Part shown: positions 1 to 64,000 of the stretch, piece by piece
How positions within the stretch are numbered: position 1 is the first letter of the stretch
Layout: each line of letters starts with the position of its first letter
Assembly: GCF_014203215.1 (NCBI RefSeq)
Contig: NZ_JACHIM010000003.1
Coordinates: 90,082 to 154,081 of the forward strand
Direction: 5' to 3'
Length of the DNA stretch: 64,000 bases
DNA from: Bartonella callosciuri
Lineage (GTDB): Bacteria; Pseudomonadota; Alphaproteobacteria; Rhizobiales; Rhizobiaceae
Notes under the pieces: generated by a model
Seen by the model: only the letters and a program-made list of their open reading frames with translations
Database searches by the model: none
What the model was told of the DNA's origin: nothing
Translations under genes and position numbers: made by a program

Positions 1-332
1 ATATCCATAACGGGAATACCTTCTGTAATACAGATAATCAAACGTATCTCAGCATCAATAGCCTCTATAATAGCTGCCGCTGCCCCCGCAGGAGGAACAT
101 AAATAACGGAAGCATCTGCGCCTGTCTTTTCCTTTCCTTCTGCCACATTGGCAAAAATAGGAAGAGTTTCACCTTTTGCCCCTTTCCATGTCTCACCACC
201 CTTTTTAGGATTGACACCACCAACCATTTGTGTACCATGATAATCAAGCGCTTGTTCTGTATGAAACGTTCCTGTTTTTCCTGTAAGCCCTTGAACCAGA
301 ACTTTTGTATCTTTATTCACAAGAATCGACAT
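1..332 (-). CDS. sucD: Succinyl-CoA ligase (ADP-forming) subunit alpha, 3' part missing
   Basis: This is the N-terminal ~110 residues of the succinyl-CoA synthetase alpha subunit; the rest lies beyond the left window edge. The protein starts [19 protein letters not shown], the typical CoA-binding Rossmann N-terminus of SucD, and continues with the [10 protein letters not shown] and [12 protein letters not shown] segments of the family. With SucC it converts succinyl-CoA to succinate with nucleotide formation in the TCA cycle. The ATG sits 3 bp after the sucC stop, so the two subunits are almost certainly co-translated from one mRNA. Confidence 0.95.
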
Positions 333-335
333 CTC

Positions 336-1532
336 TTAAGCTCCCTTCACGGCTGTAACAATTTTTTGAGCAGCATCATCTAAATCATCAGCGGGAATAA
401 CGTTCAAACCACTGTCATTGATAATAGCTTTACCCTGCTCGACATTTGTACCTTCAAGACGAACAACCAAAGGAACCTTTAAACCAACTTCCCGAACAGC
501 AGCAACCACACCTTCCGCAATAACATCGCAACGCATAATACCACCAAAAATATTGACCAAAATGCCTTTAACATTCGGATCAGCAGTGATAATTTTAAAA
601 GCAGCAGTTACTTTTTCTTTTGAAGCTCCACCACCCACATCAAGGAAGTTTGCTGGCTCAGCCCCATAAAGCTTAATGATATCCATTGTCGCCATAGCAA
701 GACCTGCACCATTGACCATACAACCAATCGTGCCCTCAAGAGCAACATAAGCAAGATCATGCTTTGATGCCTCAATCTCTTTTGAATCTTCTTCTGAAGT
801 ATCACGCAATTCCAAAATGTCTGAATGACGAAACAGCGCGTTATTATCAAAAGAAACCTTCGCATCAAGAACGCGCAAATGACCATCTTTCATCACAATA
901 AGTGGATTGATTTCAAGAAGACTCATATCTTTCTCACAAAAAACTTTATAGAGAATTGGAAAAAGCTTTTCACCATCTTCCCGCGCACTATCGCGCAATT
1001 CTAGAGCATCACAAAGCCTTGTACAATCGGCAGAGGTAACGCCCTGTGTAGCATCAATGGGCAGAGTTAATATTTTTTCTGGTGTCTCTTCAGCAACCGT
1101 TTCAATATCCATTCCCCCTTCCGTTGAAACAACGAAAGCTACCCGACCAACACTACGATCAACCAAAAGCGAAAGATAAAGCTCCCGCTCGATATCAGCA
1201 CCATCCTCAATGTAAAGACGATTGACTTGCTTACCCTCTGGACCAGTTTGTTTGGTTACCAAAGTTTTACCAAGCATTTCTTGGGCATTTGTAATAACTT
1301 CTTCAACGGATTTTGCAAGCCGAACACCACCCTTTGCATCAGGACCAAGCTCTTTAAACTTTCCTTTACCACGACCACCAGCGTGTATCTGACTTTTAAC
1401 CACATAGAGCGGCCCAGGCAATTTTTTTGCCCATTTTTCAGCTTGCTCGACAGAATAAACAGCAACACCGTTTGCAACGGGTGCTCCGTATTCATGAAGC
1501 AAACGCTTAGCCTGATATTCATGGATATTCAT
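336..1532 (-). CDS. sucC: Succinyl-CoA ligase (ADP-forming) subunit beta
   Basis: The product is 398 residues, the usual length. The N-terminus [19 protein letters not shown] and the ATP-grasp fold segments ([38 protein letters not shown] near the C-terminus) are diagnostic of SucC. It is the nucleotide-binding subunit of the heterotetramer with SucD. A purine-rich Shine-Dalgarno (AAAGGAAA) precedes the ATG. It lies between mdh (96 bp upstream) and sucD (3 bp downstream), the standard Rhizobiales TCA operon order, suggesting one transcript starting ahead of mdh. Confidence 0.97.
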
Positions 1533-1628
1533 GCATTTTTCCTTTTCTTTTACGGGATCAGTTAATCGATCCGCGAATCGATCTAATTATTTTAAAACTC
1601 TGTTTTAATGAACAAAACCTTGCTCAAT

Positions 1629-2627
<999 letters not shown>

Positions 2628-2872
2628 TTACCAGCGCCGATATATTAAGTATTTTTTTGACCTTAGCCATATTTAAACGTATCTTTAAAAGAAGAAGTTC
2701 ACTAAACTTCTTTAATTTCACAAGATTCGCAATCCTCTACGGAAATGCGCTCCTAGAAAATCATATAATATATCGATAAAATGAATTAAAAAAAAATACA
2801 ACAGAATTATTACACTTCTTTTAATTTCAAAGAGTTATTATTTTTACAGTTTACGTAAAGGTAAAGTTATAA

Positions 2873-4054
2873 TCAGCTTCTTCCTTTCAAAAGAAAACGC
2901 TCTGCCCAAAGTTTTAAATAATCCTGACTTTGCATCTCGAAAAGGCGCGATTGTGTTCTCTGAAATTCAAATGTTTCCGTCGTCTGTGCATGCCCCTTAT
3001 ACAAATCTTCAAGTTTCGCTGCTGCTGACATAAACAATCTTATGTTGCGTTCATAAAAAACATCAATAAGTAAAATAAACCGTTTCGTTTCATTGCGACA
3101 TGTATCATCCATCACCGGTACATTATCGATAAAAATCGTATGATAACGTTTCCCTAATGCTAAATATTCAGCCGCTGCAAAAGGTTTTGCACATAAATCT
3201 TGATAATCAAAGCGTGCACAACTCGCTCCAGTGCGTGGAATATGAACAAGACGCCCTCTTATAGAAAACTCATCAGATGTTTCTTTTTGTCCTTGCAGTA
3301 CCATTGCCCATGCTTGATCCATACATTCATTTGCTTTCAACCCTAATGGCGTTGTATACACATGTTGTAGATTTGATTTTTCAAGACGATAATCTGTTTT
3401 TGTATCAAGATTGAGAACGCGAACATGTGCTTTCAAAACTTGGATAAAAGGCAAAAAAAGCTCTCGGTTTAGACCATTATAATAAAGATTATCAGGAGCA
3501 ACATTTGAAGTAGCAACGAAAAAAACCCCTTTTTTAAACAAAACCGAGACAAGGCGACCAAGCACCATAGCATCAGCAATATCTGTTACACTAAATTCAT
3601 CAAAACAAAGAACCTGGACTTCTCGTGCAAGATCTTCAGCAACAGCTAAAATAGGATTATTTTGTCCGGATTTTGCATCTTTTGATGCTTTACGATAAAT
3701 GTTAATGCGCTCATGCACCTCAGCCATGAAATCATTAAAATGAGCGCGCTTTTTACGTTCCTGTGGCAAACAAGAAAAGAACAAATCCATCAACATGGTT
3801 TTTCCTCGTCCTACTTCACCATAAATATAGAGCCCCTGAAAAAGGCTATCCCCATCACCTTGTCCTGAAACAAGAGAAAAAGTTTGTTTTTTTCTTTTAA
3901 AGAGATGCCAAAACGCCCAAGAGCGGGAAATATTTTTCTCCGAAATTTTTTGCAATAAACTGTCAAAATGCTCTGTTAAATCCAGTTGAACTGAATCAAA
4001 ACTGATTTCCCCTTTGGAAACTAGTTCTTTATAGCACGTTGAAACCAAAATCAT
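2873..4054 (-). CDS. zapE: Cell division protein ZapE (AFG1-like ATPase)
   Basis: The product is 393 residues, an AFG1/ZapE family P-loop ATPase. Visible are Walker A GEVGRGKTMLMD, Walker B LCFDEFSVTDIADAM, and the family segments KKGVFFVATSNVAP and RGRLVHIPRTG. ZapE associates with the FtsZ ring in Enterobacteria, and mitochondrial AFG1 acts in protein quality control; which applies here is not shown by sequence. I chose the ATG at 4054 over an in-frame TTG six codons upstream because MILVSTCYKELV aligns with the usual family start and has an AAGG motif 8-11 bp before it. Zap(E)-mdh-sucCD is a common Rhizobiales order. Confidence 0.9.
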   Translation of the reverse strand: MILVSTCYKELVSKGEISFDSVQLDLTEHFDSLLQKISEKNISRSWAFWHLFKRKKQTFSLVSGQGDGDSLFQGLYIYGEVGRGKTMLMDLFFSCLPQERKKRAHFNDFMAEVHERINIYRKASKDAKSGQNNPILAVAEDLAREVQVLCFDEFSVTDIADAMVLGRLVSVLFKKGVFFVATSNVAPDNLYYNGLNRELFLPFIQVLKAHVRVLNLDTKTDYRLEKSNLQHVYTTPLGLKANECMDQAWAMVLQGQKETSDEFSIRGRLVHIPRTGASCARFDYQDLCAKPFAAAEYLALGKRYHTIFIDNVPVMDDTCRNETKRFILLIDVFYERNIRLFMSAAAKLEDLYKGHAQTTETFEFQRTQSRLFEMQSQDYLKLWAERFLLKGRS

Positions 4055-4157
4055 CCAAACAACCTTATTCAAACCGTCTTCAATAAAAAATACATATTTT
4101 CTTTACAGACCTTGTGCATCTATCTCTTAGTTTTTTTCAAAAACGGTTTAAAATGAC

Positions 4158-4703
4158 CTAACGGCTTAAAACAACTGGATAATTATCAAGAGTAAGTCCT
4201 TCAAAACGATCAACATTGGAAGAATAAAGAGTAACGATAACGCGTCCTGAGTTATTATAGAAATATAATTTTTTTCCTTTAATAGCCCACGAATTTACCT
4301 GAGAAACGATTCCCGGACAGTTCAAAGGACCAGCACGGTACCCTTGACCAAATTTTGTTTGTGGCGTTGCAATTCGGCAAACTTTACCACCCACAGAAAG
4401 ATTCCACACTCCAGCAATACTTGCAGGAAACAAATCAATGGCATTACTTGGCAGTTCGAGATTAGCTATTTGTCTATCACTTTGAGAATCCTCTTTTTCA
4501 TATCTCGAAACATCTGCTGCTTTAGATGTTGACAAACGAGAAGATGATATCTCAGTCATTACTTCTGTTGGTAATTGTTGAAGTGGATAAAAAACTTCTG
4601 ATGTATGACCACTATTATCGCTGTCAAACCGTGATGTTGAACATCCTCCTAAAAGTATTATAGTTGACATTGCAACGAAAAACAAAATTTTTGAAAATGA
4701 CAT
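4158..4703 (-). CDS. omp19: Omp19-type outer-membrane lipoprotein (AprI/Inh protease-inhibitor family)
   Basis: The product is a 181-residue lipoprotein. A signal peptide ends in the lipobox LLGGCS (Cys about residue 20), followed by a low-complexity Ser/Thr linker. The C-terminal domain (IAGVWNLSVGGKVCRIATP, GQGYRAGPLNCPG, SWAIKGKKLYFY, ending VVLSR) closely matches the Brucella Omp19 domain from memory, including its two cysteines. Brucella Omp19 is a surface-exposed protease inhibitor of the AprI/Inh fold. The ATG at 4703 is preferred over one 12 codons upstream because it gives a proper signal peptide and a GAGAGAG ribosome site. Monocistronic, divergent from dapF. Confidence 0.85.
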   Translation of the reverse strand: MSFSKILFFVAMSTIILLGGCSTSRFDSDNSGHTSEVFYPLQQLPTEVMTEISSSRLSTSKAADVSRYEKEDSQSDRQIANLELPSNAIDLFPASIAGVWNLSVGGKVCRIATPQTKFGQGYRAGPLNCPGIVSQVNSWAIKGKKLYFYNNSGRVIVTLYSSNVDRFEGLTLDNYPVVLSR

Positions 4704-4931
4704 ACCTATACTCTCTCTCAAAACAGTAAATAAGCCCACTCAAAAAATAGGTGAATACTTGTTATATAGTATTTTACAAAGATAGATTAACAAATTAAAA
4801 AAACAGGATAAAAATTGCCTATTTTAAACGATAATAATTTTTGCACCCGTTTTATATCTATAAACACTAGAAATTTATAAGATTTTTAGTCATATATCTT
4901 TTGTGGACAGTCACTAAAATAGGGAAGTTTC

Positions 4932-5783
4932 ATGAAAACGCCATTCAGTAAAATGAACGGTCTTGGAAATCAAATTATTGTTGCTGATATGCGTGAAAGT
5001 ATGCATGCACTCACGCAGCAAGCAATCTTTGCTTTATCGGCAGATCCCGAAACATATTTTGATCAAATTATGGCTATCCATCCAGCGACCCAAAAAGAAG
5101 CTGACTTCCGCATCGAAATATGGAATGCTGACGGTTCAATGGCTAAAACCTGTGGTAATGGTACCCGTTGCGTGATCGCATGGCTCATTGACCACAATCT
5201 TGGTGAAACTTTTCGATTGGAAACACCCGCTGGAATTATTGAAGGTAAACGCCAAACCAACGACCTCATCTCTGTTGACATGGGGTGCCCAAATTTCAAT
5301 GCAAAAGAGATGCCTGTTTCACGTGAAATAGTCGATACCAATCACATTGAAATTACTGCTGGTCCCTTAAAAGATGCTTGTCTTGTCTCTGTTGGCAATC
5401 TCCACGCTATTTTTTTTGTTGAGAGCAATATTAAAAATATTCCGTTAGAAAAATATGGACCACAACTTGAACATGATCCCCTTTTTCCAGAACGGTGTAA
5501 TATTTCCATTGCTTATGTAACGTCAAAGAAAAGCCTAAATTTACGAACATGGGAGCGAGGAGCTGGATTAACGAAAGCATGCGGCAGTGCTGCCTGTGCG
5601 AGTGCGGTAGCTGCCTATCGACGTGGACTCACAAAACGCTCTATTAATGTAAATTTACCAGGGGGAACACTGAATATTTTTTATCGGGAAGACAATCATA
5701 TTATCATGACAGGTCCAATAAATTATGAGTTTAGTGGTTTTTTTAACCCTTTAACAGGGAGTTACAAAAAGGATCACTTTTAA
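4932..5783 (+). CDS. dapF: Diaminopimelate epimerase
   Basis: The product is 283 residues and interconverts LL- and meso-diaminopimelate for lysine and peptidoglycan synthesis. Both catalytic cysteines are visible: Cys74 in KTCGNGTRC and Cys217 in KACGSAACAS. The N-terminal substrate loop reads KMNGLGNQII where many homologues have GNDF. The stop codon overlaps the mtaB start (TAATG), starting a plus-strand dapF-mtaB-ftsY-yciB series. A parS-like palindrome lies inside the gene at 5315-5330. Confidence 0.96.
   Translation: MKTPFSKMNGLGNQIIVADMRESMHALTQQAIFALSADPETYFDQIMAIHPATQKEADFRIEIWNADGSMAKTCGNGTRCVIAWLIDHNLGETFRLETPAGIIEGKRQTNDLISVDMGCPNFNAKEMPVSREIVDTNHIEITAGPLKDACLVSVGNLHAIFFVESNIKNIPLEKYGPQLEHDPLFPERCNISIAYVTSKKSLNLRTWERGAGLTKACGSAACASAVAAYRRGLTKRSINVNLPGGTLNIFYREDNHIIMTGPINYEFSGFFNPLTGSYKKDHF
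5315..5330. promoter_or_regulatory. parS: parS-like centromere site inside dapF
   Basis: The sequence TGTTTCACGTGAAATA matches the conserved bacterial parS 16-mer TGTTTCACGTGAAACA at 15 of 16 positions with the TTTCACGTGAAA core intact. It is the outermost of four such sites in the window, about 5 kb from parB and 12 kb from the putative origin. Expected role: ParB loading for chromosome segregation. Confidence 0.7.
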
Positions 5784-7066
5784 TGGCAATAGAAATTGTA
5801 ACATTTGGTTGTCGACTAAACAGTTACGAATCGGAAATTATACACAAAGAAAGTACCTCTTCAGGGTTAGATCAACTCAAAGATGGTGCAATCATCTTTA
5901 ATACCTGTGCTGTTACTGCTGAAGCCGTGCGACAAGCAAAACAAGCTATCCGCAAAGCAAGACGTGAAAATCCTCACACCCGTATTATTGTGACAGGATG
6001 TGCTGCACAAACAGAACCACAAAGCTTTGCTTCAATGATAGAGGTAGATCTTGTCTTAGGAAATGAAGACAAACTCCATGCCCATTCTTATCGTCAACTC
6101 CCTGATTTTGGCATCAACCATTCTGAAAAGTTGCGTATAAATGACATCATGGAAGTACAAAAAATTGCTCCCCATATGGTAAGTGCAATGGAAAAACGCA
6201 CACGTGCCTTTGTACAGGTGCAAAATGGATGCGATCATCGCTGTACATTTTGCATTATTCCTTATGGACGCGGACCATCACGTTCCGTCCCCATGGGGGC
6301 TGTTATTGAACAAATTAAGCAACTCATAGATAACGGTATTCAAGAAGTGGTTCTGACAGGAGTTGATCTTACAAGCTATGGTTATGATTTGCCTGGAAAA
6401 GCAACCTTAGGAAAGTTAACTTCAGCTATTTTGCATCACGTTCCTGACTTACTGCGATTACGACTTTCATCGATCGATTCTATTGAAGCAGACGAAGAAC
6501 TCTTTAATCTGTTAGCCTATGAAAAAAGAATTATGCCACATTTGCATTTATCCTTGCAAGCAGGCGACAATATGATTTTAAAACGCATGAAACGGCGACA
6601 CTTGCGTGAACATGCAATTCAATTTTGCCAAGATTTGCGTGCCAAACGTCCTACAATGGTTTACGGTGCAGATCTAATTGCTGGTTTTCCCACTGAAACA
6701 GAAGAAATGTTCCAAAATAGCCTCTCTCTAATCAATGATTGCCATTTAACACATCTCCATGTCTTTCCTTTTAGTCCAAGAGAAGGAACACCTGCCGCAC
6801 GTATGCCACAAATCAACCGTAAAATAATTAAAATGCGTGCGGAAAGATTGCGAAAAGCAGGGGATGAAGCTTACAAAAAACACCTTGCCAGCTTACAATA
6901 TAGCCAGCAAAGAGTCCTCGTTGAAAAAAATGAAATCGGACGAACAGAAGATTATACTCTTGTGCAAATCAAAGGTGCAAAAGCGGGAACAATTATTCAA
7001 GCTCTTATAATTGACCATGACGGTAATAAATTGATTGCTTCTCCCCAAAAATTAAATGCAGCTTGA
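5783..7066 (+). CDS. mtaB: tRNA (N6-threonylcarbamoyladenosine37-C2) methylthiotransferase MtaB
   Basis: The product is 427 residues, a radical-SAM methylthiotransferase that converts t6A37 to ms2t6A37 in tRNA. The N-terminal MTTase domain carries three cluster cysteines (GCRLNSYES, NTCAVTAEA, VTGCAAQ). The radical-SAM cluster motif is CDHRCTFC with Cys150, Cys154 and Cys157. GADLIAGFPTET is the usual MtaB segment, which distinguishes it from MiaB. The start overlaps the dapF stop by one base. Confidence 0.93.
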   Translation: MAIEIVTFGCRLNSYESEIIHKESTSSGLDQLKDGAIIFNTCAVTAEAVRQAKQAIRKARRENPHTRIIVTGCAAQTEPQSFASMIEVDLVLGNEDKLHAHSYRQLPDFGINHSEKLRINDIMEVQKIAPHMVSAMEKRTRAFVQVQNGCDHRCTFCIIPYGRGPSRSVPMGAVIEQIKQLIDNGIQEVVLTGVDLTSYGYDLPGKATLGKLTSAILHHVPDLLRLRLSSIDSIEADEELFNLLAYEKRIMPHLHLSLQAGDNMILKRMKRRHLREHAIQFCQDLRAKRPTMVYGADLIAGFPTETEEMFQNSLSLINDCHLTHLHVFPFSPREGTPAARMPQINRKIIKMRAERLRKAGDEAYKKHLASLQYSQQRVLVEKNEIGRTEDYTLVQIKGAKAGTIIQALIIDHDGNKLIASPQKLNAA

Positions 7067-7080
7067 GCAGGAAAGTCCTT

Positions 7081-8295
7081 ATGACAAAATCTTTTATCAA
7101 AAAATTTTTTTCTTTTAACAAATCCAAAGAACAGGAAATGGAACAAGTTTCCCCTCCTTATGAAGCTGATATGGTAGAAAAAAATGAAAGCATACAAAAC
7201 AACCAGACCTTCGTAGATATAGAAAAAAAAGAAGAAAGTCAAAATATAACACTTGCAAAATGTGATGAGAAAACTTCATCTTCTGAAGCACGCTCTAGTA
7301 AAGTAATCGTCACAGATACAATCCGTGAAAAAAAAATTGAAGAAATTTTATCGATATTTCCTGTTGAACAAAAAAAAACAGCATGGTTTGGTCGCCTAAA
7401 AAAAGGGTTAGCTCTTTCTTCACAACGCTTAAGTGAGTCGATTGGTGATCTCTTTGTTAAAGGGAAACTTAATGAAAATACATTACAAGAGTTAGAAGAT
7501 ATTCTTATTCAGGCTGATTTTGGTGTGGAAACCGCTACACATATCACTGATATCTTAGCCTCCAGTCGTTACGAAAAGAATTTATCTCCAGATAGCATTC
7601 ATACCATTGTGGCTGATGAAATTAGAAAAGTCTTGGAACCTGTTGCGATTCCACTAGAACTTGATCTAAATCATAAGCCTCACGTTATTTTACTGGTAGG
7701 TGTAAATGGTACGGGAAAAACGACGACTATTGGAAAACTTGCAGCAAAACTCACCGCAGGAGGATTAAAAGTTATGTTAGCTGCTGGCGATACATTTCGC
7801 GCTGCTGCCATTGAACAATTGCATGTTTGGGGTGAACGTACAGGATCTCCTGTTATTTCTACAAAACTAGGTGCAGATGCTGCAAGCTTAGCATTTGATG
7901 CCTATGAAAAAGCCAAAAAAGCAAACAGTGATGTCTTGATTATTGATACAGCTGGACGTCTACAAAATAGAACTGAATTGATGGACGAATTAGCAAAAAT
8001 TATTCGTGTTTTAGGAAAAAATACCCCCCATGCACCTCATACAATCCTTCAAACACTTGATGCAACCACTGGACAAAATGCACTTAATCAAGTGGATATT
8101 TTCCGTGATATTGCTGGTGTTAATGGTTTAGTTATGACAAAGCTCGATGGCACTGCACGGGGAGGAATTCTTGTCGCCATCGCAGCAAAATACAAATTAC
8201 CCGTTTATTTTATCGGTATAGGAGAGAACATTGAGGATCTTCAACCTTTTTCTGCTTCTGACTTTGCCGAAACTATTGCAGGAAAATACACATGA
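7081..8295 (+). CDS. ftsY: Signal recognition particle receptor FtsY
   Basis: The product is 404 residues, the membrane-associated SRP receptor GTPase for co-translational targeting. A charged, Lys/Glu-rich A domain (about residues 1-100) precedes the NG domain. The P-loop is [10 protein letters not shown] from Gly207, followed by [13 protein letters not shown] and [10 protein letters not shown], all intact. The frame opens earlier at a TTG, but the ATG at 7081 is preceded by AGGAAAG and gives the standard basic N-terminus. The gene lies 14 bp after mtaB and overlaps the next gene by 4 bp (ATGA). Confidence 0.96.
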
Positions 8296-8981
8296 AAAAA
8301 AAATTCTCTGAGTCCCATTCACATAAGCGTCCCGATTCGACAAATAAGGATGATAATCAAAAAAAATCTCTTTCACCAACCCTCAAATTTTTCTTGGAAA
8401 TGGGACCATTGGTTGTCTTTTTTCTTGCTAATTATAGAGGCGAATGGCTGATAAATAATATTGGGTTTTTTAAAAATTTCAACAAACCTATTTTTCCTGC
8501 AACAGCTATTTTCATGGCAGCAATTATTGTTGCACTAAGTTTATCATGGATCCTTGCACGAAAAATTCCCATAATGCCTCTTATTTCAGGAATATTTGTT
8601 CTGGTCTTTGGATGCTTAACTCTTTGGCTTCACAATGATACTTTTATAAAAATGAAACCAACAATCATTAATATCATATTTTCTCTTATTCTTTTTGGTG
8701 GCATATTTTTTAAAAAACCACTTTTGCGTTATGCACTCGATTCTGCTTTAAAACTTGATGATTTAGGATGGCACAAACTCACCTATCGTTGGGCATTCTT
8801 TTTCATTTTTCTTGCTCTCTTGAATGAAATAATTTGGCGCAACTTTAGCGATGACTTTTGGACCAGTTTTAAGGTATTTGGTGTTATGCCCATAACAGTT
8901 CTTTTCATGACTACTCAAATGCCTCTTATAGTTAAACATTCGCAGGGGCTTTTTACAGAAAAGGATAAATCTGATTCTTAA
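8292..8981 (+). CDS. yciB: Septation protein A / YciB (IspZ) family inner-membrane protein
   Basis: The product is a 229-residue polytopic protein. A polar N-terminal tail of about 30 residues is followed by the family signature [20 protein letters not shown] and about five hydrophobic segments, with the conserved [16 protein letters not shown] near the C-terminus. YciB/IspZ proteins are linked to cell-envelope synthesis and septation; Shigella IspZ was named for intracellular septation. ATGA overlap with ftsY implies translational coupling, and the ftsY-yciB pairing is common in Rhizobiales. Confidence 0.88.
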
Positions 8982-9050
8982 ACTGTATGCATTCATCACT
9001 ATAGATTATTTTCTAAATTTATTGTTGCATATTGTTCATGGAGAAAATAC

Positions 9051-9812
9051 ATGCTGATTGAACAGTTTATCTGTCGAGAAGATAATTTTGGTGTAATCAT
9101 TCATGATGAAAAAAGCGGCTACACAGCCGCTATTGATGCCCCTGAAAGCGAAGCAATTCATAATGCTTTAAAACGTCGCAACTGGACACTTCAGACTGTT
9201 TTTATAACGCATCATCATCATGATCATGTCGAAGCACTGGTAGAGTTAAAACAAGTCTATAAGGCTACAGTTATTGGACCAGCAGCAGAAAAAGAGAAAA
9301 TTCGTTACCTTGATCAAACACTTCAACCTGATGAAAACCTTTTCTTTGGTACATACACGCTCTTAGCTCTTTCAACACCTGGTCATACACTAGGAGCTTT
9401 GTCCTACTACCTTCCTGAAGAAAATTTACTCTTTGCCGGGGATACACTTTTTTCACTCGGCTGTGGACGTCTTTTCGAAGGAACGCCCGCACAAATGCTG
9501 AGTTCTTTAAAAAAACTTCGTCAACTTCCCAATGAAACACTCCTATATTGTGGACATGAGTACACAAAAAATAATGCTCTTTTTGCATTGACACTTGATC
9601 CACACAATCAAAAACTTCATCAAAGAGTAGAAGAAGTTTTTTTGTTGCGGGCAACAAATGCTATGACGTTGCCTGTCACTTTAGGGCAAGAAAAAACGAC
9701 AAATCCCTTTCTTCGTTGGGATGATAAAACTTTGCGAGAAAATCTTTCTATGGTAGATGCAACAGATGAAGAAGTCTTTTCTGAAATCCGGAAAAGAAAG
9801 GATAAATTTTAA
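9051..9812 (+). CDS. gloB: Hydroxyacylglutathione hydrolase (glyoxalase II)
   Basis: The product is 253 residues, a metallo-beta-lactamase-fold enzyme hydrolysing S-lactoylglutathione to lactate and glutathione. The binuclear metal motif THHHHDH spans Thr53-His59. Further ligands are in TPGHTLGALSYY, FAGDTLFSLGCGRLFEG and YCGHEYTKNN. The C-terminal glyoxalase II segment TNPFLRWDD (glutathione binding) is present. GGAGAAAA lies 5 bp before the ATG. It sits 69 bp after yciB, so it may be read from the same transcript. Confidence 0.95.
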   Translation: MLIEQFICREDNFGVIIHDEKSGYTAAIDAPESEAIHNALKRRNWTLQTVFITHHHHDHVEALVELKQVYKATVIGPAAEKEKIRYLDQTLQPDENLFFGTYTLLALSTPGHTLGALSYYLPEENLLFAGDTLFSLGCGRLFEGTPAQMLSSLKKLRQLPNETLLYCGHEYTKNNALFALTLDPHNQKLHQRVEEVFLLRATNAMTLPVTLGQEKTTNPFLRWDDKTLRENLSMVDATDEEVFSEIRKRKDKF

Positions 9813-9823
9813 CTCTGTTTAAG

Positions 9824-10225
9824 TTGGTATTGCGTTTATTTTTCCTTTTTCTCTTTTTAATATATGCTCAAGAAATAACAGCAAAGAAAACAAAAAATCA
9901 GTTTGAATTTCTATATATAATTACAAATTATTCCTTAACAGAAAACTTCCTTTTAAAAATGGAACAAATTGGAAAAGAATGTGAAAATGCACCGCCAGAG
10001 CCAGAAGCACCTAATATCACTTATGACAGTAGTCTTGAAGAACTCATAGCTTCTATTTCTAATCAGCCGAAACTAATGAACATTTTAAGAAAAACTAATA
10101 TTACACTCAAAGATTTTGCTGTTGGTTCCTTGGTACTTCAAGAAACAATAATAATGCTTACTGAAGACATTTCTTTTGAAAAAGAAGAGCTTTCTTTTGA
10201 TAAAAAATATTATCGTTTCAGATAA
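9824..10225 (+). CDS. Small secreted protein of unknown function
   Basis: A 133-residue open frame follows gloB by 11 bp. I do not recognise a family. The N-terminus is a long hydrophobic stretch (LRLFFLFLFLIYAQEITA) that looks like a signal peptide with cleavage after an Ala near residue 20. The remainder is polar, with one cysteine, a Pro-rich patch (APPEPEAP) and a predicted mostly helical body. The only start in reach is TTG with no clear ribosome site, so the true start is uncertain. Codon use is like its neighbours. The position suggests it may be co-transcribed with gloB. Confidence 0.5.
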   Translation: MVLRLFFLFLFLIYAQEITAKKTKNQFEFLYIITNYSLTENFLLKMEQIGKECENAPPEPEAPNITYDSSLEELIASISNQPKLMNILRKTNITLKDFAVGSLVLQETIIMLTEDISFEKEELSFDKKYYRFR

Positions 10226-10331
10226 TTTAGAATTTGGTAAAAAATATATTTATAACACTTACTGCTTTAAGAAAAAGTTGTAGATAAAATCCCTGCTATT
10301 TTGAACAATCGATTAATTTTGCAAATGCTCT

Positions 10332-11237
10332 TTAATTTTGTAAACGGCGACAAATATCGTCCAATTGTTCCAGTGAAGAGTAATGTATTTTTAAATCACC
10401 ACCTTTTTTACCATGCCGAATGATAACTTTCATTCCTATCACATCTGAAAGCAATTTTTCCAAAGATTTTGTTTCTGCATTTTTTTCTACAGTCGTTCGT
10501 TTTTTGACTTTAGGATTTGCCTGCTCATATGCAAGCATTTCTGTTTGGCGCACAGAAAGTCCTTCACGAATAATTTTTTCGGCCAAATCTTGTGGATTTT
10601 CAACGGTTATAAGGCAGCGTGCATGACCAGCAGAAAGTTGCCCATCGGTTAAGAGTTGTTGTACTTTTGATGGCAATTTTAATAAACGAAGCGTATTTGC
10701 AACATGACTTCGACTTTTTCCAATCACTTGTGCTAAATCTGTTTGCGTATAACCATGCTCATTCAGTAAAACTTCGTATCCCTTTGCTTCTTCGATAGGG
10801 TTAAGATCAGCACGTTGAACATTTTCAATAATTGCTAATTCCAAGGCCGTTTTATCATCCACATCACGAACAATAACAGGCAATTTACTTAAATTAGCAA
10901 GTTGTGCAGCCCGCCACCGCCGCTCTCCAGCGATTAATTCAAATCGATGAGGATGGTCATGTAAAGGTCTTACAATAATAGGCTGAACAACGCCATGTTG
11001 GCGAATTGATTGTGCTAAATTATCAAGTTCCAATTCGGTAAAATGGCGCCGTGGATTATGTGGATTACAAGAAATAGATTCAAGTGGAACAAATTTTTCA
11101 GAAAGAGTAGGGGTTGCAATGGGCACTGTCAATTTGTCAGTATTTGATGAACGTGCAAGATTGTTGTTTAAACTGATATCCCCAATCAATGCTGCTAATC
11201 CACGCCCCAGTCTTTTTTTTGATTGATCATCGTTCAT
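10332..11237 (-). CDS. parB: Chromosome-partitioning protein ParB
   Basis: The product is 301 residues. The N-terminus MNDDQSKKRLGRGLAALIGD is typical of chromosomal ParB. The CTP-binding/ParB N domain holds ELIAGERRWRAAQLA, and the helix-turn-helix domain includes TQTDLAQVIGKSRSHVAN, followed by the C-terminal dimerisation region. ParB loads at parS and slides as a CTP-dependent clamp. The frame is open 25 codons further upstream, but this ATG matches the family start. It lies 46 bp downstream of parA in the same direction; four parS-like sites lie nearby. Confidence 0.95.
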   Translation of the reverse strand: MNDDQSKKRLGRGLAALIGDISLNNNLARSSNTDKLTVPIATPTLSEKFVPLESISCNPHNPRRHFTELELDNLAQSIRQHGVVQPIIVRPLHDHPHRFELIAGERRWRAAQLANLSKLPVIVRDVDDKTALELAIIENVQRADLNPIEEAKGYEVLLNEHGYTQTDLAQVIGKSRSHVANTLRLLKLPSKVQQLLTDGQLSAGHARCLITVENPQDLAEKIIREGLSVRQTEMLAYEQANPKVKKRTTVEKNAETKSLEKLLSDVIGMKVIIRHGKKGGDLKIHYSSLEQLDDICRRLQN

Positions 11238-11283
11238 AATTTTGCTCTTCGAAATATTTACAAAAATTACTTTTATTACATTT

Positions 11284-12081
11284 TTAAGCAGCAACGCGTG
11301 TTTGTTTTTCACGTTGAATAACTTCTGATGCTAGACGCAGGTAAGCCTGACTACCCGCGCACTTGAGATCATAAAGCAATACTGGTTTACCAAAAGAAGG
11401 CGCTTCTGAAACCCGCACATTTCGTGGAATAACAGTGCGATAAACTTTATCTCCCATAAAAGAGCGTACATCTTCTACAACTTGGTTTGAAAGATTATTA
11501 CGTCCATCATACATGGTTAAAACAATCCCTTGAATTTCTAGAGATGGATTAAGAACAGATTGTACTTGCCTTACTGTTTCAAGCAATTGGCTTAAACCTT
11601 CAAGTGCTAAAAATTCACATTGCATGGGTACCAAAATAGAATCCGCAGCTCCCATAGCATTAAGTGTTAAAAGATTTAGTGACGGGGGACAATCAATTAA
11701 AATATAATTGAATTTTTTTTCCATTTTTGGATCATCATAGAGTGCCTTACGTAACCGTTGAATACGATCTTGCGATGAAGAAATTTCCATTTCTACTCCT
11801 AAAAGATCAAGGGTAGAAGGCACTATATGGAGATTGGGTACAGCTGTTTTTAAAGCTGCTTTTGCCACTGAAATACCTGAAACAAGAACATCATAAGAGG
11901 ATAAAGGACGATTATTACGATCAATTCCCAATCCTGTACTAGCATTACCTTGTGGATCAATATCCATAATAAGAACATTTTCACCAATAGCAGCTAAAGC
12001 TGTGGCAAGATTAATTGCTGTGGTTGTTTTTCCGACCCCACCTTTTTGGTTTGCAATAGCGATAATCCGTGTTTCGCCCAT
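11284..12081 (-). CDS. parA: Chromosome-partitioning ATPase ParA
   Basis: The product is 265 residues, a Walker-type ATPase that drives segregation of ParB-parS complexes. The deviant Walker A KGGVGKTT (Lys13-Thr20), the DIDPQGNAS switch and the IDCPPSLNLLTLNA Walker B region are all present. MGETRIIAIANQKGG is the usual N-terminus. Only 6 bp separate it from rsmG upstream, placing it in the mnmG-rsmG-parA-parB operon usual near alphaproteobacterial origins. Confidence 0.97.
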   Translation of the reverse strand: MGETRIIAIANQKGGVGKTTTAINLATALAAIGENVLIMDIDPQGNASTGLGIDRNNRPLSSYDVLVSGISVAKAALKTAVPNLHIVPSTLDLLGVEMEISSSQDRIQRLRKALYDDPKMEKKFNYILIDCPPSLNLLTLNAMGAADSILVPMQCEFLALEGLSQLLETVRQVQSVLNPSLEIQGIVLTMYDGRNNLSNQVVEDVRSFMGDKVYRTVIPRNVRVSEAPSFGKPVLLYDLKCAGSQAYLRLASEVIQREKQTRVAA

Positions 12082-12087
12082 TTAGCT

Positions 12088-12735
12088 TTACCCTCTACAT
12101 GATCTGATATGAGAAATTTCTAAAATAACAGAATTTTCATCAATTTTACTTTTATGTTTTAGCAGATCAAAAGCCCAATTGGCAGAGGCATTTTCTATTT
12201 CTTTAGAGTAATCCTGACCTTTTTGCAAAAGAGCTATTGTTTTTTTTGCTAATAGAGGAAAAATGAGCTTTAAGAGGGCATCAAGAGAAGCTAATCCCCG
12301 AGCTGTAATAATCTCTGGTGTGTCTATTTTTTTGTACACATCCTCAATTCTACAGTGGTGAACTGTTGCTGGAAGATTAAGTTGACTAATAACCGTTCGT
12401 AAAAAAGCTATTTTTTTTCCGTTGCTTTCAACAAGATCAATATGTCCTGCTTTTTTTTCTTTCATTAAAATAGCAATAACGATTGCAGGAAAACCTCCCC
12501 CTGATCCAAGATCACACCAACGCAGAAAATCACTGTGTAAAGGATAAATTTGCGCCGAATCCAAAATATGACGTGTCCATAGAATTGGTATTGTTGCAGC
12601 AGATATTAAATTAATATGCATATTCCACTGAGTGACTAGAGTTTCAAATTGTATTAAATCCTCCATCGTTTCACGTGAAACAGAAGGAACAATATTTAAC
12701 AATGCTTGATATTTTTGTTCTATAGAAATATTCAT
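12088..12735 (-). CDS. rsmG: 16S rRNA (guanine527-N7)-methyltransferase RsmG
   Basis: The product is 215 residues. The SAM-binding motif CDLGSGGGFPAIVIAI follows the HILDSAQI segment, and VESNGKKIAFLR and the ITARGLASL motif are conserved in RsmG (GidB). It methylates N7 of G527 in 16S rRNA. The ATG at 12735 overlaps the mnmG stop (TGATG); a TTG one codon earlier is also open. A parS-like site is embedded near its 5' end at 12667-12682. Confidence 0.94.
   Translation of the reverse strand: MNISIEQKYQALLNIVPSVSRETMEDLIQFETLVTQWNMHINLISAATIPILWTRHILDSAQIYPLHSDFLRWCDLGSGGGFPAIVIAILMKEKKAGHIDLVESNGKKIAFLRTVISQLNLPATVHHCRIEDVYKKIDTPEIITARGLASLDALLKLIFPLLAKKTIALLQKGQDYSKEIENASANWAFDLLKHKSKIDENSVILEISHIRSCRG
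12667..12682. promoter_or_regulatory. parS: parS-like centromere site inside rsmG
   Basis: The sequence CGTTTCACGTGAAACA matches parS at 15 of 16 positions, with a perfect 14-bp inner palindrome GTTTCACGTGAAAC. It lies within the early codons of rsmG, close to parAB and about 5 kb from the putative origin. Confidence 0.85.
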
Positions 12736-14603
12736 CAAGCTGATTTAGCCTTTTCACGTTTTTGACGTTGAATGTAGGTAATAATAAGCGATAATGCCGC
12801 TGGTGTCATACCATCAATTTTTTGTGCATCAGCAATTGAACGGGGTGACATTTTTTGAATCTTTGTTTTCAACTCATTTGAAAGACCTGAAATTGACTGA
12901 ATATCAAGAGAAGAAGGAATTTCTAGACGTTCATCGCGCCTAAGAGCGGCAATATCTTGAGCTTGTTTATCTAAATAAACTGCGTATTGTGCTTCAATTT
13001 CTAAGGATTCAACGGTTTTAGAATCTATTGACCGTAATTGTGGCCAAAAATGTGAAAGACGCTCTAGTGTCATGTGAGGATAAGCAAGAAAATCATAAGC
13101 CGAACGCCGAATTCCATCGTGATTTACTTGTAATCCATATGCACAGGCTTCATTAGGGGTTAGAAAAAGTTTCTTACACATTGATCGTGCTTGGTCAAGA
13201 CGTTGCTGTTTTTTTTCATAACAGTCCCAACGTAATTTACTTATAATCCCCCATTGCTGTGCTAAAGGTGTTAAACGAGCATCAGCATTGTCAGATCGTA
13301 GAGACAAACGAAATTCAGCACGTGATGTAAACATTCTATAAGGTTCACAAACCCCACGCGAGACTAAATCATCTACCATAACGCCAATGTAAGCTGTAGA
13401 ACGACTTATAAAGACTTCATCTAATTTACCTACTTTACGAGCGGCATTTAACCCAGCCAAAAGCCCCTGTGCTGCTGCTTCTTCATATCCTGTTGTACCA
13501 TTAATCTGGCCTGCTAAAAATAATCCTGGTAAAGAGCGTAACTCTAAGGTTTTAGTTAACTGTTGCGGATTAACAAAATCATATTCAATAGCATAACCAG
13601 GTTTTAAAATTTTGACATTTTCCAACCCTTCAATAGTTCTTAATAAAGAAATTTGTGCATCTTCAGGGAGGGAAGTAGAAAGTCCATTTGGATAAACAGT
13701 ATCATCATTTAATCCTTCTGGTTCCAGAAAAATTTGATGACCATCACGTTCTCCAAACTTAACAATTTTATCTTCAATTGAAGGACAATAACGTGGTCCT
13801 AATCCTTCAATATTTCCAGAATATAAAGCAGATCGATGAATATTCTCACGAATGATTTGATGTGTTTGTATATTTGTACGTGTTATTGCACATTCAATTT
13901 GTGGCTGTTTAATTTTTTCTGTTAAAAAAGAAAAAGGAACGGGATCTTCATCAGCTTGCTGTTTCGAAAGTAAATCCCAATGAATTGTTTTTTTGCTAAG
14001 ACGGGCGGGAGTTCCTGTTTTTAATCGACCAAGATTTATATTATAACTTTTTAAGCGTTCAGCAAGTTGTACACTTGATTGATCTCCCATACGTCCAGCA
14101 GCCCATGTTTTATCACCAATATGAATAAAACCATTTAAAAATGTACCTGTTGTTAAAACAACAGCTCCAGAACAAACTTTCTCTTGATTTTTTAAAATAA
14201 CACCTGAAACACAATTATCTTTTACAATCAGATCAATTACTTCATCTTCAAGTAGAACGAGATTATCTTGTTCTTGCAAGAATTTTTGAATTGCTTCTTT
14301 ATAAAGTTGTCTGTCTGCTTGTGTACGTGGTCCTCTTACTGCTGGTCCTTTACGTCTATTAAGAAGTCTAAATTGAATTCCAGCAGTATCTGCTGCTTTT
14401 CCCATAAGACCATCCAAAGCATCTATTTCACGAACCAGATGCCCTTTTCCAAGTCCACCAATAGCAGGATTACACGACATTGTTCCCAATGCTGATATTT
14501 TATGTGTAATAAGAGCTGTCCGTGCTCCAGTGCGTGCTGAAGCTGAAGCGGCTTCACAGCCAGCATGCCCGCCTCCAACAACAATAACATCATAAAATTG
14601 CAT
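12735..14603 (-). CDS. mnmG: tRNA uridine-5-carboxymethylaminomethyl modification enzyme MnmG (GidA)
   Basis: The product is 622 residues, the FAD-dependent partner of MnmE in cmnm5U34 tRNA modification. The N-terminal dinucleotide motif [11 protein letters not shown] and [20 protein letters not shown] are the MnmG signatures, as are [11 protein letters not shown] and [21 protein letters not shown]. The C-terminal helical domain ([31 protein letters not shown]) is complete. It is upstream of rsmG with overlapping codons and 113 bp downstream of mnmE, a gap that carries two parS-like sites. Confidence 0.97.
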
Positions 14604-14634
14604 TAGGATTCATCCCATAGAGAATCTACTCTCA

Positions 14635-14650
14635 AGTTTCACGTGAAACA
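14635..14650. promoter_or_regulatory. parS: parS-like centromere site between mnmE and mnmG
   Basis: AGTTTCACGTGAAACA matches the parS 16-mer at 15 of 16 positions with an intact 14-bp inner palindrome. It lies in the short mnmE-mnmG gap, 50 bp from a second, weaker copy, so ParB could nucleate here on non-coding DNA. Confidence 0.87.
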
Positions 14651-14699
14651 GAACATATAAAATACATAATCTTTTAAATCTGTCCATTGAAATAATCAA

Positions 14700-14715
14700 T
14701 GTTTCACGTGAATCA
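14700..14715. promoter_or_regulatory. parS: Second parS-like site in the mnmE-mnmG gap
   Basis: TGTTTCACGTGAATCA matches parS at 15 of 16 positions; the mismatch (A to T) falls in the right half-site, so the palindrome is imperfect. It ends 2 bp before the mnmE stop codon. It pairs with the stronger site at 14635-14650. Confidence 0.65.
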
Positions 14716-14716
14716 T

Positions 14717-16051
14717 TTATTTACCAATACAGAATTCTGAAAAAATAATATCAAGCAAATCTTCAACATCTATATCTCCCGTAATTCTCCCAAGAAAGTC
14801 ACTTGCACGACGAAGATGTTCTGCACGTAAACTTAAATCAAGAGAATCATAATTAATAGAAGCTTCAATCTCTTTAACAGCCTCTTTTAATAACTGGAGT
14901 TGCCTTTTACGTGCTGGTACAAGATTACCAATTTCAGTAGCACGACGTGAACAAAATAATTCGAGTTCTTTAATAAAACAGTCAAAATTTAAACCGGTTA
15001 ATGCGGAAAACCGTATAAACCAATTGGTTTCATTCTCTTCATAAAGATCAAGCTTATTACCAACACACCATATTTCAGCCGATGTTTTTGGTAAATCAAT
15101 CTCTTTAGGATTTCCCATATCATAAACTAAAATAACTAAATCAGCATCCCTAATATGCTGCTTTGCAACTTCTATTCCTAATTGCTCTATTTTATTTTTT
15201 GTTTCTCTAAAACCAGCAGTATCTGTAAAAAAAATCGGTAAACCGCCGAGAATAAGTCTTACCTCTAAAGCATCACGGGTTGTACCTGCTTCTTCTGTTA
15301 CAATAGCAACAGGTTTTCCAACCAACCGATTCAGAATACTTGATTTTCCAGAATTTGGAGCACCCGCAATGACAATTTTTAAACCATCACGTAAGATATT
15401 TGCACGTTCTCCTTCATCAATATGTTCTCGAAGAGAAGTACAAAGATCTTCTACATCTTTCCAAACTTTATCAGATACTGAATTTGGAATATCAACTTCA
15501 TCAGAAAAATCAAGTTCTGCTTCAATAAAAGCACGCGCTTTTATAAGTTTATGCCGCCAATCACGATAAAGCGTTGTTAAACGCCCGCTCGTCCCCATAA
15601 CTGCTAAACGCCGTTGGCTTTCTGTTTCTGCTTCTATTAAATCAGCAAGACCTTCTGCTTGAACAAGATCTAATTTTCCTTCCATAAACGCGCGACGTGA
15701 AAACTCACCCGCCTCGGCCATACGACATCCAGAAAATGTAGATAATTCATCGAGAAAACGATTAACAACCGCTTTTCCTCCATGTAAATGAAACTCTGCA
15801 CAATCTTCTCCAGTAAAACTATGAGGAGCAGGAAAAAAAACAGTCAAAGCAGAATCTAAAAAACTACCATCACGAGCAGTAAGATTTCCATAATGCATGA
15901 ATCGGGCTTTTGGTAAACAACCACAAAGTGTCTTAACTATATTCACAACATGAGGGCCAGAAAGTCGTATGACTGCAACCCCTGAAGGCAACAATCCACT
16001 CGAAATAGCAAAGATTGTATCCACAGGATATATCCTAAACAAAAAACTCAA
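14717..16051 (-). CDS. mnmE: tRNA modification GTPase MnmE (TrmE)
   Basis: This G protein forms cmnm5U34 in tRNA together with MnmG. The N-terminal formyl-THF-binding domain (DTIFAISSGLLPSGVAVIRLSG), the G domain (GAPNSGKSS, DTAGFRET, GNKLD) and the conserved C-terminal CIGK, with its functionally important Cys, are present. The frame starts at ATG 16051, but the family normally begins at the aspartate of DTIFA; a GTG at 16024, immediately before it and about 10 bp after an AGGA, may be the true start (435 residues instead of 444). It is 5 bp downstream of rho. Confidence 0.94.
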   Translation of the reverse strand: MSFLFRIYPVDTIFAISSGLLPSGVAVIRLSGPHVVNIVKTLCGCLPKARFMHYGNLTARDGSFLDSALTVFFPAPHSFTGEDCAEFHLHGGKAVVNRFLDELSTFSGCRMAEAGEFSRRAFMEGKLDLVQAEGLADLIEAETESQRRLAVMGTSGRLTTLYRDWRHKLIKARAFIEAELDFSDEVDIPNSVSDKVWKDVEDLCTSLREHIDEGERANILRDGLKIVIAGAPNSGKSSILNRLVGKPVAIVTEEAGTTRDALEVRLILGGLPIFFTDTAGFRETKNKIEQLGIEVAKQHIRDADLVILVYDMGNPKEIDLPKTSAEIWCVGNKLDLYEENETNWFIRFSALTGLNFDCFIKELELFCSRRATEIGNLVPARKRQLQLLKEAVKEIEASINYDSLDLSLRAEHLRRASDFLGRITGDIDVEDLLDIIFSEFCIGK

Positions 16052-16056
16052 TATTT

Positions 16057-17322
16057 CTAAGTATTCATTGAGTCAAAGAATTCACTATTGTTTTTTGTTT
16101 GTTTTAATTTATCAATCAAAAATTCAATTGCATCTGTTACATTCATTGGTGCTAAAATACGACGAAGCACAAAAATTTTATGTAAGTCTTGTCGTGCTAC
16201 TAAAAGCTCTTCCTTACGCGTACCTGACTTCAAAATATCCATAGCTGGGAAAATACGCTTATCAGCAACTTTGCGATCGAGAACAATTTCTGAATTTCCT
16301 GTTCCTTTGAATTCCTCAAAAATAACCTCATCCATACGACTACCAGTATCAATCAAAGCCGTTGCAATAATGGTTAAAGACCCACCTTCTTCAATATTAC
16401 GTGCTGCACCAAAAAAACGTTTAGGACGTTGTAGGGCATTTGCATCTACACCACCTGTTAAAACCTTACCCGATGAAGGAACAACCGTGTTATACGCACG
16501 CCCAAGGCGCGTAATAGAATCGAGTAAGATAACAACATCCCGCCCATATTCAACAAGACGTTTTGCTTTTTCAATAACCATTTCAGCGACTTGTACATGA
16601 CGAATTGCTGGTTCATCAAAAGTAGAAGAAACCACTTCTCCTTGCACCGAACGTTGCATATCAGTAACTTCTTCTGGTCGTTCATCAATTAAAAGAACGA
16701 TAAGATAACATTCAGGATGATTAGTCGTAATAGAATGCGCAATATTTTGAAGTAAAACCGTTTTCCCTGTTCGAGGAGGTGCTACAATCAACCCTCGCTG
16801 CCCTTTTCCCAAAGGAGATATCAGATCAATTACTCGTGACGACATATCCTTTTCTGTAGGATCCTGTATTTCCATTTGAAAACGTTCATTTGAATAAAGG
16901 GGAGTAAGATTATCAAAATGAATTTTATAGCGAATTTTTTCAGGATCTTCAAAATTAATTGTATTTATTTTAAGAAGAGCAAAATAACGCTCTCCTTCTT
17001 TTGGACTACGTATAGGACCTTCAATGGTATCACCTGTTTTTAAAGAGAAAGATTGAATCTGTGCAGGTGAAAGATAAATATCATCAGGTCCCGGAAGATA
17101 GTTAGCATCAGCCGATCGCAAGAAACCAAATCCGTCCTGTAAAACTTCAACAACTCCCTCTCCGATAATTTCTACATCTTGCAAAGCAAGTTTTTTCAGA
17201 ATAGCAAACATTAATTCTTGTTTACGCATCAGAGAAGCATTTTCAACTTCTAACGTTTCAGCGAAAGAAACGAGTTCAACTGGATTTTTACTTTTAAGTT
17301 CTTGTAATTTCATTTCTTGCAT
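16057..17322 (-). CDS. rho: Transcription termination factor Rho
   Basis: The product is 421 residues, a hexameric RNA-dependent ATPase. The N-terminal cold-shock RNA-binding domain is visible ([22 protein letters not shown]), then Walker [21 protein letters not shown] spanning the Rho signature, Walker [17 protein letters not shown], and the Q- and R-loop region [20 protein letters not shown]. First gene of the leftward series next to the putative origin; the 621 bp ahead of it must hold its promoter. Confidence 0.97.
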
Positions 17323-17943
17323 AAAACATGCTCTTTAATATATGAAAGATTGTTTTTAAATAATTTAGGAAAACTTAGAGAATAGAAAATTCTTAAAGAA
17401 AAAATTATTGTACACTTACTTTTTAAAATCCGCAAGCATCATTCATACGATTATATTGATATAGTATTAAGCAATAAAATAATAAAATAAAATATACAAA
17501 TCAAAAAAAATTAAAATTACCTAAATTATAATATATTTTTGATGTTTACCATCATAAGATGAATTACAGAATAATTTTATAATATTTTAAATATTATATA
17601 TAGATTTTTTTGTATTATTAAAATGATATTCAATTTCTTAGATTTTCCAAAAAATTCTATATTATAGATATTAAAAGGGAATATTCTTTTTATTTTAATT
17701 TGTGTTTAACGTGGATTATTAATTATCCTTTATTAGTCCTCAATTTTATCAACAAATAAAAAAGAAAAAAAATAAATAGAACATTACTTTAAAGATATTA
17801 TCCCCGTTATTCTCTTATAAAAGCAGTTCAATTATCACAATTTTAAAATTTGTGTATAACAATGGAGAAGTTCTTCTAAATTTTAGTTTTATAAAACCCT
17901 CTAAGTATATATACACATTTATTAACAAGGAGTTAAAATTTTT
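17323..17943. other. Candidate chromosomal replication origin (oriC)
   Basis: This is a 621-bp gene-free, extremely AT-rich stretch between divergently transcribed rho and the PPSR gene. In Rhizobiales and Caulobacter the origin lies between hemE and this PPSR-maf-aroE-coaE-dnaQ series (known); here hemE is absent. DnaA-box-like sequences are TGTGTATAA at 17851-17859 (perfect TTATACACA on the minus strand), TTATCAACA at 17746-17754 and ATATACACA at 17909-17917 (one mismatch each). The densest AT run, about 17460-17700, could be the unwinding element. A CtrA-type TTAA-N7-TTAA lies at 17922-17936. Gene orientation diverges here and parAB/parS are close. The call rests on context and motifs, not on measured GC skew. 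Confidence 0.6.
17922..17936. promoter_or_regulatory. CtrA-type site overlapping the PPSR ribosome-binding site
   Basis: TTAACAAGGAGTTAA is an exact TTAA-N7-TTAA arrangement, the consensus spacing for the cell-cycle regulator CtrA, and also a 5-5-5 inverted repeat. Its centre is the AAGGAG Shine-Dalgarno of the gene starting with GTG at 17944. Such a motif can occur by chance in AT-rich DNA, so the binding role is inference. Confidence 0.4.
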
Positions 17944-18768
17944 GTGATAAGAAAAAAAAAGTCTTTTCATTTACATATGTTATCTGATGCAACAGGGGAA
18001 ACATTAATCTCAGTAGGAAGGGCTGTTGCAGCACAATATACGATGAGCCAAGCAACAGAGCATATCTATCCAATGATTCGCAATGAAACACAGTTGCAGA
18101 GAGCTCTTGACGAGATACAACAAGAGCCAGGTATTGTTCTTTACACAATCATTGATGAAAAAATTAAACTCCTTCTTAAGAGAAGATGTAAGAAAATGGA
18201 AGTTCCCTGTATTGATATATTGCATCCTGTTTTTGATGCTTTTCAGTCTTATCTTGGAATACCAACAAATTTACGGGCGAGTGCACAACATGATCTTAAT
18301 GCAGGTTACTTTCGCCGTATTGAGGCGTTGGATTTTACAATAGAGCATGATGATGGGCAGTCTCCTAATAGTTTATCGAAGGCAGATGTGATTCTTGTAG
18401 GAATTTCAAGAACCTCTAAAACACCCACTAGTATCTATTTAGCAAATCGTGGAATCAAAACTGCTAATGTCCCTCTTATTCCGGGAATTGATTTACCAGA
18501 AGCTCTTTTGGAAGCAAAAGATGCTTTGATAATCGGTTTAATTGCTTCAGCTGAAAGAATCTCACATATTCGTCAAAATAGATATTTTGGTGACAATTTA
18601 ACCATTGAGAGTTATACTAATCGTATCAGTATAGCTGAAGAGTTGACTTATGCAAAACGCATTTGCGAACGTTTTGGCTGGCCTACTATTGATGTTACAA
18701 GACGCTCTATTGAAGAAACTGCTGCGGCTATATTTGAACTTTTATCGCGATTTCGTGAAGGAAAATGA
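17944..18768 (+). CDS. ppsR: Pyruvate,phosphate dikinase regulatory protein (PPSR / DUF299 kinase-phosphorylase)
   Basis: The product is 274 residues of the DUF299 family, which phosphorylates and dephosphorylates PEP synthase or PPDK using ADP/Pi. The N-terminal FHLHMLSDATGET segment and the P-loop-like GISRTSKTPTSIYLANRG are the family signatures. The start is GTG, with AAGGAG 11 bp upstream; the frame has no better ATG nearby. It opens the rightward series from the putative origin, 12 bp before maf. The symbol is generic, since which dikinase it controls cannot be seen here. Confidence 0.92.
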   Translation: MIRKKKSFHLHMLSDATGETLISVGRAVAAQYTMSQATEHIYPMIRNETQLQRALDEIQQEPGIVLYTIIDEKIKLLLKRRCKKMEVPCIDILHPVFDAFQSYLGIPTNLRASAQHDLNAGYFRRIEALDFTIEHDDGQSPNSLSKADVILVGISRTSKTPTSIYLANRGIKTANVPLIPGIDLPEALLEAKDALIIGLIASAERISHIRQNRYFGDNLTIESYTNRISIAEELTYAKRICERFGWPTIDVTRRSIEETAAAIFELLSRFREGK

Positions 18769-18780
18769 GAGAAATATTCT

Positions 18781-19377
18781 ATGGCAGCAGATAGATTAAT
18801 ATTAGCATCTCTTAGTCCTTATCGTGCACAACTATTAAAAAAAGCAGGTTTAAGTTTTTCCATTAAAGGAGCCTCTTTTTGTGAAAGGGAAGCAGAAAAA
18901 AAAAGAAAAACAAAGAGTTCTAAAGAGCTTAGCTGTTTTCTTGCAAGTGCAAAAGCAAAAAATGTTTCTGATCGCTTTCCTGATACTTTGGTTCTTGGTT
19001 GTGATCAAGTACTTGATTTGGAGGGGCAAGTTTTCCACAAAGTCACAAGTAGCAGAGAAGCACGTCAACGTTTACATGATTTATCAGGAAAAACCCATTC
19101 TCTTCATAGTGCGGTGGCTTTATTTAAAAATGGAAAAGAAATCTGGGTGGAAGCTTTTAGTGCATATATGTCAGTCCGCCCTCTTTCATCAGAGTTCATT
19201 GAACGTTATTTAGCACGTGTAGGGACAGATGCTTTAAACAGTGTAGGAGTGTATCAAATTGAAGGAGAAGGAATCCATCTTTTTGAAAAAATTGACGGAG
19301 ATTTTTTTACCATTATTGGTTTACCTTTATTGCCTTTATTAGTAAAACTACGTCATTTGAGGGTCATTGATGGTTGA
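18781..19377 (+). CDS. maf: Maf-family nucleoside triphosphate pyrophosphatase
   Basis: The product is 198 residues. The Maf N-terminal motif appears as [14 protein letters not shown] (SPYR instead of the common SPRR), followed by [16 protein letters not shown] with the conserved Asp, and [26 protein letters not shown] near the C-terminus. Maf proteins hydrolyse non-canonical or canonical NTPs to NMPs and have been linked to septum control. It overlaps aroE by 8 bp, as in other alphaproteobacterial origin regions. Confidence 0.93.
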
Positions 19378-20251
19378 TTTAACAATAAAGAGCGAAAAAA
19401 TAATTTTTCCACGTGCTTTTGTTGTTGGTACTCCTGTTCATCATTCAAAATCACCAAAAATTCATAATTTCTGGCTTAAACAATATAATTTACAAGGTGA
19501 ATATCTCGCACAAGAAATAAAATCTGAAGAATTTAGAGGTTTTTTAGCGTCTATAAAAAGGAAGGGATTTTGTGGAGGTAATGTCACTCTACCCCATAAA
19601 CAAGAAGCCTTTCATTTAGTCAATTATAAAGATGACATAGCAACAATGATTGGTGCTGTTAATACGCTTTGGTATGAAGGAGATAAACTTTGTGCCACAA
19701 ATAGTGATGCCTATGGTTTTAGTGCTAACCTTGATGATTTTGCTCCTGATTGGGTCGGGGAAACAGCTCTTGTTTTTGGTGCAGGTGGTGCTGCACGCGC
19801 TATCTTATACGCCTTAAAAAAACGTGGATTTGAACGGATTTTCTTAGTTAATCGTACAAAGCAACACGCAGATGATTTAGCTGAATACTTCGGAAAACCT
19901 ATAGAAGTTCACGATTGGTATAATATGCATGAAATACTTTATCAAGCTGATTTAATTGTCAACACAACTTCTATAGGTATGGCAAATCAAAAAGAGAAAA
20001 AAAATGATTCTTTTTTTTGCGATTTTCATAAGATAAAGGCAACAGCGTTAGTGACAGATATTGTTTACACGCCATTAATAACGCCTTTTTTACAACAAGC
20101 AAAGATGTACGGTTTAAGAACAGTTGATGGGCTTGGTATGCTTTTACATCAAGCTGTTCCTGGTTTTGAAAGGTGGTTTGGAATAAGACCACAAGTAACA
20201 AAAGTATTACGCAATGCAATTTTAGAGGATATGAGTGAAGAGAGAGGATGA
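19370..20251 (+). CDS. aroE: Shikimate dehydrogenase (NADP+)
   Basis: The product is 293 residues and reduces 3-dehydroshikimate to shikimate in aromatic synthesis. The substrate loop [14 protein letters not shown], the catalytic Lys in [33 protein letters not shown], the NADP motif [11 protein letters not shown] with NRT, and [19 protein letters not shown] are all present. A TTG one codon upstream is open, but the ATG is preferred. It overlaps maf and, by ATGA, coaE. The shikimate pathway therefore appears at least partly retained. Confidence 0.95.
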
Positions 20252-20835
20252 AAATCATAGGACTGACTGGATCAATTGCTATGGGAAAATCAACAGTTGC
20301 TGATTTTTTCAAGCAAGCAGGTATTTCCGTTTTTAGTGCTGATGAGGCAGTGAACCAACTTTATAAGAGTGAACCAACTTTATCACTTATAGCACGTACA
20401 TTTCCTGGTGTTGTTGAATACGGTAAAGTTAATCGCCTAAAGCTTTCTGAAATTTTGATAAATGATAATAAAAAATTACAAATATTAGAAAAAATAATTC
20501 ATCCTTTGGTGCAAGCTAAGGAAAAAGAATTTATTGCTACAGCGCGCCAACAGGGAAAAAAGTTGGTTGTTCTTGATATTCCGCTTCTTTTTGAAACAAA
20601 TGCTGAAAAACGTGTAGACAGCGTGGTTGTTGTCTCTGCTCCACTGGCAATACAAAAAGAGCGTGCAATGATTCGTCCGAATATGAATGAAAAAAAATTT
20701 GCTTTTATTAATGCTAAACAAATGTCTGATAAAAAAAAACGAGAACGTGCTGATTTTATTATTGATACGGGAAAAGATTTAAAGAATACACGTCAGCAAG
20801 TTTTTTGTGTGATAAAAAATTTGCTAAAGAATTAA
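20248..20835 (+). CDS. coaE: Dephospho-CoA kinase
   Basis: The product is 195 residues, catalysing the last step of CoA synthesis. The P-loop is [12 protein letters not shown] at the N-terminus, followed by [10 protein letters not shown] and the [19 protein letters not shown] lid region. The C-terminal part ([16 protein letters not shown]) matches the family. The start is embedded in the aroE stop (ATGA), and dnaQ follows after 4 bp. Confidence 0.95.
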
Positions 20836-20839
20836 AGTA

Positions 20840-21547
20840 ATGCGTGAAATTATTTTTGATACAGAAACAACAGGTTTAGATAAAGAGAAAGATCGCATAA
20901 TCGAAATCGGTTGTGTAGAGATGATTGATCGTTATCTCACAGGACGCCGATTCCATGTTTATTTGAACCCGCAAGGTGTTATTATTCCTGATGAAGTCGT
21001 AGCAATTCATGGATTGACCAATGAACGCTTAAAAAATGAAAAAAGCTTTAGTGATATCGCTGATGAATTTTTGGAATTTATCAATGGTGCAACATTGATT
21101 GCCCATAACGCCAGTTTTGATATTGGCTTTCTTAATGCAGAATTAGAACGAGCGAATAAACCCCTTATCAGGGTTGATCATATTCTTGATACATTGGCAA
21201 TGGCACGGCGTAAGTTTCCCATGGGTCCTAATTCTCTTGATATTTTGTGCAAACGTTTTGGAATTGATAATAGTCATCGTGTTCTTCACGGTGCTTTACT
21301 GGATGCGGAGATTCTCGCCGATGTTTATATTGAGCTCATTGGTGGAAAGCAGGGCGTATTGGGTTTTGATAACAGGGACAGTTTTGATGCTAATACCCAA
21401 AATGATGAAAATGTCCCCTATGCAGCTAAACTTCGGCCACAAGCTTTACCTTCAAGATTAAGTGCGCAAGAAAGAAGTATGCATGCTGATTTCATCAAAA
21501 AAATGGGTGAAAAAGCCCTGTGGAATAGCTTTAAATTCCCTCAATAA
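20840..21547 (+). CDS. dnaQ: DNA polymerase III epsilon subunit (3'-5' proofreading exonuclease)
   Basis: The product is 235 residues. DEDDh exonuclease motifs are intact: ExoI FDTETTGLD, ExoII LIAHNASFDIGFLN, and ExoIII HRVLHGALLDAEILADVY with the catalytic His and Asp. The C-terminal tail, needed for alpha-subunit binding, is present (HADFIKKMGEKALW). It ends the maf-aroE-coaE-dnaQ series. In many Rhizobiales secB lies nearby; here a 342-bp gap and polA follow. Confidence 0.96.
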   Translation: MREIIFDTETTGLDKEKDRIIEIGCVEMIDRYLTGRRFHVYLNPQGVIIPDEVVAIHGLTNERLKNEKSFSDIADEFLEFINGATLIAHNASFDIGFLNAELERANKPLIRVDHILDTLAMARRKFPMGPNSLDILCKRFGIDNSHRVLHGALLDAEILADVYIELIGGKQGVLGFDNRDSFDANTQNDENVPYAAKLRPQALPSRLSAQERSMHADFIKKMGEKALWNSFKFPQ

Positions 21548-21615
21548 ATTCCCATTCTTTTCCTTAAAAAGATGATTCAAAAATCTAAGAAACAAGATCT
21601 TTTAAAATATGGTTC

Positions 21616-21661
21616 TCAAAAAAAATATGGTCGTTGTGGGGAGGGGAACACCACAACGACC
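21616..21661 (-). terminator. Strong intrinsic terminator, minus strand
   Basis: An 11-bp perfect GC-containing stem with an 11-nt loop is followed on the minus strand by an 8-T run (A-tract 21618-21625 on the plus strand). No protein-coding gene reads leftward into it from the right, which is the main reason to suspect a small RNA. On the plus strand the stem lies 81 bp after dnaQ and lacks a U-tract. Confidence 0.75.
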
Positions 21662-21705
21662 CTATCGTTACATCGTACCTCAGCTATCATAGGAGGAGCA
21701 AAATG
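21616..21705 (-). ncRNA. Candidate trans-acting small RNA with intrinsic terminator
   Basis: On the minus strand a perfect 11-bp stem (GGTCGTTGTGG at 21629-21639 paired with 21651-21661) is followed by ATATTTTTTTT, a textbook intrinsic terminator. About 35 nt upstream lies an unpaired-looking TGCTCCTCCT (21692-21701), and the terminator loop itself is pyrimidine-rich (TGTTCCCCTCC). CU-rich anti-Shine-Dalgarno loops of this type mark alphaproteobacterial sRNA families (suhB/mmgR, alpha-r14, AbcR). A TATAAT at about 21712-21717 could be the -10. I cannot assign a family from memory, and the 5' end is approximate. Confidence 0.45.
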
Positions 21706-21889
21706 AAAGCTATTATATCCTGTAACAGCAAAGAAAAGCTCTAGGTACCGAATATAAAGTGTAACGACATATGCTTTATGAAAAGAAAAAATGGCTTTTT
21801 AGAGGCAATTCGATAATTTTTAAAATAAGAATGAAAAAAATATATAAAAGGAAATTATTTTTTGAATAAAAAGGAGAAATGAAATTGTT

Positions 21890-24799
21890 ATGAAAGCAAA
21901 AGATCATCTGTTTTTAATTGATGGATCAGGCTATATTTTTCGTGCTTACTACGCTTTACCACCTTTAAAGCGTAAAAAGGATGGACTTCCTGTAGGAGCT
22001 GTGGCTGGTTTTTGTAATATGCTGTGGAAATTGCTCTGTGATGCACGCAATACAGCTACCGGTGTTGTTCCAACACATTTTGCTGTTATTTTTGACTATT
22101 CATCCGATACATTTCGGAAACAAATTTATCCACAATATAAGGCTAATCGGGAGGCACCTCCTGAAGATCTTATCCCTCAATTCGCATTAATACGCCAAGC
22201 AACAAAGGCTTTTAATTTGCCTTGTATTGAAAAGGAAGGGTTTGAAGCGGATGATTTAATTGCTACCTATGCACAATTGGCAACAAAGGTTGGAGCAAAA
22301 ACAACTATTATCTCTTCTGATAAAGATCTTATGCAATTGGTGAATACGCATGTATCCTTGTATGATGCAATGAAAGACAAACATATTGGTGTTTCTGAAG
22401 TTGTAGAAAAATGGGGTGTTACGCCTGAAAAAATGGTTGATTTGCAAGCTTTAATTGGAGATGCAACAGATAATGTACCAGGTATTCCAGGCATTGGTCC
22501 AAAAATTGCAGCACAATTGTTGGAGCAATTTGGCTCTCTTGATCTTTTGTTACAGCGTGTAATAGAAGTCAAACAAACAAAACGGCGTGAAAATATTCAA
22601 GCTTATAGTGAACAGGTAAAAATTTCTCGTGAACTTGTTCGGCTTAAAACAGATGTTCCTATAGACAATGATTTAGATGATTTTATTTTGGAACCTCAAA
22701 ATGGTCCACGTTTAATCGCTTTTCTTAAAGCTATGGAATTTTCGACACTAACACGTCGGGTGGCAGAGGCGACGACATGTGACGCAACGGTTATTGATGC
22801 ACTTGATATAGATGATGTTGAGTGGGAAAAGTCTGGATATGAGCGTGATCCTAATATCAAGAAAGCTGATAGCATATTCCTACATGATTTTTCTGAAAAT
22901 TCTCCACAACGGTTGGCACAAAAACGTAAAGATCAAGCAGTATCGCAAAAAATTATAAGGAGTGCTTATACAACGATTCTTGATGAAGAACTTTTGAGAG
23001 AATGGCTATCGGAGGCACAAGAGCAAGGATTTTTTGCTTTTGATACTGAAACAACATCACTTGATCCTATGCAAGCAAAGCTTGTGGGTTTTTCTTTGGC
23101 ATTACAACCGGGGAAAGCAGCTTATATACCACTTGAACATGTTGAGGGGGGAGATGATCTTTTAGGAGGAGGACGCATTGCTAAACAAATTGAAACACAA
23201 AAGGCTTTGACGCTTTTAAAACCAATCTTAGAAAATCAAGCGGTTTTAAAAATTGGTCAAAATATAAAGTATGATTGGTTGGTGATGAAACAACAGGGTA
23301 TTGTGATACGCTCTTTTGATGACACAATGCTTTTATCGTATGCTTTAGAAGCTGGAGTTTTAACGCATGGTATGGATATTTTGTCTGAACGTTGGCTTGG
23401 GCACAAACCAATTGCCTATAAGGATTTAACAAATAACGGAAAAAAGATCACTTCTTTTGCAGAGGTAGATTTGAAACAAGCAACCCTTTATGCCGCCGAA
23501 GATGCTGATATAACGATTCGTTTGTGGCAAGTTTTAAAACCGCAGCTTGTGGCTCAAGGGATGACAAAAATCTACGAGCGTCTTGATCGACCACTGATAG
23601 AAGTTCTTGCAAAAATGGAAGAACGTGGCATCCTCGTTGATCGGCAAATTTTATTACGTCTTTCAGGAGAGCTAGCTCAGACTGCTATTATTCTAGAAGA
23701 GGAAATTTATCAACTAGCTAATGAGAAATTTAATCTTGCTTCGCCAAAGCAATTAGGTGATGTCCTTTTTGACAAAATGGGATTGCCTGGAGGCACTAAG
23801 ACCAAAGGTGGACAGTGGTCAACTTCTGCACAAGTTTTAGAGGAGTTGGCTGCTGAAGGTCATATTTTGCCGCGTAAAATTATTGATTGGCGTCAACTTG
23901 CAAAACTAAAATCTACTTATACAGATGCTTTACCCTCTTATATTTTGCCAAAAACAGGGCGTGTTCATACAAATTACTCTTTGACTACAACATCAACAGG
24001 ACGGTTGTCATCATCAGATCCCAACTTGCAAAATATTCCAGTGAGAACCACTGAGGGACGTAAAATCCGAACAGCTTTTATTGCTCCAGAAGGACATGTA
24101 TTGCTTTCAGCTGATTATAGTCAGATTGAATTGCGCATTCTTGCACATATTGCCGATATAAAGGCATTAAAAGAAGCTTTTGCTAGCGGTCAGGATATTC
24201 ACGCAATCACGGCATCGCAAATGTTTGGGGTTGCTATAGAGGGCATGCCTTCAGATATACGACGACGTGCGAAAGCGATTAATTTTGGTATTATTTATGG
24301 CATTTCAGCTTTTGGATTAGCTAATCAATTAGGGATTTCACGGCAAGAAGCCGGGCGTTATATTCAACTTTATTTTGAAAGGTTTCCAGGAATTAAAAAT
24401 TATATGGAAACAACGAAAAGTTTTGCACGCCAAAATGGTTATGTAGAAACAATTTTTGGACGTCGTATCCATTATCCGGAAATAAAAACGGCAAATCTAC
24501 AAGTACGTTCCTTTAATGAACGAGCTGCTATCAACGCACCAATTCAAGGATCAGCAGCGGATCTTATTCGCCGTGCCATGATTCAAATGGAAGATGCTTT
24601 AGAAAAAGAGAAGTTATCAGCAAAAATGTTGCTGCAAGTGCATGATGAATTGATTTTTGAGGTCCCAGAAGACGAAAGCGAGAAAACCATGGCTCTTGTG
24701 AAAAAGGTTATGGAAAATGCTACAATGCCAGTTCTCTCTTTGTCGGTCCCTCTTGAAGTAAAAGTAATGATTGCGCAAAATTGGGATGAAGCACATTAG
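21890..24799 (+). CDS. polA: DNA polymerase I
   Basis: The product is 969 residues. The 5'-3' exonuclease/FEN domain occupies about residues 1-300 (LIDGSGYIFRAYYA, FEADDLIATYA, SSDKDLMQLV, PGIPGIGPKIA). The 3'-5' exonuclease domain is intact, with FAFDTETTSLDPM and HNIKYDW-like GQNIKYDW. The polymerase domain has motif A SADYSQIELRILAHI, motif B RRRAKAINFGIIYGIS and motif C LQVHDELIFEV. Function: Okazaki-fragment processing and repair. AAGGAG lies 13 bp before the ATG. A perfect TTATCCACA DnaA box at 22126-22134 lies within codons and is probably coincidental. Confidence 0.97.
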   Translation: MKAKDHLFLIDGSGYIFRAYYALPPLKRKKDGLPVGAVAGFCNMLWKLLCDARNTATGVVPTHFAVIFDYSSDTFRKQIYPQYKANREAPPEDLIPQFALIRQATKAFNLPCIEKEGFEADDLIATYAQLATKVGAKTTIISSDKDLMQLVNTHVSLYDAMKDKHIGVSEVVEKWGVTPEKMVDLQALIGDATDNVPGIPGIGPKIAAQLLEQFGSLDLLLQRVIEVKQTKRRENIQAYSEQVKISRELVRLKTDVPIDNDLDDFILEPQNGPRLIAFLKAMEFSTLTRRVAEATTCDATVIDALDIDDVEWEKSGYERDPNIKKADSIFLHDFSENSPQRLAQKRKDQAVSQKIIRSAYTTILDEELLREWLSEAQEQGFFAFDTETTSLDPMQAKLVGFSLALQPGKAAYIPLEHVEGGDDLLGGGRIAKQIETQKALTLLKPILENQAVLKIGQNIKYDWLVMKQQGIVIRSFDDTMLLSYALEAGVLTHGMDILSERWLGHKPIAYKDLTNNGKKITSFAEVDLKQATLYAAEDADITIRLWQVLKPQLVAQGMTKIYERLDRPLIEVLAKMEERGILVDRQILLRLSGELAQTAIILEEEIYQLANEKFNLASPKQLGDVLFDKMGLPGGTKTKGGQWSTSAQVLEELAAEGHILPRKIIDWRQLAKLKSTYTDALPSYILPKTGRVHTNYSLTTTSTGRLSSSDPNLQNIPVRTTEGRKIRTAFIAPEGHVLLSADYSQIELRILAHIADIKALKEAFASGQDIHAITASQMFGVAIEGMPSDIRRRAKAINFGIIYGISAFGLANQLGISRQEAGRYIQLYFERFPGIKNYMETTKSFARQNGYVETIFGRRIHYPEIKTANLQVRSFNERAAINAPIQGSAADLIRRAMIQMEDALEKEKLSAKMLLQVHDELIFEVPEDESEKTMALVKKVMENATMPVLSLSVPLEVKVMIAQNWDEAH

Positions 24800-24809
24800 T
24801 CTTTTCTAC

Positions 24810-25673
24810 TTATTGGTTTTTAAGAATGGTCATGGCATTTGAAAGGTCAAGATACGCTTTGATAGGCAAGTGATCTGAGGCAATGCGTGCAAGTGGTGAA
24901 TGATGCGTTTCGATATTTGTCACTAATTGATGAGGAAACGAAAGAATTCTATCAAGGGCTAGAAAGGGAAAACGAGAGGGAAAACTTGGTATAATTCCAA
25001 GTTTATTATCAAAATAAGGAGAAAAATGGTTTAAAGATGAGCCTTTTCCTACCCGCCATTCATTTAAATCACCAACAAGGAGTGTGGGCATAAGGGAACG
25101 TTTTTGCAAAAGTGCAAGGAGCATTTTTGTTTGCTGATTGCGAGAGTGTCGTAATAAGCCAAAATGAGCGGCAATAACACGAATAAAACCAACTTCCATT
25201 TCTAGCTCTACAATTACAGCGCCACGTGGTTCAATCCCAGGAAGAGTGATTTGTAAGATGTCGTGTATATGTCCTTTTCGCAAAAAAAGAGCGTTGCCAT
25301 GCCAGCCATGACCTTGAGGTGACATGGTATTCAGGGGCACTGGAATCAGACCTGTTTTATCTTTTAACAGTTTAAGATCAATCAAACCAATGCGTTCACC
25401 AAAGCGTTTATCTGCTTCTTGAAGGGCAAGAATATCAACTTGTAGTTCAGTAATAACACGTACAATACGCGTAGGGTCAAAAACTCTATCAACGCCGACG
25501 CATTTATGGATATTATAAGAAGCAGCAGTGAGGTCATAATGATGATTCCGATTTATTATGTCTAAGCGATGACAAGAACGTTTGCGAATTGCATTAAAAA
25601 GAGGGCTATGAAGCCTTTTCTGCATAAATGTAGTAAAGCGGGGAAACTCTTGTTTGTAAGGTTTCTTTGTCAT
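24810..25673 (-). CDS. Endonuclease/exonuclease/phosphatase (EEP) family hydrolase
   Basis: The product is 287 residues with the DNase I-like fold. Motifs seen are AASYNIHKCVGVD, ILALQEAD with the metal-binding Glu, HFGLLRHSRNQQ with the catalytic His, VGDLNEWR and the terminal SDHLPIKA. There is no signal peptide; the N-terminus is basic. The substrate is unknown: members of this superfamily cleave nucleic acids, phosphoinositides or other phosphodiesters. It converges on polA (10-bp gap with no obvious terminator) and follows the Bax-inhibitor gene after an intrinsic terminator, so it probably has its own promoter. Confidence 0.85.
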   Translation of the reverse strand: MTKKPYKQEFPRFTTFMQKRLHSPLFNAIRKRSCHRLDIINRNHHYDLTAASYNIHKCVGVDRVFDPTRIVRVITELQVDILALQEADKRFGERIGLIDLKLLKDKTGLIPVPLNTMSPQGHGWHGNALFLRKGHIHDILQITLPGIEPRGAVIVELEMEVGFIRVIAAHFGLLRHSRNQQTKMLLALLQKRSLMPTLLVGDLNEWRVGKGSSLNHFSPYFDNKLGIIPSFPSRFPFLALDRILSFPHQLVTNIETHHSPLARIASDHLPIKAYLDLSNAMTILKNQ

Positions 25674-25727
25674 TTTTATGAGATAGATGTGCCAAAGAGG
25701 TAAAGGGCAAATGCTTGGCTAAAAACA

Positions 25728-25763
25728 AAAGAACCCTGTTTCCTTTGAGAAACAAGGTTCTTT
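25728..25763 (-). terminator. Intrinsic terminator of the Bax-inhibitor-1 family gene
   Basis: A 15-bp arm pair with one mismatch (AAAGAACC at 25728-25735 pairs with GGTTCTTT at 25756-25763, then TGTTTC with GAAACA) closes a 6-nt loop. On the minus strand it is followed by TGTTTTTAG. It lies 22 bp beyond the stop codon of the gene at 25786-26559. Confidence 0.85.
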
Positions 25764-25785
25764 AATTGAGTTATGATTGTTGCAA

Positions 25786-26559
25786 TCAATCACGGTTTGA
25801 ACCAAGAAATTGTACCAAGAAGACAAACATATTGATGAAATCAAGATAAAGACTAAGTGCCCCCATAATAACTTTACGACCTCGGGTATCGATTCCATCC
25901 CCTTCGTAATACATTAATTTGATGTTCTGTGTGTCATAAGCAGTCAAACCAGCAAAGATGAAAACGCCGATAACAGAGATAGCAAATTGTAAGGCACTTG
26001 ATCCAAGAAAGATATTAACGATCATGGAAAGTATCAAGCCAACCAAACCGATCAAAAGAAATGAACCCATCGCTGTGAGGTCACGCTTTGTTGTATAACC
26101 ATAAAGTGAAAGAGAACCAAAAGCTGCAGCGGTAATAACAAACGTTTGCACAATACTTTCTGTTGTGTAACGCAAAATTATTGAGGACAGTGAAAGTCCA
26201 ACGAGGGCAGCATAACCAAAAAAGAGGCTACGAGCAGCACTTGTACTCAATGTGTTAATTTTAAAACTTAGGAATAAAACCGCCACAAGTGGTGCAAACA
26301 TAACAAGGTAGGAGAGTGGCGATGTGTAAAAGGTTACTCCGAATGGAGTTAAATAAATACTGTTATTGATTTGAGCGGCTGCCTGGCTCATATCTGTTGT
26401 CGTTGCTAATGATGCAATTGCATAAGCAGCAGCAGCTGTAATAAGCAAACCAATAGCCATTGTATTATAGACGCCCAGCATATAGCTGCGCAGTCCTTGA
26501 TCAATTGATGCATCGGCACGGGAAACAGACGCCGAACGTAAATTTTTAAAATCAGCCAT
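25786..26559 (-). CDS. ybhL: Bax inhibitor-1 / YbhL (YccA) family membrane protein
   Basis: The product is 257 residues with about seven hydrophobic segments, ending near FINMFVFLVQFLGSNRD. The family signature is present: FAGLTAYDTQNIKLMYYEGD and LSLYLDFINMF. BI-1 homologues are pH-sensitive calcium-leak channels in some bacteria; the role here is unknown. The 5' UTR contains a large structured leader (26583-26703) and an AAAGGA ribosome site 8-9 bp before the ATG, so expression is probably controlled at the mRNA level. Confidence 0.9.
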   Translation of the reverse strand: MADFKNLRSASVSRADASIDQGLRSYMLGVYNTMAIGLLITAAAAYAIASLATTTDMSQAAAQINNSIYLTPFGVTFYTSPLSYLVMFAPLVAVLFLSFKINTLSTSAARSLFFGYAALVGLSLSSIILRYTTESIVQTFVITAAAFGSLSLYGYTTKRDLTAMGSFLLIGLVGLILSMIVNIFLGSSALQFAISVIGVFIFAGLTAYDTQNIKLMYYEGDGIDTRGRKVIMGALSLYLDFINMFVFLVQFLGSNRD

Positions 26560-26582
26560 AATATAAAGTCCTTTAGCATATG

Positions 26583-26703
26583 TTCCACCAGATGTCGGGG
26601 TTAAAAAGAGTTTCTATCATTAAAGCACCAGCTTTGTATAAGCTTTTACTTAGCAGATACAAACAACCCCAGGTGCCGCTGGTGGAATCCCAGCATACCT
26701 CCC
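26583..26703 (-). ncRNA. ybhL-type structured leader RNA
   Basis: Transcribed leftward, this stretch lies 23 nt ahead of the BI-1/ybhL gene. A perfect 9-bp outer stem joins CTGGTGGAA (26679-26687) with TTCCACCAG (26583-26591). A second stem pairs AACCCC (26665-26670) with GGGGTT (26597-26602). An inner hairpin (AGCTT/AAGCT, 26630-26644) and a possible pairing GGTGC (26672-26676) with GCACC (26625-26629) complete the fold. The alphaproteobacterial ybhL motif (Rfam RF00520) is known from exactly this location; I assign it from position and structure, not from a covariance search. Confidence 0.75.
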
Positions 26704-26706
26704 TTT

Positions 26707-26734
26707 ATTATGGAGATTTATTTTAAAATTACAA
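26707..26734 (-). promoter_or_regulatory. Putative promoter of the ybhL leader
   Basis: On the minus strand a -35-like TTGTAA (26729-26734) is separated by 16 bp from a -10-like CATAAT (26707-26712). Transcription would start near 26700, just at the GGGAGG that begins the structured leader, which supports the pairing of these elements. Confidence 0.5.
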
Positions 26735-27681
26735 GAGACTTATCTTTGGAAGAAACCTTACAAATTAGTAAGGAAAAAGCTTGTTTTGATTAAAAGCGTT
26801 AAGTTTTTTAAGACTTTGTGCGAAAAAAATGAGAATATGAGCTTTCCTTTATTTCTTATGGAAAGTTATAATGTAAAATTCATTGGAACGATCACTTTTG
26901 TGTTTATGAAAGTGCAATCCTGCACCAATTATTATATTTGCCAGTTCTTAATGTTGCTTCAGTTCTTGCATTGAGATTGCTCATAAGAGGCATTTTTAGT
27001 CCTTGCTAAAACGTTTTTATTCACATGTTGGTCCCGCTTATGATGCGCAAGCGAATAGTTTTAATTGATTTATCATCAAAAAGATTGAAATGATAGAATC
27101 TGATGATATTCGAAGCTCTCATTCAACATGTAAAATGATGATTTACCTTTATAAATCAGTATATTGCTAATATTACACTTACACGGTTCATGAGAGGCAT
27201 CTAAAGTTTTTTCAAAACAGTATTTTCAAAACATATGCCAATTTATTTATTAATTTATTATGGAGCGGATTTTTCTGTTTCAACATGAGACGGGTTGAAA
27301 CGACAAAATACGACAATATCAAGGAGTCTAAACTCAAGATTAAAAATTATTATTTATGTTTAAAATCAATTACTTAGATTTATAATTTGAAAATATGTAA
27401 AAAAGGATAGAAATAAAATATTGGGCACAAGTATTTTAGCATAATAACTGTAACCATCATTAAAAAGGTGACGTCGAGAATAAGAAAGTGAGAAAATGCT
27501 GTTTTAAAAAAGCAAACAAACTGTATTTAATAATCTAACAGCGTCGGTATAAATAAAAAACAAATTTTTTTAACAAAACTCTTATGAAAAATGGTAAAAA
27601 ATAATCTCCAAAATAGGAGATGTAAAGATGTACACATTTTTTTCATATATCGTATGTGGTTGCTTGAGTGAGTGAAGGCTT
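26735..27681. other. Gene-free stretch between ybhL and lspA
   Basis: About 950 bp of AT-rich DNA with stops in all frames at short intervals. I recognise no gene, RNA or remnant. A 62-codon open frame on the plus strand at 26786-26974 has no family resemblance or good ribosome site. A GACGTC palindrome lies near 27471. Probably decayed DNA plus the ybhL promoter at its left edge. Confidence 0.6.
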
Positions 27682-28185
27682 TTATTTAGAAAGTGTACGG
27701 TTGGAGTACCGTTTTGCTTTTATCCATATACGCAATTCTTCAATAAGAATAGCAATAACGCCAAGTGTGATAAAAGTATCGGCAAGATTGAAAATAGCAA
27801 AATAAAAAATTTCATCAACATGAAAGAGGATATAATCAGTGACATGATGAAAACGGATACGGTCAATAAGATTACCAATTGCTCCGCCAATGATAAGAAT
27901 AAGACCAAAGCGTGTTAAAGACTTGTTATATTCAACATTTTTCCAGAGCCATAAAAGAAAAACAATAATAAAAAGCGTAATGGCAATAAGTCCCCAATGA
28001 GAAAAGGACGAGAGAAAGGAAAATGCGATACCAGAATTACGCACATGGTAGAGGGAAAGAAAAGGAAGAAGAGGGCTTTCTGTTCCTAAGGGCATAGTGT
28101 GCACAACCCAATATTTGACCGCTTGGTCAAGTCCTACTGTAAACACTAAACCAAGAAGAAAAAAGGGCAGTGATTTACGTATCAT
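27682..28185 (-). CDS. lspA: Lipoprotein signal peptidase (signal peptidase II)
   Basis: The product is 167 residues with four transmembrane segments. The catalytic aspartates lie in GGAIGNLIDRI and FNLADTFI, and the N-terminal LDQAVKYWV and VRNSGIAFSFLS segments are typical. It cleaves prolipoproteins such as the Omp19-type protein at 4158-4703. It overlaps the upstream methyltransferase gene by 11 bp, so the two are probably co-translated. Confidence 0.95.
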   Translation of the reverse strand: MIRKSLPFFLLGLVFTVGLDQAVKYWVVHTMPLGTESPLLPFLSLYHVRNSGIAFSFLSSFSHWGLIAITLFIIVFLLWLWKNVEYNKSLTRFGLILIIGGAIGNLIDRIRFHHVTDYILFHVDEIFYFAIFNLADTFITLGVIAILIEELRIWIKAKRYSNRTLSK

Positions 28186-29029
28186 ATTCTGGCCTCACAT
28201 GTTCTAGTTTTAAATAAGGGCGGCGGATTTCATAAAGCATGACAGCTGTCGCTACCGCTAAATTAAGCGAATCAGCTCGCCCATTTTGTGGGATACGAGC
28301 AAGTTTATCACAACGATTTGCAAGAATTTCTGATAAACCTTCTTTTTCATTTCCCATGAGAAGTACGATGGGTCCATCTTTGAAGTCAATTGTACGATAA
28401 TCGGTAGCTCCTTTAAGATGGGTACCAACAATCATGCTTTTAAAGTTTACAGACCAGTTTAAAAACGTGCTTTCATCACAGCGATAAAGTGGTATACAAA
28501 AAATTGATCCCATTGTTGCACGTACTGTTTCAGGTGAGAAAGGATCTGTTGTCTCGCCAATCAAAATAACACCTTTGGCTCCTACGGCATCAGCCGTGCG
28601 AATAATGGTGCCAAGATTTCCGGGATCACGGATCCGGTCAAGCGCGACGTAAACATCCTCAACCCGTCCTTGTGTCATTTCAAGCGGTTGCCATTGTTGT
28701 TTAAAAATACCAATAACTGTTTGTGGATTATCACGGCGAGTAATGGATTCCATGACCTTTTGTGAGGCTTTAATGACAAAACCACCATTTGCTACAGTGC
28801 GTGCGGCAGTATTTTCAGTAACGGTGTTACCAATTTTGCTTTTAGAAAAAATGAGTGTTTGTATTGTCCAGCCAAGATTGAGAGCATCAATGACCAATTT
28901 CAATCCTTCTGCCATGAAAAGACCTTCTCGATTACGGTTTTTCTTTTGACTGAGCGCGCGAAGGTCTTTGATGATGGGATTGCTAAGGGAGGTGATTTCT
29001 TTAACCTTACCGATTTTGGGTATAGACAT
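28175..29029 (-). CDS. TrmH/SpoU-family RNA 2'-O-methyltransferase
   Basis: The product is 284 residues. An N-terminal substrate-binding domain (LSNPIIKDLRAL, EGLFMAEGLKLV) precedes the SPOUT domain with motif 1 PGNLGTIIRTADA, motif 2 LLMGNEKEGLS and motif 3 DSLNLAVATAVMLYE. It is probably an rRNA ribose methyltransferase of the RlmB/TsnR type; the target base cannot be inferred. The ATG at 29029, 2 bp after the previous stop, is preferred to a TTG five codons upstream. lspA overlaps its 3' end. Confidence 0.9.
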   Translation of the reverse strand: MSIPKIGKVKEITSLSNPIIKDLRALSQKKNRNREGLFMAEGLKLVIDALNLGWTIQTLIFSKSKIGNTVTENTAARTVANGGFVIKASQKVMESITRRDNPQTVIGIFKQQWQPLEMTQGRVEDVYVALDRIRDPGNLGTIIRTADAVGAKGVILIGETTDPFSPETVRATMGSIFCIPLYRCDESTFLNWSVNFKSMIVGTHLKGATDYRTIDFKDGPIVLLMGNEKEGLSEILANRCDKLARIPQNGRADSLNLAVATAVMLYEIRRPYLKLEHVRPEYDT

Positions 29030-29031
29030 AT

Positions 29032-29976
29032 TCAGGCAATCCAACGGCTAAAAAGGGAAGTAGAAAGGGCACGTCCAGCGATTTCTTCACGCAAGATCAA
29101 TTCTCCTGATTCGACCGTGCCGCCAAGATTTATGAATTCATCACGTATTAAAGCATGGAGTGCATAGAAAGAAGCGCGAATAGAATAAACTGTAAGCACG
29201 ATGGCAAGCGGTTTATCGGAAAGAAGTTTACGACAGTTTGTGATCATAGTTGGTAAGTGATCAAACAATTGCCAAATTTCGCCATGAGGTCCACGCCCGT
29301 ACGCAGGAGGATCAAGAAGAATCATATCATAGTTTTTTTTACGACGCAGCTCGCGTTCGACAAATTTTACGGCATCATCGCAAATCCAGCGAATAGAGCG
29401 ATCTGATAATCCTGCTCTTTCTTGGTTGGCTTTTGCCCAAGCAATGGCTTTTTTAGAGGCATCAACATGGGTAACATTTGCACCCACGCGTGCGCCAATC
29501 AGAGAAGCAATACCTGTATAACCAAAAAGATTGAGCAATTTTATCGGACGTGTCGTTTTAGAAATTTGTTCTTCCATAAAGCGCCAATGGGCATCTTGTT
29601 CAGGAAAAACACCCACATGACGAAAAGAAGTAAAACGACCTAAAAAAGACAATCCATTCCAAGTAAGAGGCCAGGTTTCACCAAGTGGTTTTTTTGGAAA
29701 ATGCCAACGACCAACACCTTCTTCATCTCGATTGCCTGTGAAAATAGCATCAACATCAGCCCATTTCTTTTGTGATAATGCGGGTTTCCATAATGCTTGA
29801 CCTTCTGGTCGAATAATACGGCAAGTCCCATAACGCTCTAATTTTTGTCCATTACCAGAGTCAATAAGAGCATAATCTGTACTGGATCCAGTTTCTAAAA
29901 TCAGAGGCAATTTTTCCTGCGGGTACACATTGTTGTAGTGAGGTTGAAAACATTGTGCAGGCATGTTCTGTGTCAC
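29032..29976 (-). CDS. Class I SAM-dependent rRNA methyltransferase (RlmI/RlmK-like)
   Basis: The product is about 314 residues. The SAM-binding motif NLFGYTGIASLIGARVGA, the acidic VDASKKAIAWAK and the catalytic-like DMILLDPPAYGRGPHGEIW match the C-terminal methyltransferase domain of the RlmI/RlmK-type family; no PUA domain is present at the N-terminus. The start is uncertain: the open frame begins with GTG, and an ATG follows four codons later. It forms a short leftward cluster with the SpoU methyltransferase and lspA. Confidence 0.8.
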   Translation of the reverse strand: MTQNMPAQCFQPHYNNVYPQEKLPLILETGSSTDYALIDSGNGQKLERYGTCRIIRPEGQALWKPALSQKKWADVDAIFTGNRDEEGVGRWHFPKKPLGETWPLTWNGLSFLGRFTSFRHVGVFPEQDAHWRFMEEQISKTTRPIKLLNLFGYTGIASLIGARVGANVTHVDASKKAIAWAKANQERAGLSDRSIRWICDDAVKFVERELRRKKNYDMILLDPPAYGRGPHGEIWQLFDHLPTMITNCRKLLSDKPLAIVLTVYSIRASFYALHALIRDEFINLGGTVESGELILREEIAGRALSTSLFSRWIA

Positions 29977-30132
29977 GATACAGGTTACTTTGAAAGTTTA
30001 TGTTAAAAAGTTCTTGAATATCTCGTAAGAGTGCAAAATTTTAAAGTCAATTAAAGCATGTATAGGAAAAAAGAGAAAGAGCACTTTTAATTTTGTGTAA
30101 AACACAATAAAAAAAGTTTCACTAAAATAATC

Positions 30133-30441
30133 TTACACGATATTTGCAATCGACATTTTTAACTTTTCAAGCTCAGCTTTGCTTTGTTTGAGTGCTTTTT
30201 TGCATTTATGATACGCAAGCCAATTAATAAAGGTTCCTAATAGAACACCAAGAGCGAAAAAAATCAAGAGCCATATAAAAAAAGGAGCGCGGTAAGTAAA
30301 ACTTTCAGAGCTGATTCGAAAAGGATCCAATGTTAACATAACCATTTGACTATTAGCTACCATGAAAGCAACCAAAAACGCTGTGGGAATCACCAAAAAA
30401 ATTGCTAAGAGGGTATGTTTAAGTGTCATAAATTTACTCAC
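30133..30441 (-). CDS. LapA-domain (DUF1049) inner-membrane protein
   Basis: The product is about 102 residues with two hydrophobic segments (roughly 9-29 and 53-73) and a charged Lys-rich coiled-coil-like tail ([15 protein letters not shown]). [14 protein letters not shown] between the helices is the LapA/YciS type arrangement; in E. coli LapA works with LapB in LPS assembly control. The GTG start overlaps the ihfB stop (GTGA); an ATG is four codons in. The ihfB-lapA pairing is common in proteobacteria. Confidence 0.8.
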
Positions 30442-30716
30442 TGATTGAGTCTATCACGCAAATCTTTACCAGTTTTGAAAAAAGGAATCCATTTTTCTTC
30501 AACGGCAACAGCATCACCTGTTCGTGGATTACGCCCGTTACGGGCTGAACGGCTTTTAACAGAAAAAGCTCCAAATCCACGAAGTTCAACACGATTACCA
30601 TTTGCAAGTGCTGTTGAAATTTCCTCAAAAATGGCGTTCACAATATTTTCCACATCACGTTGAAAAAGATGCGGGTTCTGACGGGCAATAATCTGCACAA
30701 GCTCTGATTTAACCAA
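30438..30716 (-). CDS. ihfB: Integration host factor subunit beta
   Basis: The product is 92 residues, a DNA-bending histone-like protein. [22 protein letters not shown] and the beta-arm region [25 protein letters not shown] are typical; the intercalating proline is in NPRTG. The likely start is TTG at 30716, which gives the family N-terminus; the frame opens at another TTG seven codons earlier. IHF commonly assists replication initiation, recombination and transcription. Confidence 0.93.
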
Positions 30717-30914
30717 AATAGCCTCGCTTTCACACAAAAAAGGTTTCTATAATTTTGCATTTCATTTATGCACATTACAATATATATAAATATATATAAA
30801 TGAAGGCAAAATAAAACCAAGAACAAACAAATTGCAAGAAACAAAATTTGAAAATACCTCTCATAAAAGGTATACAGGTTGGAAAACGCGGAACATTTAA
30901 GAGCTTAGGGTAGT

Positions 30915-31559
30915 ATGTTCGTACATAATCATTATGAAGTCTTTTCAACAAAATCATCTTTTGGTGATGTTTTTAAAAAAGCATCCCACCATTCGCGTCG
31001 TATTCGTATATTAAAGTTTTTTTTACCTATTTTGGCATTGGCTGTAGCACTCGTTTTTTGTTGGTTTACATTTTTCTTTTCTCCCATTGCTTGTGATCCT
31101 GTGGCTTTGAGTAATGAAGAGGGAGAGATAATGAAATTAACGATGCTCAATCCAAGATTAGAGGGTTATACACGTTCTCATGAACCTTATTGGCTTAAAG
31201 CAGAAAAGGCATTTCAAGATCGTACACGTTCTGGAGTCATTGGGTTACAAAATATTACTGCTGAAGCGCTTATAGGCAAACAAAGACGGGTTTTTCTCGA
31301 TGCGCAAGGGGGAGTTTACGATAATATTCATGGTTTTTTGCAATTGGATAAGCCATTCACCATTACGACCAATGACGGAATGACTGCACAATTTATGGCA
31401 GCAAATATTAATTTATCTGAGGGGCAATTAAACACAGATAAACGTGTCAATATGCAACGAACAGGTTTTCATCTTGCAGCAAATTCTTTGCAAGTTCGAG
31501 AAAAAGGACAAAAAATGTACTTTCATGGTGGTGTACATTTAGTGCTTGACAAGCAATGA
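30915..31559 (+). CDS. lptC: LPS export ABC transporter periplasmic protein LptC
   Basis: The product is 214 residues. A basic N-terminal tail and one transmembrane helix (about residues 34-56, FFLPILALAVALVFCWFTFF) anchor a periplasmic LptC/OstA-like beta-jellyroll domain (ALIGKQRRVFLDAQGGVYD, FTITTNDGMTAQFMAANIN). It passes lipopolysaccharide from LptBFG to LptA. First of lptC-lptA-lptB; the 198-bp gap shared with divergent ihfB holds the promoters. Confidence 0.88.
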   Translation: MFVHNHYEVFSTKSSFGDVFKKASHHSRRIRILKFFLPILALAVALVFCWFTFFFSPIACDPVALSNEEGEIMKLTMLNPRLEGYTRSHEPYWLKAEKAFQDRTRSGVIGLQNITAEALIGKQRRVFLDAQGGVYDNIHGFLQLDKPFTITTNDGMTAQFMAANINLSEGQLNTDKRVNMQRTGFHLAANSLQVREKGQKMYFHGGVHLVLDKQ

Positions 31560-31637
31560 GAGAGTTTCAATACGAATTTTAAATGATTTTTTTATGAAAG
31601 GGAGTGATGTGTCTATAGAAGAGTTGAGAGTGATGAA

Positions 31638-32246
31638 ATGAAGCCGAAAGGATCATACAAAAAGTGGATGGGTATTGCTTTGACTTTGAGTATGAAAATG
31701 TTAGGATTTGGAACAGTTTTTGGATATGCTGAAGTGGCTCATTTTGGAATTAGTTTATCAAACGATAAAAAACCGGTAGAACTTTATGCAGATTCTTTAG
31801 AAATAATTGATAAAGAAGGAGTGGCGCTCTTTAATGGTGATGTTTCGGTAGTTCAAGGTGAATGTCTTCTGCGAACGGAAAAATTAGTTGTTTATTATGA
31901 TAAAGCGCATAAATTAGCTAATAGTGACAAAATAGATATGAAACCATCGTCACCTGCTTGGTTTGATTCAGCAGGTGTTAAGAAAGTGGAAGCTTTAGGA
32001 AAAGTTTACATAAAGATTGCCACGCAAATTGCTACGGGTGATAAAGGCGTTTTTGATGGAAAGTCAAAAATGATGAGCTTGACAGGGAATCGTGTTGTAT
32101 TAACCGATGGCGATAATGTGGCAACGGGGTGCAAACTAACGGCAGATATGAAAAGCGGAAAGGCTTTTCTAAAAGGTTGTGAGACGTCTGAAAAAAAGGA
32201 CCGTGTTTCCATCATTTTTAAACAAAGTCAAAAGAATGGCCATTAA
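31638..32246 (+). CDS. lptA: LPS transport periplasmic protein LptA (OstA-like)
   Basis: The product is 202 residues. A signal peptide (about residues 1-30, ending near GYA) precedes the OstA-like domain: PVELYADSLEIIDKEGVALFNGDVSVVQG, LRTEKLVVYYDK, ATGDKGVFDGKSKMMSLTGNRVVLTDGDNV. It forms the periplasmic bridge for LPS transport. It is 78 bp after lptC and 6 bp before lptB, consistent with one operon. Confidence 0.92.
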   Translation: MKPKGSYKKWMGIALTLSMKMLGFGTVFGYAEVAHFGISLSNDKKPVELYADSLEIIDKEGVALFNGDVSVVQGECLLRTEKLVVYYDKAHKLANSDKIDMKPSSPAWFDSAGVKKVEALGKVYIKIATQIATGDKGVFDGKSKMMSLTGNRVVLTDGDNVATGCKLTADMKSGKAFLKGCETSEKKDRVSIIFKQSQKNGH

Positions 32247-32252
32247 GGTTTC

Positions 32253-33047
32253 ATGTTTGGAATCAAAAGAAAAAAACAGACGGATAAACATAATTTAGCA
32301 AGTGAAGCTTTAAGAAAGCGCTTAAAGGGGACTTTAATTGCCAGTCGTTTGATTAAATTTTACCGTGGAAGACAGGCTGTTAATGGTGTTTCTTTTGGTA
32401 TTCGTACTGGAGAAGCCGTTGGTATTTTAGGTCCCAATGGTGCGGGAAAGACGACTTGTTTTTATATGGTTACGGGTCTCATTAAATCGGATGGAGGGTC
32501 CATTAAAATTGATGGGTTTGATATTACTCATCTTCCTATGTATCGACGTGCTCGTTTAGGTATTGGATATCTTCCCCAGGAAGCCTCTATTTTTCGTGGT
32601 CTTTCAGTAGAAAATAACATTAAAGCTGTATTGGAGGTTGTAGAAAAAGACCGCATTAAGCGCCGTGAAGAGTTAGATGCTCTTTTACATGAATTTAAAA
32701 TTGATCATTTACGTAAAATGCCTGCACTTTCCTTATCAGGGGGTGAGCGTCGACGACTTGAAATCGCGCGTGCTTTAGCCTCTCGCCCCAATTTTATGTT
32801 ACTTGATGAACCATTTGCAGGAATTGATCCTATTGCTATTTTTGATATTCAGCAGCTTATCCGTCATTTAACCAAACGCGGAATTGGTGTTTTGATAACG
32901 GATCATAATGTGCGTGAAACACTGGGTCTTGTCGACCGCGCCTACATTATTCATGCAGGACAAGTTTTAGTTCATGGTCGTCCTCATGATATTATAAACA
33001 ACGCTGATGTACGCAGAACTTATTTGGGAAATCAGTTTTCTCTTTGA
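32253..33047 (+). CDS. lptB: LPS export ABC transporter ATP-binding protein LptB
   Basis: The product is 264 residues. After a basic N-terminal extension of about 25 residues come Walker A GPNGAGKTTCF, the Q-loop GYLPQEAS, signature LSGGERRRLEIARALA, Walker B FMLLDEPFAGIDP and the switch His in LITDHNVRET. The protein powers LPS extraction together with LptFG. In Rhizobiales rpoN, hpf and ptsN usually follow; here only ptsN remains intact, 1.2 kb downstream. Confidence 0.96.
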   Translation: MFGIKRKKQTDKHNLASEALRKRLKGTLIASRLIKFYRGRQAVNGVSFGIRTGEAVGILGPNGAGKTTCFYMVTGLIKSDGGSIKIDGFDITHLPMYRRARLGIGYLPQEASIFRGLSVENNIKAVLEVVEKDRIKRREELDALLHEFKIDHLRKMPALSLSGGERRRLEIARALASRPNFMLLDEPFAGIDPIAIFDIQQLIRHLTKRGIGVLITDHNVRETLGLVDRAYIIHAGQVLVHGRPHDIINNADVRRTYLGNQFSL

Positions 33048-34240
33048 TTTTAAAGCTTCTATGGAGTCTTATTTAAGTCTAAATGGATAAACATAGTGAA
33101 CATGAATGCCATTTCCACACATTTAGGCAATCAATCAAATACACTTCACAAGGCGAATGCTTCATTTTGATTCTTCAGCTATTATCGGTATGCATTTTCA
33201 TTCCATTAATAAAAAAATCACTGTTGTTTCGTCGCAGAAACTATGTGGCTTTTTAATTAAGAATTTCAACATAAAAAATGAAATACAATTGCTTTGTGTC
33301 AAAAGGTATTTTTAGGTGGAGGTGCAATAAAAGCTTCTTAGCGGATTGTGTTTATCATTTTATTGCTAAGAAGCACCTTAACTTCTTTTATAATTATAAC
33401 TTTAAACTGAGTTTTTTATATGAGTAAAAAGATTTCATGAGGCTGAGGTGAGCTTATTGTTTTACTGGTTTATTCTGTTTTTGATTGTTTAATAGAAAAT
33501 ATATTACTAGATTAACCTTATAATGAATGATAAATGATATTAAATAAACACGCGTATTGTTGAAAGATATCTAGATATTAATAATGCTTTTCTTGGCCGA
33601 TTCAGACAACATATCGATATATAGATGATGCTGTTTCGGATATTTTTATGGTAGCACCATGGGTTATATATATTATGGTTGTCAAATAAGGTTTGTGGTG
33701 TTTTGTTGGTTTGCATTGCGTATTTAAAAGCAGATGTGCGAGTGCAAATATCATGTCCAATATGCGAATCTCTTTAAAATATCTGTTAAGCGAATTTAAA
33801 GCTTTTTAGATCGTTTGAATTAACCATCGTTCAAGCTACACAATAATTGTCAAAGTAAAGTGCCATTTTACTTCAATCTGTTTCACATTTTGTGGGAGTT
33901 AGTTTTTAAAAGGAACAAGAACAATGGATAAGAAATTTTATGCTACCTTTTTTGATTATTATCTGTGAATTTATGAAGGATGGTCTTTGCTGGTATCATA
34001 GGAGAATTACTTTTATGGACAACGTCATTTCCTTGTTTTCTCATACTGTTAATTAGGAGTTGAATCCTATTTATTGTTGAGCTGAGAGCGATATTTGATG
34101 GATTAAATCATCATCTGTTGTGGATTGAAAAGTAAATATACGTGTTATGATGCAAAAAGGCGACAGAGCTTTTGTAGGTATTTATTACCTTTTACGGGGT
34201 TGTTGATAGGCATTTGAGCGTGCAAAAGGAAAATTGAAGT
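33048..34240 (+). pseudogene. Decayed interval with possible hpf (ribosome hibernation factor) remnant
   Basis: About 1.2 kb without an intact gene, where Rhizobiales carry rpoN and hpf between lptB and ptsN. No convincing sigma-54 sequence is visible. Around 33570-33670 the plus-strand reading gives DDAVSDIF followed, after a one-base frame change, by YGSTMGYI, reminiscent of the INDAVSKYFDGGYSGH region of HPF/RaiA-family proteins; an in-frame run CVFKSRCASANIMSNMR near 33715 could be its later part. This is a weak similarity judged by eye. A 10-bp hairpin lies at 33333-33374. Confidence 0.35.
33333..33374. repeat. Long inverted repeat downstream of lptB
   Basis: GCTTCTTAGC (33333-33342) and GCTAAGAAGC (33365-33374) form a perfect 10-bp stem with a 22-nt loop. 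No T-run follows directly on the plus strand, so it is not a classical terminator. It may mark the 3' end of the lpt transcript or be a relic. Confidence 0.45.
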
Positions 34241-34705
34241 ATGAATTTGAATGAGTTAATTACACCGGAAGCAATTATTCCGGCTCTTAAGGCGAATTCG
34301 AAGAAACAAGTTTTGCAAGTTTTAGCCGGAAAGGCAGCCGAGTTAACAGGTCTTGATGCGTGTGTAATTTTTGATATTGTTTTACAACGTGAAAAACTAG
34401 GGTCAACAGGTCTGGGTGGTGGTATTGCGATTCCTCATGGGAAACTGTCTAATATTAACCGAATCATTGGTATCTTTGCGCGTCTTGAAAGCTCCGTTGA
34501 TTTTGAAGCTCTCGATGACGAACCAATAGATCTTGTTTTTCTTCTTTTGGCACCTGAAAATGCTGGTGCAGACCATTTAAAAGCTTTGTCGCAGATTGCG
34601 CGTGTCTTGCGTCATACTGATGTTGTGCAAAAATTACGCAATACCCATGACGCTAAGGTACTTTATAATTTATTGATTCAAAGTTCAGCAACAACCATAG
34701 CCTAA
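34241..34705 (+). CDS. ptsN: PTS IIA-like nitrogen-regulatory protein PtsN (EIIA-Ntr)
   Basis: The product is 154 residues. The phosphorylatable histidine is His66 in GGGIAIPHGK, with LGSTGLGGG before it and the LVFLLLAPENAGADHLKALSQIARVLR segment after, all typical of EIIA-Ntr. It is the output of the nitrogen PTS (PtsP-NPr-PtsN), which regulates potassium transport and stress responses in other proteobacteria. A GGAAAA motif precedes the ATG. It stands alone, separated from lptB by 1.2 kb of decayed DNA. Confidence 0.93.
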   Translation: MNLNELITPEAIIPALKANSKKQVLQVLAGKAAELTGLDACVIFDIVLQREKLGSTGLGGGIAIPHGKLSNINRIIGIFARLESSVDFEALDDEPIDLVFLLLAPENAGADHLKALSQIARVLRHTDVVQKLRNTHDAKVLYNLLIQSSATTIA

Positions 34706-36130
34706 AAGACGTTGTAGTATACGTTACGGATAGTGCAGCACAGAGTAAATTAGAAAGTGATATAATCTAAGTGATATAATATACTTGTAAAGAATTCAGA
34801 ACTATTAATAACATCCTATGATTTTGAAGGAATCGCTTCTAAGGGAATTTTCACTTTAAAAAACAAGAGACAGAAATAGTTTCTGACTTTTGTTACTTTT
34901 ATGGATGCAGCATCCATTGTCATTATCATGTTTTTTTGTCCATTTAATTTGGATTCTTATCTGTGAATTGGATTTTTTCGTACATTAAAGATAGTTTGAA
35001 TTTACAGTGATATTCGGATTTAAGGTCCAAAAGAGTGATAATGAGTATCACGGACTTTTTTGTATGAAAGGGTAAGAAAAGTTTACTGTTTAAGGACAGG
35101 TTTTGTTTAGATGTCAGCGACAGCAAAAGCCAATATTAAAAACAGTTTGTAAGAATGAAAACTGTGAATTGTGTGTTGAGGAAAGGGGATTCTTTGTGCG
35201 TATACAAACCTTTTAATTGTATTTTATTGATTGAAAGGTCTTTTAAAAAAACTATAGAGCGGAAAGTTTAGAAACTGTTGTAGAAAGAGAAGAGAGGTTG
35301 ATGTTTATAAATACCATCAGAACAAAACTATGGTATTTGTCAAATAAACGCCTCAAAAGTTTTTAGTTAAGGAGAGTGGATATTATTGAGCACATCAAGC
35401 AATAGGATTTGATTGGTTTAGATTTTTGGAATCATTTCAAAAATTAGCAATTTAAGATTGTAAGATATATGGCGAGAGTAATTGGCATTAAAATAGGTGA
35501 AGTTCTATGCGGTGATTGGGGGTACAGGAGCTATACGCTCTGTTTTTCATGGCAAATATGCTGATAGTATTTGATAATTTTTTATAAAAAGGCATCAATA
35601 TCGTGCAAAGATGGTATCTAGACAATGTTGAATCAAAGTACGGAGACACTATAATTGGTGAAAAGTAGAATATTTTGCGATTTTTATTAACACAAATGTG
35701 TTGAATATGTTAGGTTTGCAAATGATATTCGAAAGGCTATAAAATGTGGAGTGTTTCTTTATGGGATGCAGTTCCAAGACTTTGCAACAAATTGCCTACG
35801 GTAAAAGGGTGTCGTTTATTTCTTAGCAGGATTATAGTATGTTCATACTCTGTTTTTAGGTTCAATTACTTAAAAAATGAGTTTTTTACGCGGAAAACAA
35901 AATTGGTAGCATAAAATCAAAATGTTGTTTTTTAAAAATCTTGTTATTGAATAAAAAATTCATGTTTTAGTAACAGCTAAAAGATCATAATTGAACGCAA
36001 AAATCTGTTATGGTTGAGGTGGAACCATTTTGCTTTTTAAAGGGGTTTGAACAACTATACTAAGGTATCGATGAACTTTTGTTGGACTTTTCCAATGAAG
36101 AGAATCTTTTTAGAGACTAAAGAAGGCTAA
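34706..36130. other. Gene-poor stretch between ptsN and the IalB-family gene
   Basis: About 1.4 kb, AT-rich, no intact gene recognised. It holds a perfect palindrome ATGGATGC-A-GCATCCAT at 34901-34917 and a terminator-like hairpin at 35023-35061. A short reading near 35508-35565 (AVIGGTGAIRS) looks like a nucleotide-binding loop from a lost gene, but it is too short to assign. The 60-codon minus-strand frame at 34944-35126 lacks any recognisable feature. Confidence 0.5.
35023..35061 (+). terminator. Terminator-like hairpin with T-run and no obvious upstream gene
   Basis: GTCC (35025-35028) and GTGATA (35035-35040) pair with TATCAC (35046-35051) and GGAC (35052-35055), with a one-sided 6-nt bulge and a 5-nt loop, followed by TTTTTT. 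It lies 320 bp after ptsN, so it ends either a long ptsN 3' UTR, an unannotated small RNA or a lost gene. Confidence 0.5.
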
Positions 36131-36640
36131 ATGAAGATGTTTGAAAAAACTGTTATGGTTGCATCGGTAGTGGTTCTAACTACTGCGGGAGCGGCATGGG
36201 CACAAGCGCCAAAACGTTTAAATCAATTTGAGGCGTGGGGGACCTATTCTTATAAATCGCCACAAAATACAATTTGCTATGTATTATCGGTACCTTTGGA
36301 GTCACTCCCGACAACGGTTAATCATGGTGATAATTTCTTTTTGGTAACCAAGCGTTCTCATTCTCCTGTCTCGTTTGAACCACAATTTATGGCGGGTTAT
36401 ACACTTAAAGAAGGGTCGAAAGTTACTGTAACTATTGGAGATAAGGATTTTGATTTTTTCACGAAAGATTCGTCAGCTTGGTTAGCTTCATCAGCGTTAG
36501 AAAAGCAGCTTGTTTCTGCAATGCGTTCTGGGTTAAATATGACAGTGAAAGCTCTCTCAAAACGGGGAACGCATACGACCTATACTTATTCCTTAAAAGG
36601 AATCACGGCTGCATTAAATGCGACTCATGACTGCCATTAA
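36131..36640 (+). CDS. Invasion-associated locus B (IalB) family exported protein
   Basis: The product is 169 residues. A signal peptide (about 1-25) ends at AAWA before QAPKRL. The body, FEAWGTYSYKSPQNTICYVLS, LVTKRSHSPVSFEPQFMAGYTLKEGSKVTV and SLKGITAALNATHDCH, matches the IalB domain family, with two cysteines (in ICYV and at the C-terminus) that could form a disulfide. IalB of Bartonella bacilliformis contributes to erythrocyte invasion, but this paralogue-type gene, next to rlmN, is conserved across Rhizobiales and its own role is not established. AAGAAGG precedes the ATG. Confidence 0.82.
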   Translation: MKMFEKTVMVASVVVLTTAGAAWAQAPKRLNQFEAWGTYSYKSPQNTICYVLSVPLESLPTTVNHGDNFFLVTKRSHSPVSFEPQFMAGYTLKEGSKVTVTIGDKDFDFFTKDSSAWLASSALEKQLVSAMRSGLNMTVKALSKRGTHTTYTYSLKGITAALNATHDCH

Positions 36641-36680
36641 GATCTCTACAGTTCTAAACTAGTGACATAATTGGAAAAAA

Positions 36681-37886
36681 ATGGCGATTTCCTATGACCT
36701 GAGACCTATTGGTTCATGTCCGGCACGAGAAACAAATAATGTTGCCGTAAAGGAGAGTTCTAAGCTGTCTTTGATCGGCTTATCACAAGATGAAATGCGA
36801 CAAGCTTTAGAGACAGTTGGTGTACCAGAACGTCAAACGCGTATGCGTGTACGTCAGCTTTGGCATTGGCTTTATGTCCGTGGTGTTTCAAATTTTGATG
36901 AAATGCTGAATATTTCTAAATCAATGCAAGAAATGCTTAAAAACCATTTTTCCATTGCTCGTCCGGAAATTATTGGAGAACAAATATCAAAAGATGGTAC
37001 ACGTAAATGGCTCTTGCGTTTTCCAGCACGTGGAACTGGCAGGCCTGTTGAAATTGAAACGGTTTATATTCCCGAGGAAGGGCGTGGTACTTTATGTCTT
37101 TCATCGCAAGTGGGATGTACGTTAACCTGTTCTTTTTGCCATACAGGAACACAGGTACTTGTTCGCAATCTGACAGCGGAAGAAATTTTAGCACAATTAT
37201 TGGTTGCGCGTGATTGTTTGGGTGATTTTCCGGATAAGAATACTCCTGATGGAGCGATTGTTCCAGTTGAAGGGCGCAAGATTACCAATATTGTTATGAT
37301 GGGAATGGGAGAACCACTTTATAATTTTGAAGCAGTCAAAAAAGCTTTATTGATTGCTTCCCATGGAGATGGGCTTTCTTTATCTAAACGTCGGATTACG
37401 CTTTCAACCAGTGGGGTTGTTCCTGGAATTATCCGAACGGGAGAAGAAATTGGCGTTATGTTGGCAATTTCACTCCACGCAGTGCATGATGCACTACGGG
37501 ATATGCTTGTTCCAATCAATAAAAAATATCCGCTTTCTCTGTTAATGGATGCTTGCCGTAATTATCCTGGCCTTTCCAATGCTAAGCGAATTACATTTGA
37601 ATATGTTATGCTAAAAGATATAAATGATAGTTTAGACGATGCTAAACGATTGATTCAATTGCTGAAAGGGATTCCTGCGAAAATTAATTTGATTCCTTTT
37701 AATCCATGGCCGGGGAGCAATTATCAATGCTCTGATTGGGAACAAATTGAGCGTTTTGCTGATGTGGTTAATCAAGCAGGCTATGCTTCTCCTATTCGAG
37801 TACCACGTGGACGCGACATTTTGGCTGCGTGTGGTCAGCTTAAATCTGCTTCAGAACGTTTACGTAAATCTGAACGTTTACAATGA
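36681..37886 (+). CDS. rlmN: 23S rRNA (adenine2503-C2)/tRNA methyltransferase RlmN
   Basis: The product is 401 residues, a radical-SAM dual-specificity methyltransferase. The cluster motif is CTLTCSFC with Cys146, Cys150 and Cys153 after [47 protein letters not shown] and [11 protein letters not shown] are the family segments; the acceptor Cys lies near the C-terminus (LAACGQL). The ribosome site (GGAAAA) is weak. It is 40 bp after the IalB-family gene, the conserved Rhizobiales arrangement. Confidence 0.95.
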
Positions 37887-37892
37887 ATGGTT

Positions 37893-38531
37893 TCAATTTT
37901 CATTAATAAGAATACGTAGAGCGAAACTTGTAAAAACGCCTGCGATAAGCCAATCAAGAAAACGGATATAAGAAGGATTTTGCTTAAGTCCATTGAAAAA
38001 TTTGTGAGCCATAAAAACTATGGAAATGTTAATAGGTAGAGAAATAGGAATATAAGAGAGACCCAAAATGAGCAATTTTTGCGTAGCCATGGGATCATTT
38101 GCATTGATAAATTGTGGCAAGAAAGTCACGTTAAAAAGAATGGCTTTGGGATTTAAAAGATTAATTACAATAGCATTAAAATAATTGCGTCTAAGACTTT
38201 TGTGTTTTAAAGATGTCTTTTTTAAAGAAAATGTCGAATGTTTCCGCAATGCTTGAAAGGCAAGCCATAAAAGGTAAAAGGCACCCACAACTTTAAGAAG
38301 GAAAAAAGCGAACGGTGAAGCAAAAATAAGAGCTGATAAACCAAGTGCTAAAGCGGTAACTTGAAGGGCGAAACCTGTTGCACTCCCTAAAACACACATA
38401 ATTCCAGCTTTTTTGCTTTGTGTAATAGTGCGTGTCACTGATAGGATAATATCAGGTCCTGGAATAAGCGCTAAAATCAACGCTGCCGCATAAAATTGTA
38501 TCAAAATAGACCATTCAGGAAGAAACGACAT
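37893..38531 (-). CDS. LysE/RhtB-family amino-acid exporter
   Basis: The product is 212 residues with about six hydrophobic segments. The N-terminal LILALIPGPDIILSVTRTITQSKKAG and VGAFYLLWLAFQALR segments and the LNPKAILFNVTFLPQFI motif define the LysE/RhtB family. The substrate (lysine, threonine, homoserine lactone or other) cannot be read from sequence. It has a strong GAGGAG ribosome site. It converges on rlmN with 6 bp between stops and is divergent from the argG pseudogene. Confidence 0.88.
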   Translation of the reverse strand: MSFLPEWSILIQFYAAALILALIPGPDIILSVTRTITQSKKAGIMCVLGSATGFALQVTALALGLSALIFASPFAFFLLKVVGAFYLLWLAFQALRKHSTFSLKKTSLKHKSLRRNYFNAIVINLLNPKAILFNVTFLPQFINANDPMATQKLLILGLSYIPISLPINISIVFMAHKFFNGLKQNPSYIRFLDWLIAGVFTSFALRILINEN

Positions 38532-38711
38532 ATAAATCTCCTCTTATTTGCGAGGTATTACCTCACAATTTTTGTCTCTAACGTAGTATCTTAACTTACA
38601 CCATTTCGTTTTTTGCGTCTTTATTAATGTTGCTTAAAGAGAGTTCACTTTCATTTCTTGTATAATTTTATTTTTTATTAAAAAATAAAGCGAAAAATAT
38701 AGAATTTTAAG

Positions 38712-39909
38712 ATGAAAAAGAGGCAAAATGTTAGAAAGTTGTTTTGGCTTATTCAGACGGATTGGATACGTCAATTATTCTTAAACTGTTGCAAAGTGAT
38801 TTAGGGTTGAAGTTGTAACTTTTACAACCGATTTAGGTCCAGGAAGAAGAGTTGACATTGGTCCGCCGTAAGGCTGAAATATTTGGTATTAAAGAAATCT
38901 ATACTGAAGATTTGTATGAAGAGTTTGTACGTGTTTTGTCTTTCCAATGTTTGGGGCTAATGCAGTTTATGAAGGAACCTATCTTTTGAGAACGTTGCTC
39001 ATCCGCCTATTTCAAAACGCATTATTGAAATTGCTAAGAAAACAGACGTAGATGCAATTGCCCATAGGATAACAGGAAAAGGCAATGATCAAGTACGTTT
39101 TGAGCTTTCTACTTATGCACTTAATCCTGATATAAAAATTATTGCTCTATGGCAAAGGTCGTACGGGTTTGATTAACTTTACGCATGCACATCAAATTCC
39201 AGTAGAAAGGAATAAGCAAGGCGAAGTGCCATTTTCGATTGACGCAAATTTATTATACTCGTTATTAGAAGGAAAAATTTTTGGAGGATCCGGGACTTCC
39301 TGCTTCTGAGTATGTGCATATACATATTATTTTTCCTGAAGCTGCTCCAGACTGAGTAACTAGAAACACACTTGGCTTTTAAAAAGGCTATTCCATATCA
39401 ACCAATGGGAAAAATTTATCTCCCGTGAATTTACTTGCTGAATTGAATAATTATGGATGCGACAACGGTATTAGGTCAATTAGATTTGGTAGAAAATCGT
39501 TTTGTTGGTATGAAGTCACGTGGCATTTATGAGAAACCATCCTTTTGACTGCTTATTAGGCGATAGAATCTTTGACATTAGATCGGGAAGTGGCTTATTT
39601 GAAAGATGAATTAATGCCGCGTTATGCAGAGCTCATTTATTATGGTTTTTGGTTTTTACTTGAGCGGAAAATATTTAGGCTGCTATTGATTTATCTCAAG
39701 AAAATTTTGAAGGCGAAGTTACATTAAAGCTTTACAAGTATAATGTAATTGTTGAAGAATGCTAAAGTAAAAAGTCGCTTTATTCCGATAAATTTGTCAC
39801 TTTTGAGGGTGATGAGGGTGCTTATGATAAAAAAGATGCTGCCGGTTTTATTAAATTAAATACCTTGCGTTTACGTACATTGGCAGCACGTTCGTTAGAA
39901 TATAAATAA
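38712..39909 (+). pseudogene. argG: Argininosuccinate synthase, frameshifted pseudogene
   Basis: The whole length of argG is recognisable, but broken. Reading across frames gives VLAYSDGLDTSIILKLLQ (P-loop SGG changed to SDG), [81 protein letters not shown] and [28 protein letters not shown] in the correct order. Single-base losses or gains occur near 38740, 38835 and at several later points, with in-frame stops. The near-full length with only small lesions means recent inactivation. Intact ArgG joins citrulline and aspartate in arginine synthesis. Confidence 0.95.
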
Positions 39910-40005
39910 ATAACTCGATAAAAACCACTCTTACAATCAATATAATAAAAGGGAGTTTTGTCTAAGACATTTAATTTTGTCATTTTTCTAACTTATATAT
40001 GTTTT

Positions 40006-40137
40006 TTAATAGATTATTTGTCCGATTTTTATTTCGATGTTAGAGGGTTTTTTTTCTTTCTGATAAGTGTAGTAGACAAAGCCTAGAATAATGGCAATTA
40101 AGGCACCAATAACCCAAATAAATAAATTATATTTCAT
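40006..40137 (-). CDS. Small single-pass membrane protein, 43 residues
   Basis: An intact small frame on the minus strand starts MKYNLFIWVIGALIAIILG, a transmembrane helix at about residues 6-24, followed by YYTYQKEKKPSNIEIKIGQ. The pattern of helix, Tyr-rich junction, KP and the IEIKIG tail resembles small single-helix proteins I recall near argG in other Rhizobiales, where the tail is longer (GVEISIG-type). No strong ribosome site is visible. The function is unknown. It persists between a dead argG and lysK. Confidence 0.5.
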   Translation of the reverse strand: MKYNLFIWVIGALIAIILGFVYYTYQKEKKPSNIEIKIGQIIY

Positions 40138-40328
40138 GATATTTATACTTTATTAATATAAAAATAAAAGAAAAAATATAAAAAAAAGAAAATACGACGG
40201 AAAGAATAAGGCAGAGACTCATCATAACAAGGGTATAATAAGAAAATTTTGATAGCTTTTTGCTTTCTATTATTGACGAATAAATCCAAGAACCATACAC
40301 CATACCATTAAAGAGTTTAGTTTTTAGG

Positions 40329-41999
40329 ATGAAGATGATGATGCGTGATCCTTGTAATGCCCTTAGCCTTGCACCAGAATTAAGAGATGCGGCTTTTCAA
40401 TCAAAAGTTTGGCCATTTGAAGAGGCACGTAAAATTATTAAACGGTATGAAAAAATAGGTTATCCAGAGAGTGTCATATTTGAAACAGGTTACGGACCTT
40501 CTGGTTTACCGCATATTGGAACATTTGGGGAAGTTGCCCGTACAACCATGGTGCGCCATGCTTTCCATATTCTCACAGAGAATAAGGTTAAAACAAAACT
40601 GCTTTGTTTCTCCGATGATATGGATGGTTTGCGGAAAGTTCCGGATAATGTGCCTGATCGCGAGAAGATGGAAAGCTATCTTGGTCAATCACTTAGCCGC
40701 ATACCGGATCCTTTTGGCGATGGCTATCCTTCTTTTGGAGCAGCAAATAATGCGCGTTTGTGTGCTTTCCTTGATCGTTTTGGTTTCGATTATGAATTTG
40801 CAAGTGCTACTGATTATTATAGTTCCGGGCATTTTGATGAAACACTTTTAAAAATACTTGCCTGTTATGACAAGGTCATGGCGATTGTTTTGCCAACATT
40901 GGGTGAAGAACGCCGCGCCACTTATTCACTCTTTTTACCTATTTCTCCATTTTCTGGAAAAGTATTACAGGTTCCGATGGTTGCTCGGAATGTTGAGAAA
41001 GGCACTATTACTTATATTGAACCTGAAACAGGGGAAACCATTGAAACAGAAGTCACAGGTGGTAAAGTTAAGTGTCAGTGGAAAGTGGATTGGGCAATGC
41101 GTTGGACAGCGCTTGGTGTTGATTATGAAATGGCCGGAAAAGATCTTATTGATTCCACTAATCTTTCTTCTAAAATTTGCAAAGTGCTTGGTGGGAATCC
41201 GCCAGAAGGATTTAATTATGAGCTCTTTTTGGATGATAAGGGGCAGAAAATTTCAAAATCCAAAGGAAATGGCTTAACCATTGATGAGTGGCTAAGTTAT
41301 GCTCCAACAGAGAGTCTCGGGCTTTATATGTTTTTAAAGCCCAAAACAGCAAAACGGCTTTATTTTGATGTTATTCCCAAAGCCGTTGATGAATATTATG
41401 CGCATCTTTCAGCCTATGGACGTCAGAAATGGCAAGAGCGGCTTAATAATCCCGTATGGCATATCCATAATGGTTGCCCTCCACAGGTTGATTTGCCTGT
41501 ATCCTTTGCTATGCTACTGAATTTGGTGAGTGCTTCAAACGCAGAAAATAAAGAAGTCCTTTGGGGTTTTATTTCTCGCTATGCTAAAGGAGCAAATGCG
41601 CAAACTTATCCGGAACTTGATCAGTTGGTGCAATTTGCCATTAAATATTTTGATATTTTTGTCAAACCAAACAAAAAATTTCGAACACCGGATGACAGTG
41701 AACGCACAACATTAGCGCAAATTGATACGAAATTAGCCAGTTTACCTGAAGCTGCAGATGGAAATACACTTCAAAATGCGCTTCTTGATGTTGCACGTTT
41801 AACGGAACGCTATCAAGATCATAGCAAAAAAAGTCCTGAAGGGGGCCCAGGTGTTTCAAATGTCTTTTTTCAAATGCTCTATGAAGTTCTTTTAGGGCAA
41901 GAACGAGGACCACGATTGGGATCATTTATTGCGTTGTATGGGATTAATGAAATGCGTGCACTGATTGCTGAAGCGCTTGCGCGACCTCAGGGGAAATGA
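40329..41999 (+). CDS. lysK: Lysyl-tRNA synthetase, class I (archaeal type)
   Basis: The product is 556 residues. The HIGH-type motif is [15 protein letters not shown] and the KMSKS-type motif is [11 protein letters not shown], both class I signatures, unlike the class II LysS of most bacteria. Class I LysRS is known in alphaproteobacteria, spirochaetes and archaea. Several ATGs cluster at the 5' end (40329, 40335, 40338, 40341), so the exact start is uncertain. The stop overlaps the start of prfC (ATGA), implying coupled translation. Confidence 0.94.
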
Positions 42000-43576
42000 T
42001 GGAAAAGAGAGTGCAAGAAGTAAAACGGCGCCGCACGTTTGCAATTATCGCTCATCCAGATGCAGGGAAAACAACGCTGACAGAAAAGCTTTTATTATTT
42101 GGTGGAGCTATTCAGCTTGCTGGTGAGGTGAAAGCAAAAAAAGATCGTATTCAAACCCGTTCTGATTGGATGCATATTGAACGGGACCGCGGCATTTCGG
42201 TTGTGACATCGGTGATGACGTTTGAATATGAAGATCATATCTTTAATCTTTTAGACACTCCAGGGCATGAGGATTTTGCGGACGATACGTATCGTACTCT
42301 CACAGCCGTTGATAGTGCTATTATGGTACTAGACGGTGCACGCGGAATTGAGCCGAGAACACTGAAATTGTTTGAGGTGTGTCGAATGCGGGATATTCCT
42401 ATTGTTACTTTTATCAACAAAATGGATCGCGGGGCGCGTGATCCTATAGAACTTTTAGATGAAATTGAAGAAAAACTTGCTCTTGATACCGCGCCAATAA
42501 CCTGGCCGATTGGTACAGGTAAAGATTTTGTTGGAACATTTGATCTTCATCATAATCGTTTTCGTCAAAAAGATGATGAGGTAACGCAACATATGGTTTC
42601 TGGGCCCGATGAAGTTGCAAACTTGCTTCCTGAAAACCAACGCTTTTCTTTTATTGAAGGAGTAGAACTTGCGCGAAGTGCCTGCAAAAATTTTGATCTT
42701 CAAGCGTTCCGTGAAGGACATATGACACCAGTTTATTTTGGTTCGGCTTTACGAAATTTTGGTGTTCGTGATTTGATCAATGCGCTCATTGATTTTGGTC
42801 AAAGTCCTCGTGATCAGAGTGCAGATAAACGCAATATCATAGCAACTGAATCTAAAATGACAGGATTTGTTTTTAAAATTCAGGCTAATATGGACCCTAA
42901 TCATCGTGATCGTATTGCATTCTTTCGGGTATGTTCGGGAACACTTGAACGTGGCATGAAGACAAAGTTAGTACGAACAGGAAAGCCCATGACCCTTTCG
43001 GCACCACAATTTTTCTTTGCGCGTTCACGTCAGATTGCTGATCAAGCCTATGCCGGTGATATCGTGGGGATTCCTAATCATGGAACGTTACGGATTGGTG
43101 ATACCTTGACGGAAGGAGAAGATATTCTCTTTAAGGGAGTGCCTAATTTTGCACCAGAAATTTTGCGTCGTGTTTGTTTAGGCGATCCGATGAAAGCAAA
43201 AAAACTGAAAGAAGCTTTGCAACAAATGGCTGAAGAGGGGGTCGTGCAATTATTTATTCCCGATGATGGATCGCCTTCTCTTATTGGTGTCATTGGTGCT
43301 TTGCAAATTGATGTTCTAAAGGAACGACTTAAAATAGAATATGGTTTGCCAGTGAGCTTTGAACCAGCACGCTTTAATGTATGCCGTTGGATTTCAGCAC
43401 AAAGCAAAGCTGAGCTTCAAAAGTTTCTTATCAATAACCGTTCTGCCATTGCTCATGACCTAGAAGGCGATCCTGTTTTTTTAGCAGAAAATTATTTTTC
43501 ATTGAATTATGAAGCAGAACGGGCGCCGAAAATAAAATTTGCATCTTTTAAGGATTATCAAATACGCTCTGAATAA
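41996..43576 (+). CDS. prfC: Peptide chain release factor 3
   Basis: The product is 526 residues, a translational GTPase that recycles RF1/RF2. G1 [15 protein letters not shown], the RF3-specific [10 protein letters not shown] and [18 protein letters not shown]3 [16 protein letters not shown] and G4 [10 protein letters not shown] are present, followed by the EF-Tu-like and C-terminal domains. Two consecutive ATGs overlap the lysK stop. A bidirectional terminator follows at 43623-43650. Confidence 0.96.
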
Positions 43577-43622
43577 ACAAATACTCTTTTGCAAGAAAAG
43601 AATTATCCTTAAAAAATCAAAT

Positions 43623-43650
43623 AAGGAGGAGAGGTAAAACTCCTCTCCTT
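43623..43650. terminator. Bidirectional terminator between prfC and trxA
   Basis: GGAGAGG (43628-43634) pairs with CCTCTCC (43642-43648), extended by flanking A-T and G-T pairs, with a 7-nt loop. A T-rich tail follows on the plus strand and a longer TTATTTGATTTTTT on the minus strand. It lies 46 bp after prfC and 25 bp beyond the trxA stop, serving both convergent genes. Confidence 0.75.
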
Positions 43651-43675
43651 TGTAAAAAAATCACTCTGAATAGAC

Positions 43676-43999
43676 TTAACGAAGCCCATCTTTTATCCAT
43701 TCAGAAACACGTGTTTTAGAAGCAGCACCAACCATATTTGATGCGACATTCCCGTTTTTAAACATCAATAAGGTAGGGATTGAGCGTACTCCGTATTGGG
43801 TAGCCAATTCTGGATTTTCATCAATATTTACTTTGACAATTTTAACTTGATTTTGCATTTCCGTTGAAATTTCATCCAGAATTGGAGCAATCATTTTGCA
43901 AGGGCCACACCACTCTGCCCAAAAATCAACTACAACAGGCGTAGAAGAGGTCACAACTTCATTTTCGAAATTGTTCTTATTAACTTTTATACATGTCAT
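43676..43999 (-). CDS. trxA: Thioredoxin
   Basis: The product is 107 residues with the active site [15 protein letters not shown] and the conserved cis-Pro region [12 protein letters not shown]. It reduces protein disulfides in the cytoplasm. The ATG at 43999 ([12 protein letters not shown]) has AAGGATAAG before it and is preferred over one seven codons upstream. It lies 110 bp downstream of addA in the addB-addA-trxA order usual for Rhizobiales. Confidence 0.96.
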
Positions 44000-44109
44000 T
44001 GACTTATCCTTTATATTCACTTCTATAGATTGGTACGATAACGATTTATATCAAGTTATTGCACAGATAAATTATAAGGAACTTTGTGGAAAAAGATTTT
44101 CTCGATTTA

Positions 44110-47100
44110 TTAAGTAATTTCATCAAGAAGTGCATCGAGTCTTTCCGGAGGAAGCTTAAAAACTTTCACTTCTTGACTGTAGACAAGAAGAGCTTGAACA
44201 TCTTTGTTAGGATGAATAGCTTGCAGCAATTTTCGGTAAAGGGCCATTTGCAACAAATGATGCGGGGCAATAGTGGCTTCGTCTGCTGGCGGGATTCCTG
44301 TTTTAAAGTCAGCAAAAATAATGCTGTTTTGTGTGATATAGAGACGATCAATTTGACCGGAAATTGCTTGTTCTTTTCCACGAATTTTTACAATACCCAT
44401 TAAGGGAACCTCAGCACGTGAATGGTCAGAGAAGAGATGAGTGAGATAGGTATGATCTAAAATCTGCCAAACATGGCAAAGTGCTTTTTCTTTTTGGGTT
44501 TCCTGCCAGTGAGAGGCTTTGGTGTTGAGATAGTGTTGAGCATAATCTCGACGTTTTTGGGGAGGGCAATTGGGCAAATATTGCAGCAATCGGTGAACAA
44601 TATTACCATATTCAATGAAAAAAGCTCTGTTGGTATTTGTTTCTCCTAATACAGGTGAAATAGTAAGATATTTTGGGTTGGAGGAAATTTCATTGTCAGC
44701 TTCAATAGAAAGGCTAGCAACAGAGGGCCTTAATGGTTTTGGTAGGGCAGGTTCTGCTGGTATTTTATGGGAAAAGAATTCGGGCAAGGATGGGAGTGTT
44801 TGGCACTCAGCGCAGGATACTTTCTGGTTTATAGGGGCAGAAGAAGAAGGTGTAATGCAATAACGCCAAGCCGCAATATCTTCTGCCGGACCTTTTATAG
44901 CAACCGCGTGCGGTTCGAGAGCTTTCTTTACCAATTTTAGCCATGTGTTGGAGGGGGATTTCTCACCGCTATATCCACAAACAAATAATCGGTCTTCAGC
45001 GCGTGTCATTCCTACATAGAGAAGGCGCTTGTATTCTTCTTCTGCACGCTCTTTTAAATGCGAAAGTGCTTTTTCGGAAATTTTTGTGTTGAATTCTTTG
45101 TTGGGACGCCAGATAAAAGCTTGTTGATTACTCAATTGTGTGTTGTTTAAGGGAACTTTAAGAAGATGTGGTGCATGTTGAGGCTGCCAAATAGCACTTC
45201 CTGGATCAATTAGAAAGACAATAGCAGCTTCTAATCCTTTAGCAGCATGAACAGTCATAATACGGACTTCATTATGATTTTGATCAAACTCGCGTTTAAT
45301 TTCTGGTTCGTTTGCGCTTAATATTTCCAAAAAAGCCTGCAACCCTGGTAAACCGGTTTTTTGAATAGTGAGTGTATAATCCATAAAAGCATCAAGCACG
45401 TCATTTGCTTCAGATCCTAAGCGAGCTAAAATTTTTTGTCGTCCTTTATCATTGTTTAAAATATGGCTATAGAACTCGAAAACTGGTATTTTATCCACGA
45501 GAGTGCGATAGTGACTTAGGTTTTCAAAAGCATCTTTAAAAGATATATGTGATGATGCATGTACACAGAGGCTTTGCCAAAGAGAGCTTGTACGGTGTGC
45601 TGCAAGCTGATAAAGTTCTTCTTCGGTAAGCGAAAAAAGTGGACTTTTTAAAACACAAGCAAGAGAAAGATCATCTTGTGGTTGCAAGACAAAACGTGCA
45701 AGTGCCATTAAATCACGCACACTAATATGATTGGTGAGTTGTAAACGATCAGCACCTGCTACGGAAATGTTACGTTGTTTAAGCGCACGGGAAAGGGCTA
45801 AGACAAATTGATCACGTTTACGAACCAGAATCATAATATCACTGGCACGTATTAAGCGTCCTTTTGCTGAAAGTATTTCTCCGTTATGTAACCAGTCAGC
45901 AATGGTTTCAGCAATTTTTTCTGCCAAACGCACTTCAGGTGTATCTAAATGATCAACAGCTGCATGCCAATCATCAGGAAATTCGCTTTTTTCTTTAGAA
46001 ATAGCATCCCATACAATAACATCACCTGGGCTATGAACACGAATAGCTTCGTGCACTGTTTTTGTATTTTCTGCTGAAAGCCCTTTGTAATTTTCTGGTG
46101 TTTCAAAAACGAGATCAACGCTTTTAAGGACATCAGCTGTAGAGCGAAAAGAATAATTCAGTTGTACTTTTTCAAACTTTTGATTGACCTGCTGTACCTT
46201 TTTTTGAATCATTCGTCCATTTGCGGCAAAATTTTCTGGTGCAGCACCTTGAAAAGAATAGATGGATTGCTTCTCATCTCCAACAGCAAAAAGAGTGCGT
46301 ATGTTTGTACGTTGACTATGGCCTGTAAAAAATTCTTGCGCTAAAAGTTGAATAATTTGCCATTGCTCAGGGTTGGTATCTTGTGCTTCATCAAGCAAAA
46401 TATGATCAAGACCACGATCAAGTTTATAATGCACCCATTGGCTTGCTCCTTGACGCTGCAACAAATGGAGTGTGCGTTCAATGAGGTCATCAAAATCTAA
46501 CAGGCCATTGGCTTTTTTTAAATTTGTATAGATTTTAAGATATATAGCACAAAGCTGAAAAGCAGCCATATTGAGTGTGGCTATTTTTAAGCATTGATAT
46601 TTTTCTAAAAGAACAGAAAGTTTGTTTTGTTTATCTTCAATAATTTGTTGAATGACGGGCCAAATTTCATCTGATTTTTTACAAAATAAACGTGAAAAAT
46701 TACGTGGTTCGCCTGTCGTTTTAAAATAGATATCGGAAATAATGTTGATAATGGTTGTTTCATCACAAGCTGTTTTTAATTGGGAAAATTCCGCAATCAT
46801 ATCCTTGAGGGATTTGTTGCCGTAGGTTTGGCAATGTGTAAGAGCATAAAGAGGCAATTGAGCAGTTTGTTGAATTTTTTCCAGCAACTGTTGGTTTGTT
46901 TCATCGGGCGCTAAATTAAAGAACGCACGCAATTTTTCTTCTCCATTTTCAGACAGAAGAGAGGACAAAAAATCAGACAGTTTATGTTGTTTTTCAGTTG
47001 CTTCATACAGCAATTGGTTAAAAGTGTGTTCACTGATAACTTTAAGCAGCTGTTTCAAAGCGCACTGTGCATCCTTATGCTCCAAAAGTTGGCGACGCGA

Positions 47101-47583
47101 TTCTTGTAACAATTTTTTTCGACTAATATCATCGATGAGTTCGAAATGTCCCGCAATATTGGCTTCTAACATAAATTGATGCAAGAGAGATTCACAAAAT
47201 GCATGAATAGTTTGGATTTTTAAGCCCCCCGGTGTTTCGAGGGCATGAGCGAAGAGTTGACGTGCATAGGTTAATTTTTGCGCATTGATGGGCTTCTTTT
47301 CAAGTTGTGACAAGATTTTTTGAAGTTGTGCATCATCAAGTTCATTCCAACTGGAAAGTGTGTGAAAAATCCGTGATTGCATAACAGCAGCGGCGGCTTT
47401 CGTATAAGTAAGGCATAAAATACGTGCTGGAGGAGTACCGTTTAAAAGCAAACGAATAACGCGTTCACTTAAAACGTGGGTCTTCCCAGACCCTGCATTT
47501 GCAGAAACCCACACGTTTGTTTTTGGATGCGTTGCTGTTGCTTGTGCATCAAGGGCTGCTTCAGGAATAGAAAAAAAAGTCAT
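44110..47583 (-). CDS. addA: Double-strand break repair helicase-nuclease AddA
   Basis: The product is 1157 residues. UvrD-type helicase motifs appear in order: Walker A VSANAGSGKTHVLSER (near residue 30), LCLTYTKAAAAVM, DDLIERTLHLL, LDEAQDTNPEQW, FAVGDEKQSIYSFQGA, VRIMTVHAAKGLEA and LLYVGMTRAEDRLFVCG. The C-terminal RecB-type nuclease has GQIDRLYI and IIFADFKTG. With AddB it processes DNA ends for RecA recombination. It starts 2 bp after the addB stop. Confidence 0.95.
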   Translation of the reverse strand: MTFFSIPEAALDAQATATHPKTNVWVSANAGSGKTHVLSERVIRLLLNGTPPARILCLTYTKAAAAVMQSRIFHTLSSWNELDDAQLQKILSQLEKKPINAQKLTYARQLFAHALETPGGLKIQTIHAFCESLLHQFMLEANIAGHFELIDDISRKKLLQESRRQLLEHKDAQCALKQLLKVISEHTFNQLLYEATEKQHKLSDFLSSLLSENGEEKLRAFFNLAPDETNQQLLEKIQQTAQLPLYALTHCQTYGNKSLKDMIAEFSQLKTACDETTIINIISDIYFKTTGEPRNFSRLFCKKSDEIWPVIQQIIEDKQNKLSVLLEKYQCLKIATLNMAAFQLCAIYLKIYTNLKKANGLLDFDDLIERTLHLLQRQGASQWVHYKLDRGLDHILLDEAQDTNPEQWQIIQLLAQEFFTGHSQRTNIRTLFAVGDEKQSIYSFQGAAPENFAANGRMIQKKVQQVNQKFEKVQLNYSFRSTADVLKSVDLVFETPENYKGLSAENTKTVHEAIRVHSPGDVIVWDAISKEKSEFPDDWHAAVDHLDTPEVRLAEKIAETIADWLHNGEILSAKGRLIRASDIMILVRKRDQFVLALSRALKQRNISVAGADRLQLTNHISVRDLMALARFVLQPQDDLSLACVLKSPLFSLTEEELYQLAAHRTSSLWQSLCVHASSHISFKDAFENLSHYRTLVDKIPVFEFYSHILNNDKGRQKILARLGSEANDVLDAFMDYTLTIQKTGLPGLQAFLEILSANEPEIKREFDQNHNEVRIMTVHAAKGLEAAIVFLIDPGSAIWQPQHAPHLLKVPLNNTQLSNQQAFIWRPNKEFNTKISEKALSHLKERAEEEYKRLLYVGMTRAEDRLFVCGYSGEKSPSNTWLKLVKKALEPHAVAIKGPAEDIAAWRYCITPSSSAPINQKVSCAECQTLPSLPEFFSHKIPAEPALPKPLRPSVASLSIEADNEISSNPKYLTISPVLGETNTNRAFFIEYGNIVHRLLQYLPNCPPQKRRDYAQHYLNTKASHWQETQKEKALCHVWQILDHTYLTHLFSDHSRAEVPLMGIVKIRGKEQAISGQIDRLYITQNSIIFADFKTGIPPADEATIAPHHLLQMALYRKLLQAIHPNKDVQALLVYSQEVKVFKLPPERLDALLDEIT

Positions 47584-47585
47584 GA

Positions 47586-50500
47586 TTAGTCTGCTTTATG
47601 AAAATTAGTTGACCATTCCCATAGGCGTGCAAGATGATCATAGTCACCTTCATATCGTTTTGTCATGGGGACTGCGTGTGAAAGATAGCCTTGTTGTGGA
47701 TTTTTATAATAGTCTATTAATGCTATAAGATGTTCCCATGCTTTTTCACCAAGATTAATTGCGTTTTGATGATCTTTTTCTCCTTTCTTTAGAAGAATTG
47801 ATTGGGGAGTGATTTTACCTTTTCCATTGAGGGGAATGTAAAACAAATCTGAGGGGGTAAGGCCTTGAAAATCTGTAAAGGCACCTTGCATGAGCAAAGC
47901 TGTTTCCAATGCCAATTGTGGAAATAATAAGTCACGAACTTGTTTTGATGAAGGCGGTGTATTGGTTTTAAAATCAAGAATTTCAACCATTTTACCTGGC
48001 AATACATCAATACGATCAGCACGTCCTGAAAGGGTTACACCTGTGGTACCTATAGGTATTTTTTGCGATACGACTTCGGCATATCGTTTTCGAAGCCCTA
48101 AACTTTGCTCCCATTGGAGTAAAAACGGAGCAAAATTTTCAAAGCGAGTCCACCAGATTGCTTCAATATCAGCAGGTAAATTGCATTTATTAAATTCTTT
48201 GCGTCCAAGAGTTAAAAGGACATTTAATGCATTTGCAGCTTTTGGGTCTTTTACTTGTGCACAAAAAGCAGCGAGAATAGCATGATAAAGTGTTCCACGC
48301 TCAACAGCATTAGGATCATGAATAAGAGGCTTAAGCGGTTTAAGACGCAATATTTTTTTGGCATAAATGGTATAAGGATCATACCGCAAGGTTGCTATTT
48401 CAGTGACTGAAAAATGACGTGGGCGCATATCAAGGGGGGGTACAGGGCAAGGGCGAGTTGCACAGGCAGTCATCTCTGTATTATCAAGCATTTTTGCCCA
48501 ATGAAGCAAACTTTCACCTCGGGTACAGATTTGTTTCCAAACCTGTTTTCCTATAACCGTTTCTAGGCGCTGTAACCAGCGTGAAGGAAGTGAAGGAGCA
48601 AAATTAACGCGTTGTGCTCTGCTCATCACCACTTTATTCATTCCCATAGCCCACTGAAAATCATGTGCGGAAAGCCCAATACGCTGCTCAGGTGGTTCAA
48701 GAGTTAACATCATTTTCATGGGCCGTGATAAGAAGGCATCATTGCGGGTTGTGATCGGCCATGACCCTTCATTAAGACCACCGATAACCACAGTATCAAC
48801 CGTTTGCAGACGTGATTCCAAAGTGCCCCAGATGAATAAACGCGGATGCCCTCCGGGAGAAGGTGTGACCCAACGAGTTGCCATCAGGGCTGAAAACATA
48901 GCGGGCCATTCGCAAAGATGAAATTTTAAACCTGATTTATCACTCACTAATTCACGTAAAAAAGTTAATAGAGCTTGTCCTGCTTCATGTTGATAAAGAT
49001 AGGCAAGAGAATTGTTTTCATCACGCCCAAAATTTTCAAAAACTTCAACTGTTGCTACGGCAGCTTCGTTGATGGTGCATTCCTTCTCTTGTTTCATGAG
49101 AGATGCTAAAGGTTCGACAGCTTTGACCAAAAGATGACAAAGCAAACGTGCTTCTTCGCTTTTCTGTTGATCAAGAGTGTTGTTATCAGAAGTTTTTTGG
49201 GAATGTGTTGTTATCCATTTTTCAAGAAATTTATCACATTCGCAAAGATTAATATAGCTTGTGTTTCCTCTAAGAACAAAGAGTTCAAAGTTTTCTGCCA
49301 TTTCGCGGAAACAATATCGGCTTTGTCCTAGCATTGTGAGTGGATGCTTGAGAAGAGAAAGAAAAGCAATTGGGTCATCAGGTTGAAATATATTTTCTAA
49401 AAGAAGCCGTAGCAGAGTTGAAGGGAGGGTTTGTGCAAGTGGTATTCCGCCTGAATCATTTGCTTCAATTCCAAAACGCTGTAATTCAGCGGAAACACGG
49501 CGTGCTAGATTACGGTCATTTGTAATAAGAGCTGCAGTTTTTTGAGGCTCTTCAATGGCATTGCGTAAAGCAACAGCAATAGCAAGAGCTTCTTCGCGCT
49601 CGTTTATAGCTTCAATGAATGACCAATCTGCGCAAAGATGTTCATAATCATCGCGGATAATTTGCACCCAGCGGTCTGTCGTAGAAGCTGGTCGGAGTGC
49701 TTCTGATAAAAGAGCAACACGTTTTCTCTTTATTACACTTTGTTGGCCAATTTCGCGAACATGAATGCGGTGACATTTCATCAGAGAGAGAAGTTTTTTT
49801 AAATGGTATTGAGGATGACTAAAAGCGTTAGTGGCATGATCAAAAAAATCACAAGTTGTTTTTTCTTCATTGATTGTGCCCAAAGCTTCCCATTGTTCTT
49901 CATCCATATGAAGATCAAGACCTGGAAGAACAACAGCTCCTTTTGGCAGGCGAGAAATTACCTTTAAAAGATGAGAAACTGCAGGAATAGAACCTGACAC
50001 ACCGGCTGCAAGTATAGGTTTATTCGGTTGTGTGTGGTGTAAAATCTCGGCGTGCATTTTGAGTGCTTGATTGCGCCATTCAGCTGGATTGCTTCGTTGT
50101 CTTTCTTTTAAGATTTTCGGCCAACTTTGTGTGACTATAGTGAGGAAATCAAGCGTTATTTGCCACCATTCGGCAACCATATCGGGTGCAATTTCTTTAA
50201 GTTTTGACCAATCTGCTGCTTCTGTTTCAATTTCATCCATCAAGTGTGCTAAGTCTTGAGCAAGCCAAATTGCATCAGCAGTATGAGAAGGAATAAGCCC
50301 ATCTTCTAGACCAACCATAGCACGCAAATGGGCCGGTAAATTTTCACGCCAGGGACGAATGAGGCGCGCTAAAAGCAGAAGACGTTCACTTTCTCCAATG
50401 GGAGGATTCAGAGTGTTGGTATAATTTTTAACAAAAAGGAAACTGTCTTCGTCAACATCTCCTAAAGGGTGAATGGTCGGCAAGAAGGTTGATTTTGTGT

Positions 50501-50702
50501 CGCTTCTTTCAACAAATGCTGTACGCAAAGCACGGGCGGCGCGGCGTGTTGGCACATAAATGAGAGTATTTGCAAGAGCTGCTTGGACATTTCCACCGGG
50601 TGCAAAGTTATCAATAAGAGCGCCAGAGAGCAGTGCATCAACAAAATGCGGTAAAAAAGCAGTTCCCGGAGAAATCGAAAAGACACGTGGTTTATAGCTC
50701 AT
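47586..50702 (-). CDS. addB: Double-strand break repair protein AddB
   Basis: The product is 1038 residues of the alphaproteobacterial AddB type. The N-terminus (VFSISPGTAFLPHFVDALLSG, TLIYVPTRRAARALRTAF) corresponds to the inactivated helicase part. The C-terminal PD-(D/E)XK nuclease shows GRADRIDVLPGKMVEILDFKTNTPP. It partners AddA, directly downstream. In related genomes a nucleotidyltransferase (murU-like) lies just upstream; here a 613-bp gap without a gene separates it from the tsaE fusion. Confidence 0.93.
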   Translation of the reverse strand: MSYKPRVFSISPGTAFLPHFVDALLSGALIDNFAPGGNVQAALANTLIYVPTRRAARALRTAFVERSDTKSTFLPTIHPLGDVDEDSFLFVKNYTNTLNPPIGESERLLLLARLIRPWRENLPAHLRAMVGLEDGLIPSHTADAIWLAQDLAHLMDEIETEAADWSKLKEIAPDMVAEWWQITLDFLTIVTQSWPKILKERQRSNPAEWRNQALKMHAEILHHTQPNKPILAAGVSGSIPAVSHLLKVISRLPKGAVVLPGLDLHMDEEQWEALGTINEEKTTCDFFDHATNAFSHPQYHLKKLLSLMKCHRIHVREIGQQSVIKRKRVALLSEALRPASTTDRWVQIIRDDYEHLCADWSFIEAINEREEALAIAVALRNAIEEPQKTAALITNDRNLARRVSAELQRFGIEANDSGGIPLAQTLPSTLLRLLLENIFQPDDPIAFLSLLKHPLTMLGQSRYCFREMAENFELFVLRGNTSYINLCECDKFLEKWITTHSQKTSDNNTLDQQKSEEARLLCHLLVKAVEPLASLMKQEKECTINEAAVATVEVFENFGRDENNSLAYLYQHEAGQALLTFLRELVSDKSGLKFHLCEWPAMFSALMATRWVTPSPGGHPRLFIWGTLESRLQTVDTVVIGGLNEGSWPITTRNDAFLSRPMKMMLTLEPPEQRIGLSAHDFQWAMGMNKVVMSRAQRVNFAPSLPSRWLQRLETVIGKQVWKQICTRGESLLHWAKMLDNTEMTACATRPCPVPPLDMRPRHFSVTEIATLRYDPYTIYAKKILRLKPLKPLIHDPNAVERGTLYHAILAAFCAQVKDPKAANALNVLLTLGRKEFNKCNLPADIEAIWWTRFENFAPFLLQWEQSLGLRKRYAEVVSQKIPIGTTGVTLSGRADRIDVLPGKMVEILDFKTNTPPSSKQVRDLLFPQLALETALLMQGAFTDFQGLTPSDLFYIPLNGKGKITPQSILLKKGEKDHQNAINLGEKAWEHLIALIDYYKNPQQGYLSHAVPMTKRYEGDYDHLARLWEWSTNFHKAD

Positions 50703-51315
50703 ATAATCTCATTTGAGATGCGTGGAAGTATTCCATCTGATTAATTCTTTGTATTGTTTCTAGTGTATACAATTTTTATTGGGGACAAAACTGAAAAGAG
50801 CTATCTGTGCATGAGGTTTTTAGTTTGAACTTATAAAAATATTGAAGCACATTCTATGGTTTAAATTATTACGCAAAAATGGAAAGAAATTTTCTCATAA
50901 TTTTTAACAAGAAATTGGCTACGATTTATTATTTAACACAAAAAGGCAATATAAGGAGCAAATGTTAAAGTTTAAAAGATTTTAGATTTGCAAGTATATG
51001 GAAAATTATTCTGTTACGCTGTAAAACCTGATCCTTTAAGATGGGGAGAAGATCAATAAATATAATAAACAAGAGATTTACTGTGCATTTACACGGTGCA
51101 GTATGAAAATGCTTCTTTCATAATACATTGTTTTCAAAAGAAATCAATCCATGATATTGCGACATTTAAGTAGCCAGTTTTATAAATAATATTCGTTAAT
51201 TCTCATCAAAGATTTGGGAAAAGAAAATAAAAGTGGTATGTACTTATTTCATATTCTTCAGAAATAGATTGCTTTGGTGTGGAGGGTCTTTTACAGAATT
51301 TCACAGTGAAAATAT
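50703..51315. other. Gene-free gap where a murU-like gene is expected
   Basis: About 610 bp with no intact gene. Rhizobiales usually carry an N-acetylmuramate-1-phosphate uridylyltransferase-like gene between the tsaE-kinase fusion and addB. I found no sugar-nucleotidyltransferase signature (such as LAAGxGxRxxP) here in a by-eye reading of the minus strand. A seven-codon plus-strand frame at 50962 with a Shine-Dalgarno-like AAGGAG is probably fortuitous. The left edge must carry the addB promoter. Confidence 0.5.
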
Positions 51316-52809
51316 CTATCCTGCTTTTTTAAGAAGACCCATTTCTCGATAAAAACTTTGTAAAGGCGCAAGCGTTGGGTGTGAGAGATTACGGGCAAGA
51401 TAGTCTTGTAAATGGGGGAGATATTTAAGATAAAATGATCTTCCATCACGTTGATGGAGGCGTACAAAAATTCCCAGAATTTTTGAAATCCGTTGAGCAC
51501 CCGCAAATGCGTAAAGCTTTCGTAATTCATTTTCATCAAAAGATCGTGGCGCTTTATGACGTGCAGTGCAATAAGCATCAAGAATTTTCTCTTCAAGTGT
51601 TGGTGGAATAAATACGCGTGCATCTTGTGCTAAAGAGACAAGGTCATAGGCTATTGGACCTTTTAAACCATCTTGAAAATCAATCAGACCAATGCGAGCC
51701 GTTCCTTCTTTATGCGCGCGCCAAAGAATATTAGGTGAATGATAATCACGCATAACAAAGGTATTTTCTCCTTGGGTGAGGGCATCAAGATAAGGCTGCC
51801 AACACGTAAAAAAGGCTTCACGTTGTTCTTGATTTAAGGTTTTTTGTGTTTGGAAAGGCAAGTACCAATCGAGCAATAAGGCAAGTTCTGATTGTAGTGC
51901 TTGACAATCATAGGAGGGAATTTGAAGCAAGAACGTTGCAAATTGTTTTTCGGATGGCCACGACTTTTGGTGAAAAGCAGCCAACAACTCGCTACAGACG
52001 ATATAACGCTCTTCTAGAGGATTGCCATTCTGATCTAAAAGTCCTTCACGCCCGAAATCTTCTAAAATCAAAAGACCTTTTTCAAAATCTGCGACAAAAA
52101 TATAGGGAGCAGAAAATCCATTATCTAAAATGATCTGGTTAATTCCTATAAATTGGTGGATATCTTTTGCAAGATGTGCCATTGTTATGTAGGAGGGATT
52201 TGTGTTTTGTGCTATTTGCATAGTTGGTGCATTCATGAGAACTTCTTGATGCTGTCCATCATCTAGAAGTTCATAGGTGCGTGTAGAGGCATCACCAGCC
52301 AAAAGATAACGATAAACGTGACCGCGTCCATGGTTTTTTAAAAATGTGCGAATTGCAAAAGATCGCTGTAGGCGCTCAATAGAGTGTTGTGATGATGTAA
52401 GAGTCACATGACGTCCACGTTCCTCATATTGTAAAGTGAGTCCAAAGGTAATCGGTCCTAAAAGATCAGCACTTTTTTCTGGCCATTCAATGAGTAAAAT
52501 ACTGTTCTCGCGTGCTTCATGAAGTCCTAATTCCTCGATTTCTTCTGCCATAGAAAGGCGATAAAAATCAGCATGAATAATTTCCAATTGTGGAAGTTGA
52601 TAGCTTTGAGCAATAGTGAAAGTAGGACTTGGAACATCCAGAGTACTGTCGTTGGCAAGGGTATGGATGATTGTACGTGCGATGGTTGATTTTCCTGCTC
52701 CAAGATCACCTTGCAGTGTCACAAGATCGCCTGGCTTTAAAGCAAGGGCTAAATCTTGTGCAAAAAGCTTGGTTGCTTCTTCGTTTTCGAGAAAAAAACT
52801 AAAATTCAT
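51316..52809 (-). CDS. TsaE - sugar kinase (AmgK-like aminoglycoside phosphotransferase) fusion
   Basis: The product is 497 residues with two domains. Residues 1 to about 150 are TsaE: LQGDLGAGKSTIARTIIH (Walker A), VPSPTFTIAQSY and IIHADFYRL, the ATPase of the tRNA t6A37 complex. From about 170 on is an APH-fold kinase: YLLAGDASTRTYELL, the catalytic FVMRDYHSPNILWR and metal-binding IGLIDFQDGLKGPIAYDLVSL, like AmgK, the N-acetylmuramate/N-acetylglucosamine anomeric kinase of cell-wall recycling. This fusion is known in Rhizobiales. The ATG at 52809 is chosen over an upstream GTG. Confidence 0.87.
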   Translation of the reverse strand: MNFSFFLENEEATKLFAQDLALALKPGDLVTLQGDLGAGKSTIARTIIHTLANDSTLDVPSPTFTIAQSYQLPQLEIIHADFYRLSMAEEIEELGLHEARENSILLIEWPEKSADLLGPITFGLTLQYEERGRHVTLTSSQHSIERLQRSFAIRTFLKNHGRGHVYRYLLAGDASTRTYELLDDGQHQEVLMNAPTMQIAQNTNPSYITMAHLAKDIHQFIGINQIILDNGFSAPYIFVADFEKGLLILEDFGREGLLDQNGNPLEERYIVCSELLAAFHQKSWPSEKQFATFLLQIPSYDCQALQSELALLLDWYLPFQTQKTLNQEQREAFFTCWQPYLDALTQGENTFVMRDYHSPNILWRAHKEGTARIGLIDFQDGLKGPIAYDLVSLAQDARVFIPPTLEEKILDAYCTARHKAPRSFDENELRKLYAFAGAQRISKILGIFVRLHQRDGRSFYLKYLPHLQDYLARNLSHPTLAPLQSFYREMGLLKKAG

Positions 52810-52860
52810 TAACAGTTCCACGAAATGGATGAAAAAATTTTGTAATAAGAAAGGACAAGA

Positions 52861-55332
52861 TTAAAGAACTTTATCTCCTTTGGGGATCGGGAAAAAACAT
52901 TTAACCGTTGTTCCTTGTCCAGCGCCGGTAAGAATTTCAACATGTCCACCATGGAGCTCAACAAAGCTTTTAACAAGAGACAGACCGAGACCTGCTCCAG
53001 CACGTCCGCCATGATGTGACTGGGAAGAAAAACGTTTGAAAATGCGATCAAGAATATCTTCTGGAATATCAGAGCCTTCATTGTGAACACTGAAAACAAT
53101 GTTATCATCTTGTTCGTCTGCACAAAATTCAATCGTGCTTGCTTCTGTTGCGAAATTAATGGCATTACTGAGAACATTAACAAAGATTTGATGCAAACGT
53201 GTTGCATCAGCAGAAATAAAGTTCAAAGAAGGAGAAATTTGCTGTAAAAGTGTAATATAACGTCCGTTAAGACGCTCTTCCACGCGTGCTACTGCCTGCA
53301 CCATAGCATCGGCAATATTAACTGGTTGTATGTCCAGCTCCATGATGCCGGCATCAAGGGTTGCAAGGTCAAGAATATCATTAACAATATTTAAGAGAGT
53401 GCCTGATTCTGAATGAATGTGTCCAAGATATTCTTTTTGGCGTTCATTGATAGAGCCAAAAATTTGATCACGTAAAATATCAGAAAATCCAATAATATTG
53501 GTGAGAGGTGTACGCAATTCATAGGAAACATGTTGGACAAATTCATTACGCAAACGATCAGCACTTTCTAAGGCTTCATTTTTTTCTTGAAGAGCACGGG
53601 CAACATGGACTGTATCCGTAACATTAACGAAAGTAAGCATCGTTTGCCCATTGGGAAGCGGGACCAATGTATAGTCAATAATCATTCCATTTTTAAGATC
53701 CATACGACCTGAATATGTGTCACGTTTTTCAGCAAAACCTGTAATAAATTTAGTAAATTGATCCCATTCTTGGCTTAAGGTTAAGGTTGAACAATGGCTT
53801 TGTAATTGTGTAATATGTGTACCTTCTACCAATAAATTAGAGGGAAGAGACCATAACTTCGATAAGGCTGGATTGGATAAACGAAGACGCCCATCAGTGC
53901 CAAAAACCACTACACCTTCTGAAAGTTTATCAAGGGTTTCGCCTTGTATTTTAATAAGTGTATTATAGCGTCGCTCAAGATCAATTTTTTCTGTAAGATT
54001 TTCATAAAGCCAAGTGACACCTCCTTGTGGATGAGGGCTGGAGATAACACGTACTGTGCGCCCATCTGGAAGATTCCAAATTTGTTGATTTGATTCCGTT
54101 TGTCGATAGGCTTTAAAAAGTTCTTCTTTCCATGTCCGCCAATCAGGGTGTTCAGCAATAAGTGCTTTTTCACGTAAACGTTCAAGCAGCAATGTATGGC
54201 TTGGTTCACTTTCTAAAAAAGAACTCTCCAATGGCCATAAAACTTTAAAAGCGTGGTTGCAGAATTTCAATTTTTGGTTGGTATCAAAAACGGCTACAGC
54301 TGTTGAGATTTGGTCAAGTATTTCACAATGGCTTTGAAGAACGCGTTTTAGTTCATTGGCAAGATTTTCATATGCGCTGTCATCACGGGCAAAAGCTGCC
54401 ATTCCTTCTTCTGTTGTAATTCGTGTGAGATGGAAATGGTACCGTTCTCCATCAATGACTGTGTGAACATGCTCTTGAAAAACCGTTTCTGTTCCATCTG
54501 TTTTGCATTGGGTTGTTTCATTGAAAAGGTCATCTACTTCATTGCTTCCTTCTCGAAAATTTGTCATTTCTCTAAAGGCGCGATTAACAAAACAAATGTT
54601 TCCTTCACAATCTCGTATCCATACAGGTTCTTGAATACGGTTTAGAAGATTTCGCTGCATTCTTAGTTCGGTGAGGATTCGGGCAAGATCTTTCTGTAAA
54701 CGCGCGTTTTCACTCTGCTGTGTCGAGGTGTCTTGAAAGCGGGCAATGGCTACTGTTCCGGCAATGACTCCTGTAACTTGTAACAGTATATTGCTTGTTG
54801 TGGTGATGGAAAGTTCAAAAGGGTGAGATTTATAACGCAATTGCGTTAATGCGTAGTCAAGTTCCCGCAGAGAACTTTTTTCAAGCCAAAGCTCAAAATG
54901 CTGAAAATCTTGCTGCTTCATTCCTGTTTTTTGTAAAGCTGGAATATTACCAACCACACGGGGTGAGTTCGTTGGATTTTCCCAAATAAGAAGAAATTGT
55001 CCTGTTTCTTCCAGAAGCCATTCATAATATTTAATTTTTTCAGAAAAATCTGCTTGAATTGTTACTGTTCGCAGAAGTTTCCACGAAGCTTTTTTCGCAC
55101 GCATAATAACTACCATACAGGTGAGGAGTGAGGCGCAAGAAATTCCTCCACAGAGTGCTAAAAGGAGCCATGGACCATCTGGTAAAGTGAAGATAAATGG
55201 TAGATGCGTTTCCAACGACTGAGCAACAACGCATGTCGGAAAAAAAAAGAAAAGAAGGCAGAAAATATGCGTACAGATTCGGGGCATTTTTTGAGCTTTT
55301 TCTTTGGGGGCATAGTCACCAAAGCTGGACAC
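52861..55332 (-). CDS. PAS-domain sensor histidine kinase (PleC/PdhS-like)
   Basis: The product is 823 residues. A signal-like hydrophobic N-terminus and a transmembrane helix (LLLALCGGISCASLLTCMVVIM) precede several PAS-type domains (VWIRDCEGNICFVNRAFREM; AVFDTNQKLKFCNHAF; VVFGTDGRLRLSNPAL). The H-box is HVSYELRTPLTNIIGF with phosphoacceptor His601. The ATPase domain has IFVNVLSNAINFA (N-box) and GAGLGLSLVKSFVELHGG (G-box). No receiver domain or cognate regulator is adjacent. It resembles Rhizobiales kinases found next to ahcY and may feed the DivK/CtrA cell-cycle circuit, which is inference. Confidence 0.87.
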   Translation of the reverse strand: MSSFGDYAPKEKAQKMPRICTHIFCLLFFFFPTCVVAQSLETHLPFIFTLPDGPWLLLALCGGISCASLLTCMVVIMRAKKASWKLLRTVTIQADFSEKIKYYEWLLEETGQFLLIWENPTNSPRVVGNIPALQKTGMKQQDFQHFELWLEKSSLRELDYALTQLRYKSHPFELSITTTSNILLQVTGVIAGTVAIARFQDTSTQQSENARLQKDLARILTELRMQRNLLNRIQEPVWIRDCEGNICFVNRAFREMTNFREGSNEVDDLFNETTQCKTDGTETVFQEHVHTVIDGERYHFHLTRITTEEGMAAFARDDSAYENLANELKRVLQSHCEILDQISTAVAVFDTNQKLKFCNHAFKVLWPLESSFLESEPSHTLLLERLREKALIAEHPDWRTWKEELFKAYRQTESNQQIWNLPDGRTVRVISSPHPQGGVTWLYENLTEKIDLERRYNTLIKIQGETLDKLSEGVVVFGTDGRLRLSNPALSKLWSLPSNLLVEGTHITQLQSHCSTLTLSQEWDQFTKFITGFAEKRDTYSGRMDLKNGMIIDYTLVPLPNGQTMLTFVNVTDTVHVARALQEKNEALESADRLRNEFVQHVSYELRTPLTNIIGFSDILRDQIFGSINERQKEYLGHIHSESGTLLNIVNDILDLATLDAGIMELDIQPVNIADAMVQAVARVEERLNGRYITLLQQISPSLNFISADATRLHQIFVNVLSNAINFATEASTIEFCADEQDDNIVFSVHNEGSDIPEDILDRIFKRFSSQSHHGGRAGAGLGLSLVKSFVELHGGHVEILTGAGQGTTVKCFFPIPKGDKVL

Positions 55333-55371
55333 AGCGTCTTTTCCTTTTTTCTTTTAACCCAGGGAAACGTT

Positions 55372-56769
55372 TTAATAACGATAATGATTTGGTTTATAAG
55401 GTCCTTGTGGTGTAACGCCAATATAGGCAGCTTGTTCTTCTGATAAAATACTTAATTTTATTCCTAACCGATCAAGGTGAAGGCGCGCGACTTTTTCATC
55501 AAGTTGTTTAGGCAAAACAGCTACTTCATTTTTGTAGTGTTCTGCACGGGTGAAAAGTTCAATTTGCGCCAACACTTGATTGGTAAATGAGGCTGACATA
55601 ACAAAAGATGGGTGACCCTTAGCGTTACCAAGGTTAAGTAAACGCCCCTCAGAGAGCAAAATTATGCGTTTTCCGTTGGGAAAGGTAATCATATCGACTT
55701 GTGGTTTAATATTCGTCCATGGCAGATTTCTAAGAGCTGATACTTGGATTTCATTATCAAAGTGGCCAATATTTCCAAGAATACACATATCTTTAACTTG
55801 GCGCATATGGTCTAAGCAAACAATATCTTTGTTACCGGTTGTTGTTATAATAATGTCAGCACAGGAAGCTGCATCATCTAAAGTAACGACTTCATAGCCG
55901 TCCATAGCGGCTTGAAGGGCACAAATTGGATCAATTTCTGTCACTTTAACGCGAGCTCCAGCACCTGAAAGAGAGGCTGCTGAACCTTTACCCACATTCC
56001 CATAACCACAGACAATGGCTGTTTTACCAGCTATCATAACATCTGTTGCGCGTCGGATACCATCTACTAATGATTCTCTACATCCATATTTATTATCAAA
56101 TTTTGATTTTGTGACACTATCGTTGACATTAATGGCAGGAAAAGGCAAAAGCCCCTCTTTTTGTAATTGATAAAGGCGGTGTACGCCTGTTGTAGTTTCT
56201 TCGCTCACACCTTTGATTGCGGCACGTTGGCGTGTGAAAAAACCTGGTGTAGCATACATACGCTTTTGGATTTGTTTGAAAAAGAATTCTTCTTCGTCTG
56301 TTTTGGGATAAGACAGTATATCTTTATTTGCTTCCGCACGGCATCCCATCAAAATATAGTTTGTAGCATCGGCACCATCATCTAAGATAAGATTTGAAGG
56401 ATTGCCATCAGGCCATTGGAAAATGGCATCTATATAAGCCCAATATTCTTCAAGTGTTTCACCTTTGACCGCGAAGACAGGGGTACCAGTGGCTGCAATA
56501 GCTGCTGCTGCGTGGTCTTGTGTAGAAAAAATATTGCTAGAGCTCCACCGTACATCAGCACCGATCACTTTCAATGTTTCAATCAAAACAGCTGTTTGAA
56601 TCGTCATGTGCAATGAGCCAGAAATACGTGCTCCGCGCAAAGGTTGGCTGGAGGAAAACTCTTTACGGCAAGCCATTAATCCAGGCATTTCTGTTTCGGC
56701 GATATCAAGTTCCTTACGCCCGTAAGCAGCAAGAGTGATATCTTTGACAACATAATCTAGAGTTGCCAT
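55372..56769 (-). CDS. ahcY: Adenosylhomocysteinase
   Basis: The product is 465 residues and hydrolyses S-adenosylhomocysteine to adenosine and homocysteine, removing the product of methyltransferases. [22 protein letters not shown], the active-site [20 protein letters not shown], the NAD motif [15 protein letters not shown] and the C-terminal [11 protein letters not shown]-type tail ([24 protein letters not shown]) are all present. It lies 39 bp upstream of the histidine kinase gene. Confidence 0.97.
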
Positions 56770-57559
56770 TCTTTATTCCTTTAAATGCATTTTTCCTGGA
56801 CGGTAGGAGAAATTAAAAAAAAATGCAAGAGAATAGAAAAACTTCTTTGTATGAAAATTCTTTTCAAGTCTCTATAAATATTTACAACAAATATGCATTT
56901 ATATATTGGGTGGTAATATGACTGATAAGGTAAAGAGTCTTATGATGAGTTCTATTATGTTAACAAAGCTTACCTATATTTGCTGATTTTAAAACTGTGA
57001 GGAAGGCAAAATAACAAAGAGACTGTATGAGTTCTCTGTTTTGAAAAAAGAGTAAGACATAGTTTCATTAAAATATTTACTTTTCCTTTTAGAGAGTAGA
57101 AATGAATTTGATCCTCAAGTAATATGTGTTCCCGAAAAACAATACGCGACTGTGCTACGCATCTGTAAAGTTGCTTTAAAGAAACATTTTTCCTAATTCT
57201 ATCTTTGGTACTGCTTTTGAAGAATATAACGCAAGATCAACGTGGCACACTATACCTTTACGCTTATTAAACAACAGGCAGTGGCGTTATAATATTTCCA
57301 GTTTGCGATATTGCTCTCTTTCTCCTGCATGAAGATGGTTCAGAAGAGGTACATTGGGTTCATTTTTAAACGATTTTTCTCCATATGCCAATCCGTCCCT
57401 GTCCTATGATGTGTGAGTAAATGGTTCTTTGATCCTGAATGCGGAGGTTTGAAATGAGAAGATATACTCTATTCGGTACTCTCATTCCAATATGCAAATA
57501 TGGATAAAGAAACAAATTATTATAAATCAATATCTGTCTAAGACTTTATAGAATAGGCA
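56770..57559. other. Gene-poor stretch upstream of ahcY
   Basis: About 790 bp without an intact gene. It must carry the ahcY promoter near its left end. A 32-codon plus-strand fragment at 57271-57369 reads VIIFPVCDIALFLLHEDGSE and then EVHWVHF before a stop; its composition looks protein-like, but I cannot assign it and no start or longer frame accompanies it. No riboswitch fold was recognised. Confidence 0.5.
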
Positions 57560-58558
57560 CTAGGCTGATAAATTTTTAGAAAATTGGCCTTGTGGACGAA
57601 ACCGCCAGAGATAACTTGGCAAGAAAGCAGCCATTGCTCTGGGGGTAATGCCTACACCCTCAAAAGTATATTCATTTTTTATAGCTTCTTGAGAAACAAT
57701 ATTATCCACTTGCAGAAAGCGTATCTGATTAGTTGTTACCAGTGTTGGCACGAAAGGCAACTTACCAAGAGTTCCGAAAAAACTTCCACTCAAGAGTCCA
57801 ATAGAAAGAGGCATAGAGAGAATTGTTTTTTTGCGTTGAATGATTTTTAAGACTTTTTCAAGGGTATTTTGGAATGTAATAATCTGGGGTCCACCAAGAT
57901 CATAACTTTTTCCAGGGATAACTTGTCCTTCTAAAGCACGCAGAATAAATTCAGCGATGTCACCAACATAGACGGGCTGCAATTTGCTTTGTCCACCGCC
58001 AAAAAGAGGCATGATCGGTAAAAGACACGACAAGTTTGCTAATGTATTAAAGAAACAATCTTCTGGTCCAAAGATAACGGATGGACGCATAATAATTGCT
58101 TGAGGATGCTTGTTCTGAACAATTTGCTCACTCATATATTTAACACGTGCATAAAGAAATGAAGCATTTTGATTGGCTACAAGCGCTGACATATAGATAA
58201 GAGGAATACCAGCTTCAGCTGTTAATTCAGAGACATTTTTTACACCATCAATTTGTGACTTTTTAAAGTTTGATTGATTCGCCTGTGCTAGGCTACCAGG
58301 AAGAAAGACTGCACCATCTGCTCCAAGCAATGCACGTGCAACAGAGGCACGATGCTTGACATTGGTTTTAACCATTTGGGTTTGCCCTACTTCTCCTATT
58401 TGGAGCATGTAATAAGCTTTTTGTGGACAACGAACAGCAATACGAACGCGATAACCTCGTTTGGTTAAAGCTTCAACAACATGGCGACCCACAAAACCAG
58501 AGCCACCAAAAACAGAAATAAGTTTAGGATGTTGATAAAGGGCATAATCCAGTTTCAT
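57560..58558 (-). CDS. NDUFA9-like NAD(P)-binding protein (atypical SDR, complex I-associated family)
   Basis: The product is 332 residues. The N-terminal ISVFGGSGFVGRHVVEALTKRGYRVRIAVR is a Rossmann dinucleotide fold, and the family pattern ARVKYMSEQIV, IIMRPSVIFGPEDCFFN and QPVYVGDIAEFILRAL matches the NDUFA9 subfamily of atypical short-chain dehydrogenases. Mitochondrial NDUFA9 is a complex I accessory subunit, and alphaproteobacterial homologues are proposed assembly or accessory factors. No neighbouring respiratory genes support or refute this. It lies 43 bp downstream of folC. Confidence 0.85.
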   Translation of the reverse strand: MKLDYALYQHPKLISVFGGSGFVGRHVVEALTKRGYRVRIAVRCPQKAYYMLQIGEVGQTQMVKTNVKHRASVARALLGADGAVFLPGSLAQANQSNFKKSQIDGVKNVSELTAEAGIPLIYMSALVANQNASFLYARVKYMSEQIVQNKHPQAIIMRPSVIFGPEDCFFNTLANLSCLLPIMPLFGGGQSKLQPVYVGDIAEFILRALEGQVIPGKSYDLGGPQIITFQNTLEKVLKIIQRKKTILSMPLSIGLLSGSFFGTLGKLPFVPTLVTTNQIRFLQVDNIVSQEAIKNEYTFEGVGITPRAMAAFLPSYLWRFRPQGQFSKNLSA

Positions 58559-58601
58559 GATTAAAAGATCTATCTTTCAAAGCTCTATGAATAACGGATT
58601 T

Positions 58602-59921
58602 CTAACATGGTAGCGTTTTATTGTCACGTAAAATATCACCAGCAAGGTAAAGGGAACCACCAATAAGGACAATAGCATCTTTATGCTCTGCATTGATTCT
58701 ATGTAAAGTATCTTGTAGATGCGCTTGCGGGATGGCAAAAAGCCCTGCTTTTCGAGCAGATTCAGCTAAAATCATTGGGCAAATACCAGCAGTGTGATCG
58801 GTTAATGGGATGGTGTAGACTTTGTCTACGAGGTTTGCTAGAGGACGAAAATAACCAACAGCATCTTTGGTATTTAGCATACCAGCGATCATAATAAGAG
58901 GACGGTTTGATTTTTTCTTCCACCTAGTAAGTTCTGCCGCAACAACTTTTCCAGCAGCAGGATTATGACCACCATCTAACCATAAATCAATACCGGGAGA
59001 TAGTTGATCGATCAAATATCCATGGGTTAAATGTTGCATCCGTGCCGGCCAGTAAATATTTTGCAAAGCGTGACTTATTGCTTGTTCTGAAAGTTGAAAA
59101 CCTGCTTGATAAACTGCTTCAAGAGCAGCTCCAGCATTAGCAATTTGATGCGCTCCAATCAGGTTAGGGAGTGGAAGATCCATGAGACCTTGACTGTTTT
59201 GAAACACCATACGTCCATGTTCTGTATAGCTTTGATAATCCTGATCAAACAAGGAATAAGATGTTTTATTTTTATCTGCAAGGGTTGTTAAAAGTGAAAG
59301 AGCTTCATCATGATCTTGCTTACCAATCACCACTGGAACTGTTGGTTTGATAATTCCCCCTTTTTCAAAAGCAATTTGTGCAATTGTGTTTCCAAGAAAG
59401 GTCTCATGATCATGGTCAATAGGCATAATAAGAGATACAGCTGGTTTTTTAATCACATTAGTAGCATCAAAACGTCCTCCTAACCCAACTTCTAAAATCA
59501 CGACATCGGCTGGATGAGTACTAAACAACATAAAGGCAGCAGCTGTGAAAATTTCAAAAACCGTAATCGGTTCTTGACGATTTACTCTTATGATTTCATG
59601 AATTACTTCAGTCAATTGGCTTTCTGTGACAAATTTGCCACTTCCCTTTTGACCTAGACGACAACGTTCATTCCAGTTGACGAGATGAGGTGAGCTGTAA
59701 ACATGCACGCGGTAGCCTGCACTTTCCAAAAGAGCACGACAAATCGCACAAGCAGATCCTTTACCATTTGTTCCAGCAATGTGAATAACGGGTGCGAGCT
59801 TTAAGTGTGGATTACCAAGATGCTCTAGAAGTCGAAGAATACGCTCTAAAGAGAGATCAAATTTTTTCGGATAACTCTTCAGTAAATCATCTACCATCCT
59901 TTGTACTTGGTTTTTTTTCAT
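58602..59921 (-). CDS. folC: Bifunctional folylpolyglutamate synthase/dihydrofolate synthase
   Basis: The product is 439 residues of the Mur ligase fold. The P-loop is VIHIAGTNGKGSACAI, followed by YSSPHLVNWNERCRL, VILEVGLGGRFDATNV (folate signature) and DHDHETFLGNTIAQIAFEKGGI; the C-terminal domain has LWLDGGHNPAAGKVVA. It adds glutamate to dihydropteroate and to tetrahydrofolate. It starts 4 bp after accD, the accD-folC operon order common in alphaproteobacteria. Confidence 0.95.
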   Translation of the reverse strand: MKKNQVQRMVDDLLKSYPKKFDLSLERILRLLEHLGNPHLKLAPVIHIAGTNGKGSACAICRALLESAGYRVHVYSSPHLVNWNERCRLGQKGSGKFVTESQLTEVIHEIIRVNRQEPITVFEIFTAAAFMLFSTHPADVVILEVGLGGRFDATNVIKKPAVSLIMPIDHDHETFLGNTIAQIAFEKGGIIKPTVPVVIGKQDHDEALSLLTTLADKNKTSYSLFDQDYQSYTEHGRMVFQNSQGLMDLPLPNLIGAHQIANAGAALEAVYQAGFQLSEQAISHALQNIYWPARMQHLTHGYLIDQLSPGIDLWLDGGHNPAAGKVVAAELTRWKKKSNRPLIMIAGMLNTKDAVGYFRPLANLVDKVYTIPLTDHTAGICPMILAESARKAGLFAIPQAHLQDTLHRINAEHKDAIVLIGGSLYLAGDILRDNKTLPC

Positions 59922-59925
59922 GAAG

Positions 59926-60846
59926 TTAAGCTGCTTTTGTTGTAGAAAGCGATGCTGGAGAATCGGTTGGCGATGGATTGGAAGGATTAACAGCTGCAGG
60001 ATATTTCATCATCAAGCGAAGAAGTCGTGCAATGGTTGTTTTCATTTCTAAACGCGATACAACCATATCAATCATGCCATGTTCAAGCAGATATTCACTA
60101 CTTTGAAAACCTTCTGGCAAAGTTTCACGTATAGTTTGTTGAATCACACGTGGTCCAGCAAAACCAATCATAGCGCCGGGTTCGGCAATGTGAATATCAC
60201 CGAGCATGGCATAAGAAGCAGTAACCCCCCCGGTGGTTGGATTGGTAAGAACAACAATATAAGGGAGTTTTGCTTCTTTCAGCATTTCAATAGCGACCGT
60301 TGTACGGGGCATTTGCATTAATGAGAGTGTTCCCTCTTGCATGCGTGCACCACCAGAAGCGGAAAAAAGAACCAAAGGGCATTTTTCCGCAATGGCAGTG
60401 TCAAAAGCTTTGATGATAGCTTCTCCTGAAGCCATACCAAGCGATCCACCCATAAAGGCAAAATCTTGAACAGTGGCTATGATAGGTAAACCCTCAATAG
60501 TACCGCGTGCACTTAAAATATTGTCATCAACTCCAAGTTTAGAACGATAGTCTTTTAACCGGTCAATATAGCGTTTTTCATCGCGAAACTTTAAAGGATC
60601 TGTTACGACTTTTGGATTTTCAAGAGGCGTATAAACACCATCATCAAAAAAATACATGAGACGATTTTTGGCGCTGATACGCATGTGATAACCAGAATTA
60701 GGGATTACATATTGATTCATCTCCAGATCTTTATGGAAAACCATTTCACCGCTGGTGGGATCTTTTACCCATAGATTATCTGGAATTTTGCGGCGTCCTA
60801 ATATAGAGTTAATTTTAGGCCGAACATAACTTGTAATCCAGTTCAT
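59926..60846 (-). CDS. accD: Acetyl-CoA carboxylase carboxyltransferase subunit beta
   Basis: The product is 306 residues. The crotonase-fold core has [18 protein letters not shown], the oxyanion-type [19 protein letters not shown] and [24 protein letters not shown]. It forms malonyl-CoA for fatty acid synthesis with AccA. The N-terminal segment that carries a four-cysteine zinc ribbon in E. coli AccD reads [18 protein letters not shown], with no cysteines at all; rhizobial homologues keep at least one as I recall. First gene of the accD-folC pair; trpA and trpB, its usual upstream neighbours in Rhizobiales, are absent. Confidence 0.95.
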
Positions 60847-61417
60847 CTTTATAGCCTCTCTTTGAAATATTATACACTTTTTGCACGATTTTGAAGAATA
60901 TAGAGCTTAAGTGGTTAGATTCGTTTTATCGGTTGAATGACTAAACCATTTTAATACTTTCAACAGTATACGTATAGCTCTAATTCCATTGTCCTTTATT
61001 CTTATCTTTCCAATGTTACAACAGTCATCTCCCTTAAGAGTATTCCTGACAACAAATTTCTTAGTATCTTTAATAAATTACGTTATTTGTTTTTTTGCTT
61101 TGACATAAAAATCTGTTCTCTGTGCTGATTGGCAAACTCCTCATTTGCTGTTGATGCAAAATTCAGTGATTTATAACGACAACGATGTAAGTGTTAAGCA
61201 CAAAAATTTCCTAAGTGTAAACATCAATAAGGCTGTAATAATCCATAAAAACAATGAATACAGTAATGTTATGTTAACGAGACGCTAGCACTAGAGCAAG
61301 ATTTTTTTCAAGGAGACTGGCTGATGAAAGGAAGAAGAGCGGACCTTTAAAGGAGCGAATTTGTTTTCAGTTCTCTTTTATTTATACACTTTATAAATTT
61401 TGAATGAATGAGTATCA
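60847..61417. other. Gene-free gap upstream of accD
   Basis: About 570 bp, AT-rich, no gene or tRNA recognised. It should contain the accD promoter. Rhizobiales carry trpFBA here; I saw no convincing TrpA or TrpB remnant by eye. An eight-codon plus-strand frame at 61323 preceded by AAGGAG is probably chance. Confidence 0.5.
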
Positions 61418-62137
61418 TTATTTTTGGGTAATACGTGCGGTGGTTTTTTGGGAAAGCATCTTATGTAAGTAAGTCATAAAGGCAGCTGCAAAAAGCGGTG
61501 TTGCTAAATTAAGAAGGGGAATTGAAACAAAAAATGCTATCAACAATCCAGCGCCGAAAACTGTTGCGTAATGAACGCGTAAAAAATCATGCGCTTCTTT
61601 TTCAGATCGAAAACGATAGGCGGCAAAGACAAAATATTCACGACCAAGCAAGTAACCATTAACAATATAAAAGGCGATCAAATTAATGCCTGGCACGAAA
61701 AACAAAATAAAGGCGATTCCATTACCCAAAAGGCTTAAAACAACAAACTTTAAGGAAAGAATAAGAGAGCGCCCAAATGATAAAGCCTGCCCAATAGGTT
61801 CGTTTGGATAATCCTCTTTTTCAATAATTTCAGCAGCAGAATCAATGAAAAAACCACCAATCATAGCGGTGATTGGGGCAATTAAAAAAGCCATCAGCAA
61901 AGCTAAACCAAGATTAAAAATGATAAGCATGCCCAATCCTAACCATCCTGCCCAACTCGGTAAACCGGGAAGAAAATGAGCAATCCAAGGCCAAAAATAG
62001 GATATAAAAAGTTGGCGTACACATAACCATATAATGGCGAGCACAAAAAAAGTAATCCCCAATGCTTTCAATATCATAGTGCGATATTGCGGAGTGATAA
62101 GACGTTGTAAAGCTTGATAGGCAGCAGTAAAAATCAT
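61418..62137 (-). CDS. CysZ/EI24-family membrane protein
   Basis: The product is 239 residues with four main hydrophobic segments. LIAPITAMIGGFFIDSAAEIIEKEDYP and PGINLIAFYIVNGYLLGREYFVFAAYRF are characteristic of the EI24/CysZ family; CysZ is a sulfate permease in some bacteria. Whether this one moves sulfate is not shown. No cysteine-synthesis genes are adjacent. It ends with a basic tail. Confidence 0.82.
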   Translation of the reverse strand: MIFTAAYQALQRLITPQYRTMILKALGITFFVLAIIWLCVRQLFISYFWPWIAHFLPGLPSWAGWLGLGMLIIFNLGLALLMAFLIAPITAMIGGFFIDSAAEIIEKEDYPNEPIGQALSFGRSLILSLKFVVLSLLGNGIAFILFFVPGINLIAFYIVNGYLLGREYFVFAAYRFRSEKEAHDFLRVHYATVFGAGLLIAFFVSIPLLNLATPLFAAAFMTYLHKMLSQKTTARITQK

Positions 62138-62522
62138 AATAACAGTAAATAAGAAGAAAACAGTGAAAACAAGAGAGAGATTGAAGAGTGCTTTAAGTAT
62201 GTACTTATTTCATAGATCTTATAATTTTGTTTACTAAGGGTAGATGGCCAAGAGATGGTGTTCTTTACCTGGAATACCGTAAAATAGTTTATTTTAGCAC
62301 AGTTATATAAAGCACTGTATATTGAAAAATACAATTCTGTCTATGTCTGATTTCAGTTTTTTGTATCAACCAAATGTAGAAGTATAAAATTGAACAAAAT
62401 TATTGAGTCCAAGATTTATCCAGAGAGCTTAAAAATGAATCACATAAGTGTTCAGCAGGTAAAATCTACTCGAGAAAAATCAATATGATAAAAGCTTGGT
62501 GGGAGTTAAGAATCTTCGTCCT
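62138..62522. other. Gap upstream of the EI24-family gene
   Basis: About 385 bp in which I see no gene, RNA or repeat. It presumably carries the promoter of the leftward EI24-family gene. Confidence 0.5.
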
Positions 62523-62720
62523 TTACTGTGGGGAGGAGGTTAAGCATCGTAGAAAATCATGATAGGATTTTTCTATAACGCTCATGAAATGAAAGTATGC
62601 AGAAGTAGCAATAAAAACCATCGATGCTAGGAAAATCACTAAGGCAGCTATTTTATAAGTAGACTCAAATACATAAGAATTTTCCTCTCTTTCAAGAGTA
62701 GGGGATTGCTTTTTGTACAA
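62523..62720 (-). CDS. Hypothetical single-pass membrane protein, 65 residues
   Basis: A short frame begins with TTG and contains one clear hydrophobic helix (YKIAALVIFLASMVFIATSA, about residues 22-41) flanked by a charged N-terminus (LEREENSYVFEST). I recognise no family. No good ribosome site is seen and the start codon is weak, so it may not be a gene. It sits alone between the EI24-family gene and coaBC on the same strand. Confidence 0.35.
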   Translation of the reverse strand: MYKKQSPTLEREENSYVFESTYKIAALVIFLASMVFIATSAYFHFMSVIEKSYHDFLRCLTSSPQ

Positions 62721-62866
62721 AGGTGATCATCTTCTCAATAAGAAATCATCGTAATAAATAATTTTACGTGATTTTGTGGGTGAATCTTATTTTTATCTTG
62801 TATTGTTTTGAATATTCTAATGTCTAAAAAGTTTTTATTCTTCATTCAAAATAAGGCATCTTTCGC

Positions 62867-64000
62867 TTATTGATGAGCAGGGGGATGAGACGCGAAAAAT
62901 GACACAATAATCTTTGCTAGTTTTTGTGCTACTTGCTGTTTGCTCATGGCTGGCCATTGTTCAACATTTTCTTTACTGACAAGACAAACTTGGTTTGTAT
63001 CAGAGCCCATAACGCTTGTCCCATCACCATGAAGAGAAATGTCATTCGCAAGAATGAAGTTTGCACCTTTTTCGACACATTTTTTTTGTGCATTTTCAAT
63101 GAGATTAGAGCTTTCAGCAGCGAAGCCAATCACTAGTGGAGGGCGGTTTGGAGCATGTCCAATTGTTGCCAAAATGTCAGGGTTCTCAACCATATGCAAA
63201 GAAGGTGGTATTTGAAGAGCGCTTTTTTTGATTTTGTGTAAAGATTGTGTTTGGCTGCGCCAATCACAAACGGCGGCAACAAAAACAGCTCCATCGGCAG
63301 GCAATTCGGCTTGAACGGCTTGTAACATTTGACACGCTGTTTCAACATGAATAGTTTTCACTTCCTGTGGATCAGCAAGATCAACCGGGCCACAAATAAG
63401 CGTTACTTTTGCGCCCAAATGGGCGAGAGCTATTGCAATAGCATGACCTTGTTTGCCCGAAGAACGATTAGCAAGATAACGCACAGGATCAATTGGTTCA
63501 TGGGTAGGACCAGAAGTAACAATAAAATGGCGTCCAAAAAGTGGTTTTTCTTGCACACCTAAAAGAGTTTCTACTGCCGCCACAATGGTTAAGGGCTCAC
63601 TCATGCGTCCATAACCTGTCTCATCACGCTCAGCCATTTTACCGGCTTCTGGACCTATTATATGCACGCCATTTGCGCGCAGTTGTGCAACATTGCGAAC
63701 AGTTGCTGGATGTGCCCACATGGCTGGATTCATGGCTGGTGCAATTAAGAGTGGGCAGCGTGCTGCTAAAAGCACACAATCAGCCAGATCATCTCCTATG
63801 CCGTTGGCTATTTTTGCAATGCGATTGGCTGTAGCGGGAGCTAAAATAATGAGGTCAGCACCCTGTGCCAATCGAATGTGTCCGATATCATGTTCTTCTT
63901 CACGTGAGAATAAATCACTATACACGGTATGACCACTGAGAGCTTCAGCTGCTAAAGGTGTAATAAATTTTTGCGCTGCTTTTGTCATGATAATATTTAA
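62867..64000 (-). CDS. coaBC: Bifunctional phosphopantothenoylcysteine decarboxylase/phosphopantothenate-cysteine ligase, 5' end missing
   Basis: The reading frame stays open through the right window edge, so the N-terminus (flavin-binding start of CoaC) is cut off; 377 codons are visible. MTKAAQKFITPLAAEAL is the internal CoaC segment, not the start. LIILAPATANRIAKIANGIGDDL (PASAN-type motif) and APAMNPAMW belong to CoaC. The CoaB half shows VTSGPTHEPIDPVRYLANRSSGKQG, AAVCDWR (usual AAVADY/W) and KKSALQIPP. It makes 4'-phosphopantetheine from 4'-phosphopantothenate and cysteine for CoA; CoaE at 20.2 kb completes the pathway. Confidence 0.94.
   Translation of the reverse strand, partial: LNIIMTKAAQKFITPLAAEALSGHTVYSDLFSREEEHDIGHIRLAQGADLIILAPATANRIAKIANGIGDDLADCVLLAARCPLLIAPAMNPAMWAHPATVRNVAQLRANGVHIIGPEAGKMAERDETGYGRMSEPLTIVAAVETLLGVQEKPLFGRHFIVTSGPTHEPIDPVRYLANRSSGKQGHAIAIALAHLGAKVTLICGPVDLADPQEVKTIHVETACQMLQAVQAELPADGAVFVAAVCDWRSQTQSLHKIKKSALQIPPSLHMVENPDILATIGHAPNRPPLVIGFAAESSNLIENAQKKCVEKGANFILANDISLHGDGTSVMGSDTNQVCLVSKENVEQWPAMSKQQVAQKLAKIIVSFFASHPPAHQ

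Follow-up and report, generated by a model that had tools for sequence, protein, structure and literature searches.

Where does a chromosome start to replicate if the gene that marks the origin in related bacteria has disappeared? Alphaproteobacterial origins of the hemE-PPSR (RP001) type, as in Caulobacter and in Rhizobiaceae, have hemE as their landmark, and the sequence that adjoins this gene could be origin or promoter. In Bartonella callosciuri, the question arises at a gap of 621 bp with a GC content of 18.2% (positions 17323-17943) between the divergent genes rho and PPSR, the gene of the pyruvate,phosphate dikinase/PEP synthase regulator. All positions refer to the window, i.e. the whole analyzed stretch of 64,000 nucleotides, which corresponds to positions 90082-154081 of contig C3 in a 1.74-Mb draft assembly of 36 contigs. 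The original prediction had taken this AT-rich gap for the chromosomal origin with hemE missing from its usual flank, had asked whether origin elements near hemE were lost or moved, and had named GC skew, a DnaA-box scan and a genome-wide search for hemE as checks. GC skew, DnaA boxes beyond chance, and the register of these boxes with origins of the family now all agree with an origin, and 17323-17943 is very probably the chromosomal origin. The more complete reading, to which we assign a probability of about 0.9, is that of a hemE-less Bartonella origin from which hemE and hemJ were removed, in which a hemE-side block and the boxes were kept, and from which GANTC sites were lost. Judged by its sequence, it thus belongs to the hemE-PPSR type of alphaproteobacterial origins, with the flank of hemE having been lost, and is as such of a known general kind.

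The surroundings of the gap are as predicted. Instead of hemE, rho directly adjoins it (16057-17322, minus strand, NCBIfam rho, 698 bits) and is transcribed away from the proposed origin, followed in the left flank by mnmE, mnmG and homologues of ParA and ParB (parB and parA at 10332-12081, minus strand; NCBIfam ParA-/ParB-family). On the other side, PPSR (17944-18768, plus strand, NF003742, 344 bits) is followed by maf, aroE, coaE and dnaQ (18781-21547, plus strand, NCBIfam). A motif scan detected three parS-like 16-mers with one mismatch each on the rho side (12667-12682, 14635-14650 and 14700-14715), and a fourth one, also with one mismatch, lies about 12 kb from the proposed origin at 5315-5330. 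PPSR is matched in 35 named Bartonella loci, with which the rho of the window groups. A search for known RNA families in 16000-19000 gave one unrelated snoRNA-family match with an E-value of 0.92, which is at chance level and was discarded.

The cumulative GC skew of the window has its minimum at 17926. Eight samples were taken from contig C3: the four on the left of the region are negative (-0.11 to -0.17), the four on the right positive (+0.07 to +0.15), and by these samples the sign holds for about 108 kb leftwards and about 149 kb rightwards. As the own assembly is a draft of 36 contigs, the skew of a whole chromosome was taken from samples of a relative, B. koehlerae, whose near-complete assembly is a single contig of 1.74 Mb and was sampled at 20 places, 18 kb each. 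Its skew changes sign between 279 and 348 kb, with rho-PPSR at about 313 kb, and a second time between 1149 and 1218 kb, the point half a chromosome away being at 1182 kb. In all 33 named loci of 20.8 kb, the local skew minimum lies between -1210 and +630 bp from the start of the PPSR match. For B. quintana, a passage of PMC11091102 likewise states that the predicted origin coincides with the switch of the GC skew.

Within the final 260 bp ahead of PPSR, the scan for DnaA boxes detected five that differ from TTATNCACA by one mismatch at most, a number that none of 1000 shuffles reached (mean 0.40). Elsewhere in the window, a stretch of 260 bp contains three such boxes at most. Over 34 Bartonella loci, the mean is 5.7 boxes versus 0.46 expected. 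The genome encodes DnaA, CtrA and ChpT, and the DnaA product contains a GRDHTTV stretch, which we take to be the signature of box reading. From the rho side to the PPSR side, the box-like sequences are TTAAACACA (17701-17709, minus strand, one mismatch), the weak TAATCCACG (17710-17718, minus strand, two mismatches here, at most one in 25/34 Bartonella), TTATCAACA (17746-17754, plus strand, one mismatch here, the exact TTATNCACA in 24/34), the weak TTATCCCCG (17798-17806, plus strand, two mismatches), TTATACACA (17851-17859, minus strand, at -93 from PPSR), ATATACACA (17909-17917, plus strand, at -35, one mismatch) and TTATTAACA (17919-17927, plus strand, at -25, one mismatch). Among these, the -93 box is the sole exact one of the window, and it counts against the reading that this species has only one exact TTATNCACA box.

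The position of the boxes relative to PPSR is shared with the family. With at most one mismatch, the -93 box occurs in 33/34 hemE-less Bartonella and in 15 of 19 relatives, and the -35 box in 32/34 and 11/19, whereas control positions reach averages of 0.7/34 (highest 11) and 0.4/19 (highest 2). The -93 box is furthermore exact in 9/9 hemE-bearing Bartonella. The -25 box is weakly supported: with up to two mismatches it is found in 22/34 Bartonella and 13/19 relatives, the best control positions giving 20 and 8. The boxes of the relatives at -137 and -184 have no in-register counterpart in the 34 hemE-less Bartonella, which instead carry boxes at -145, -197, -210, -234 and -243; the -137 box of the relatives might conceivably be the -145 box of Bartonella after a shift of 8 bp. 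As the -137 and -184 boxes are likewise absent from the box lists of the nine hemE-bearing Bartonella, this change is older than the loss of hemE.

That loss is evident in the whole genome. Neither hemE nor hemB or hemH is matched anywhere in the own genome, hemE is matched in none of 35 named Bartonella genomes, and hemJ in none of the six genomes tested (own genome included), by a model that matched only 2 of 14 control genomes, Caulobacter among them. A tblastn search of 16001-18800 of the window gave no match to hemE or hemJ at an E-value of 1e-6. These absences are in line with the suggestion that the loss fits haem-importing bacteria, and passages of PMC3483173 and PMC3365110 indeed refer to Bartonella as haem auxotrophs. 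That hemE is missing from all Bartonella is ruled out, since 14 of 71 genomes of the genus, 2.2-2.9 Mb in size, have a match (13 over the family cut-off). These genomes presumably belong to bee-gut and B. tamiae-like species, and the hemE-less Bartonella of the window would be of the blood-borne type. In the 13 hemE-bearing genomes that were looked at (G241 was left out), hemE always adjoins hemJ and rho, with mnmE being next in the 12 that have long enough stretches. PPSR lies on the other side of hemE on the same stretch in ten of them; in G188 and G198 it is found at the opposite end of their single contig, and G247 lacks it.

The same arrangement prevails in the family. Within a drawn sample of the same GTDB family, whose genomes we infer to be Rhizobiaceae, hemE is found in 145/151 genomes and PPSR in 117/151, and 113 of the 114 genomes with both genes show a distance of 312-544 bp from one profile end to the other; in the remaining genome, the two genes are on different contigs. 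The order rho-hemJ-hemE-gap-PPSR is present in 11 of the 12 relative loci that were examined first, and ten further relatives, picked for having both genes, have the same order, the contig of one (L060) ending before rho. Three candidates for a hemE loss, G053, G089 and G150, were rejected, as they also lack a true rho, and G053 and G150 a full mnmG; assembly gaps are here the likelier explanation for the absent hemE. In one locus (L127, genome G229), hemE and rho each match as two adjacent pieces in different frames, which suggests assembly errors rather than decay. In another genome (G005; L064, L076), the origin flank is rearranged, with mnmG on the unusual side of hemE and PPSR unmatched.

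A tree of rho and mnmE with 28 rows places all 15 hemE-less rows in a single clade (100/100) and the nine rows of hemE-bearing Bartonella in another one (88/81). As the hemE-less rows are one clade, hemE and hemJ most likely left only once. In the region of the window, a putative promoter of rho, read by eye from alignments of rho-upstream sequences, lies at 17407-17436 on the minus strand (-35 CTTGCG, 18 bp, -10 TACAAT), and a promoter-like block of this kind before rho (CTTGC, about 18 bp, TATAAT-like) is common to relatives that still have hemJ-hemE. Because of this shared rho-side block, the former site of hemE-hemJ is probably the adjoining segment 17440-17677. This segment is very AT-rich and poorly conserved among the 34 Bartonella, which makes it also a candidate unwinding region; averaged over the 34, the GC content of the region is lowest, with 0.15-0.18, between -280 and -440 from PPSR.

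What happened to the sequences that had been next to hemE? A block with the sequence GATTCTGATTCTTAGAGTCTGTGTTT..TTAATTATTTATTAA..TTATCCACA or TTTTCCACA is common to the hemE-bearing Bartonella and lies near hemE, at about -360. A profile made from nine of these sequences has its best match in 34/34 hemE-less Bartonella at one and the same place, -252 to -268, which rules out that the block was lost. In 33/34, the score exceeds the best of 1020 shuffles, that of L017 being below the best shuffle, and 36 of 50 consensus positions are identical between hemE-bearing and hemE-less Bartonella. The retained block of the window (17678-17727), which contains no GANTC, scores 8.4 within a range of -12.4 to 45.7 over the 34. 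In relatives of ordinary GC content, the best match lies at -351 to -372 in 18 of 19 (in L041 at -403) and begins about 30-85 bp before hemE; a GATTCTTAGAGTCTGTT-like core is visible in most of them, with scores of -35.6 to 21.1 and placements made without a shuffle control.

The block thus appears to have been kept and to have come closer to the boxes, which is the answer that sequence comparison gives to the question whether elements near hemE were lost or moved. From the block to the -93 box, the distance is 234-255 bp in 18 relatives and 242-246 bp in the nine hemE-bearing Bartonella, and only 138-152 bp in the 34 hemE-less Bartonella (19 of 21 relatives were measured, L041 and L052 being left out). 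The block of hemE-less Bartonella has therefore approached the -93 box, which itself stayed in register, by about 94 bp. Within the hemE-less Bartonella, the distances cluster at 138-140 and at 149-152 bp, and in the relatives at 234-237 and 248-255 bp, the clusters being about one helical turn or slightly more apart. A shortening of the spacer also occurs without loss of hemE, since the strongly reduced 1.16-Mb genome G093, which keeps hemE, has a spacer of 129 bp (L053). The opposite flank has been lost in the hemE-bearing Bartonella G247: no PPSR exists between hemE and maf, the gene being decayed or gone, and a block-like sequence together with six exact DnaA boxes remains (L123:4951-6035). 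G247 thereby mirrors the hemE-less origins, and the modules of the origin appear to persist whichever flanking gene goes.

From these comparisons, a course of events can be proposed. The ancestral order would have been rho-hemJ-hemE-[hemE-side block - spacer - PPSR-side boxes]-PPSR, as the comparison supports. The pair hemE-hemJ would then have been removed on one branch within Bartonella, the promoter-like element of rho, the block and the -93 box kept, the distance from block to -93 box shortened from 242-246 to 138-152 bp, and the GANTC sites of the origin lost. As the modules were kept after the removal of hemE-hemJ, hemE may well have been a passenger of the origin and not a needed part of it. 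In the present origin, DnaA would bind to the box array at about 17700-17930 and open the AT-rich DNA at 17440-17677 on the rho side, forks would leave in both directions, and segregation would be handled by ParB together with the parS sites that lie on the rho side at distances of 2.6-4.7 kb. The removal of hemJ along with hemE, the single clade of hemE-less species and the loss of GANTC, all read from sequence, go beyond the original prediction. Among the matches listed in the open-licence literature (titles, abstract starts and passages), there was no paper on the structure of a Bartonella origin and no description of the retained block, the shortened spacer or the GANTC loss.

The GANTC sites raise the possibility that the origin was not only shortened but also rewired when hemE was lost, with gating by CcrM via GANTC being dropped and direct control by CtrA being moved to the PPSR side. 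The region contains on average 5.22 GANTC sites in the nine hemE-bearing Bartonella (three to seven sites; 1.19 expected) and 4.74 in the 19 relatives (1.56 expected), versus 0.65 in the 34 hemE-less Bartonella (1.02 expected) and none in the window. In the left arm of the block, there are three sites in 9/9 hemE-bearing Bartonella, 0-3 in the 19 relatives and 0-1 in the 34 hemE-less Bartonella. Base composition is not the explanation of this difference, which concerns a single branch only. According to a passage of PMC9836097, GANTC is increased around origins in four alphaproteobacterial orders. The methylase itself has been retained in the one hemE-less genome that was looked at in this respect, B. 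koehlerae, where ccrM was found by partial sampling (L152:795-1997; best solved relative 6pbd, CcrMI); motif scans for ccrM gave none in the window, in the named loci and samples, or in the earlier B. koehlerae samples. A passage of PMC13092597 also mentions a CcrM of B. bacilliformis.

As for CtrA, a CtrA-like TTAA-N7-TTAA motif of uncertain function at 17922-17936, one of two copies in the window, overlaps the -25 box and the Shine-Dalgarno sequence of PPSR. At this position (about -22), it is present in 33/34 hemE-less Bartonella and occurs in 0/19 relatives, whereas inside the block it is present in 9/9 hemE-bearing Bartonella and again in 0/19 relatives. This could be a weak hint, to be taken as a lead only, that a CtrA-like motif was lost from the hemE-side block and another one gained beside PPSR. 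However, B. koehlerae (L023) has a disrupted -22 site, composition alone gives 0.39 motifs per region (1.29 observed), and sequences beside ribosome sites are similarly conserved at other genes (such as rho and the gene at 21890). Neither the Shine-Dalgarno conservation nor the raw motif counts were therefore accepted as stand-alone evidence, being confounded by ribosome sites and AT content. As the GANTC loss occurred on one branch only, cause and drift cannot be separated, and we regard a rewiring in addition to the loss of the flank as possible, yet rather unlikely. Its fullest version, a rewiring upon the change of Bartonella to a blood parasite that imports haem, in which the modules came about 94 bp (about nine helical turns) closer, the CcrM sites were lost with CcrM kept, and the CtrA site was swapped, is doubtful. 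If it were true, initiation in the hemE-less pathogens would be uncoupled from methylation of the origin, in contrast to their hemE-bearing sisters, which are probably bee-gut species, and to other members of the family. The GANTC loss with CcrM kept in the species looked at makes the role of origin methylation in initiation testable.

What alternatives exist for an origin at this place? The region could be a mere divergent double promoter for rho and PPSR, in which case the skew would come from gene orientation and the boxes would regulate transcription. A promoter-like element indeed lies before rho, the other conserved end overlaps the Shine-Dalgarno sequence of PPSR, and the block of the relatives is situated where a hemE promoter would be expected, so that the hemE-side block may itself be part of a promoter and no element of the origin. 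Yet by samples the skew sign is constant on both sides of the region on contig C3 and over half chromosomes in B. koehlerae, the hemE-side block persists without hemE, and block and boxes persist in G247 without PPSR, which together make a mere double promoter very improbable. Still less credible is that replication now starts elsewhere, at dnaA, which lies 147 kb away on the same contig and not beside the region, or at a phage-derived run-off origin, such as the second origin described for B. henselae and B. grahamii in passages of PMC2697382 and PMC3610622, and that the region is a relic, since the skew turns at rho-PPSR and not at dnaA, both the boxes and the block are conserved in the 34 loci, the segment amplified from the run-off origin reportedly comprises some hundred kb, and a predicted origin of B. 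quintana is at a skew switch (PMC11091102).

An origin of the hemE-PPSR type without its hemE flank thus remains the preferred reading, and it can be compared to better known systems. With the type, it shares the adjacent PPSR, the nearby parAB and parS, the block, the skew minimum, and the -93, -35 and, weakly, -25 boxes in register with the 19 same-family relatives. It differs from it in the absence of hemE and hemJ, the adjacent rho, the inner spacer that is about 94 bp shorter, a GANTC number at or below chance, and boxes between -145 and -243 in place of those at -137 and -184. With the hemE-bearing Bartonella, it has in common the flanks mnmE-rho and PPSR-maf-aroE-coaE-dnaQ, the block and the exact -93 box, whereas their origins have hemJ-hemE, 3-7 GANTC sites (nine regions) and TTAA-N7-TTAA inside the block. 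Like Cori of Caulobacter crescentus, it is an alphaproteobacterial origin near parS in a genome that encodes CtrA, but Cori has five CtrA sites according to a passage of PMC6399470, compared to one conserved but uncertain site here. In case of Sinorhizobium meliloti, a passage of PMC4433202 states that the origin is not bound by CtrA, which differs from the one uncertain CtrA-like site of the window. Bartonella represents a natural deletion, in which hemE is gone and the block stays, and together with G247, which lost PPSR and kept block and boxes, it helps to mark out the minimal origin.

A more distant variant is found in genome G072 (one contig of 1,868,279 bp), probably the ant-gut relative of Bartonella of PMC5156944, for which a passage of that paper reports that its authors found no DnaA boxes. 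Like the origin described here, it has no hemE, and mnmG-parAB with parS lies where the skew turns. As rho, hemE, hemJ and PPSR are all without a match in G072 and its skew turns near mnmG, the rho-hemE-PPSR arrangement is not indispensable throughout the family. At this skew turn, a type I secretion operon and aroK-aroB are located beside parS-mnmG-parAB (L082:1-16000, L092).
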